DNA of 38,701 nt from an uncultured Owenweeksia sp. Its GTDB lineage: Bacteria > Bacteroidota > Bacteroidia > Flavobacteriales > Schleiferiaceae. Made by a program: the position numbers and the translations under genes. The stretch covers positions 1 to 38,701 of the forward strand of contig CAKZRR010000007.1 in NCBI GenBank assembly GCA_937146805.1, written 5' to 3'. Below the pieces are notes generated by a model that saw nothing but the letters and a program-made list of their open reading frames with translations, made no database searches and had not been told where the DNA came from. Of the stretch, positions 1 to 38,701 are shown in pieces. Each line of letters begins with the position of its first letter. Position 1 is the first letter of the stretch.

Positions 1-1
1 A

Positions 2-145
2 CTTCTGAATTTTGAGTTCATTGAATCATTGGGGTTGTTTGGGGAGCAGGATAGTACCGTTAGAAAGAATAGCTTAATCAGTGTAATTTTAGCAAGAGAT
101 AGTCTCATTAATAATTACTTAATTTTAATAATGATAGAATTTTGA
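2..145 (+). CDS. possible 3' end of a gene entering from the left edge
   Basis: The second reading frame is open from the first base to a TGA at 143-145, giving a 47-residue tail that ends in a hydrophobic run followed by IEF. The start lies outside the window. The frame has no recognisable domain. It could be the C-terminus of another small hypothetical like its neighbours, or chance, since AT-rich DNA can stay open this long. No terminator follows it. Confidence 0.3.
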   Translation, partial: LLNFEFIESLGLFGEQDSTVRKNSLISVILARDSLINNYLILIMIEF

Positions 146-246
146 CCCTTTCTTTTTAGGTCTTTGATTAATAGCTTTGCTGTTTTTTTCTTTGTTATTG
201 GCCCTATTACAACTCGATAATAGTTTTTCCTTCGGACTTTTGCGGA

Positions 247-696
247 TTGTATGTTGATATTTTTAAGAGACCAAGCTCATTTTCATGGAGGGACAATTTC
301 TATTGGCCAAGATTAACAATGAATTACCAATGGTACTATTTTTTGTTTCCCAATGGAACCGCTAACTTTTCAGAAATATTGCCGGATGATTTAGATATCA
401 AAGAAGCGGATACATCTTATTTTAAACTTGATAGCAGGCAAAATGAAGTAAAGGATTCAATTAGTTTCATCATTAATTCTGAGAGGCTTCTTCACTTTTT
501 AAAAAAGGGTCATTTTCAAGTAGTAGAGAAGAGGGAGGCGTATGCTCTAGTAGATTTTCACCAGCCTATTGCAAATATTGTTAGTATTACTAATGATACT
601 GTAGCAACAATGTAGGGAAAAGTGTTTTTTAATGATTCGTTTGAGTTGCTTATCATACCGTACTTAATACCTATTGAGGTTAGGAATAAAAAGTAA
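247..696 (+). pseudogene. hypothetical protein interrupted by in-frame TAG
   Basis: A 122-codon ORF begins at a TTG (247) and stops at TAG 613-615. The same frame stays open beyond that stop for 26 more codons, to TAA at 694-696, and that tail looks like ordinary protein. Upstream the frame is also open back to 175 and includes a Cys-Gly pair (codons 241-246) after a hydrophobic run. A T7 tract near 182-189 separates it from another frame with a signal-peptide-like stretch. The simplest reading is a decayed small lipoprotein with a broken N-terminus and a premature amber codon. No family is recognised. The visible part is rich in Trp, Tyr and Phe near its start. Alternatively the TTG ORF alone may be a real short gene. 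Confidence 0.45.
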
Positions 697-735
697 CTAT
701 TTATGGAAATCAACAGGAACTACATACAAGTACTA

Positions 736-1230
736 ATGAAAAAGTCGCGAATGGGGTTAATTTGTTTTTCATTCCTAGTTTGTCTGCAATTGTACGGACA
801 AACAGATAGAGTATGTTTTGATATTGACAATGTTGAAGGAGTGATATTTTTGAAAGGTGGGGATGTAGGATTAAGTGGGTTGGCATTAAAAAGATCCCTA
901 ACAAATGTGCAAGAAGTTTTAAAGATAGATAGTCTTGTTAAACTCTTTATCGATAGCCAGTCGGTTGAGAAAGGTCTGGTTCAACAAGGGTTTGATGGCT
1001 GTCCGGTCATTTCAAAGGCTTGGAAGGATTATTATAGACAAGTGATAAAATATGAAGATGAGGAATCAGGCCATCAGATTATTTGGATCCAATATGTTCA
1101 CAAATCGCAGGTAGATATTAATCCAAATTGGAAAGAGAACTGGGTTATTGTATTTGGAGGTTGCAGCTATTATTGGCGAGTTAAGTATGATATTGATTCA
1201 CAAAGGTTTTTTAGTTTTGTGATTAATTGA
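736..1230 (+). CDS. secreted hypothetical protein
   Basis: I do not recognise the family. Translation probably starts at ATG 736, where the product begins MKKSRMGLICFSFLVCLQLYGQ, a classic Sec signal peptide that ends in the YGQ often seen before cleavage in Bacteroidota. An in-frame ATG at 703 would put 11 charged/polar residues before it and spoil the signal. The mature protein is about 142 residues, with several Trp and Tyr and three Cys, and its C-terminal third (IVFGGCSYYWRVKYDID) looks like an edge-strand-rich beta domain. It lies 39 bases after the broken gene at 247-696 and may be one of a run of small secreted proteins. Function unknown. Confidence 0.55.
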   Translation: MKKSRMGLICFSFLVCLQLYGQTDRVCFDIDNVEGVIFLKGGDVGLSGLALKRSLTNVQEVLKIDSLVKLFIDSQSVEKGLVQQGFDGCPVISKAWKDYYRQVIKYEDEESGHQIIWIQYVHKSQVDINPNWKENWVIVFGGCSYYWRVKYDIDSQRFFSFVIN

Positions 1231-1329
1231 AGACTATTGCTTTATACACCTAATCCATGAGCTACCAATAAAACCTCTTAGCATAGATTTCTGTTTATAA
1301 ACGCTTGCAATTTTAAGAGCTTTAATTCC

Positions 1330-1422
1330 ATGAAGGTAAAGTACGTTTGGCCATGGGTAAAAATAGTCATTATTATAGTAGTTGGAATTATTCTAATTAT
1401 TGTGGCTCCGAAATTGGCCTGA
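1330..1422 (+). CDS. possible 30-residue single-pass membrane peptide
   Basis: ATG 1330 to TGA 1420-1422 encodes a 30-residue peptide. It has a lysine/tryptophan-rich head (MKVKYVWPWVK), a run of about 15 Ile/Val/Leu/Gly residues, and a short APKLA tail. This is the layout of a small inner-membrane protein or of a hydrophobic toxin of a type I system, but no antisense RNA or partner is visible. It could equally be a chance AT-rich ORF or the remnant of a longer membrane protein. No clear ribosome site precedes it, which is normal for this phylum. Confidence 0.25.
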   Translation: MKVKYVWPWVKIVIIIVVGIILIIVAPKLA

Positions 1423-1695
1423 TAATAATGGTAAATGCTTAATTTGACGACATGAGTTTTAGTCATATTTTTTGGAAGCTTTAGGTGAATTACCAAGGTT
1501 TAGGCCTTTAATGTTATTCTACCTAGACAATATGATAAATGTCTAATTGAGATCCTGATAAAGTGAAGGGATTTATCATGTTTGCTAAATTGGTCAGCAG
1601 CATGATTAATGCTTCTCTCTGGATAAACGTACTTGTTGATTAAGGTAAATCGCACCCCTATTCTTATATTCGCTACCATCTAAAAACCAAACCTT
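1423..1695. other. intergenic stretch without a supported gene
   Basis: No ORF here is convincing. Only short imperfect inverted repeats are seen (TAGACA/TGTCTA around 1524-1545 and GATAAA/TTTATC around 1556-1576). Neither has a following T-tract, so they are not called terminators. The stretch looks like decayed DNA between accessory genes. Confidence 0.4.
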
Positions 1696-1803
1696 ATGCG
1701 TTGTTTAAAAATACTTATAGGCCTATTAGTAGGCATGTGCTTTACCGGCTTACAAGCCCAATCCCAAATTTTGGAATGGGGAAAAATAAGTGATTACACT
1801 TAG
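1696..1803 (+). pseudogene. truncated secreted protein (signal peptide plus short tail)
   Basis: ATG 1696 starts a 35-residue product. A clear signal peptide (MRCLKILIGLLVGMCFTGLQ, then AQSQ) is followed by only about 12 mature residues ending WGKISDYT. The last codons lie inside the 43-bp repeat that recurs at 2579, where a second remnant also ends in SDYT and a TAG. A signal peptide joined to a tail this short suggests internal deletion of a longer secreted protein, although a genuine short secreted peptide cannot be excluded. Confidence 0.45.
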
Positions 1804-1830
1804 CAGTATTGTCTATAAAACTATTTGCAA
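1788..1830 (+). repeat. 43-bp direct repeat, copy A
   Basis: It matches copy B (2579-2621) at 41 of 43 positions; the differences are T/C at 1791 and C/T at 1797. Both differences fall in third codon positions of the frame that ends Ser-Asp-Tyr-Thr-stop, so both are silent there. The remainder is the shared sequence just after the stop codon. It therefore looks like the conserved 3' end of two paralogous genes rather than a mobile-element end. Confidence 0.85.
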
Positions 1831-2016
1831 TGCAAAGATGAAACAGAGGCTTGTCATAGTCAGATGAACCATCCAACGTGGAACAACACCACCTGGGATT
1901 TTAGAGCTAGAATGTTTAATAATTTCATTGATTACAATATAAGGCAGCCAGAACATAAAAAAACCGAACAGGATGTAGGTGGCAATACTTCATATAAAAA
2001 CATAAGGTATTTATGA
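1825..2016 (+). CDS. hypothetical ORF, possibly a gene fragment
   Basis: The frame is open from just after a TAA at 1816 and uses TTG 1825 as its only nearby start, inside repeat copy A. The 63 residues are hydrophilic and look protein-like (NNTTWDFRARMFNNFIDYN, then a KKTEQD segment). Its TGA overlaps the ATG of the lipoprotein gene at 2013 as ATGA, the usual layout of coupled genes. Without a good start it may be the 3' part of a gene whose 5' end was lost when the repeat recombined. Family not recognised. Confidence 0.3.
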   Translation: MQCKDETEACHSQMNHPTWNNTTWDFRARMFNNFIDYNIRQPEHKKTEQDVGGNTSYKNIRYL

Positions 2017-2450
2017 TGCGCATTTGTTTGATTCTGGTTTTTTTGAGCGTGATCGCATGTCAAAACACTGAAAATGCAACGATAAAACATTCTGAACCAG
2101 GAGGTGTGACAATATTTGCTAACACGCAGTTACCTACAGTAGTTACCGTGACTGATTTGGAATCTAAAGACTATTTAGTTCCTCCACCTTCAATTTTACC
2201 AATGCCTCTCACTATAAGCGAATGGCCGGGAGTCCAAAAACATAGGTATGAAGAAAAAATAAATGCTAAGGCGTCTTATCACTCGCCTTCAGATACAACT
2301 TTCAAGATATCTGTGATCTTAGATGGAAGTAACATAAGTGTAAAACAGATGACTTCTATAATTATGTTTACAGACAGCATAGTCAATGAACGTTACCCTC
2401 GTTTTGAAATGATTTCGGTTAATTTATTGCTACAGAGTATAAAAGATTAG
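2013..2450 (+). CDS. hypothetical lipoprotein
   Basis: The 145-residue product opens with MMRICLILVFLSVIAC, a lipoprotein signal with lipobox V-I-A-C and Cys16 as the lipidated residue, then a polar QNTENA linker. Residues 50-85 are Pro-rich. The C-terminal half predicts beta strands (FKISVILDGS, TSIIMFTDSIV). It is probably anchored in the inner leaflet of the outer membrane or exposed on the surface. Its start overlaps the stop of the preceding ORF (ATGA). No family or function is recognised. An imperfect GTATAAAA/TTTTATAC pair surrounds its stop codon (2437-2444, 2487-2494), too far apart to call a terminator. Confidence 0.55.
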   Translation: MMRICLILVFLSVIACQNTENATIKHSEPGGVTIFANTQLPTVVTVTDLESKDYLVPPPSILPMPLTISEWPGVQKHRYEEKINAKASYHSPSDTTFKISVILDGSNISVKQMTSIIMFTDSIVNERYPRFEMISVNLLLQSIKD

Positions 2451-2543
2451 TCTGGTTCCTTTCTTCGGCTGGTAGCTGGTGCACTTTTTTATACTTCTGG
2501 ATGACTTTGGAATGGGAGAGCGTGGAGGCGGCTTTGGTATTAG

Positions 2544-2594
2544 AGATTCAGTGTTTGGGGGCTTTCAAAGCAAAAGGCAAGCGATTATACTTAG
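2544..2594 (+). pseudogene. 3' remnant of a paralogue of the ORF at 1696
   Basis: In the frame ending TAG 2592-2594 the sequence reads DFSVWGLSKQKASDYT-stop. The tail of the 1696 ORF reads EWGKISDYT-stop. The shared WG...K.SDYT pattern, the silent third-position differences and the identical downstream bases support a common origin. A TAG at 2541-2543 blocks the frame upstream, so only the end of the gene survives. Confidence 0.35.
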
Positions 2595-2621
2595 CAGTAT
2601 TGTCTATAAAACTATTTGCAA
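2579..2621 (+). repeat. 43-bp direct repeat, copy B
   Basis: Partner of copy A at 1788-1830, 791 bp downstream in the same orientation. It spans the last four codons and the stop of a remnant gene plus about 27 bases beyond. Recombination between the two copies would delete or duplicate the 2013 lipoprotein gene. Confidence 0.85.
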
Positions 2622-2796
2622 AGCAGTGAACATAGGAGGAAGAAACGTTTTTACAATATGGGGACAATAATGAGGGATTGGCAGCTTATGAAATCATATT
2701 TGTCGGTTAAATATACAGCACGGGTTTTGTGTTCAATAATTTTAACCACTAAGTGCTTTAGTCGCGATTCTAAAATAAAAACTATTGAGAATAGAT

Positions 2797-3300
2797 ATGG
2801 CAAGAAATAGAGGTGTAGTCTTCAGCGTAAATAGTGCATTTGTAATTGGAGTTTTTTTAACAATTATACTCTGCTTGCCAAGTGTAAAAAAAATGATTTC
2901 AAATGAACCTATGAGTGTTGGAATGTACATACTGGCAATTGTATTTGTGTGCCATTATTGTGTTGCAGCAAACTTCAAATTAGGGAACGGATTGTTTTGG
3001 GTTCTGTTTAGTATTCAATTTTTATTGGCAATAATTTTGAACCTTCAGGGGCTGGCGGGGATGATTTTGGTGTTGGTTTATAATTTCATGAATATGCTCT
3101 CGCTAAAGTGGTATAATAGGAAGCTGTTGTTAGTTTCTACTCAGACCATTCAAGATCATTATCATGAAAGAGTGGCCTCTAAGGTTAGTGTATTTGATTT
3201 TTTTCAAATACCGGTTCTTATTGCTTTATTTTATTTAGCTTATATACTTACAGATGTAGTTTTCGACAATAAGATAACGAGCCTTCCTTTATTTTTTTAA
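2797..3300 (+). CDS. small integral membrane protein, unknown function
   Basis: ATG 2797 gives a 167-residue protein; an in-frame TTG at 2785 would add four residues. Four to five hydrophobic segments are visible: near the N-terminus (FVIGVFLTIILCLP), MYILAIVFVCHYCV, LFWVLFSIQFLLAIIL with an adjoining GMILVLVYNF, and a C-terminal one (PVLIALFYLAYILTDVVF). A soluble loop of about 40 residues with HYHER separates the last two. No family is recognised. It follows the decayed region and precedes a frameshifted gene. Confidence 0.5.
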   Translation: MARNRGVVFSVNSAFVIGVFLTIILCLPSVKKMISNEPMSVGMYILAIVFVCHYCVAANFKLGNGLFWVLFSIQFLLAIILNLQGLAGMILVLVYNFMNMLSLKWYNRKLLLVSTQTIQDHYHERVASKVSVFDFFQIPVLIALFYLAYILTDVVFDNKITSLPLFF

Positions 3301-3336
3301 TAGGATAGGCCTATTTTGAATTCTAGATATTTTATT

Positions 3337-3629
3337 ATGAAGGTTCTAGTACTGAGTTTTTTAATGTCTTTTGTTTGTAGTAATGGCGTACCTGTATCAC
3401 ATCAAGTAGAGGAGAAACTTGAAGATCGGTCATTGCTTGGCGAGTGCTTAGAAGAAGTCCGAGTCAGCTACTCGAACAAGGACAAAGAACCGTTTCTTGA
3501 AGTGGTAAAAAATTATTCGAGCGTAGCCAACAAAACCAATTAGATATTAGTGCTTACCTCAAAGAGGCTTATTTGCTAAATATACAACAAGGTGAGTGGC
3601 ATGTGGTGCGTAAGGTTTTAAGGGAGTAG
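3337..3629 (+). pseudogene. secreted hypothetical, frameshifted at an A6 tract
   Basis: ATG 3337 starts a signal-peptide-like sequence (MKVLVLSFLMSFVCSNG) and the frame stops at 3541-3543. At the A6 tract 3507-3512 the -1 frame continues with a convincing protein tail (KKLFERSQQNQLDISAYLKE...) to TAG 3627-3629, so a single-base change would join them into a product of about 97 residues. The zero-frame sequence around the tract reads GTA AAA AAT, so -1 slippage is conceivable, but no downstream pseudoknot was identified. A mutation or a sequencing error is more likely. The TAG lies three bases before the end of the convergent M28 peptidase gene. Confidence 0.6.
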
Positions 3630-3632
3630 TGC

Positions 3633-5012
3633 TTACTCCCCAATCACCACGTTTAGCTTATCTAATAAATAAACCAAGGAGGCCAGCGTGGCCGATCCCA
3701 TTTCTAGCTCTCGCGGATTTACGGACCCCAGCACATCTAAAGCGGAGTGGTGAATTTCAAAATAACGTTGGTTATCAGGTCGCATACCAATGAGTACCAA
3801 TTGGTTATTTTTAAGTGGGCCAATATCCGCCCCCGAGCCTTGTTGGCTAAACTGATGAATACCATAAGGCTCTAACAATTCGCGCAATAATTTAATGCGG
3901 TTTACAATGGTATCGGGTGCGTCAATGCTTATACCGCGTGGGCTAAAACCACCGGCATCTGATTCGAGCGCCAACACATGGTGCAGCTTATTTTGTTTGC
4001 TAAACTTAGCGTAGGTTTTCGCGCCATTTAAGCCAAACTCTTCGTTCATAAAAAATACCACACGTAAGGTGCGCTTGGGCAATAAGTTAAGCTCCTTTAA
4101 AAGCCAAGCGGCCTCTAAGGCATGCATACAGCCAGCACCATCATCGTGGGCTCCGGTGCCCAAATCCCAAGAGTCTATATGGCCACCAATTAGTATAATT
4201 TCATCTGGTTTTTCACTTCCTTTTAAGTCGGCAATAAGGTTGTGGCTGGTTACGCTGTCGCGCAATTCGCAATCCATTTTTAAGGTAATTTTTAACTCGG
4301 GATGTGTTTGTAGCGCTTTGGTTAACCACTCGGCATCTTGGGTGCTAATGGCAGCTGCGGGGATGTGTTTGGGTGCACCTACATAGGTCATACTACCCGT
4401 ATGAGGATAGGGGTTTACTGTGGCGCTTAATGAGCGAATTACTACGGCAATAGCCCCTTTTTTAGAAGCTTCTAAAGCACCAACATAGCGTTGCTTTACG
4501 GATTGCGAATACGCAAAAAAGGTATTTATAAAGGACGGATCCATGGGGATATTGTAGAAAGCAATTTTGCCCTTAAGTGCTTTGCTATCCATATCCTGCA
4601 ATTGATCAAAAGAGTTGATTTCTACTACTGGTGCGGTAATACCATTAAAAGGGGTGCCCACGGAACCACCCAAGGCGCAAACTTGAAAATAATGATTTTC
4701 GCCTGCCGCGGTGGCAAAGGCCACCTCTTTAGAGCCGCGTACCCAATGCGGTACGGTTACCTCTTGCAGCTGGGTGGTAAAACCCATGGAATCGGCAATG
4801 GCTTTAAAGCGTTGTACCGCTTCGTCTGCTTCTTCAGACCCAGAAAGGCGCCCACCAATATTGGTGAGTTCTTCTAACCATTGGTAACCCTGGCTGTGGG
4901 TTAAGGCGTAACTGTAAATGCTTTTTACGGTAGCCGCATCGTCTGCCGGGGTTTGAGTCCATCCCACGAAAGTGGAAAAAACAAAGATGCAGGGAAACAG
5001 GATTTTATACAT
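3633..5012 (-). CDS. M28 family metallo-carboxypeptidase (PGCP/CPQ-like), secreted
   Basis: A 459-residue zinc exopeptidase of the M28 family, closest to plasma glutamate carboxypeptidase (carboxypeptidase Q). A signal peptide covers about residues 1-19 (ends VGWTQ), so it acts in the periplasm or outside. A PA-like insert domain spans about 110-250. The catalytic domain carries the expected di-zinc set: H278 and D290 in GGHIDSWDLGTGAHDD, catalytic E324 with ligand E325 in MNEEFGLNG, D352 in ESDAGG and H422 in IHHSALD. The spacings match those known for the human enzyme. It starts 12 bases after the DUF819 gene and is probably co-transcribed with it, which suggests peptide degradation coupled to uptake or export. 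Exact substrate unknown. Confidence 0.9.
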   Translation of the reverse strand: MYKILFPCIFVFSTFVGWTQTPADDAATVKSIYSYALTHSQGYQWLEELTNIGGRLSGSEEADEAVQRFKAIADSMGFTTQLQEVTVPHWVRGSKEVAFATAAGENHYFQVCALGGSVGTPFNGITAPVVEINSFDQLQDMDSKALKGKIAFYNIPMDPSFINTFFAYSQSVKQRYVGALEASKKGAIAVVIRSLSATVNPYPHTGSMTYVGAPKHIPAAAISTQDAEWLTKALQTHPELKITLKMDCELRDSVTSHNLIADLKGSEKPDEIILIGGHIDSWDLGTGAHDDGAGCMHALEAAWLLKELNLLPKRTLRVVFFMNEEFGLNGAKTYAKFSKQNKLHHVLALESDAGGFSPRGISIDAPDTIVNRIKLLRELLEPYGIHQFSQQGSGADIGPLKNNQLVLIGMRPDNQRYFEIHHSALDVLGSVNPRELEMGSATLASLVYLLDKLNVVIGE

Positions 5013-5024
5013 GGTAAGTTTAAT

Positions 5025-6437
5025 TTAAGGAGCCACGGCTTGCATGAGGTATCCGCAGATAAGTGCACCATAAGTACCTAAGGCGTAACCTAATACAGCC
5101 AGCAAAACACCTACAGGTGCTAAGGAAGGATGAAAGGCAGCGGCCACCACAGGTGCCGAAGCGGCTCCACCAATATTGGCTTTACTACCTACAGCTAAAA
5201 AGAAGAAAGGCGCCTTGATGAGCTTGGCTACAATTACCAGCAATACCACGTGTACAATCATCCAAGTTAGGCCTACTAAGAAAATACCGGGATTATCAAA
5301 AATGGCTAATACGTCCATTTTCATACCAATAGTGGCTACTAAAATGTAAATGAACACGCTACCCATTTTACTGGCGCCTGCGCCTTCGTAGTTTCTAACT
5401 TTGGTAAAACTCATGGCAATACCAAAAGTGGTGGCCAATACAATAAGCCAAAAGAAGCCGGAGCCAAGACTAAATGTTTTGGCCAAATAAGGAGCGTTTG
5501 TTTTTATCCAGGGGGCAATGGCATCTGCGCCAAAATGTGCTAGGCCGGTAAAGCCTAACCCTATTCCAAGGATAACCATTAGATCTGTAAAACTTGGAAT
5601 ACGAGCGGTGCGTTCGCTAAACTCTTGCATGTGGTTTTTAAGAGTTTCCACTGCGCTGGCATCGGCCTTAAAAAATTTGTCAATTTTGGCGGCTTTACCT
5701 ACGCCCAATAGCAAGAAGAACATCCAAACTTCAGCCACAATGATATCTACGGTAATCATCATACTAAACATACCGCCCGAAATTAAATTGGAGCTTCCTT
5801 CTTTAAAAATCTCGTACATCGCCAATTGATTGGCACCCCCACCAATCCAGCTACCGGCAACGGTGGTCATGCCTCGCCATACTTCGTTGGGCGTAACACC
5901 ACCTACTATCTCGGGAGCAATACCTGAGAATAGTAAGATAGCCAAAGGGCCACCTATTATAACCCCTAGGGTACCAGTAACAAACATGATTAATGCTTTG
6001 GGTCCTAGTTTAAATACTTCTTTTAAATTGATGCTTAGCGTAAGCAAAACCAAACTGGCAGGTAGCAGGTAACGGCTGGCCACAAAGTACAATTGCGATT
6101 TACCAAGAAAGGGATTTATAAGTGCATGATCCACTTCGTTGTTGAGCACAAAATTTTTGAAATCTTTGAATTTAGTGATGCCACTTAAATCAAAACCAGC
6201 TTCTGTAAGGGCGGCCATAGCGCCCGTCATATCTACCCATTTGGGCGAAATAATACCAAAAGTGCTAAACAAGGAAGGTAAAAAGTAACAGAGTAAAAGG
6301 GCAGGTATTACTTTGTAGAATTTTTTAAAACCCGCTAGTTCCGTGGTTTTAAAAATGAGTAATAATAGGCCTATTAAAATGCCAAAAACTACGGCATCAT
6401 TGGTAATTAGTGGGATATCTGATACTACTTCTTCCAT
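5025..6437 (-). CDS. DUF819 family integral membrane protein (putative transporter)
   Basis: A 470-residue polytopic membrane protein with about 11-12 hydrophobic helices. The opening LITNDAVVFGIL, the glycine-rich GTLGVIIGGP segment and the repeated GGGANQLAM and GGAASAPVVAAAFHP motifs fit the DUF819 (YjcL-like) family, distantly resembling two-repeat transporters with re-entrant glycine-rich loops. The substrate is not established for the family. The gene lies 12 bases upstream of the secreted M28 peptidase on the same strand, so a role with small peptides or amino acids is possible, but that is inference. A TAnnTTTG promoter box lies just upstream. Confidence 0.85.
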   Translation of the reverse strand: MEEVVSDIPLITNDAVVFGILIGLLLLIFKTTELAGFKKFYKVIPALLLCYFLPSLFSTFGIISPKWVDMTGAMAALTEAGFDLSGITKFKDFKNFVLNNEVDHALINPFLGKSQLYFVASRYLLPASLVLLTLSINLKEVFKLGPKALIMFVTGTLGVIIGGPLAILLFSGIAPEIVGGVTPNEVWRGMTTVAGSWIGGGANQLAMYEIFKEGSSNLISGGMFSMMITVDIIVAEVWMFFLLLGVGKAAKIDKFFKADASAVETLKNHMQEFSERTARIPSFTDLMVILGIGLGFTGLAHFGADAIAPWIKTNAPYLAKTFSLGSGFFWLIVLATTFGIAMSFTKVRNYEGAGASKMGSVFIYILVATIGMKMDVLAIFDNPGIFLVGLTWMIVHVVLLVIVAKLIKAPFFFLAVGSKANIGGAASAPVVAAAFHPSLAPVGVLLAVLGYALGTYGALICGYLMQAVAP

Positions 6438-6459
6438 ACTATTTTTAGCTGATTTGTGC

Positions 6460-6467
6460 CAAAAATA
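6460..6467 (-). promoter_or_regulatory. -7 promoter box for DUF819-M28 operon
   Basis: On the minus strand this reads TATTTTTG, a perfect TAnnTTTG, in the 35-base gap between mutS2 and the DUF819 start. Transcription would start about 15-20 bases before the ATG at 6437. No good -33 TTTG is seen. Confidence 0.5.
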
Positions 6468-6472
6468 GCTTT

Positions 6473-8674
6473 TTATGATTGGAGTTTGGGAGGCTTGCCC
6501 TTTTTGTTTTTAGGTGTGGCCTTGGTGGTAAATGTTTTCTTTCGTTTTACCACTTTTGGGGCGGCTTCTAATTGGGCTTTGGCCGATATAAATTGGGCAC
6601 GTGACACCAAGCTATTCATGTTGGGGCCTAGCGTAATTAGGTACTTGTTTTTCTTTATTTCGGCAATACGGCCTTTAATACCACTGCTAATAATTTGCAC
6701 TTCATCGCCTACCGCTACTTCAGTTTGTTTTAGCTCTTCCAGTTTTTTGGCGCGTTTCTTTTGCGCTTTGCTTAACTGTGTTTTTTCTTCTACTTGTACC
6801 TCGCTGCTACGCTCATTTAATATGCCAATAAAACGTGCAATCACGGCTTTTTTGTCCTTTTGGTTTTGCTGCTTCATCCAAGCCTCTACCATTTTTTGAA
6901 AGCGTAAACCCCAGTATAAAATACGGTCGTTGGTTTCATTTAGCTTCGATTGCTTTTCCAGCTTTTCTTCCAGCTTTTGAATGGTCTCCGTTTTAGAAGC
7001 TTCCAATACGCGTATCTTTTGCAAATCTTGATTCAGTCTATTTCGCCTTTTCTCTAATTGCAATTTATCGTCTTGTAGCTTTACCAATAAGGCATCTACC
7101 TCTAATGTTTGCTGTGCTGTTTTGCTACGCGCCTCTTGCACCAAGTGTTTAGGAATCCCGCTTTTGGCAGCTACCTCAAAAGTGTAACTGCTACCCGGGT
7201 TGCCTACTTCCAGTAAGTACTCGGGGCTAAAAGTGCGTTTATCAAATAACATGGCCGCATTTTGTACTCCAGGCAAATTGGCGGCCAATGATTTTATCGC
7301 ATTGTAATGCGTAGTAAAAATGCCGTAAACATGGTAGCTGTTTAGTTTTTCCAAAAACACTTGGGCTAGTGCACTGCCCAGCTCTGGGTCCGATCCCGAT
7401 CCAAATTCATCTACTAATAAAAGAGTATTATCATCCGCATTTTGCAAAAAGTAGTTCATTTTTTGCAGCTTGGAGCTGTAGGTACTTAGTTCGTTTTCAA
7501 TAGACTGGCTGTCACCAATATCTGCGAAAAGTTTATTAAAGAAAAACAGTTCACTATGCGCATCTACAGGAATCAATACCCCCGATTGTAACATTAAGCA
7601 CAGTATGCCCAATGTTTTTAAGGCAATAGATTTTCCGCCCGCATTGGGTCCGCTTATTACCATTAGTCGTTGCCCCGGGTGTAGGCTTAAATTTAGTGCA
7701 ATGGTGTCTTTTTTCTTTTCCTTGTTTAGTATTTGCAATACGGGGTTGTAGGCATTTACGAGTTTTATGGTTTTGTTTTCTTGATTAAGTATAGGAAGTG
7801 TGCATTTTTCGCGATAAGCAAATTGTGTTTTGGCGTGAATAAAATCAAGGTTTACCAGCTTGCGTTCCATTTGTTGTAAAAAGGAGGCTTGGGGCTGAAT
7901 ACGCGCTGTAAGCTCTTTTAGTATTTTTCTAATTTCATGACGCTCGTCATCTACCAATTGCGCAATTTCATTGTTCACTTCCACTGTTTCGGCTGGCTCT
8001 ACATATACAATGGAGTTTTTTGAACTACTACCATGAAAAATACCGTTGGCCTGTCCTTTAAAACTAGATTGTATGGCCAACACTCGCCTGTTCTCTGAAA
8101 TGGTTTCGTCAAAATCGGCTAACAAGCCACGATCTTTATACTTTTTTAAAGCACGGCTAAAAATACGTTCGGCCGCGGCTCTTTTTTTACCCAGCTGCTG
8201 GCGTATGTATTGTAACTCCTTTGAGGCATTTGATTTTACTTGACCACGCTCGTCAATTATAGAGTTAATCGCATTTACAATCCAAGCTTGCGGTTCGGTG
8301 GCTTGTATTTTATAAAATAGTTGCGGTAGTTTTTGGCGCTTGACGCGAATAAACAGAAACAACGACTCATATACTCCATGGGTAGAACGTATATGTGTAA
8401 AAGCCTCTTCTTCTAAAACAACTCCTTTAACCAAAAGTCTTTTGGCGTGGGCCTTTATAGGTTTAAACCCGATGCTGGGCAAGGCGATCTTCTCTTCTAG
8501 TAATTTTAAGAGCTCATGGGTGCAATGCAATTCGGCCAAAATTTCGGTTTTGGGCAAGGTGCTCATATTGGTGGCGAGCAATTGAGCCGCTTCCGATAGG
8601 CATAGCTGGGCAATTTGTTTTTTGATGAAATCAAAATCCAGTTGTTGCTCTATTTCTTTGGGGTACTTTTTCAT
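6473..8674 (-). CDS. mutS2: MutS2-like ATPase lacking the Smr domain
   Basis: A 733-residue MutS-family protein of the MutS2 branch: no N-terminal mismatch-recognition domain. The core/lever region occupies about 1-300. The ATPase has a Walker A GPNAGGKS near 343-350 and a Walker B LLLVDEFGSGSDPELGSA near 418-435. A charged coiled coil of about 70 residues follows (about 515-585), then a KOW-like segment (VGDEVQIISSGIKGRI) and a basic tail ending at KKGKPPKLQS. MutS2 proteins of Bacillus type are about 785 residues and end in an Smr nuclease domain; this one ends before it. Family roles include suppression of recombination and, in Bacillus, rescue of collided ribosomes. Without Smr the second role would need splitting activity alone. 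A TACATTTG box precedes the gene. Confidence 0.9.
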   Translation of the reverse strand: MKKYPKEIEQQLDFDFIKKQIAQLCLSEAAQLLATNMSTLPKTEILAELHCTHELLKLLEEKIALPSIGFKPIKAHAKRLLVKGVVLEEEAFTHIRSTHGVYESLFLFIRVKRQKLPQLFYKIQATEPQAWIVNAINSIIDERGQVKSNASKELQYIRQQLGKKRAAAERIFSRALKKYKDRGLLADFDETISENRRVLAIQSSFKGQANGIFHGSSSKNSIVYVEPAETVEVNNEIAQLVDDERHEIRKILKELTARIQPQASFLQQMERKLVNLDFIHAKTQFAYREKCTLPILNQENKTIKLVNAYNPVLQILNKEKKKDTIALNLSLHPGQRLMVISGPNAGGKSIALKTLGILCLMLQSGVLIPVDAHSELFFFNKLFADIGDSQSIENELSTYSSKLQKMNYFLQNADDNTLLLVDEFGSGSDPELGSALAQVFLEKLNSYHVYGIFTTHYNAIKSLAANLPGVQNAAMLFDKRTFSPEYLLEVGNPGSSYTFEVAAKSGIPKHLVQEARSKTAQQTLEVDALLVKLQDDKLQLEKRRNRLNQDLQKIRVLEASKTETIQKLEEKLEKQSKLNETNDRILYWGLRFQKMVEAWMKQQNQKDKKAVIARFIGILNERSSEVQVEEKTQLSKAQKKRAKKLEELKQTEVAVGDEVQIISSGIKGRIAEIKKNKYLITLGPNMNSLVSRAQFISAKAQLEAAPKVVKRKKTFTTKATPKNKKGKPPKLQS

Positions 8675-8688
8675 GACTTATAAGGCCT

Positions 8689-8696
8689 CAAATGTA
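8689..8696 (-). promoter_or_regulatory. -7 promoter box for mutS2
   Basis: The minus strand reads TACATTTG, matching TAnnTTTG, 14 bases before the ATG. The same octamer precedes lysS, tetR and ribE in this window. The leader would be under 10 bases. Confidence 0.5.
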
Positions 8697-8897
8697 GCCT
8701 TTGTTTAGCACGATGAAAAGCTAAAAAAGAGGGCTTGTACCTACAAATAAGTGATTCATTTTGATAAAATTTTCTCAATAAGGGAATTTCGACACAGCAG
8801 AGAAAAATATCAAGTAGTTGATTATAAGACAAAAAGGTTGGTTCGCACTGTTTTTGCATAGCAATAAAAATCTAGTAACCAATAAATTATAATACCT

Positions 8898-9362
8898 ATG
8901 AAAAAGATGTTATTTATTATGGCAGTTCTTGGCTTGGGTCTTAGCTCTTGTAAAAAAGAGGAAGACAACAACAAAGGAGCCGTGCCAAACTCAAGTGTAA
9001 AAAGTTTTGACGATGTAACTGTCCCGAAAAACTTTGACTGGAAAACGGATCACGAAGTGACCATTAGTATTAAGGGTTTAGAAAACGACCTGGAGGTGCT
9101 TAACAAGATTGTAGTTAAGAGTGCAGACGGAGTAATTTTCGCTACTCGTACAGCTCGTAGTAATGAAGATTTAGACATAGTTTTGACTTTACCTAAGGCT
9201 TTAAAAACAGTTGTATTACAAGCAGGTGAATTTGAAAAAGAAGTTGATATCATGGGTAACCGTGTAAGCTTTGATTATATACCAGCGGCAGACGAAACAA
9301 ATGATGATTCGGATAACCCAGTGTACGAAGAGGGTGACGAAGAAATTTTTGACCTAGACTAA
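8898..9362 (+). CDS. small lipoprotein with the N-terminal domain of LruC proteins
   Basis: The 154-residue product starts MKKMLFIMAVLGLGLSSC, with lipobox L-S-S-C and lipidated Cys18. A single beta-rich domain runs from about 40 to 126 (VPKNFDWKT ... VVKSADGVIFATRTA ... LTLPKALKTVVLQAG). It can be aligned with residues 38-120 of the lipoprotein at 11141 (VAPANFDWQT ... VVKVYSEKGILLAVRNM ... LDIPKSESSVIVAY). The tail is strongly acidic (DETNDDSDN, EEGDEEIFDLD). The gene sits 28 bases before a secreted LruC protein and is probably co-transcribed with it. The pair therefore corresponds to one fused protein next door, suggesting that the lipoprotein is the membrane anchor or partner of the LruC protein. 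Molecular function unknown. Confidence 0.8.
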   Translation: MKKMLFIMAVLGLGLSSCKKEEDNNKGAVPNSSVKSFDDVTVPKNFDWKTDHEVTISIKGLENDLEVLNKIVVKSADGVIFATRTARSNEDLDIVLTLPKALKTVVLQAGEFEKEVDIMGNRVSFDYIPAADETNDDSDNPVYEEGDEEIFDLD

Positions 9363-9390
9363 TAGCTAACCTTAAAAAATTTAAATAGAC

Positions 9391-10872
9391 ATGAAAAATC
9401 TTAAATTAATATTTGCGTCCATTTTCTTTGTTGGTCTTAGCTTTAATGGCAATGCCAACGTAACAGAAAACTTTAATCACGGTAACGAATGTATCTCAAG
9501 AGCCAACTGTTGGAGGTTTTGTAGAGTAGATGTTAGAAGTTACTGTATTTACAACCCTATTAATACGGGTGCTAATTTACCTTTAGCTCAAACGTCTCGC
9601 TTAAATGGGTATGGACGTAGAGGTAGAAGATATTACTCAACGGCTAAATTGTATTCTCCTTACACAGCCTTTAATGGTTCAGGAGATATTACCTTTAAGC
9701 ATAAGTTAAGCTCTAGTGGGGGTAAATATGCCAAACTACAAGCTTATTTAATTGATGACAACGGCTCGGTAGTTTCAAAAATATTTGAACATGTTTACAA
9801 GCACAACTACAGCTCACCTAATGGCCCAGCTAATGTTACTCAAATGGCTACTATTCCAATTACCTGGACAGGTGTGTACAAAATTAAGTGGTACTGGAAA
9901 GGTTACACTTGTGGCAACCGTGGTTTAATTGATGACATTGACATAGACGGAACTTTCTCTGCTAATCCATGTAGATGGTGTAAGCCGGTAATTCCAACGT
10001 GTGTTGATACAGATGGTGACGGATGTTGTGATGATGTAGATGATTATCCAAATGATGCTACTAAATGTAACACTACCTATGAGCCGGGTAAAGATCAGTA
10101 TCTTTCTGTAGCTTACGAAGACAGATGGCCACATGTAGGTGACTATGATTTCAACGATATGGTTATCGATAGAAGCTCGGTATATGGAATGACCAGCAGT
10201 AACTTGGTTGTAGATGTTGAGCATGAATTAGTAGTACGTGCATCCGGAGCTACATTCCATAACGGTTTTGGTATTCAAATGCCAGCTTTAGCCCTGGCTG
10301 ATATTGCCAGCGTAACAGGAGCTGTTAATCCTAACAACTATACCGCTACCGAGGTTAATGGCTTGGAGTCAGGTCAAACTAAGCCTGTGATTGTAGTTTG
10401 GGAAGATTGGAATGATGTAATTATTTCTAATCCTTCTGGAATTTACTTTAACACCAGACCGGCTGACCCAGTGGGAACACCGGATACGGTAAGGTTAGGA
10501 ATCGTATTAACATCTGCTAAGCCTTATGCTGATTTAGATTTTGACCCATTTCTTATGGCAGATAGCCAAAGAGGAAGTGAGATTCACTTGCCTTGGTTCC
10601 GTCCTACAGATTTAGCAGATACGACATTATTCAATACTTTGTTTGATGCTTCTGATGTGCTTAACGTTGGTAACGGAAACCATTATGTAGATGTAAACAA
10701 CAGACCATGGGCTATTCAGACAGCTAGTGGTAAGTTTGATTACCCAAAGGAATTTTCTAACATTTTGGCTTCCTATAACCACTTTGCCACTTGGGCTCTA
10801 AGTAATGGTACTACCAATAACGATTGGTACTATGACCTACCGGGATATAGAAACGCTTTTAATATTTATTAG
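9391..10872 (+). CDS. secreted LruC domain-containing protein
   Basis: A 493-residue exported protein with signal peptide MKNLKLIFASIFFVGLSFNGNA and no lipobox. The N-terminal domain (about 28-190) is Cys- and aromatic-rich and looks like a jelly-roll/galactose-binding fold. Residues 204-226 form a calcium-binding thrombospondin type-3-like loop (DTDGDGCCDDVDDYPND). The LruC domain follows, with its typical DYDFNDMVID (251-260), a second GGATFHNGFG-like segment (here ASGATFHNGFGIQMP) and a conserved C-terminal half (SEIHLPWFRPTDLAD). No T9SS C-terminal sorting domain is present, so it must reach the surface another way, perhaps via the upstream lipoprotein. Its LruC part is a clear paralogue of that in the protein at 11141. 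The operon ends in the hairpin at 10913. Confidence 0.85.
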   Translation: MKNLKLIFASIFFVGLSFNGNANVTENFNHGNECISRANCWRFCRVDVRSYCIYNPINTGANLPLAQTSRLNGYGRRGRRYYSTAKLYSPYTAFNGSGDITFKHKLSSSGGKYAKLQAYLIDDNGSVVSKIFEHVYKHNYSSPNGPANVTQMATIPITWTGVYKIKWYWKGYTCGNRGLIDDIDIDGTFSANPCRWCKPVIPTCVDTDGDGCCDDVDDYPNDATKCNTTYEPGKDQYLSVAYEDRWPHVGDYDFNDMVIDRSSVYGMTSSNLVVDVEHELVVRASGATFHNGFGIQMPALALADIASVTGAVNPNNYTATEVNGLESGQTKPVIVVWEDWNDVIISNPSGIYFNTRPADPVGTPDTVRLGIVLTSAKPYADLDFDPFLMADSQRGSEIHLPWFRPTDLADTTLFNTLFDASDVLNVGNGNHYVDVNNRPWAIQTASGKFDYPKEFSNILASYNHFATWALSNGTTNNDWYYDLPGYRNAFNIY

Positions 10873-10912
10873 AGATCAAAGTTTCTCAACCTTAACCTGA
10901 TATCTAAGAAAA

Positions 10913-10939
10913 AGCCATCTCATCGAGATGGCTTTTTTT
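10913..10939 (+). terminator. Rho-independent terminator after LruC operon 1
   Basis: The stem AGCCATCT/AGATGGCT (8 bp) has loop CATCG and is extended by A:T pairs to a T8 tract. It lies 40 bases after the stop codon at 10872. Confidence 0.9.
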
Positions 10940-11050
10940 ATGCGGGTAAATGGTTGGACATTTGACTTCTATTTTAACTTGATTCTTAAAGTTTTACATT
11001 GTCTTCCATGTATGACACTTTTTGCTTCTAGCTGGGAATTAATTTAGATT

Positions 11051-11068
11051 ATGTTATTGTAATAACAT
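11051..11068. promoter_or_regulatory. 18-bp palindrome upstream of fused LruC gene
   Basis: ATGTTATT-GT-AATAACAT is an inverted repeat with two perfect 8-bp arms and a 2-base spacer, 73 bases before the likely start codon at 11141. There is no T-tract, so it is more like a dimeric repressor or activator site than a terminator. No similar site was found upstream of the 8898 operon. Confidence 0.45.
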
Positions 11069-11140
11069 CCTTGTTTTTAGGTGATTACAAGCAATGGCAT
11101 TATAGTTGTTTATGGAGTCGAACTTAATAAAATGAATCTA

Positions 11141-12772
11141 ATGAAAAAAGTATCTGCATTAGCAGTAATGGTAGCTTTATTTGCTGCTTCCTGCTCAAAA
11201 GTTGAATCAAATAAAAACGCTGCGATTAGTAGTTCTAGCGAATTAGTAGCGCCAGCCAATTTTGATTGGCAAACCAGTGGCACCGCCCAATTAGATATGA
11301 GTGCATTACTAAACTCATCAGCTACCTCTCAAGTAGTGAAGGTATACAGCGAAAAGGGAATTCTTTTAGCCGTTAGAAACATGGCTAATGACAAACGTAA
11401 TATTATCAGTTTGGACATTCCTAAGTCTGAATCTAGTGTTATCGTGGCTTACGATAATCAAGTACAAGATGTAACACTTCAATCCGGAACGACTTTGGTT
11501 ACCGCCAAAAAGAAAGGTGGCAAAGGTGGAAACAATGGCCCTGGAATTATTCCTCCAGGATTTAGCTGTGAATGTGAAGGAAGAATGAGAACATTTAGTA
11601 TCATTTATTCAGGTGTAGCAACAACAACAATAGAGTTGCACGAAAAGCAAAAAGGAAACAATGTGGGTAACACATTGATTTCAACATATGCGAACGTATC
11701 TACAGGTGATACTGTAGTGTTTTCACGCCCGGGAAACAATAGACTTTTTTCGCAATCACATGTAAAGGTGAATGGTGTTACGTATAATATTCACACATCT
11801 TGTTCAGTAGATATCCTCGGTGATGTATATGGCCCAATGTTGGTGATTTCATATACCAATGGTAACAATACAGTTTGTGACTGGACACCACCAGGTTGTG
11901 TAGATACAGATGGTGATGGATGTTGTGATAATGACGATTTGTTTCCAAACGATCCAACTAAATGTGACGTACAGTATATTCCTGGTGAAAATGTTTACGG
12001 ATCATACGCATGGGAAGATTTATGGCCTATGATGGGTGACTTTGATTTTAATGACAAGGTAGTTGACCGTAATACTGTATTAGTTTTAGACCCAGCTGGT
12101 GAGGTAACAGAAGTAACTCATAAATTTGTAGTAAAAGCGGGTGGAGCAGATTACTTAAACGGTTTTGGTTTTGCTATGCCCGGTATAGCTCCTGCTGATG
12201 TGCAAATGGTTACCAGTAGCTATGCACAACCAGGTCAATACACAACAATAGACGCTAAAGGCCTGGAAGCGGGTCAAAGTGAGGCAGTTGTAATTGTTTA
12301 TGAAAACTGGAAGCACGTTGTAACCTATACTCAAAACGGTAGATTCTTTAATACAATGGAAGCGGGTGGTTTAGAAACTCCAGGAATTGGGTATTCAGAT
12401 ACTATTATAGTAACCGTGAAATTTGCTAACGCTCAGTTAGTAGAAGAGGTGTTAGAAATTGATCCTTTCTTAATTAGAAATGGTGAGCGTGGAGCTGAAA
12501 TTCACTTACCTTGGTTTGGTCCAACCGATTTAATGAACAATGCCAACTTTGGTTTGGTAGATGATGCTTCTGCTTATCCTGCAATCGGTAACAATTGGGT
12601 AAACGCCAATAACCTTCCTTGGGCCATTGAAACTCCAGCTGGAGCCTTTGATTGGCCAATTGAAAGAATTGATATTGTAAATGCATATTACGATTTTGTG
12701 GAATGGGCTACTTTAGGTACTCCTGCAAATTGGTATAGCAATGCAAATCGTGACGCTTCTAAGATTTACTAG
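11141..12772 (+). CDS. LruC domain-containing lipoprotein (fused form)
   Basis: ATG 11141 gives a 543-residue lipoprotein: MKKVSALAVMVALFAASC with lipidated Cys18. In-frame ATG 11132 and GTG 11081 would only lengthen the signal. Residues 38-120 match the small lipoprotein at 8898. A Gly/Lys linker (KKKGGKGGNNGPG) follows. A middle domain of about 100 residues (142-245, Cys-rich ends) replaces the jelly roll of the 9391 protein. A type-3-like calcium loop (DTDGDGCCDNDDLFPND, 255-271) and a LruC domain (GDFDFNDKVVD, 299-309) reach to the end, with the same IHLPWFGPTDL block and terminal IY as its paralogue. Probably displayed on the outer membrane. LruC-type proteins are found in Leptospira and Bacteroidota, with no established biochemical function. 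Confidence 0.85.
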   Translation: MKKVSALAVMVALFAASCSKVESNKNAAISSSSELVAPANFDWQTSGTAQLDMSALLNSSATSQVVKVYSEKGILLAVRNMANDKRNIISLDIPKSESSVIVAYDNQVQDVTLQSGTTLVTAKKKGGKGGNNGPGIIPPGFSCECEGRMRTFSIIYSGVATTTIELHEKQKGNNVGNTLISTYANVSTGDTVVFSRPGNNRLFSQSHVKVNGVTYNIHTSCSVDILGDVYGPMLVISYTNGNNTVCDWTPPGCVDTDGDGCCDNDDLFPNDPTKCDVQYIPGENVYGSYAWEDLWPMMGDFDFNDKVVDRNTVLVLDPAGEVTEVTHKFVVKAGGADYLNGFGFAMPGIAPADVQMVTSSYAQPGQYTTIDAKGLEAGQSEAVVIVYENWKHVVTYTQNGRFFNTMEAGGLETPGIGYSDTIIVTVKFANAQLVEEVLEIDPFLIRNGERGAEIHLPWFGPTDLMNNANFGLVDDASAYPAIGNNWVNANNLPWAIETPAGAFDWPIERIDIVNAYYDFVEWATLGTPANWYSNANRDASKIY

Positions 12773-12800
12773 AAGTAACGATTTATAAAATACCAAAAAA

Positions 12801-12831
12801 GGCCTCCGCGTATTAACGTGGAGGCCTTTTT
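12801..12831. terminator. bidirectional terminator between LruC gene and lysS
   Basis: The 11-bp stem GGCCTCCGCGT/ACGTGGAGGCC has one G-T wobble and an ATTA loop. An A6 run precedes it and a T5 run follows, so it can serve both the LruC gene (+) and the convergent lysS (-). Confidence 0.9.
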
Positions 12832-12855
12832 AAGTTTAGAGCGTTTTAGGTTTTT

Positions 12856-14553
12856 TTAAAACCAAGCTTCTACATCTGCCAATTGTAGCGCATCAATAGT
12901 TAGTTTGTTCTTTTTGCGGTAACCATTTAGCATTTGGTGTACTTGTGTAGGTTTGGCGCTGGTAAGGCTCTCTACGGTTCCATAAACTGCCATTACATGT
13001 TCGCTCCATAGTTCACTAACACCAATTTTTTCAAAGTCGGTTTTTTGAGGAACTACCTTTTTAGGCTCTGGTTTCATTTGCGGAAAAAACAATACCTCTT
13101 GAATAGAGGTTTGACCGGTAAGCAACATAGTTAGCCTATCAATACCAATACCCATGCCGCTGGTGGGTGGCATTCCAAATTCCAAGGCTCTTAAAAAATC
13201 TTGATCTATAAACATAGCCTCGTCATCCCCTTTCTCGGAGAGCTTAAGTTGCTCTTCAAAACGCTCGCGTTGATCAATTGGGTCGTTTAACTCGGAGTAG
13301 GCATTGGCAATTTCCTTTCCGTTAATCATTAACTCAAAGCGCTCGGTTAAATTGGGGTTGTCGCGATGCTTTTTACAAAGAGGAGACATTTCAACAGGGT
13401 AGTCGGTAATAAAGGTGGGCTGTATGTAATTGGCTTCACATTTTTCACCAAAAATTTCATCTATTAGTTTACCCTTACCCATGCTATCATCCGTAGGAAT
13501 ATCTAGTTGCGCACAAACTTCTTTTAAGCCTTTTTCGTCCATTTCGCTTACGTCAAAACCTGTATGTTCTTTGATAGAATCTAACATACTAATGCGTTTG
13601 AAGGGTGCTTTGAGGCTTATTTCATTACCGCCATTAGTTACAGTACTGGTGCCGTTTACCGCGATGGCTGCTTGTTCAATCATCTGTTCGGTAAAGTCCA
13701 TCATCCAAAAGTAATCCTTGTAAGCCACGTAAATTTCCATTACCGTAAACTCAGGGTTATGGGTTCTATCCATCCCTTCGTTTCTAAAGTCTTTTGAAAA
13801 CTCATACACTCCATCAAAACCACCAACAATAAGGCGTTTTAAGTACAGCTCATTAGCCACCCGCAAATACAAGGGTATATCCAAGGCATTGTGATGGGTG
13901 ATAAACGGACGAGCGGCTGCACCACCCGGTATGGGCTGTAAAATGGGGGTTTCTACTTCAAAGTATTCGCGCTCATTAAAAAACTGACGCATGGCATTCA
14001 TAAGCTTGGTGCGCTTTACAAAAGTTTCTTTAACCTCTTGATTTACAATTAAATCAACGTAACGCATACGGTAGCGTTGCTCCGGATCGGTAAAAGCATC
14101 AAACACATTACCCTTTTCATCTTGCTTTACAACAGGCAAGGGTTTTAGGGCTTTGCTCAACACTTCAAACGATTCTACTTTAATCGTTATCTCACCCACT
14201 TGTGTTTTAAAAATTTCACCGTTTATTCCGATAAAATCGCCTAAATCCAACAGCTTTTTAAAAACGTCATTGTACATGGACTTATCTTCATCAGGGCAAA
14301 TTTCATCCCTATTAAAGTACACCTGTATACGACCTTTACTATCCTGAATTTCGCCAAAAGAGGCCTTCCCTTGCACCTTCTTTCGCATTAATCTACCAGC
14401 TATGGTAACCTTTTTACCTTCTTGGTAATTGGCTTGCAATTCGCTTGAAAAAGCGTTTACTGGAAATAAAGCAGCTGGATAAGGCTCAATGCCCTTTTCC
14501 CTAAGCTGCTCTAACGATTTTCTACGTTGAACTTCTTGTTCGGAAAGACTCAT
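12856..14553 (-). CDS. lysS: lysyl-tRNA synthetase, class II
   Basis: Charges tRNA-Lys with lysine in the cytosol. The 565-residue product has an N-terminal OB-fold anticodon-binding domain (about 55-155, GRLMRKKVQGKASFGEIQD) and a class IIb catalytic domain: motif 2 FSKDFRNEGMDRTHNPEFT and motif 3 GMGIGIDRLTMLLTG. After the catalytic core comes about 70 extra residues (from PEPKKVVPQK to the terminal VEAWF), an extension seen in Bacteroidota LysS and absent from the roughly 505-residue E. coli enzyme. It is a single gene with its own TACATTTG promoter box and shares a terminator with the convergent LruC gene. Confidence 0.97.
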   Translation of the reverse strand: MSLSEQEVQRRKSLEQLREKGIEPYPAALFPVNAFSSELQANYQEGKKVTIAGRLMRKKVQGKASFGEIQDSKGRIQVYFNRDEICPDEDKSMYNDVFKKLLDLGDFIGINGEIFKTQVGEITIKVESFEVLSKALKPLPVVKQDEKGNVFDAFTDPEQRYRMRYVDLIVNQEVKETFVKRTKLMNAMRQFFNEREYFEVETPILQPIPGGAAARPFITHHNALDIPLYLRVANELYLKRLIVGGFDGVYEFSKDFRNEGMDRTHNPEFTVMEIYVAYKDYFWMMDFTEQMIEQAAIAVNGTSTVTNGGNEISLKAPFKRISMLDSIKEHTGFDVSEMDEKGLKEVCAQLDIPTDDSMGKGKLIDEIFGEKCEANYIQPTFITDYPVEMSPLCKKHRDNPNLTERFELMINGKEIANAYSELNDPIDQRERFEEQLKLSEKGDDEAMFIDQDFLRALEFGMPPTSGMGIGIDRLTMLLTGQTSIQEVLFFPQMKPEPKKVVPQKTDFEKIGVSELWSEHVMAVYGTVESLTSAKPTQVHQMLNGYRKKNKLTIDALQLADVEAWF

Positions 14554-14569
14554 GTTATAAAAATTTTTG

Positions 14570-14577
14570 CAAATGTA
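14570..14577 (-). promoter_or_regulatory. -7 promoter box for lysS
   Basis: The minus strand reads TACATTTG (TAnnTTTG), 16 bases before the lysS ATG, so the leader is only about ten bases. The rest of the gap to 14801 shows no other clear signal. Confidence 0.5.
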
Positions 14578-14801
14578 ATTATAGTAAGCCTAGTTTGTAA
14601 GCATTACATAATAGCATTTTAGATAGGGCTTAACTTCTAAAAACATGGAATTAGTTTAGAGCCTTGCTCCTGTGTCAGAAAAGGATACACCTGGCAAATT
14701 ATTTAACTAAATTTACCTGACATTAAAAGATCAATTACTCAAACATAGGAGCAGCTATTTTAGCCCAACACGTAGTTGAAGAAATAATTGCCTTGGCGGA
14801 G

Positions 14802-14903
14802 ATGTCTAAAATTCTTTTGGGGAAGATTGAAGTGTTAATATTGATTGCAATGGAGCAAAATAAAAAAATAGAAACTCTTGAAAAGTTAAACAATGCAGGT
14901 TAG
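14802..14903 (+). CDS. possible small coiled-coil protein coupled to next gene
   Basis: A frame is open from 14727 to TAG 14901-14903. Its first ATG (14802) encodes MSKILLGKIEVLILIAMEQN followed by KKIETLEKLNNAG, 33 residues that are amphipathic and heptad-like; upstream codons continue the same helical character (AAILAQHVVEEIIALAE) but have no ATG. The end overlaps the ATG of the secreted protein at 14893 by 11 bases. It may be a real leader peptide gene, or the 3' remnant of a larger one. Confidence 0.3.
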   Translation: MSKILLGKIEVLILIAMEQNKKIETLEKLNNAG

Positions 14904-15702
14904 AAACAACTATTTAGCCTTCGCGTTACTATCCCTTTTTTGGCATAGCCCGGGTCTCTTTAGTCAAGAAAAAAATCAAGATTATTTTAATTGCTCGTAC
15001 TATAATTATTTCCCTTACGATACGAGTTTATTTGATATAAGCCATGAAAGTGATTCTTTAAGGGTAGCTTTTGCTTACCGAGCAGGTTATGCTAATATGC
15101 ATCACGAGAAAACGATTAGTCGTTTTCCTAAATTATGGCCAGGAAAGTTGACAAGCCAAATTAACGGCCTCGTAGATACTGTTTTATTGAAAAAGGTTTT
15201 GTTAAATAATTACCAGACCTCAAGGGATACGTCAAGTTTCCTTGTTCTACTCGCGCAATCAAATATTTTGTTTTATGGGCAGGTGATCGATAAGCGGTTT
15301 GAGACGAACCCAGAAATATGTTTTGATTATAGGACATCGTATGTGATTAGAATTGACAGTATTCTTTACAGCAATATTTCGGCTGAAAGAGGAAATCTAA
15401 TTTTGGCAAAGGAATCATCTGGCCCTGTTCTCAGGTGTCCAGACAACCAAGGCGATACGCTGCAATATAGATATGTTGGTAGTCATAGAGCCCCAAAGTA
15501 TACTATTGGGAGATCGGGCTTGTTTTTACTGACGAATACGAGATATCTGAATCATTTCCGAAAGAGAAAGAAAGAGAATGGAGTTTTGAACCCTAAAAAC
15601 CGAGAGAGGTATTGTCCCAATGTTTTTACGTTTAACGATACCTATATAAAAGTTAATACAGAGATTATTAGTGCGGCACTAATGAAAATTAAAAGGCTAT
15701 GA
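14893..15702 (+). CDS. secreted hypothetical protein
   Basis: A 269-residue exported protein with signal peptide MQVRNNYLAFALLSLFWHSPGLFSQ, where cleavage probably follows FSQ. The middle (ILFYGQVIDKRFE ... SYVIRIDSILYSN ... GNLILAKESSGP) has the strand pattern of the OB/NTR-like repeats found in many uncharacterised Bacteroidota secreted proteins, and a following RSGLFLLT strand. There are four Cys in the mature part. No enzyme motif is visible. It has no T9SS sorting domain. Its start is embedded in the small ORF at 14802. Function unknown. Confidence 0.65.
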   Translation: MQVRNNYLAFALLSLFWHSPGLFSQEKNQDYFNCSYYNYFPYDTSLFDISHESDSLRVAFAYRAGYANMHHEKTISRFPKLWPGKLTSQINGLVDTVLLKKVLLNNYQTSRDTSSFLVLLAQSNILFYGQVIDKRFETNPEICFDYRTSYVIRIDSILYSNISAERGNLILAKESSGPVLRCPDNQGDTLQYRYVGSHRAPKYTIGRSGLFLLTNTRYLNHFRKRKKENGVLNPKNRERYCPNVFTFNDTYIKVNTEIISAALMKIKRL

Positions 15703-15859
15703 ACAAATTATGTTTGGCATCTGGTCTTAACGCTTCGGGTTAGATTTTGCTAGAATTGAATTTTTTAGGGAGGTATGTAGTATAGCGCTGGAAATGTTGG
15801 TTTAACTTTTTTTGATAAGGTACTTACAGTAAGCTTTACCTAGTGGTTTTAGGCAGGAC

Positions 15860-16462
15860 TCAACTCCTAAAAATCAACACAAAAATTAGCAACCAGCTAC
15901 TAAAAAAACCAAAGGCCAGTTCAAAAAAGGTGTGCGCTTTTAAACGAAGACGGGCTGTGCCGAGTAGGCCAGCTACCAATAGGCAAATGGCTATTTCGGG
16001 TAAGGCTGCTAAATCCCACTTTAAGGCAAATCCCATAATTAAACCCAAAAAACCGCCAATGCCTGCCATGTGCGCACTTGGTTTAAAAAAGGGCAGCAAA
16101 AAAAAATGGACAGATATAACAATTCCGCTACCCAGTAAAAACTGGAAAATCCCGCTAGGAATGGGCATTTGACTGAGTATATAGGCAATACTAAAGTAAC
16201 TAATGCCACCTATAAAATAAGGGATTTTCCGATCCTTGGCATTACCCATTTCTAGGCTAGTAATAAGGTTAAACTTAAAAAGCAAAAGGCTAGAAGCTAC
16301 TGGGATAACGTAAGTGCCAAGTGTAATAATTACTAAGGTGAGGTAGAAACTAGAGCTAGGAATTTTAGTGGGATACTGGTAAAAAAGGTATAAAGCTCCA
16401 ACCATTGGAAAGATGGCAGGATGTAATAAATAGGAAAGTGCTTGTGCCTGTGATTTTTTCAA
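15860..16462 (-). CDS. PAP2-like integral membrane protein, divergent active site
   Basis: A 200-residue protein with about six hydrophobic helices. Three segments recall the PAP2 phosphatase signature: a basic KDRKIPY (76-82) where PAP2 has K-x6-RP; PSAH (128-131) where PAP2 has PSGH; and R171-x5-H177-x3-E181 where PAP2 has SR-x5-H-x3-D. The order and spacing fit, but Gly is Ala, Ser is Ala and Asp is Glu, so activity as a lipid or polyprenyl phosphatase is uncertain. It begins three bases after rpoN ends and is presumably co-transcribed with asnS-rpoN. Family assignment is tentative. A TTTTAGG/CCTAAAA pair at 15847-15872 overlaps its stop codon and might form a weak terminator. Confidence 0.6.
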   Translation of the reverse strand: MKKSQAQALSYLLHPAIFPMVGALYLFYQYPTKIPSSSFYLTLVIITLGTYVIPVASSLLLFKFNLITSLEMGNAKDRKIPYFIGGISYFSIAYILSQMPIPSGIFQFLLGSGIVISVHFFLLPFFKPSAHMAGIGGFLGLIMGFALKWDLAALPEIAICLLVAGLLGTARLRLKAHTFFELAFGFFSSWLLIFVLIFRS

Positions 16463-16465
16463 AGA

Positions 16466-17917
16466 CTATAATTGTTTGCGTAATCGGGCCACGGGTACAT
16501 TAAGTTGTTCGCGGTATTTGGCAATGGTGCGCCTAGCAATGGGGTACCCTTTATCTTTTAGCAGCTGGGCTAGTTTATCATCGGTTAGCGGTTTTTTCTT
16601 GTCTTCATCCGCAATAGAATCTTCCAGTATTTTTTTGATTTCTCGAGTAGAAACGTCTTCTCCCGCGTCATTTTTCATGGACTCGGAAAAGAACTGTTTT
16701 ATTAGAAATGTACCGTAAGGTGTTTGCACATATTTATTGCTAGCAACCCTTGATATGGTAGAAATATCCATCCGCACCTCTTCCGCTATGTCCTTTAAAA
16801 TCATAGGCTTAATCTTGAGTTGGTCGCCCGATAAAAAATATTCCTTTTGAAAATTCATGATGCTGGACATGGTAATCAATAATGTTTGCTGGCGTTGACG
16901 GATGGCATCGATAAACCATTTAGCACCATCTAACTTTTGCTTTACAAACATAACGGCATCTTTTTGCGCCTTGTTTTTATCTTGAGAAGCTTTGTAGGTC
17001 TCTAGCATTTCTTTGTACTCCTTACTCACATTGAGTTCTGGTACGTTTCTAGAGTTTAAACTAAGTTCTAATTCGCCCTCGTTAATGGTAATGGTATAAT
17101 CTGGAATTACCGATTGAATTACCTTTTGAGATTGCCCCGATGAGTTACCAGGCTTAGGATTTAAACGGCTTATTTCGGCAATGGCTTCTTTTAAGTAATC
17201 TTCATCTATTTCCAACCTTTCAAGCAAACGGTTGTAGTGTTTTTTAATAAACTCCTCAAAGTGTTTGTCCAAAATTTCAATGGCCAAACGTATACCGCTG
17301 TTGTTTTCTTTTCGCTTAAGTTGAAGTAATAAACATTCTTTTAAGTCGCGGGCACCAACACCTGGAGGGTCTAAGTCTTGAATCAATTTCAGAATATTTT
17401 CGAGATGATCAATCTCTACAAATACATTTTGGGTAAAGGCTAAATCGTCTACAATAGCGCTTAGCTCTCGCCTTACGTACCCATCATCATCAATATTTCC
17501 AATTAAATAATCGGCTATCGTTTTATCTTCGTCAGATAAGCGTAAAAGCCCTACCTGATCGTATAAAATCTCTGTAAAGCTGGAACCTCCACTTATTGGA
17601 ATTTGGGCATCCTCATCATCCGTTGAGTAGTTATTAGCTCGCAGGCGATATTCGGGTACCTCATCATCACTGAGGTATTCGTCCACATTTATATCCTCGG
17701 CTTCAATAGTTTGCGCATCGCCCTCGTCATAGGTGTCATGTTCATCTTCTATACGCTCGTTTTCGTCAACCCCTTCTTCCAGTGCGGGGTTTTCCTCTAA
17801 TTCTTCTTTAATTTTTTGTTCCAGCGAAAGAGTAGGCAGCTGTATAAGCTTCATCAGCTGAATTTGCTGTGGAGAAAGCTTTTGTAATAATTTTTGACTG
17901 AGCTGCTGCTTTAGCAT
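16466..17917 (-). CDS. rpoN: RNA polymerase sigma-54 factor
   Basis: Directs RNA polymerase to -24/-12 promoters and needs an enhancer-binding ATPase to open them. The chosen start is ATG 17917 (483 residues, MLKQQLSQKLLQKLSPQQIQ), because the longer frame begins at a TTG (17962) and adds 15 residues that fall outside the conserved Gln/Leu-rich activator-binding region. Next comes a long acidic linker (about 40-95), then the core-binding domain and a C-terminal DNA-binding part with the RpoN box ARRTIAKYREQL (a one- or two-residue variant of ARRTVAKYRE) near the end. It lies 107 bases after asnS and three before the PAP2-like gene. No enhancer-binding protein gene is in the window. Confidence 0.95.
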   Translation of the reverse strand: MLKQQLSQKLLQKLSPQQIQLMKLIQLPTLSLEQKIKEELEENPALEEGVDENERIEDEHDTYDEGDAQTIEAEDINVDEYLSDDEVPEYRLRANNYSTDDEDAQIPISGGSSFTEILYDQVGLLRLSDEDKTIADYLIGNIDDDGYVRRELSAIVDDLAFTQNVFVEIDHLENILKLIQDLDPPGVGARDLKECLLLQLKRKENNSGIRLAIEILDKHFEEFIKKHYNRLLERLEIDEDYLKEAIAEISRLNPKPGNSSGQSQKVIQSVIPDYTITINEGELELSLNSRNVPELNVSKEYKEMLETYKASQDKNKAQKDAVMFVKQKLDGAKWFIDAIRQRQQTLLITMSSIMNFQKEYFLSGDQLKIKPMILKDIAEEVRMDISTISRVASNKYVQTPYGTFLIKQFFSESMKNDAGEDVSTREIKKILEDSIADEDKKKPLTDDKLAQLLKDKGYPIARRTIAKYREQLNVPVARLRKQL

Positions 17918-18024
17918 AAAACGGGGCTTGGATAGGCCAATTTTGGTTGACGCGCCTATCAAATATTTTGCCGAATTTACTAAAGTGAGGCTATGTGTAC
18001 AATTATTTTAGGAAAATAAAGATG

Positions 18025-19455
18025 TTAAAAATCAGCATTGCCCGGTGTACGAGGAAAAGGAATGACATCTCTAATGTTTTGCATACCAGTTACAAATAGT
18101 ACTAAACGCTCAAAACCCAAACCAAAACCACTGTGTACACAGGTGCCATATTTACGAGTTTCTAAGTACCACCAAAGTTCTTCGGGGTCAATATTTAGGT
18201 CTTTCATTTTTTGAAGAAGCACATCATGGCGCTCTTCTCTTTGCGATCCACCTACAATTTCTCCGATACCAGGAAACAAAATATCCATGGCACGCACGGT
18301 TTTACCATCTGCATTCAAACGCATGTAAAAAGCTTTAATGCTGGCTGGGTAATCGTATAAAATTACGGGGCAACCAAAGTGTTTTACCAAGTGTTTTTCA
18401 TGTTCTGATTGTAAATCCATTCCCCACTCTGTTATGGGGTATTGAAATTTTTTCTTTTTGTTGGGCTTTGAATTTCGCAATACATCAAAAGCTTCGGTGT
18501 AGCTTAAACGCTTAAAGTTATTGCTGGTAACAAACTCCAACTTTTCAAGTAAGGGCATATCGCTGCGCTCGTTTTGCGGCTTGCTCTTTTCTTCGTCTGT
18601 TAATCGGTTTTGTAAAAATTCTAAATCATCTTTACAAGCTTTAAGCGTGTAACCAATTACGTTTTGCATAAAGTCTTCGGCCAAATCCATGTTGTCATCC
18701 AAGTCGGCAAAAGCAACTTCAGGCTCAATCATCCAAAACTCAGCTAAATGGCGGGCAGTATTTGAATTTTCGGCTCTAAAGGTGGGGCCAAAAGTATATA
18801 CCTTGCCCAGTCCCATAGCGCCTAATTCGGCTTCTAACTGACCAGATACCGTTAGGTTGGTTTCCTTCTCGAAGAAATCTTGACTATAGTCAATTTCGCC
18901 ATTTTCGGTAAGCGGAATGTCTTTTTTATTTAAGGTGCTTACACCAAACATTTCGCCAGCTCCTTCGGCATCACTACCTGTAATAATCGGAGTATGCAGG
19001 TTAAAAAAACCTTTAGTATTAAAGTATTGATGTACCGCAAATGACAAGGTATGGCGTACACGAAGTACGGCACCAAAGGTGTTGGTGCGCGGGCGTAAGT
19101 GCGCTTTTTCTCGTAAAAACTCAAGTGAATGTTTTTTAGGCTGTAGCGGATAAGACTCCGCATCGCAGGTGCCCAAAACTTCTAGCTTGGTGCAGTTAAG
19201 CTCTAAGGCTTGACCTTTACCTTGCGAGGCAATTAGTTCTCCCTCTACCGAAAGACAAGCACCCGTAGTAATTTGCTTTAGAATATCTTCCTCCATATTC
19301 TCAAAATCCAAAACTATTTGGAGTGTTTTAATAGTGCTACCATCGCTTAAAGCGATAAAACGATTGCCTCTAAAATGACGCACCCAGCCCTTTACACAAA
19401 CGTTTTCGCCTATAGGCGCATTACTCAATAGCTGTACTATGGAAATAGAATTCAT
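18025..19455 (-). CDS. asnS: asparaginyl-tRNA synthetase
   Basis: Class IIb synthetase charging tRNA-Asn, 476 residues, cytosolic. It has an N-terminal OB-fold domain (about 15-105, [21 protein letters not shown]), class II motif 2 ([20 protein letters not shown]) and motif 3 ([21 protein letters not shown]). The [11 protein letters not shown] segment and the [11 protein letters not shown] motif are those of AsnRS rather than of AspRS. asnS followed by rpoN is a common gene order in Bacteroidota. The start at 19455 faces the tetR promoter region; the 173-base gap must carry both divergent promoters. Confidence 0.97.
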
Positions 19456-19567
19456 GGCTTAAAATTTAAGGCTGCAAAGTTTCACAAAAAATGATGAATA
19501 ATGGTAGCTCAAATAAAAATGTTAACCGCAAGCTAAGAGCGGCTTAATTTTAACTCGAAAAACTTAG

Positions 19568-19593
19568 GAAACTTTTAACTCTCCAAAAGTTTC
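19568..19593. promoter_or_regulatory. candidate TetR operator
   Basis: GAAACTTTT (19568-19576) and AAAAGTTTC (19585-19593) are perfect 9-bp inverted arms around an 8-base spacer. The element ends 17 bases before the -7 box of tetR, so it covers the -33 region. Its position and symmetry fit a site for the encoded TetR dimer, with autorepression of the efflux operon. There is no T-tract, so a terminator is unlikely. Confidence 0.55.
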
Positions 19594-19610
19594 TGTATTG
19601 ATTTTGTTAA

Positions 19611-19618
19611 TACATTTG
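19611..19618 (+). promoter_or_regulatory. -7 promoter box for the efflux operon
   Basis: TACATTTG matches TAnnTTTG exactly. Only ten bases separate it from ATG 19629, so the transcript would be almost leaderless. The -33 element is weak and overlaps the inverted repeat. Confidence 0.55.
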
Positions 19619-19628
19619 CCGCGTTTTT

Positions 19629-20258
19629 ATGGAAAATCAACAGAGAGAAATTGTTCAAGGAACCTTAGGTATGTTTCAGCGTTACGGTATTAGAAGCGTA
19701 ACGATGGATGATGTAGCGGGGGAGATGGGGGTTTCTAAAAAAACGATTTACAAGTTTTTTGACAATAAAGCAGACTTAGTACATCAAAGCGTTATTTCGC
19801 TTTTTACCTGCGTTAAAAGTCGGTTAGAGGGAGTACACGCCAACGCGGTAAATGCTATTGATGAGCTAATTGCTATTGATGACATTGTGGGGAGCATTAT
19901 GGAAAGCCATAATCCTAGCCTGCGTTATCAGTTAAAAAAATATTACCCACAAACATATAACCAGTTTTATTGTGGCCGTAAGGACATGTTGACACGAATG
20001 ATATCTGAAAACATGGAACTAGGTATAAAAGATGGTTGGTACCGTGAGGATGCCTGTGTGGAAATTATTAGTCAACTGTATTGTGCCAAATTGGAGGCCA
20101 TGCCTGAAGAAGAGGAGCAGTTATTTAGTAAGTACCCAATTCGCTATTTAATGCGACAATCTATGGAGTATCACATCCGTGGAATAGCATCTTGTAAAGG
20201 ATTGGAATATTTAGAAACGGTTTTAGAAAAAGAGAAGAATACCCAAAACGATGATTAA
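19629..20258 (+). CDS. TetR family transcriptional regulator of RND efflux operon
   Basis: A 209-residue TetR-type repressor. The DNA-binding N-terminus is typical: IVQGTLGMFQRYGIRSVTMD, then the helix-turn-helix at about 25-44 (TMDDVAGEMGVSKKTIYKFF) and the FDNKADL connector. The C-terminal ligand-binding part has no diagnostic motif and contains several Cys, so the inducer cannot be guessed. It is the first gene of the tetR-tolC-hlyD-RND operon; its last codons overlap the tolC start by eight bases (20251-20258), implying coupled translation and autoregulation. An inverted repeat at 19568-19593 is its probable operator. ATG 19629 is the only sensible start. Confidence 0.92.
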   Translation: MENQQREIVQGTLGMFQRYGIRSVTMDDVAGEMGVSKKTIYKFFDNKADLVHQSVISLFTCVKSRLEGVHANAVNAIDELIAIDDIVGSIMESHNPSLRYQLKKYYPQTYNQFYCGRKDMLTRMISENMELGIKDGWYREDACVEIISQLYCAKLEAMPEEEEQLFSKYPIRYLMRQSMEYHIRGIASCKGLEYLETVLEKEKNTQNDD

Positions 20259-21582
20259 TAAACTAGTAGTGCTGGCTTTAGTGATGGCCAGTTTTGTAAG
20301 CGCACAAGGCCAGGCGGGCGGCAGTTACTCTATAAAGGAGGCTACCGAGTTTGCAATGAGCAATACTCAAACTTTAAAAAATTCGCATTTAGAGTATGAA
20401 AAATCGGTGATGGCGATTCGTGAAACAGCCGCCAGAGGTTTACCAAGTATTAGCGTTGGTGCGGATTACACGTACAATTATCAAATTGCTAAGCAGCCGG
20501 TTCCTGCCGATTTTTTTGGTGGAGCACCAGGAGATATTAGCTATTTGGAGTTTGGTGTAGATCACTCAATGGTAGGAACAGCCAACTTAAACCAGTTGCT
20601 GTTTGATGCTTCGTATTTTGTGGCTTTGCGTGCTACTAAAGTGGTAAAAGAGGCAGCCACTCTTACCATTGAAAAAACAGAGATTGAAATTGCGGCCGAA
20701 GTTCATAAAGCGTATTATCAAGTTTTGGTGGCAGATGAAACGAGAAGTATCCACGAAGAAAACCTAGTAAGCTTGCAAAAGAGTTTTATGGAAACCCGTG
20801 AATTGTTTAAAAACGGTTTTGTAGAGGAGCAAGAGGTAGAACAGTTGGAGCTTTTAGTAGGTCAAATTCAAAACAAGTTAAATAACTCTAAACGCCAAGT
20901 AGCATTAGCTAAAATGCTATTAAACTTTAGCATGGGATTACCCGTAATGGGTGAGCTTAATTTAACCAGCACCTTAGCGGAGTTGATAAATGATGGCGCG
21001 GTTCCGGTGAGCACAGAGTTTAAGGTAGAAGAACATGTAGATTTTAGAAGCCTTGATGTGGCGGAACGTGGTTCGGAATTACAATTAAGTAACAGCCGTG
21101 CAGCTTATTATCCTAAATTAAATGGATTTGTTCGTCATCAACAAAGCCAGTTTCAAAATGAGGCAGCCGATGTTTTTGACTTTAACCAGTATTGGATACC
21201 CAGTACCGCAATTGGTGTAAGTTTATCTTGGAATTTGCTGGAAGGATTTGCGCGTACAGCGAGAGTACAAACCGCCAAGTTAGATTTACAAAAAATGCAG
21301 ATGGACAAGGAAATGGCTGAGAACAACTTGAAAATGAATTATGAAAAGAGTAGTAGTGATTACTTATTTTCAATAGACAACTACCAAACCGCCAAAAGAA
21401 ACGCGGAACTGAGTAAAAAAATTAGAAACAAAACACGCGTAAAATATAGCGAAGGTATTAGCTCTAGTATGGAGCTTACCCAAGCTGAAACTCAGTACTT
21501 GGAAAATCAAGAAAGATACATTGGTGCCTTGCTAGCCATGTTAAGTGCCAAAGAAGATTTACAAAAAGCAATAGGAAAATAA
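20251..21582 (+). CDS. TolC family outer membrane efflux protein
   Basis: A 443-residue outer-membrane channel subunit with signal peptide MINKLVVLALVMASFVSAQG. Two repeated long helical hairpins are visible (about 30-210 and 250-440), with the YSIKEATEFAMSNTQTLKNS opening and the C-terminal YSEGISSSMELTQAETQYL motif of the family (usually YxxGxxSxxELLxAQ). It should trimerise and dock to the membrane-fusion lipoprotein encoded 31 bases downstream. Its start is inside the tetR stop region. No lipobox is seen, so it is not of the lipoprotein OprM type. Confidence 0.93.
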   Translation: MINKLVVLALVMASFVSAQGQAGGSYSIKEATEFAMSNTQTLKNSHLEYEKSVMAIRETAARGLPSISVGADYTYNYQIAKQPVPADFFGGAPGDISYLEFGVDHSMVGTANLNQLLFDASYFVALRATKVVKEAATLTIEKTEIEIAAEVHKAYYQVLVADETRSIHEENLVSLQKSFMETRELFKNGFVEEQEVEQLELLVGQIQNKLNNSKRQVALAKMLLNFSMGLPVMGELNLTSTLAELINDGAVPVSTEFKVEEHVDFRSLDVAERGSELQLSNSRAAYYPKLNGFVRHQQSQFQNEAADVFDFNQYWIPSTAIGVSLSWNLLEGFARTARVQTAKLDLQKMQMDKEMAENNLKMNYEKSSSDYLFSIDNYQTAKRNAELSKKIRNKTRVKYSEGISSSMELTQAETQYLENQERYIGALLAMLSAKEDLQKAIGK

Positions 21583-21613
21583 AAGACCTCAATAACCCCA
21601 ACGATTAAGAATA

Positions 21614-22744
21614 ATGAAAGCGTTAAAGAACATTTGTTTAGTTTTTACATTACTAGCAGCAGCTGCCTGTAGTCAAAACGATATGGAGGCCAAAAAGGCC
21701 AAGTTAGCCGAAAAGGCGGAAGCGTTTGCCAAACTCAAAGAAGAGATTAAAGTATTGGAAGGAGAATTGGCCGCAATGGATACCACTAAAGTGGAAAAGC
21801 CAAAAACGCCCGTTCAAGTAAAAAAGATTGGTAATGAGCTATTTAAGCATTACGTTAAAATTACAGGAACGGTAACCAGCAAGGAGAACATTTTGATAAG
21901 TGCTGAAGCCAATGGAAAAGTAAAAAGCATTAGCGGAGTTGAAGGTAGAAAAGTATCGGCAGGAACGGTATTGGTAAACTTGGATAGCGATATGGCTTCG
22001 GCAACTTTGCGTGAAGCCAAGTCGAGATATGATTTAGCTAAAATCACTTTTGAAAAGCGTAAAAATCTTTGGGATCAAAAAATTGGTTCAGAGATTGAAT
22101 TTTTGCAAGCGGAAGCTTCTTTTAAATCGGCTAAAAGCCAATATGAGAATGCCCAAAAAGGCTATGATAACACCATTATCAAATCACCTATTTCTGGAAC
22201 CTTGGATATCGTTTCTGTTAAAAAAGGAGAGCTTGTTTCGATAGGAGCGCCTATTGCAAGGGTGGTAGATTTAGATAAGATTGAGGTAGAAGCAAATCTA
22301 TCAGAGCAATACTTAGCCAGCATTAAAAAAGGCGATAGTGTGCGTGTGGAGATTGCCGCTTTAGGTATTGAGAAAAAGGCTTTAGTGAGTTTTGTTAGTC
22401 AGGTGATAAACCCCGAAAACAGAAGCTTTACCGTAAAAATTAATATCCCTAATAAGGATGGAAAAGTGAAGCCGAATGTATTGGCTAAGCTTTTTATTAA
22501 AGATTACGAAAATACGCAAGCTTTAGTAGTGCCATCTAATTGTATTAATAAAGATTTGAAAGGAGACTTTGTATATGTTACCAAGGCTAATAACGGAATC
22601 GTTGCGGCACATAAAAAGTACATTACTATGGGTAAATCTTCTAAAGACGACACCGAAGTTGCAAACGGATTAGAAGAAGGAGACCAAGTAGTTACGGCTG
22701 GTTTTAACTTGGTAAACGAAGGCGAAATAGTAAACGTAAAATAA
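21614..22744 (+). CDS. RND efflux periplasmic adaptor (membrane fusion protein), lipoprotein
   Basis: A 376-residue HlyD/AcrA-type adaptor. The N-terminus MKALKNICLVFTLLAAAAC is a lipoprotein signal with Cys19 in an A-A-A-C lipobox. An unusually Lys/Ala/Glu-rich helical stretch (about 24-55) precedes the lipoyl-like half-motifs: ISAEANGKVKSISGVEGRKV at about 94-115 and SPISGTLDIVSVKKGELVS around 192-210, with an alpha-hairpin between. A beta-barrel and membrane-proximal domain complete it. It links the TolC partner to the inner-membrane pump encoded 25 bases downstream. Confidence 0.93.
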   Translation: MKALKNICLVFTLLAAAACSQNDMEAKKAKLAEKAEAFAKLKEEIKVLEGELAAMDTTKVEKPKTPVQVKKIGNELFKHYVKITGTVTSKENILISAEANGKVKSISGVEGRKVSAGTVLVNLDSDMASATLREAKSRYDLAKITFEKRKNLWDQKIGSEIEFLQAEASFKSAKSQYENAQKGYDNTIIKSPISGTLDIVSVKKGELVSIGAPIARVVDLDKIEVEANLSEQYLASIKKGDSVRVEIAALGIEKKALVSFVSQVINPENRSFTVKINIPNKDGKVKPNVLAKLFIKDYENTQALVVPSNCINKDLKGDFVYVTKANNGIVAAHKKYITMGKSSKDDTEVANGLEEGDQVVTAGFNLVNEGEIVNVK

Positions 22745-22769
22745 GCCCCTAATTTTTTAGAATCAAAAA

Positions 22770-25700
22770 ATGGCTAATAAAACCATACGAGAATTTAAGC
22801 TGAGTACCCTATCGCTAAACAATGGTATTAGTGTATTCATCCTCTCTGCATTACTTATTCTTTTTGGTATGTACTCTTACCGTACCATGCCCAAAGAGTC
22901 CTTTCCCGAAATTGTGTTTCCACTTATTTATGTGCAAACACCCTATGCCGGAAACACCCCAACGGATATTGAAAACCTCCTTACACGTCCTCTTGAAAAA
23001 GAGATAAAAAGTGTAGATGGGGTAAAAAAATTAAATTCAGAATCGGTACAGGATGTTTCTATCATTACTGTGGAGTTTAATATTGATGTAAGCACAGAGG
23101 ATGCCTTGCAAGATGTGAAGGATGCTGTGGATAGAGCCATGAGCGACCTGCCATCTGATTTGGATCAGGACCCGGTGGTAATGGACATTGATTTATCGCG
23201 TATTCCCATCCTTAATATCAACCTTTCGGGAGATTACTCGGTGGACCAACTGGTAGATTTTGCTGAGTATTTGCAAGATGAAATTGAAGAATTGAGTGAG
23301 ATTACGGAAGCTACTATTACAGGAGATAAGGAGAAGGAAGTTCAAATAAACATTGATTTACCTAAGCTTAAGGCCAATCAACTGAGCTTTGACGATGTGC
23401 AGCAGGCCATTGCCGGAGAAAATATAAACATTGGAGCCGGTGATATTTTGCTGGGTAAAACCCGAAGAAGTATTAGAACGGATGCTGAGTTTCAAAGTAT
23501 AGACGAGATACGAGATATTATTGTAAAACACGAAAACGGCAACATTGTTTACTTAAGCGATATTGCCGAAGTAGCCTTTACCTATAAGGAATTGGTAAGT
23601 TTAGCGCGCTTAGATGGCGAGCCCGTGGTATCGTTAAACGTGATTAAAAAGAGTGGAAAAAACCTCTTGGATGCCACTGATAAAATTCAAGAAATTTTAC
23701 AAAAGGCGCAGCAAGAAAAATTCCCAACAGGTTTAAAAATTACTACTACCAACGATCAATCAAAACAAACACGTAGCCAAATTGCAAACTTGGAAAACTC
23801 CATTATTAGCGGGGTTATTTTGGTGGTTTTGGTATTGTTGTTTTTCCTGGGATTACGAAACGCCATTTTTGTTGGACTTTCTATTCCTTTCTCCATGTTC
23901 ATCTCATTTTTAATATTGAGCGCCATTGGGCTTAGCTTAAACTTTATTGTATTGTTTTCGCTTATACTAGCACTCGGTATGCTGGTGGATAACGCTATTG
24001 TAACCATTGAAAATATTTACCGATTGTATGAAGAGGAAGGCCTCTCAAGGTTTGAAGCCGCCAAGCAAGGAGTAGGTGAAATTGCAGTGCCTATTATTAG
24101 TAGTACAGCCACCACATTGGCAGCATTTTTCCCTTTACTTTTTTGGGATAGTCTTATAGGTGAATTTATGGGTTACTTACCCAAAACATTGATTATTGTT
24201 TTAGGGTCTTCGTTATTTGTGGCCTTGGTAATTAACCCTGTTATTGCCGCTAGCTTCCTTAAAAAGCAAGATTTAGAGCGTAGGCCTAAGCGTAAAAATA
24301 CATTTCTAATTGCGGGAATTTTTATTGTGTTAGGCATTTTGGCTTTGGCATCGGGTTCAACCGGTATGGGTAATTTATTTGCGCTAATTGGTATTCTTGT
24401 TTTGGTGTTTGATTTTGTAATGCTTCCACTTACATCCTATTTCCAAAAGGTGGCTTTGGTGCGTTTAGAGAATATGTACTCTAAAAGTTTGAAATGGGCG
24501 TTGGGCGGTTGGAAACCATGGATTATCTTAGGTTTTACGGTGTTTTTGATGTTCTTTTCAATTAGCTTTTATTTTGGGAGTAATCCTAAAATGATCACTT
24601 TTCCGGTAAACGAGCCAAACTATATCAACGTATTTGTAGAAGTTCCTTTGGGCTCGGATGTTACTTCAACGGATAGTGTAAGTCAAGTTATTGAGCATAA
24701 GCTGGATGAGGTGTTGGAGCCCTACCAAAATGTGGTAGAATCTGTGGTTACCAATGTAGGTGCCGAAACTGCAAGCCAAAATGATTTTGGCGGGGGTGGA
24801 ACCAATACACCTAATAAGGCGCGTATTACTATTTCGTTTGTGGAGTATGAATTTCGCGAAGGCATAAAAACTACAGACATACAAAAGGATGTAAGTACCC
24901 AGTTGGCAGGTCTGTTTCCAGGGGTGTTTGTTTCAGTTGAAAAAGAACAAAATGGACCACCCGTTGGCCGACCTATTAATATAGAAATTACAGGAGAAGA
25001 CTTTTCCGAGTTAATAAACATCGCGGATAACGTAAAAGCCACTATTGATAATGCCGGTATTGAAGGTATTGAAGGCTTGCAAGTGGACTTAGAAACCAAC
25101 AAACCTGAAATGTTGGTGCGTATTGATCGTGAACGTGCACGTAGGCTGGGTGTTTCTACACAGCAAGTTGCGCTGGTACTACGTACCGCTTTGTATGGCC
25201 GCGAGGCAAGTAAATACAAAGAGGGTGAAGACGAGTATCCTATTGAAATTAGATTGAAGGAGGAGTATCGTTATAATGTGGCTAGTTTAATGAACCAGCT
25301 AGTAACCTTCCGTTCGCAGGCAACTGGTAAAATTGTGCAAGTTCCTATTTCGGCAGTAGCTAGTTATGAGTTTAACAACTCCTACAACTCAATTAAGAGA
25401 TTGGATACCGAGCGCTTAATTACGGTTTACTCTAACGTAATTGAGGGTTTTAACCCGAATGAGATCAATAAAAGAATTCAAGAGGAATTAGCGGAGTATA
25501 ATATGCCGCAAGGTTATAATTTAGATTTTACGGGAGAACAAAAAGAGCAGGAAGAGTCTTTTGCGTTTTTATCTACCGCTTTACTTATGGCGGTAGCCCT
25601 AATTGCCATTATCCTAGTATCACAGTTTAACTCGGCCACCAAGCCTTTTATCATTATTATGACGGTGTTGTTTAGCACCATTGGCGTGTTTCTTGGTTTA

Positions 25701-26189
25701 GGTTTTACGCAGATGGATTTTGTGGTAATTATGACGGGAATTGGAATTGTTTCACTAGCAGGAATTGTAGTGAACAACGGTATTGTTTTGATTGACTTTA
25801 TTGAATTAAGCAGAAACCGTTTGCGTGAGAGAGAAGGCATAAAGCCGGAAGAAGAATTAAATGACGAACACCTTAGAGAAGCCATTGAGTTAGGTGGAAA
25901 GGTACGCTTGCGTCCTGTACTGCTAACAGCCATTACAACGGTTTTGGGGCTACTGCCACTAGCTGTAGGTTTAAATATCGATTTCTTTGGAATGTTTACA
26001 AATTACGATGCCAATATTTACTTTGGAGGTGATAATGCTATCATGTGGTCACCCATGGCTTGGACAGTTATTTTCGGCTTAGTATTCGCTACTTTCCTTA
26101 CGTTAGTGGTAGTTCCGGTGATGTATTTAATTTTTGAAAGAATTAATAGGAGAAGTCGGATCTTTTTTAATAAATTTGCAGGTAATTAG
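22770..26189 (+). CDS. RND multidrug efflux permease (AcrB/HAE1-like)
   Basis: A 1139-residue inner-membrane pump of the RND superfamily, somewhat longer than AcrB (1049). It has a first helix near 20-40, a large periplasmic porter domain, helices 2-6 (ISGVILVVLVLLFFLGLRNA onward), a second porter domain and helices 8-12. The TM4 motif reads LGMLVDNAIVTIENIYR: the first Asp of the AcrB pair (D407) is kept but the second (D408) is Asn. The TM10 motif is VVNNGIVLIDFIE, where AcrB has Lys940, so that Lys is also Asn. The proton path must therefore differ from AcrB, as in many Bacteroidota pumps. An extra segment near 500-550 and a Gly-rich loop (DFGGGGTNTP) are seen. Substrate unknown; it is the last gene before the terminator at 26220. 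Confidence 0.95.
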   Translation: MANKTIREFKLSTLSLNNGISVFILSALLILFGMYSYRTMPKESFPEIVFPLIYVQTPYAGNTPTDIENLLTRPLEKEIKSVDGVKKLNSESVQDVSIITVEFNIDVSTEDALQDVKDAVDRAMSDLPSDLDQDPVVMDIDLSRIPILNINLSGDYSVDQLVDFAEYLQDEIEELSEITEATITGDKEKEVQINIDLPKLKANQLSFDDVQQAIAGENINIGAGDILLGKTRRSIRTDAEFQSIDEIRDIIVKHENGNIVYLSDIAEVAFTYKELVSLARLDGEPVVSLNVIKKSGKNLLDATDKIQEILQKAQQEKFPTGLKITTTNDQSKQTRSQIANLENSIISGVILVVLVLLFFLGLRNAIFVGLSIPFSMFISFLILSAIGLSLNFIVLFSLILALGMLVDNAIVTIENIYRLYEEEGLSRFEAAKQGVGEIAVPIISSTATTLAAFFPLLFWDSLIGEFMGYLPKTLIIVLGSSLFVALVINPVIAASFLKKQDLERRPKRKNTFLIAGIFIVLGILALASGSTGMGNLFALIGILVLVFDFVMLPLTSYFQKVALVRLENMYSKSLKWALGGWKPWIILGFTVFLMFFSISFYFGSNPKMITFPVNEPNYINVFVEVPLGSDVTSTDSVSQVIEHKLDEVLEPYQNVVESVVTNVGAETASQNDFGGGGTNTPNKARITISFVEYEFREGIKTTDIQKDVSTQLAGLFPGVFVSVEKEQNGPPVGRPINIEITGEDFSELINIADNVKATIDNAGIEGIEGLQVDLETNKPEMLVRIDRERARRLGVSTQQVALVLRTALYGREASKYKEGEDEYPIEIRLKEEYRYNVASLMNQLVTFRSQATGKIVQVPISAVASYEFNNSYNSIKRLDTERLITVYSNVIEGFNPNEINKRIQEELAEYNMPQGYNLDFTGEQKEQEESFAFLSTALLMAVALIAIILVSQFNSATKPFIIIMTVLFSTIGVFLGLGFTQMDFVVIMTGIGIVSLAGIVVNNGIVLIDFIELSRNRLREREGIKPEEELNDEHLREAIELGGKVRLRPVLLTAITTVLGLLPLAVGLNIDFFGMFTNYDANIYFGGDNAIMWSPMAWTVIFGLVFATFLTLVVVPVMYLIFERINRRSRIFFNKFAGN

Positions 26190-26219
26190 GTTAAGGTTTG
26201 GTTAATTGGTTGACCAAGG

Positions 26220-26251
26220 GGGTCTCTGGCGGTTCGTCAGAGGCCCTTTTT
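26220..26251 (+). terminator. Rho-independent terminator of the efflux operon
   Basis: The 12-bp stem GGGTCTCTGGCG/CGTCAGAGGCCC pairs throughout with two wobbles, has loop GTT, and is followed by T5. It lies 30 bases after the pump stop codon. Confidence 0.9.
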
Positions 26252-26292
26252 CATTTTAAGAACTACCTATTTAGCATTCTAAGTCATCTTTC

Positions 26293-27930
26293 TTGATTTT
26301 AAACAACCTACATAATCCCGAGCAACTGCGGGCCTTAGAGCTGTCTCAGCTAGCTACTTTGTGTAATGAATTGCGCAGTTTTGTTTTGGCACAACCTCAG
26401 TTAAAAGCGGGTCATGCAAATTCCAGTCTAGGAGTTACTGAGCTCACCGTAGCTCTGCATTATGTGTTTAATACCCCAAAGGATGTGCTGATTTGGGATG
26501 TAGGGCATCAATCATATATTCATAAGATTTTAACCAAGCGCAAAGATGCATTCGCATCTATTCGAATGTACCAAGGTATTTCGGGTTTTACCAAATCCAG
26601 CGAAAGCGAGTACGATAGCTTTGGAGCTGGTCATTCCTCTACTTCAATTTCAGCTTTGTGCGGTTTTGCCGAAGCTGATAGGTTAAACAGTTTGTATAGG
26701 CAACGGGTAGCCGTAATTGGTGATGGAGCACTTACAGGGGGAATGAGCTTTGAAGCGCTTAATTATGCAGGCGATAAGCAGTTGGATATTTTGGTGGTTT
26801 TAAACGACAACGAAACGTCCATTGACGCCAATGTAGGCGCATTACAATCTAATACCAGTTACCAAGCTTTTTTTGAGGCTTTGGCTTTTCAGTATTTTGA
26901 AGTGGTAGAGGGTAATGATGTTGGTAAGTTAGTGAAAGCCTTAGAAACCATGGCTCATTTTAAAGGACCGAAAGTTTTAAGAATAAAAACGAAAAAAGGA
27001 GATTTTAGAGGAAATGCCTCCATTTCAAGCGACTATCTTACTTTTCAAAAAGTATTTGGGGAACACAGTTTGAAGTTGGCCTCCAGGCATCAAAATTTGG
27101 TAGCGATAAGCCCTGCTATGGTTGCTGGAGCGGGTTGGGCGGCATTTAAACTAGAATTCCCGAACCGCATTTATGATGTGGGTATTGCCGAGCAACACGC
27201 GGTTACCATGGCTTGTGGAATGGCAACGGCAGGTAGTTTACCCTTGGTGCATTTGTATTCTACTTTTTCGCAACGTGCAGTAGATCAAATTATTCATGAT
27301 GCAGCTTTACCTAATTTACACTTGATTTTTGCATTTGATAGAGCCGGTTTGGTGGGAGCTGATGGTCCAACGCATCATGGTACTTTTGATGTCGCTCTGT
27401 TTTCGGGCATTCCCAATTGCAAAATTATTTCTCCAGCAGATGCCTATAGTTTAAGAGCGGCTTTAGATATGGCCTGCGCTATTAAGGGTATTTGGATTAT
27501 TCGATACCCTAAACGAAACTGCCAAGAACGATTGAGTAATGATGCTTGGCAAAATGGTAAACTGCGAGCGTTAAATCCGGGTAACCGTAAGGCTGTAATT
27601 AGTTTTGGAGAAATAGCAACAGAGGTACGAAAGGCTATAGAGGACACCACTTTTGCTCATTTTGATATGCCTTTTTTACAGGATTGGGATGAGCAAGAGA
27701 TTAGACAGCTAGCCGATCGGTTTGATGAGCTTATAACGGTAGAAGAAAACACTGCGATTGGTGGCCTAGGCGATAGTTTAAGACACTTTTTAGCAGAAAG
27801 AAGCATCCTAATAAAAGTTCGCAGCTTGCATTTACCTGATTGTTTTATAGAGCATGGAAGTAACTCTGAATTATTGAAGGTGGTAGGCTTGGATTCTAAA
27901 TCGATACGGCAGTTTATGGAGTCTGATTAA
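26293..27930 (+). CDS. dxs: 1-deoxy-D-xylulose-5-phosphate synthase, compact form
   Basis: First enzyme of the MEP isoprenoid pathway: joins pyruvate and glyceraldehyde-3-phosphate using thiamine diphosphate. Conserved parts: AGHANSSLGVTELTVALH (catalytic His), GDGALTGGMSFEALNYAGD with LNDNETSI (ThDP/Mg site), DVGIAEQHAVTMACG (catalytic Glu), LYSTFSQRAVDQ, FDRAGLVGADGPTHHG and IIRYPK; the residues equivalent to E. coli H49, E370, Y392, R398, R420, D427 and H431 are present. It is 545 residues against about 620 in E. coli and B. subtilis: about 40 are missing after VGAL and about 23 after KTKKG, both in linker regions. The start is TTG 26293; the frame upstream stops at 26272 with no ATG. Its 3' end overlaps the convergent ribE by 17 bases. 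Confidence 0.9.
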   Translation: MILNNLHNPEQLRALELSQLATLCNELRSFVLAQPQLKAGHANSSLGVTELTVALHYVFNTPKDVLIWDVGHQSYIHKILTKRKDAFASIRMYQGISGFTKSSESEYDSFGAGHSSTSISALCGFAEADRLNSLYRQRVAVIGDGALTGGMSFEALNYAGDKQLDILVVLNDNETSIDANVGALQSNTSYQAFFEALAFQYFEVVEGNDVGKLVKALETMAHFKGPKVLRIKTKKGDFRGNASISSDYLTFQKVFGEHSLKLASRHQNLVAISPAMVAGAGWAAFKLEFPNRIYDVGIAEQHAVTMACGMATAGSLPLVHLYSTFSQRAVDQIIHDAALPNLHLIFAFDRAGLVGADGPTHHGTFDVALFSGIPNCKIISPADAYSLRAALDMACAIKGIWIIRYPKRNCQERLSNDAWQNGKLRALNPGNRKAVISFGEIATEVRKAIEDTTFAHFDMPFLQDWDEQEIRQLADRFDELITVEENTAIGGLGDSLRHFLAERSILIKVRSLHLPDCFIEHGSNSELLKVVGLDSKSIRQFMESD

Positions 27931-28510
27931 ACTCCATTAATCGTGCTACGTACTTGCCAATTATATCAAACTCCAGGTTTACACTATCGTTTATGCTCAG
28001 GTTTTTAAAATTGGTATGCTCGTAGGTATAAGGAATAAGCGCAATTGAAAATTGATTTTTGATAGAATCTACCACTGTAAGGCTTACACCATTTACACAA
28101 ATGGAACCTTTGGTAACGGTAAGCATGCCTGCCGAAGGCTGATAAGTAAACCAGTATTTCCAACTTCCGTCAAGTTCTTCAATTTTGTTACAAACCCCTT
28201 TTTGATCTACATGTCCTTGCACCACGTGCCCATCAAGGCGCTGGCCAGCTTGCAGGCAGCGTTCAAGGTTTACCAATGAGCCGAGCGATAAATCGCCAAT
28301 ATTGCTTTTTAAGAGTGTTTCGTCAATGGCGGTAACGGTATAGGACTTATTGTTAATAGCTACCACCGTAAGGCATACGCCATTATGTGCTACGCTTTGG
28401 TCAATTTTAAGTTCATCTGTAAAGTCCGCTTCTACGGTTAAGTGAACGTTTCTCCCCTCTTTTTTTACCTGACGAACTTTTCCTAGGGTTTCAATAATAC
28501 CGGTAAACAT
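27914..28510 (-). CDS. ribE: riboflavin synthase alpha subunit
   Basis: Converts two 6,7-dimethyl-8-ribityllumazine molecules to riboflavin plus a pyrimidine. The 198-residue product has the two lumazine-binding repeats: MFTGIIETLGKV ... SVAHNGVCLTVVAI (1-90) and LDGHVVQGHVDQKGVC ... SICVNGVSLTVVD (about 93-185), with a C-terminal helix (IIGKYVARLMEF) for trimerisation. The start lies eight bases after the stop of the big secreted protein on the same strand, and a TACATTTG box sits inside the end of that gene, so ribE may have its own promoter. No FMN riboswitch was recognised. The 3' end overlaps dxs tail-to-tail. Confidence 0.96.
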   Translation of the reverse strand: MFTGIIETLGKVRQVKKEGRNVHLTVEADFTDELKIDQSVAHNGVCLTVVAINNKSYTVTAIDETLLKSNIGDLSLGSLVNLERCLQAGQRLDGHVVQGHVDQKGVCNKIEELDGSWKYWFTYQPSAGMLTVTKGSICVNGVSLTVVDSIKNQFSIALIPYTYEHTNFKNLSINDSVNLEFDIIGKYVARLMEFNQTP

Positions 28511-28518
28511 GGTGTAAT

Positions 28519-31176
28519 TTAATTTCCGTACAAATGTATGAAGCCATTTAGATCAATAGCATTTGATTTTTTGTAATTAGATGGGTAGTATCTACAAACG
28601 TAAAAGAATACACCATCTGCGCAAAGTTGACCGCTATTTTGGTCTATTCCATCCCAGCCATTGGTAAAAAACTCCTCTTTAGATTTACTCTCGTACACCG
28701 TAACGCCCCAACGATTTACTATTGTTAGTTCAATAGAGGACACATCGTTATAGGATATAGGTAGGAAAAAGTCATTAACTCCATCGCCATTAGGCGTAAA
28801 CACATTAGGAAGCACCAAGGTTGGGCATGACTCTATACAAATTACGTTGCTATGTAAGCTTTCATTGCTAATACCATTTGAATCCAACCCGGCATCATCA
28901 ACTGAGGTAATAGACCAGCAACCCGTAATGGGTTCGTTGAGGAGCAATAAATCCATACCGTTGGTTATGGTAACCGTTGGAAAATCGGGCCAAGGGTCAT
29001 TATAATCGCTTTTATAGTATAAATTATAAGCGGTAATCACTTCCTTGCAGGCAGAGTCTTGTGGGTATTCCCAATAAAAATAAATAGAGTCTTGTTCGCA
29101 ATTGTAATCAGCCAAAACGGTGGGAGGGCATGGTTTTGTAGTATCAATGGGTGTGGCACAGGCAATTTGTGAGAAATTGATAAGCGGTTGCGGTAAGCTG
29201 TCGTTTGCCGTATAGGCTCCAATGGTTTTTGCTAAGTAGCAATAGTTCTTTCCGTTGGTTAGGTTGCTATCAATAAAAAAGCTGGAATAACTCAGGCCAA
29301 TACTGTCAAACAGGGTAGAACCAGGTTCGGTTTCTCTAAAAATGACCAGTGTATCATTTCTCCAAGGCGTTTCCGTTTTAATATCCAAAAAATTGATTTT
29401 GTCCCAGCCAATTACCTCTAAGTAAGGGGTGGATGCAGGCGTTGAGGTGCCTGCCAAAACAGAATCAGAGTTACTGTAAAGTTCAACGTAATAAATATAG
29501 CTATGATCTTGCGTGTTTAGCAAACTGTCTGTAAAAGAGGTATCTGTAAACGCAATGGGCATTGGTACTTCTGTAAAGTTAGTCGATTCTGTTCCTTCCG
29601 CTCTAAAAAGTTTATAGGTATAAGGCGGAGGAAAAAATCCACTATCCAATTGAGGAGGAAAAATCCAATTAACTTCAACTACCCCGCTGGTATCATTGGT
29701 ATTTAATACGCTAGCTCGTGTAATAAGCGGAGCATCTAAAAGAGCATTTGCGCAAAATTCAACGGAGGCAAAACTTTGCGATTCATCCTTAAAGTAGGCA
29801 ACTACCATATAGCAATATTGCACGCCTCTTTTAAGACCCATGGTATCTCTATACGAAGTGCTTGTGATGGAAAAAAGGCTGTCGTGAAAAACGTATTCAG
29901 TGTATTCGGGCACTCCCGTTTCGCAAGTATCTGGGTTAAAGCCATAGGTGTCTTCCTTTCGGTAGAGTAGGTATCCTTCCGCCTGTTGGCAAACACTTTG
30001 ATCCCATGTTAAATTTATTTCTTGGCTGCCTCCCACTGCCGTTGGATTTTTGGGACTAGGTGCCAAAACTCGTATTTCGGCAGTATATATTCCCGCTAAG
30101 GGGATGGAGGGGGCGGGCAAAACGGGTGGGTTATCTACCACCTCAAAAGTTACAAAGTAACTACCTCTTCTTACGTGATTACAGGCTGTATTCCAATTAA
30201 AGTTAGAGGACAAAGGGTTGCTTAGTCCCGAAACGTAAAAACTATCAGCAGGATTGTCAACTTCAAAAGGGCTTCCATACGCGGTGATGGTCATAGGGTT
30301 GCTATCCGGGTCGGTGGCGGTTACCGTAAAGTTTAAGTTTTTACCAGCTTCTACACAAAAGGGCCCAACGGGCTGAATAATGGGTGGTTGATTTTGACAT
30401 TGCTTAATATCTACTTGCAAATCGCGGGTTACAAAACCAATTTTCACCCACCTACCGGAACTTAAGCGCCATTCGGCAATTTCTATAGCAAAGTTGTATT
30501 CACCAATTTGTTTTGGCACTTTCCAAAAAAGATCGCCCGTACGCTCATTAATTTTTACGCTATCGGTTACGTTATAAGTACTTGTAATAGGGTTTCCACC
30601 TAAGCCGCGCGTATCTACTAATCGGTACGAAAGGCTGTCTCCATCAGGGTCGTGTGCGCCAGGGTTGTGTACAAATAGTTGGTTTTTGCAGCCATCGTGC
30701 AACGGGGGATTAACCAAAACCGGAGAGCTGTTATGTCCAAAGCTGGAACTAACTACAATCTCACTTTCCACATAAAAAGGAACATTTATAGAGTTGGGAA
30801 TGTTAGAAATACTGGCATTTCTATTGGCATCTTCAAAATGCACACTATACACACCTGTAGTAGCATAAGTATGCGTTCCTATGTAAATGTTTTTTTTAAT
30901 ATCACTACCCAATAATTCTCCATCATGTGCGCCATTGGTACACTTAATGGCTGCGCCATTAGTTCGTTTTAGTGTAGTGCTGCTATTATCGCCCCAGTAA
31001 ATTTCAAGAGTACAGCGATCGGCACTGGAACTGCTTTTAGTGTACGTAGTAATGGTTACCTCGTAGGTAAGTCCGTTAATATAGCGATAGGTAATTTCTC
31101 CTGCGCGGTTATGCGTAGCGTGGGCCATAAAGGAGCCCAGCAATAAAGCGGCAATGATGAAATACATTTTTTTCAT
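28519..31176 (-). CDS. large T9SS-exported multidomain protein with gliding-type (CHU) C-terminal domain
   Basis: An 885-residue secreted protein with signal peptide MKKMYFIIAALLLGSFMAHA. A THNRAGEITYRYINGLTYEV region follows, an opening common in Bacteroidota PKD-rich secreted proteins. Ig-like/PKD-like repeats (about 150-375, with the DPDGDSLSYRL and DPDSNPM types) and at least two fibronectin type III-like repeats (about 385-600) come next, then more of the same to about 780. The last 95 residues are the gliding-type C-terminal domain: LPNVFTPNGDGVNDFF, IVNRWGVTVYES and WDGIDQNSGQLCADGVFFY, the type-B T9SS sorting signal. It is therefore exported across the outer membrane and attached to or released from the surface. 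The Ig-like repeats suggest adhesion or carbohydrate contact; ligand unknown. Confidence 0.9.
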   Translation of the reverse strand: MKKMYFIIAALLLGSFMAHATHNRAGEITYRYINGLTYEVTITTYTKSSSSADRCTLEIYWGDNSSTTLKRTNGAAIKCTNGAHDGELLGSDIKKNIYIGTHTYATTGVYSVHFEDANRNASISNIPNSINVPFYVESEIVVSSSFGHNSSPVLVNPPLHDGCKNQLFVHNPGAHDPDGDSLSYRLVDTRGLGGNPITSTYNVTDSVKINERTGDLFWKVPKQIGEYNFAIEIAEWRLSSGRWVKIGFVTRDLQVDIKQCQNQPPIIQPVGPFCVEAGKNLNFTVTATDPDSNPMTITAYGSPFEVDNPADSFYVSGLSNPLSSNFNWNTACNHVRRGSYFVTFEVVDNPPVLPAPSIPLAGIYTAEIRVLAPSPKNPTAVGGSQEINLTWDQSVCQQAEGYLLYRKEDTYGFNPDTCETGVPEYTEYVFHDSLFSITSTSYRDTMGLKRGVQYCYMVVAYFKDESQSFASVEFCANALLDAPLITRASVLNTNDTSGVVEVNWIFPPQLDSGFFPPPYTYKLFRAEGTESTNFTEVPMPIAFTDTSFTDSLLNTQDHSYIYYVELYSNSDSVLAGTSTPASTPYLEVIGWDKINFLDIKTETPWRNDTLVIFRETEPGSTLFDSIGLSYSSFFIDSNLTNGKNYCYLAKTIGAYTANDSLPQPLINFSQIACATPIDTTKPCPPTVLADYNCEQDSIYFYWEYPQDSACKEVITAYNLYYKSDYNDPWPDFPTVTITNGMDLLLLNEPITGCWSITSVDDAGLDSNGISNESLHSNVICIESCPTLVLPNVFTPNGDGVNDFFLPISYNDVSSIELTIVNRWGVTVYESKSKEEFFTNGWDGIDQNSGQLCADGVFFYVCRYYPSNYKKSNAIDLNGFIHLYGN
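28531..28538 (-). promoter_or_regulatory. possible -7 box for ribE inside the CHU domain
   Basis: The minus strand reads TACATTTG at the end of the CHU gene (codons for His-Leu near its last residues), 20 bases before the ribE ATG. It matches the box used by mutS2, lysS and tetR. Since it lies in coding sequence it may be coincidental. Confidence 0.35.
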
Positions 31177-31216
31177 AAAAAATACAAAACGCTAAAAAAC
31201 GGGTTCAAGTACCGTT

Positions 31217-31224
31217 CAAAAATA
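31217..31224 (-). promoter_or_regulatory. -7 box for the T9SS protein gene
   Basis: The minus strand reads TATTTTTG (TAnnTTTG), 40 bases before the ATG at 31176, in a 131-base divergent region shared with pepA. Confidence 0.45.
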
Positions 31225-31274
31225 TATTATTTTTTTAGAGCTCGTAGGCTAAATAAGGTTGCATGAATTAACCC

Positions 31275-31282
31275 TATTTTTG
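31275..31282 (+). promoter_or_regulatory. -7 box for pepA-pdxA
   Basis: TATTTTTG, a perfect TAnnTTTG, 25 bases before ATG 31308. A TTG at 31259 is too close to be the -33 element. Confidence 0.45.
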
Positions 31283-31307
31283 CTGTCAAATTTAACAAAT
31301 ACTAGCA

Positions 31308-32738
31308 ATGAAAATAAAGGCAACGCAGGTAGCTGAAGCTTCGGAATATAGAGTAATACTGTTTAGTAAAATAAGCGAGTTACCACCACTGTCACTTTCT
31401 AAAAACGAGCAGGAATACCTTGAGGTCTTTGCAAAAAATAAATCTACGAAAATTGGTGTTATCAATCAATTTCCAAATTTCATATACTTTGTAAAAGTAG
31501 ATGAAGAAATAAAAAATAAGCCACAGTTTCAAGAGCAATTGAGAATAAGAGGTACTGAAGTAGCAAAAAGATTGAATACGGAGCATTGTAAAAGCGTAAG
31601 TATTGAAAGTGCATCGAATGTAAATTGGGCTTATTATGTAGCGGAAGGAGCAGCCTTAGCCAACTACCAGTTTTTACGCTATTTCAGCAAACGAGACGAG
31701 CTTAAAAATAGTTTAGAAGAAATTCAAATTGTTAAAGGAAGTACTGATGAGGTGAATGCTTTGAACTGCTTGATTGGCGGTGTTTATACCGCCCGTGATT
31801 TAGTTAACGAGCCATTGTCGTACTTAACGGCTCCACAATTGGCACAGCAAATTGAGGCCATTGGCGCTCAAAGTGGGTTTCGCGTGGAAACGCTAAACAA
31901 AAAGAAAATTGAAAGCTTAAAAATGGGTGGCTTATTGGCCGTTAATAAAGGAAGCATTGACCCACCTACTTTTTCCATTATGGAATATAAGCCGGAAAAT
32001 GCACAAAACAGTAAGCCCATTGTGCTTGTAGGTAAGGGCGTGGTGTACGATACAGGCGGGTTGAGTTTAAAACCGACCGCTAACTCTATGGATAGTATGA
32101 AAAGCGACATGGCCGGAGCGGCCGCTGTGGTGGGCGCTTTGCAAGCCGTATCTGAAGCTAAGTTGCCCTTACATATTGTAGGCTTGGTACCGGCAACAGA
32201 TAACAGGCCATCTGGAAATGCTTATGCACCAGGAGATGTGGTTACGATGTTTGACGGCAGCACGGTGGAAGTACTGAATACAGATGCCGAGGGAAGGATG
32301 TTATTGGCGGACGCCTTGAGTTATGCCAAAAAGTTTGACCCACAAGTGGTTTTTGATTTAGCCACCTTAACAGGAGCAGCAGCCGTAGCCGTGGGGAAGC
32401 ATGGTATTGTGAGTATGGGCACAGCCGGTAAAGACTGGATGGATAAACTTGAAACGGCAGGGCAAGAGGTGTATGAGCGTATCGCTCCTTTTCCTTTTTG
32501 GGATGAGTACAATGATTTGCTTAAATCATCCATTGCCGATGTGAAAAATATTGGCGGACGAGAAGGAGGAGCGATTACAGCGGGCAAATTTTTAGAACGA
32601 TTTACCGATTACCCTTGGATTCATTTAGATATTGCCGGTGTGGCATTTTTAGATGCACCGCATAATTACAGACCAAAAGGAGGAACAGGATCAGGGGTTC
32701 GTTTGCTATTTGAAATGTTAAAAAATGAAGTAAAATGA
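31308..32738 (+). CDS. pepA: leucyl aminopeptidase, M17 family
   Basis: A 476-residue cytosolic exopeptidase removing N-terminal residues from peptides. The N-terminal regulatory domain covers about 1-155. The catalytic part carries the two-metal signature: VGKGVVYDTGGLSLKP (Lys and Asp ligands), MDSMKSDMAGAAAV (Asp) and NTDAEGRMLLADAL (Asp and Glu ligands, catalytic Arg). There is no signal peptide. Its TGA overlaps the ATG of pdxA by the ATGA quartet (32735-32738), so the two are translated together. A TAnnTTTG box precedes it. Confidence 0.95.
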   Translation: MKIKATQVAEASEYRVILFSKISELPPLSLSKNEQEYLEVFAKNKSTKIGVINQFPNFIYFVKVDEEIKNKPQFQEQLRIRGTEVAKRLNTEHCKSVSIESASNVNWAYYVAEGAALANYQFLRYFSKRDELKNSLEEIQIVKGSTDEVNALNCLIGGVYTARDLVNEPLSYLTAPQLAQQIEAIGAQSGFRVETLNKKKIESLKMGGLLAVNKGSIDPPTFSIMEYKPENAQNSKPIVLVGKGVVYDTGGLSLKPTANSMDSMKSDMAGAAAVVGALQAVSEAKLPLHIVGLVPATDNRPSGNAYAPGDVVTMFDGSTVEVLNTDAEGRMLLADALSYAKKFDPQVVFDLATLTGAAAVAVGKHGIVSMGTAGKDWMDKLETAGQEVYERIAPFPFWDEYNDLLKSSIADVKNIGGREGGAITAGKFLERFTDYPWIHLDIAGVAFLDAPHNYRPKGGTGSGVRLLFEMLKNEVK

Positions 32739-33790
32739 GCGAAGCTCGAAAGGCAATTATAGGCATTAGTTGTGGCGACTTAAATGGGGTTGGTTTAGAG
32801 GTAATTATGAAAACCTTTGCCAATAGCCAGATGTTAGAAATTTGTACTCCGGTACTTTTTGCCTCCTCTAAGGCAGTGGCTTATCATCGCAAAGCGCTGG
32901 AGTTGGAAAATTTTAGTTTTAACATTATCAAAAAGTTAGATCAGCTTAACGATCAACGCGCCAATCTACTTCAAGTTTGGGATGAGGAGGTAAAAATGGA
33001 GTTTGGCAAGGAAGATCCAGCAGTGGGTAAGTACGCCCTAAAATCACTTGAAGCAGCTACCAAAGCTTTAAAAGAAGGAACTATTGATGCCTTGGTTACC
33101 GCACCTATTAATAAGGCCAGTATTCAGAGTGAGGACTTTAAATTTAAGGGACACACCGATTATTTGGAGGCAAAGTTTGATAGCAAAGCCATTATGGTTT
33201 TGGTAAACGAAGACCTCCGTATGGCGTTAAACACAGTTCATATTTCGTTGGCGGAGGTTCCTAAAGCCATCCAAAAGGAACAAATTGTAAATAAGATTAC
33301 TACGCTAGCAGCCAGTTTAAAAAAGGATTTTTTAATAGGCAGAGCCAAAATTGCTGTGCTCAGTTTAAACCCACATGGCGGAGATAATGGCTTAATAGGA
33401 AAGGAAGAAATTGAGATAATAGAACCCGCTATAAAAGAAGCGCAAGAAAACAACAACTTGGTTTTTGGTCCCTTCGCGGCCGATGGCTTTTTTGGGAGTA
33501 AGGCGTATCAGCAATACGATGCCATTTTGGCGATGTATCACGATCAAGGGTTGGCGCCTTTTAAAGCACTTAGTTTTGGGGCGGGAGTAAATTATTCGGG
33601 GGGTTTACCCATTATTAGGACTAGCCCCGATCACGGCACGGGTTTTTCCATTGCAGGAAAAGGGGAGGCAAATGAGTCGTCATTTAGAGCCGCTGTGTAT
33701 TTAGCTTGTGATTTGGTGAAGCATCGAAAACTGTCTAATGAGCTGACTAAAAACCCTTTAAAATCAAAAAAAGGAAGAAAAGAATACTAA
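32735..33790 (+). CDS. pdxA: 4-hydroxythreonine-4-phosphate dehydrogenase
   Basis: Vitamin B6 (pyridoxal phosphate) synthesis: NAD-dependent oxidation of 4-phosphohydroxy-L-threonine. 351 residues, near the usual 330-350. The start is GISCGDLNGVGLEVIMK (the GDPxGxGPE motif in a changed form). The three metal-binding His are in HTDYLEAKF, SLNPHGGDNG and MYHDQGLAPFKAL, and RTSPDHGTGFSIAGKG is the C-terminal family signature. It overlaps pepA by four bases. A new promoter for the DUF177-rpmF set follows 21 bases after its stop. Confidence 0.95.
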   Translation: MSEARKAIIGISCGDLNGVGLEVIMKTFANSQMLEICTPVLFASSKAVAYHRKALELENFSFNIIKKLDQLNDQRANLLQVWDEEVKMEFGKEDPAVGKYALKSLEAATKALKEGTIDALVTAPINKASIQSEDFKFKGHTDYLEAKFDSKAIMVLVNEDLRMALNTVHISLAEVPKAIQKEQIVNKITTLAASLKKDFLIGRAKIAVLSLNPHGGDNGLIGKEEIEIIEPAIKEAQENNNLVFGPFAADGFFGSKAYQQYDAILAMYHDQGLAPFKALSFGAGVNYSGGLPIIRTSPDHGTGFSIAGKGEANESSFRAAVYLACDLVKHRKLSNELTKNPLKSKKGRKEY

Positions 33791-33810
33791 TCTCAAACTA
33801 AAAGATTTTA

Positions 33811-33818
33811 TATCTTTG
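33811..33818 (+). promoter_or_regulatory. -7 box for DUF177-rpmF
   Basis: TATCTTTG fits TAnnTTTG, 27 bases before ATG 33845 and just after pdxA, so the L32/fatty-acid cluster can start its own transcript. Confidence 0.45.
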
Positions 33819-33844
33819 CCGGCTCCAATTGTGTGAGCTAAAAA

Positions 33845-34366
33845 ATGGAAGCTTTAAAGGAATTCAACATAGGATATTCCGGATTAAAATTAGGCGAGCA
33901 TTTGTTTGATTTTCAATTGGATGATTTGTTCTTTCAAAATTTTGATTACGATTCTTTTTGCCAATCGCAAATAAAGGCCAAAGTGCGTCTGTTTAAAAAA
34001 AGTAGCTCCTTAGAGTTTGACTTTAGTTTTACAGGTGATGTGGAGGTGATTTGCGATACGCTAGGAGAGCCTTACCAACAGCCTTTGAGTGGAGAATCTT
34101 CAGTTAAGGTAAAGTTTAGTGAACTGCGAGATGACAGTAATGAGGAAATTTTAGTGCTTCCTTATAACGAGTATCAACTTAATGTTGCGCAGTATTTGTA
34201 CGAGCTGGTAATCTTATCGATTCCATTAAAACTGGAATCGCCAGAGGCAAAAGGAGAAAGAGGAGATGAAGTTAGAGAACAATGGGCAAGTAAGCTAGAT
34301 GAAGTAAACGACCAAAGTGATAAAACGGATCCTCGGTGGGATAAATTGAAAGATCTTTTAAGTTAA
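33845..34366 (+). CDS. DUF177 (YceD) family protein
   Basis: A 173-residue member of the DUF177/YceD family, which in most bacteria sits just before rpmF (L32) as here and is linked to 23S rRNA/large-subunit processing. The central segment VEVICDTLGEPYQQPL corresponds to the family's Cys-containing motif; the second Cys (CxxC) is absent. The C-terminal NVAQYLYELVILSIPLKLESPEA segment is the family's conserved acidic/proline end, followed by a charged tail. It is 27 bases upstream of rpmF. Confidence 0.88.
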   Translation: MEALKEFNIGYSGLKLGEHLFDFQLDDLFFQNFDYDSFCQSQIKAKVRLFKKSSSLEFDFSFTGDVEVICDTLGEPYQQPLSGESSVKVKFSELRDDSNEEILVLPYNEYQLNVAQYLYELVILSIPLKLESPEAKGERGDEVREQWASKLDEVNDQSDKTDPRWDKLKDLLS

Positions 34367-34393
34367 ACGGATTATTTAAATACAGGAATAAAA

Positions 34394-34582
34394 ATGGCAC
34401 ATCCAAAACGCAAAATCTCGAAAACGAGAAGAGACAAGCGAAGAACACATTACAAAGCTACCGCCCCTACAGTGGCTATTTGTCAAGTTACTGGCGAAGC
34501 GCATTTGTATCACCGTGCATACTGGCACGAAGGGACCCTTTACTATAAAGGTAAAGCGGTAATGGAAAAAGAAGTAGCTTAA
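34394..34582 (+). CDS. rpmF: 50S ribosomal protein L32
   Basis: A 62-residue basic protein of the large ribosomal subunit. It starts [20 protein letters not shown], the typical Bacteroidota L32 N-terminus, and has a single Cys, so it lacks the zinc-binding Cys quartet of the C+ form. It follows DUF177 and precedes a hairpin that ends just before plsX. Confidence 0.97.
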
Positions 34583-34593
34583 AAAGCGCATTT

Positions 34594-34621
34594 AAAAGGT
34601 AGTTCAATACTACCTTTTTTT
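34594..34621 (+). terminator. hairpin and T-tract between rpmF and plsX
   Basis: AAAAGGTAGT/ACTACCTTTT is a perfect 10-bp stem with loop TCAAT and a T7 tract ending at 34621, only five bases before the plsX ATG (34627). It has the form of a Rho-independent terminator placed inside an operon, so it may attenuate plsX-fabH relative to rpmF. Confidence 0.8.
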
Positions 34622-34626
34622 GTTTC

Positions 34627-35574
34627 ATGACCCATATTGGTATAGACATATTGGGAGGAGATTGGGCACCAGAAGCCGCATTGAGCGGTAGCTTGAGTGC
34701 CCTTAACTTGTTAGGTGAAAACACAATACTTCACTTTATAGGTCCTCAAAATTTAGTTCAGCAGCATCTTGATGAGCAGCATCCAGCCTTGGCTAAAAAG
34801 GCTGTGATACATCCTACCGATGATTTTGTTGAAATGGGTGAAAATCCCGTTAAGGCTCTTCAAAAAAAGCCCCAGGCTAGTATTAACATTGGCTGTGCTT
34901 TAATGGCGAAAGGCGTGCTCAACGGATTTGCCAGTGCTGGTAATTCTGGTGCATTAATGGTGGCCGCTATGCATTTTTTAAAACCCATTAATGGCGTTTC
35001 AAGACCCTGCGTAGTAAGTGCATTTCCACAAAAAAACGAACATAAAAATGTGTTGGTTGATGTTGGCATTAATGCAGATGCAAAGCCCGAAATGTTAGTT
35101 CAGTTTGCCAAACTGGGTCAGTTATATTCGCATCATGTGTTAGGTGTAAAAAGCCCCAGAGTGGCCTTGCTTAATACGGGAGCAGAGCCAAGTAAAGGCA
35201 GCTTATTGTATCAAAAAACTCACGAGTTATTAACCGATGCAAAAGACATCACTTTTGTTGGTAATTTAGAGGCGCGAGATTTTTACGATGGAGTTTCGGA
35301 TGTAACGGTTTGCGATGGATTTACGGGTAACGTGGTACTGAAGCAAGCGGAAGGTTTTTATAACCTCTTGAAGCATCAAAATATAGAAGATCCATTTATA
35401 GAAAAGTTCAATTACGAAGAGTATGGCGGTACTCCTATTTTAGGGGTAAACGGAAATGTGATTTTAGGACATGGAATTTCAAGTTCAAAAGCCATTTGCA
35501 ATATGATTTTAGCTACCGAAAAAGTAGCTAAAGCTAATTTAGCATTACACATAAACAAGGCATTTAATAAATAG
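34627..35574 (+). CDS. plsX: phosphate acyltransferase PlsX
   Basis: Makes acyl-phosphate from acyl-ACP, the first step of phospholipid synthesis by the PlsX/PlsY route. 315 residues, usual size. Conserved parts: GIDILGGDWAPEAALSGS (N-terminus), VEMGENPVKALQKKPQASIN, SAGNSGALMVAAMHFLKP and VCDGFTGNVVLKQAEG, with GVNGNVILGHGISSSKAICN near the end. It is a peripheral membrane enzyme. The stop codon is followed immediately by the fabH ATG. The start is fixed by the family alignment even though a terminator-like hairpin lies just upstream. Confidence 0.95.
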   Translation: MTHIGIDILGGDWAPEAALSGSLSALNLLGENTILHFIGPQNLVQQHLDEQHPALAKKAVIHPTDDFVEMGENPVKALQKKPQASINIGCALMAKGVLNGFASAGNSGALMVAAMHFLKPINGVSRPCVVSAFPQKNEHKNVLVDVGINADAKPEMLVQFAKLGQLYSHHVLGVKSPRVALLNTGAEPSKGSLLYQKTHELLTDAKDITFVGNLEARDFYDGVSDVTVCDGFTGNVVLKQAEGFYNLLKHQNIEDPFIEKFNYEEYGGTPILGVNGNVILGHGISSSKAICNMILATEKVAKANLALHINKAFNK

Positions 35575-36573
35575 ATGGCAACAAAAGCGGCAATTACAGC
35601 AGTAGGTGGTTACGTACCCGATTTTAGGCTTACCAATAAGGTTTTAGAAACCATGGTAGACACTACGGATGATTGGATTTTATCACGCACAGGAATTAAA
35701 GAGCGAAGAATTTTAAAGGATGACACCTTAGGAACTTCGTTTATGGCCATTAAGGCAGCCGAGGAGCTAATCGCCAAGAATAATATTAACCCAGCGGAGA
35801 TTGATTTGGTAATTGTGGCCACGGCTACACCCGATATGCCGGTGGCTTCTACAGCAGCGTATACGGCTACGCAAATTGGTGCCGTAAATGCCTTTAGTTT
35901 TGATCTACAATCGGCTTGCTCAGGGTTTTTATATGCCTTGAGCACCGGTGCGCAGTACATCGAAACAGGCAAGGCTCAAAAAGTACTAGTTATAGGCGCT
36001 GATAAAATGTCGTCTATAATTGATTATACCGATCGTACTACCTGTGTTATTTTTGGAGATGGTGCAGGCGCTGTATTATTAGAGCCTAATGAAGAAGGTT
36101 TGGGTTTACAAGATTCTATAATGAAGAGTGATGGAGGTGGCCGCGAGTTTTTACACATTAAGGCAGGCGGATCTCAAATGCCAGCTACCCACGAAACTAT
36201 TGACAACCGCTTACATTACGTACATCAGGAAGGCCAGCAGGTATTTAAATTTGCCGTTACTAATATGGCAGATGTAAGTGAGCAAATAATGTCGAGAAAC
36301 AACTTAACGGCAGAGGATGTTACTTATTTAGTGCCACATCAAGCCAACTTGCGCATTATTTCGGCTACAGCCAAACGTATGGGCATTGGAGAAGAAAAAG
36401 TAATGTTAAACATTGACAAGTACGGCAATACTACCAGTGCTACTTTGCCGCTTTGTCTTTGGGATTATCAAAATAAACTTAAGAAAGGAGACAACCTTGT
36501 TTTTGCCGCTTTTGGCGGAGGATTTACTTGGGGTTCGATTTACTTAAAATGGGCTATAAACCCAGCCAAATAA
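35575..36573 (+). CDS. fabH: beta-ketoacyl-ACP synthase III
   Basis: Starts fatty acid synthesis by condensing acetyl-CoA (or branched acyl-CoA) with malonyl-ACP. 332 residues. The Cys-His-Asn triad is visible: C115 (SACSGF), H255 (VPHQAN) and N285 (KYGNTTSA). The N-terminal GGYVPDFRLTNKVLETMVDT and IGTGI-like RTGIKERRI segments are typical. It begins at the base after the plsX stop, so they are tightly coupled. The branched-chain preference usual in Bacteroidota cannot be read from the sequence. Confidence 0.96.
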   Translation: MATKAAITAVGGYVPDFRLTNKVLETMVDTTDDWILSRTGIKERRILKDDTLGTSFMAIKAAEELIAKNNINPAEIDLVIVATATPDMPVASTAAYTATQIGAVNAFSFDLQSACSGFLYALSTGAQYIETGKAQKVLVIGADKMSSIIDYTDRTTCVIFGDGAGAVLLEPNEEGLGLQDSIMKSDGGGREFLHIKAGGSQMPATHETIDNRLHYVHQEGQQVFKFAVTNMADVSEQIMSRNNLTAEDVTYLVPHQANLRIISATAKRMGIGEEKVMLNIDKYGNTTSATLPLCLWDYQNKLKKGDNLVFAAFGGGFTWGSIYLKWAINPAK

Positions 36574-36577
36574 TTTT

Positions 36578-36585
36578 TAGATTTG
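36578..36585 (+). promoter_or_regulatory. possible internal -7 box upstream of accB
   Basis: TAGATTTG matches TAnnTTTG, 28 bases before ATG 36614. It could give the acetyl-CoA carboxylase genes extra transcription. No -33 box seen. Confidence 0.3.
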
Positions 36586-36613
36586 TTTTTAAACTGAAAA
36601 ACCATACCCAATT

Positions 36614-37099
36614 ATGGATATTAAAGAAATTCAAAATTTGATAAAATTTGTAGCTCGTTCTGGAGCTGCCGAGGTTAATTTAGAAACCGAAAACTTTAAA
36701 ATAAACATTAAAACAGACGCAGCGTATAAGAGTGAGGTTGTTCCTCAGATGATTTCAATGCCACAGCAAGCGATGGCACAGGCGCCAGCAGTAGCCGCTC
36801 CGGTTCCGGCAGCAGCTCCAGCAGATGCGGAGGTAAGTGCTGTAGATGATGACTCTAAGTACATTGCTATTAAGTCTCCTATGATTGGTACTTTTTACCG
36901 CAGACCATCTCCTGATAAAGATGTTTTTGTAAACGTGGGAGATGAGGTAGGTACTGGATCAGTTGTATGTGTGATCGAAGCCATGAAGCTTTTTAATGAA
37001 ATTGAAAGTGAGATTAGCGGAAAGATTGTTAAGGTATTGGTAGAAGACCAATCTCCTGTGGAGTACGATCAGCCTTTATTTTTGGTAGATCCATCCTAG
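36614..37099 (+). CDS. accB: biotin carboxyl carrier protein of acetyl-CoA carboxylase
   Basis: Carries biotin for acetyl-CoA carboxylase. 161 residues: an N-terminal AccC-docking part, an Ala/Pro-rich flexible linker (about 48-75) and a C-terminal biotinyl domain with [10 protein letters not shown], where K125 is the biotinylated lysine. It sits 35 bases before accC. The carboxyltransferase subunits (accA, accD) are not in the window. Confidence 0.96.
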
Positions 37100-37134
37100 A
37101 TTATTTCCTGTATTTCTGATTTAAAACAGCATTT

Positions 37135-38469
37135 ATGTTTAAAAAAATACTGATAGCCAATAGAGGTGAAATTGCCCTAAGGGTAATACGTACCTGTAAA
37201 GAAATGGGAATAAAAACAGTGGCAGTTTACAGCACAGCTGATAAGGAAAGCTTGCATGTACGATTTGCAGATGAAGCTGTTTGTATAGGAGCTGCAGCGA
37301 GTAGCGAATCCTATCTAAATATCCCAAATATTATTGCAGCTGCCGAAATTACCAATGCTGATGCAGTGCATCCAGGTTATGGTTTTTTAGCTGAGAATGC
37401 TAAGTTTTCGCGTATCTGCGCAGAAAATGATTTAAAGTTTATTGGTGCTTCGCCTGAAATGATTGACCAAATGGGTGATAAGGCTACGGCCAAAGAAACC
37501 ATGAAGGCGGCAGGCGTGCCAACTATACCTGGTTCAGATGGTTTGTTAGAATCGTATGAGCAAACTGAAAAGTTGGCTAAAGAATTTGGTTACCCTGTAA
37601 TGCTTAAGGCTACCGCTGGAGGTGGTGGTAAAGGTATGCGTGCTGTTTGGAAAGCTGGAGAGTTGAAAAAAGCTTGGGAAGACGCCCGTCAAGAGGCAGG
37701 AGCTGCTTTTGGAAATGACGGCATGTACATGGAAAAACTGATTGAGGAGCCACGTCACATCGAAATACAAGTGGTAGGTGACTCGAGAGGTAAGGCATGT
37801 CACTTATCAGAAAGAGATTGTTCCATTCAGCGCAGACATCAAAAGTTAACGGAAGAAACACCATCTCCGTTTATGACAAAAAAGCTTCGTAATGACATGG
37901 GCTTGGCAGCGGTAAAAGCGGCAGAATCTATAAAGTATGAAGGAGCTGGAACGGTGGAGTTTTTGGTAGATAAACACAGAAACTTTTACTTTATGGAGAT
38001 GAACACCCGTATTCAGGTAGAGCATCCTATTACCGAACAAGTTATTGATTATGATTTGATTAGAGAGCAAATTAAAGTGGCTGCGGGAGTTCCTATTTCC
38101 GGTAAAAATTACGAACCCCAATTGTGCTCGATAGAATGTAGAATTAATGCGGAGGATCCCGAAAATGATTTTAGGCCTTCACCTGGAAGGATTACCACTT
38201 TTCATGCACCTGGAGGGCATGGAATACGATTGGATACCCATGTATATGCAGGTTACTCTATTCCTCCGTTTTACGATTCCATGATTGCTAAGCTTATTAC
38301 TACTGCGCAAACACGTGATGAGGCTATTGATAAAATGCGCAGGGCGCTGGATGAATTTGTAATTGAAGGAGTAAAGACAACTATCCCTTTTCATAGAGCT
38401 TTAATGGATCACCCAGATTATTTGGCGGGTAATTATACCACCAAGTTTATGGAGGATTTCAGCCTTTAG
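37135..38469 (+). CDS. accC: biotin carboxylase subunit of acetyl-CoA carboxylase
   Basis: Carboxylates the biotin on AccB with ATP and bicarbonate. 444 residues, near the usual 445-450. It starts [20 protein letters not shown] (Rossmann-like biotin carboxylase domain). The ATP-grasp glycine loop is [11 protein letters not shown], and the metal/bicarbonate site is [18 protein letters not shown]. The C-terminal domain has [16 protein letters not shown]. It is the last gene of the run plsX-fabH-accB-accC before two hairpins at the right edge. Confidence 0.97.
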
Positions 38470-38523
38470 AAATGGATAGCGGGGACTTCTAAAGTAGTCT
38501 AATAATCTTATTAAAATAAAATG

Positions 38524-38555
38524 ACCCTTAAGGCTTAGGCACCAAGGGTTTTTTT
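38524..38555 (+). terminator. probable terminator after accC
   Basis: A 6-bp stem ACCCTT/AAGGGT with a 14-base loop is followed by T7 at 38549-38555. It is weak, but it lies about 55 bases after the accC stop. Confidence 0.5.
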
Positions 38556-38620
38556 ATGGATAATTGTTAGTTACAATTGAATGGAGCGCTATGATTTAAA
38601 ACGGATGTTTAAGTATTTAA

Positions 38621-38654
38621 AAACCCCGTATCGCAATTGCGATACGGGGTTTTT
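38621..38654. terminator. strong bidirectional terminator at right edge
   Basis: A perfect 14-bp stem (AAACCCCGTATCGC/GCGATACGGGGTTT) with loop AATT, preceded by A's and followed by T's. Usable in both directions; it probably ends accC transcription and that of a minus-strand gene starting beyond the window. Confidence 0.9.
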
Positions 38655-38701
38655 GATAAAATAGATTGTTAAAGGATTTGGCTACTTAGAGCCGTTTCCA
38701 A

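Follow-up and report, generated by a model that had tools for sequence, protein, structure and literature searches.

LruC domain proteins (TIGR04456; PF16130, DUF4842) have been described from Leptospira, as LIC20172 and LIC13086, and from Bacteroides ovatus, as BACOVA_00967 (PDB 3oqq). In the available excerpts of one report, LIC20172 and LIC13086 are described as outer-membrane proteins, the 'LruC domain' and DUF4842 of LIC20172 are handled as separate parts, and the LruC label of LIC13086 is doubted (PMC8280789). The excerpts of the literature on LruC-domain proteins that were available made no mention of a split two-gene form or of the N-terminal domain (N-domain) described below. This N-domain provides the LruC/DUF4842 proteins of Bacteroidota, a domain still of unknown function, with a partner domain.

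The window is a stretch of 38,701 nucleotides from an uncultured Owenweeksia sp. (contig CAKZRR010000007.1). Three open reading frames (ORFs) were located where a first-pass annotation had placed them in the ORF list, and are named by their first positions (8898, 9391 and 11141). The features are as follows.

8898..9362, + strand: lipoprotein gene 8898 (154 aa; ORF list), with the lipobox Cys codon at 8949, then C-K-K-E-E-D, then the N-domain
8991..9284, + strand: LruC-associated N-domain (NFDW domain) of 8898; profile match, E 3e-21, residues 32-129; seven-stranded beta-sandwich model
9285..9359, + strand: acidic C-terminal tail of 8898, net charge -12 (charge count; model)
9391..10872, + strand: secreted LruC protein 9391 (493 aa), hydrophobic N-terminus without a lipobox, starting 28 bp past the 8898 stop
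9454..9954, + strand: jelly-roll domain of 9391, MAM / gingipain cleaved-adhesin / CBM-like (structure comparison, charge)
10006..10065, + strand: Ca-loop-like DTDGDGCCDDVDDYPNDATK of 9391 (sequence; invariant D206, D208, D210, G211)
10108..10830, + strand: LruC domain of 9391 (TIGR04456; model match to 3oqq)
10907..10939, + strand: terminator-like hairpin with terminal T-run, separating the 8898/9391 pair from 11141 (fold -19.5 kcal/mol, z -4.9)
11141..12772, + strand: fused LruC lipoprotein 11141 (543 aa, ATG at 11141), lipobox Cys codon at 11192
11225..11515, + strand: N-domain of 11141 (E 3.2e-30, with the 11141 row itself in the profile alignment; independent tests agree)
11507..11899, + strand: Gly/Lys-rich linker and CxCxG middle domain of 11141, DUF7467-like below the cut-off
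12005..12736, + strand: LruC domain of 11141 (TIGR04456)
12796..12831, + strand: terminator-like hairpin with terminal T-run, 3' of 11141 (fold -27.4 kcal/mol, z -8.4)

A further in-frame start for 11141, GTG at 11081, is listed upstream. Both terminator-like hairpins were absent from a consensus terminator scan of the window, probably because their stems absorb their T-runs.

Lipoprotein 8898 had been proposed to align without gaps with the N-terminus of 11141, and homology of the two was confirmed. They share 28% identity, gap-free from NFDW on (BLASTP E 2e-12, signal peptides included), and the match persisted after removal of the signal peptides (E 4e-10), which excludes a similarity limited to them. 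Against a profile of 53 fused N-domains from other genomes only, 8898 without its signal peptide scored 48.7 bits (E 7.8e-14); the top score of 2000 shuffled controls was 10.7 bits, which excludes chance similarity. Profiles built from split-only and fused-only N-domains aligned over 98 columns with an hhalign probability of 99.4. No Pfam or NCBIfam family matched 8898 at E 0.01, and any single Pfam family matched at most 3 of 84 N-domains at that threshold (Big_1, best 5.5e-5, in a listing that does not show family cut-offs). Searched against PDB sequences, the N-domain profile matched CnaB-like and other chains only weakly, and 3oqq was not among the 30 matches listed.

The AlphaFold2 model of the 8898 domain is a small beta-sandwich of seven strands (mean pLDDT 86.4), followed by an acidic tail with neither strands nor helices and with lower pLDDT (60-76). 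Foldseek returned no match to the N-domain model at E <= 0.001. VIA comparison with transthyretin/CnaB-like folds gave Z values of up to 7.4, which were tied and included many unrelated proteins. The resemblance extends to pilin domains such as the FimA prepilin (Z 6.3), so that the N-domain might be imagined, on the pattern of type V pili, as building the shaft or anchor of a pilus-like polymer by strand exchange; however, Z values that are middling, tied and shared with many unrelated proteins make this very improbable.

The LruC domain had been claimed as common to 9391 and the C-terminal half of 11141, and both matched TIGR04456 far above its cut-off of 36 bits (208.9 bits, E 1.4e-61, and 187.8 bits, E 3.8e-55, respectively). 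The model of 9391 residues 204-493 was aligned with residues 132-453 of 3oqq at Z 18.1 (247 residues, rmsd 3.6). The DTDGDGCCDDVDDYPNDATK segment of 9391 is presumably a calcium-binding loop, as judged from such motifs in general. Ahead of it, residues 19-188 matched jelly-roll folds with Z 10.8 to 15.2 among the matches listed, including VIA-align Z values of 13.6 to 4itc (cleaved adhesin) and 13.5 to 5l73 (MAM); across 29 relatives, the jelly-roll part matched no Pfam family at E 0.01. The middle domains of the two proteins differ, as the claim of a swapped domain had it; that of 11141 is a CxCxG domain, DUF7467-like below the cut-off. DUF7467 scored 16 bits in 11141 and 26.6, 18.3 and 23.8 bits in three relatives, all under the cut-off of 27.

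It had also been claimed that 9391 lacks a lipid anchor or T9SS signal of its own. This agrees with the failure of the lipobox pattern to match 9391 and with the search for the T9SS tail TIGR04183 at E 0.01, which found it in 0 of 29 split-type LruC proteins, 9391 included, and detected it in the positive control, L018. No outer-membrane export signal was recognised in the sequence of 9391. A plasmid search with 9391 returned 26 records, none reaching 80% coverage of the protein. LruC proteins of Vibrio or Leptospira also came up in this search.

Profile searches across Bacteroidota genomes showed that split pairs recur, and in the same genomes as fused forms. Split pairs numbered 27 in the 79-genome set, spread over 15 genomes, of which the window's own has three; 42 pairs were counted across all of the sequence sets examined. 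A one-off of the window's genome is excluded by this recurrence, as is a broken gene for the 27 pairs, both halves of which carry a signal-like N-terminal stretch. Four other genes appear frame-broken by inspection (L065, L078, L095, L126). The 79-genome set contained 141 LruC ORFs, of which 100 have the N-domain fused, 27 are preceded at -4 to +30 bp by a short lipoprotein gene that encodes it, and 14 have neither arrangement, 11 of the latter looking broken or cut off. With broken or cut ORFs set aside, the N-domain lies in cis or directly upstream in 127 of the 130 remaining LruC ORFs of this related set. Counted by rows in the 79 genomes, own genome included, 118/129 N-domain rows are followed on their own strand by an LruC row within 2.5 kb; conversely, 119/143 LruC rows have an N-domain upstream. 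A phylum sample of genomes other than the window's own gave 33/37 pairings both ways among the rows listed; its first scoring took the best 8 or 16 candidates per genome, so that rows may have been missed (for the window's own genome, 8 of its 9 LruC rows were recovered).

Exceptions to the pairing were the large LruC proteins L050 and L094, which have no N-domain; L132, a tandem LruC with one lipoprotein for both; L052, an N-domain gene without an adjoining LruC; and L143, L145 and L209. A lipobox-like Cys was present in 42/42 split lipoproteins. Their partners all carry an N-terminal hydrophobic stretch (42/42), and 40/42 gave no lipobox match; the matches in L096 and L151 are read here as probable chance.

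For the trees, LruC matches shorter than 200 aa and the L078 pair were left out of the split rows. L129 and L056 were excluded both from the fused rows of the mirror tree and from alignment A2, in which 84/122 N-domain references were aligned. Trees carrying AU tests used 61/124 rows (L129, L056, L029 and L039_6 left out). The larger trees comprised 86 LruC and 84 N-domain rows; from the second locus set, from which six loci repeating earlier contigs had been removed, fused rows were taken for 17 named loci alone, together with L144 and L223. Distances in the N-domain and LruC trees were correlated at 0.71 in 26 split pairs and 0.68 in 96 fused proteins. Such a correlation is to be expected of any operon inherited together.

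In the LruC tree, the LruC half of 11141 groups with 9391 and other split-type proteins (support 100/100), and a single group of all fused LruC domains was rejected (p-AU 0.0003), which indicates that a split pair and a fused protein interconverted within the genus, with a new middle domain. A plain ancestral fusion is not favoured for 11141 by this tree. The first-pass annotation had equated the pair with the fused protein next door; this held for the shared N-domain and LruC domain, but the position of the 11141 LruC domain indicates that 11141 is not simply the source of the pair. In the N-domain tree, the four fused rows of 11141's group join the split rows at 95/89, but with a p-AU of 0.41; in the larger tree the same branch reached only 59/62 and the split N-domains were no longer one group.

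The case for a joint function, drawn originally from the fused neighbour, extends beyond the window to the 27 pairs and to two fused proteins of other lineages in which a single chain holds the N-domain, a jelly roll of the 9391 family and LruC (E 2.2e-44, 7.8e-41). A functional link between lipoprotein and LruC protein is strongly supported. Operon-like spacing and co-inheritance demand only co-expression, as of a co-regulated envelope lipoprotein that might, for example, help to fold the LruC protein or control its quality in the periplasm without holding it. Such a helper is unlikely, since it would rarely be expected as a fusion to its client, and the N-domain is covalently joined to LruC in the 100 fused ORFs and to the jelly roll as well in the two proteins above.

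The presence of the N-domain with nearly every intact LruC protein of the Bacteroidota genomes examined, fused or just upstream, suggests instead a role in holding these proteins at the envelope. We propose with moderate confidence that the 8898 lipoprotein domain binds 9391 and so holds an otherwise unanchored, adhesin-like LruC protein at the envelope, probably at its outer face. The two genes would form a unit whose products act together: 8898, a predicted lipoprotein, probably of the outer membrane, bearing the small beta-sandwich; and 9391, a putative secreted protein that combines a jelly roll, which by its fold may bind glycan or protein, with the LruC domain, and has no recognised anchor. 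Binding by the N-domain would retain the LruC protein, with the outer face suggested by a signal resembling the lipoprotein surface export signal (LES), and where the N-domain is fused, as in 11141, it would tether in cis. In 11141, and likewise in L017 and L038, which are fused relatives of it, Gly/Lys-rich or (GSK)n stretches lie behind the N-domain; these count against docking, as fixed packing is then not needed in cis.

The LES has the form C-X-K-(D/E)2-X (PMC5080379), which CKKEED behind the 8898 lipobox fits. The shorter C-x-K-[DE] was found in 31/42 split lipoproteins, 65/171 fused proteins and 3/31 other lipobox ORFs, the split and fused counts being the same once repeats were removed. 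Because the partner is without a T9SS tail (TIGR04183 in none of the 29), the lipoprotein could be its carrier, ferrying it across the outer membrane by the surface lipoprotein route. We consider this improbable: the consensus is that of Capnocytophaga canimorsus and differs for Flavobacterium and Bacteroides, the full C-X-K-(D/E)2 motif occurs in only 8/42 split lipoproteins, and the 8898/9391 pair could simply be periplasmic. The docking reading raises a sharp question for Bacteroidota: by what route does a secreted protein come to join a surface-type lipoprotein when neither a lipid anchor nor a T9SS tail is recognised in it?

An acidic tail is present in 13/14 lipoproteins with a jelly-roll partner vs 0/28 other lipoproteins; in the window, the 8898 tail carries a charge of -12 vs +11 for 9391 from residue 23 to the LruC start. 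The matching of tail and jelly roll was set aside as independent proof, since only one or two independent changes underlie the association on the tree. A general two-part display, in which a family of small lipoproteins detachably anchors LruC adhesins without a recognised outer-membrane export signal at the surface and escorts their export, partner-specific acidic tails read the partner's jelly roll, and split and fused forms interconvert, is a doubtful extension of the docking proposal.

Compared with known systems, the 8898 domain as modelled is a small beta-sandwich, like the transthyretin/CnaB-like domains (T6SS lipoprotein TssJ/SciN, FimA prepilins, CnaB pilins), and that of 8898 follows a lipid anchor; this likeness is at the level of fold only, with tied Z values of about 6 to 7.4 and weak PDB CnaB-like sequence matches. 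Residues 19-188 of 9391 have their fold in common with gingipain cleaved-adhesin, MAM and CBM jelly rolls, at only 8-14% identity to the MAM, meprin and cleaved-adhesin structures. The LruC domains of 9391 and 11141 belong above the cut-off with those of the Leptospira and B. ovatus proteins, and the association of the N-domain with 127/130 LruC ORFs gives LruC/DUF4842 a testable role in envelope tethering.

The positions of the open reading frames (ORFs) of the window's two LruC systems matched those of the first-pass annotation when compared with an ORF listing:

8898-9362, N-domain lipoprotein gene (8898);
9391 onwards, adjoining gene for a secreted LruC protein (9391), forming a split pair with 8898;
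11141-12772, gene for a fused LruC lipoprotein (11141), with the N-domain, a CxCxG middle domain and LruC in one chain.

The source genome, which contains the window, comprises 3.16 Mb in 58 contigs. The proposed relationship between 8898 and the start of 11141 was upheld, the two being homologous even without the signal peptide in the comparison. Against a profile of fused N-domains from other genomes, 8898 scored 48.7 bits, and the top score of 2000 shuffles was 10.7. All 25 split N-domains tested scored 28.9 to 64.9 bits with the fused-N-domain profile, in a partly circular test, as the rows had been collected with a profile seeded jointly by split and fused rows; the signal-peptide-free comparison of 8898 with 11141 and the profile score of 8898 itself are the cleaner tests. 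As had been claimed, the LruC domain (TIGR04456) is common to 9391 and 11141, above the cut-off in both, and their middle parts are unlike, with a jelly roll in the former and the CxCxG domain, DUF7467-like at a score below the cut-off, in the latter.

The structural model of 8898 (mean pLDDT 86.4, pTM 0.63) showed seven strands, with transthyretin/CnaB-like matches that were tied and middling. A Foldseek search gave no match at E 0.001, and searches of Pfam and NCBIfam gave none at E 0.01; other N-domain members gave scattered matches only in these family searches. The model of 9391 (mean pLDDT 82.8, pTM 0.63) resembled jelly rolls of the MAM, gingipain cleaved-adhesin and CBM types at residues 19-188, and 3oqq at residues 204-493.

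Of the nine LruC proteins encoded by the source genome, six are fused lipoproteins and three belong to split pairs, namely the window's pair and two tandem pairs in its locus L018. Among 79 genomes, the source genome counted, 31 had LruC at E 1e-5 and 32 had the N-domain at E 0.01. ORFs were re-read in 115 regions, giving 141 LruC ORFs, of which 100 contained the N-domain. The strict lipobox pattern was present in 83 of these fused ORFs, and the other 17 had, by eye, a cysteine after a hydrophobic stretch. Among the remaining 41, 27 (in 15 genomes) lay directly downstream of an N-domain lipoprotein gene on the same strand, at -4 to +30 bp; these lipoproteins were 118-185 aa long, lengths that include unverified upstream starts. 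The other 14 were classed by inspection of the ORFs. Contig ends truncate three (L044, L105, L036), and one more (L133) begins 94 bp from such an end. Four were apparently frame-broken (L065, L078, L095, L126) and three were fragments (two in L063, one in L077). Two, L050 and L094, were large LruC proteins lacking an N-domain, and one was a second, tandem LruC downstream of a pair (L132). In L132:1706-5054 a single lipoprotein gene is followed by two LruC genes, perhaps partners sharing one anchor. At L052:399-761, an N-domain lipoprotein gene has no adjoining LruC gene.

Split pairs also recur in other Bacteroidota, with fused forms found in the same genomes, as a proposed check had asked, and number 42 altogether. 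In an evenly drawn phylum sample of 296 genomes, the source genome counted, 18 had LruC at E 1e-10 and 19 had the N-domain at E 0.001. With the source genome excluded, 33 of 37 N-domain rows were in or adjoining LruC, and 33 of 37 LruC rows were in or adjoining the N-domain. A second set, drawn from 10 regions of this sample and 77 loci of a named genome collection, yielded 111 LruC ORFs. Of these, 78 were fused and 17 paired; 13 were truncated at the 5' locus edge, and three (L143, L145, L209) had no N-domain. Two of the 17 pairs repeat earlier contigs, leaving 15 further split pairs, with intergenic gaps of up to 273 bp, including L173 (Bacteroidales MAG) and L151 (Sphingobacteriia MAG). Across both sets, 170 of 171 fused ORFs satisfied a looser lipobox rule. 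Very long secreted LruC proteins (724-1490 aa), most with strongly acidic middle parts, occur in split pairs L055:1192-5661, L048:1062-3467, L173:1970-4777, L184 and L204:1634-4780.

Jelly rolls of the family seen in the split partners were also found inside two fused proteins, L223 (E 2.2e-44), which comes from a Bacteroidales MAG, and L144 (E 7.8e-41), in the order N-domain, jelly roll, LruC. Their layouts deviate in detail: a calcium-loop-like stretch precedes the jelly roll in L223, and the LruC match begins downstream of such a stretch in L144. The two are widely separated in the LruC tree. A fused relative of 11141, L038:268-2037, has a long (GSK)n linker with a collagen-like score, joining its N-domain to its middle domain.

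In the LruC tree, 11141, C35 (L017), L038 and L024 formed one group (100/100), nested in an eight-row group (100/100) with split 9391, L041, L032 and L028. The full tree required at least five split/fused changes, three of them forced by starred branches. A single group of all fused LruC rows was rejected (p-AU 0.0003). In the N-domain tree the four fused rows of the 11141 group fell with split rows (95/89), although the test did not reject the alternative (p-AU 0.41); in a larger N-domain tree the branch uniting them was weak (59/62) and the split rows did not form one group. Given these results from the two domains, an exchange between split and fused forms within the window's genus is well supported, and its direction and the origin of the N-domain of 11141 less well.

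The region 9285-9359 of 8898 encodes an acidic tail, opposite in charge to the jelly-roll part of 9391. Of the 14 lipoproteins paired with a jelly-roll protein, 13 bear an acidic tail at least four residues long after the N-domain, against 0 of the 28 others; tail charge was lower where jelly-roll charge was higher (rho -0.55, p 0.04, without correction for relatedness). Because the association represents only one or two changes on the trees, it offers a hint that the tail is matched to the partner's jelly roll.

The 41 nt surrounding the 8898-9391 junction had no fold, and strong hairpins with T-runs were present downstream of 9391 and of 11141; the split pair and 11141 therefore look like separate units. 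Divergent from the pair, 6473-8674 encodes a MutS2-like protein, with the Smr domain not among its domain-search matches.

In one literature collection, the excerpts on LruC/DUF4842, including those of PMC8280789 and PMC9957290, made no mention of a split LruC pair, and no paper was found on LruC in Bacteroidetes or as a flavobacterial lipoprotein. L018:7403-7933 in the source genome encodes a T9SS type A sorting domain protein, so the genome probably has a type IX system, which the split LruC proteins would not use. Among split lipoproteins, 31 of 42 had C-x-K-[DE], compared with 65 of 171 fused ones and, as a small and mixed background, 3 of 31 further lipobox ORFs from the examined loci; the full C-X-K-(D/E)2 was present in 8, 15 and 2, respectively. 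A check for repeats and of the counts changed none of the numbers. The start of 8898, C-K-K-E-E-D, fits C-X-K-(D/E)2-X, the optimal export signal of Capnocytophaga canimorsus (PMC5080379). According to that paper, the consensus signals of Bacteroides fragilis and Flavobacterium johnsoniae differ from it, and surface exposure of the lipoproteins is thus a guess.
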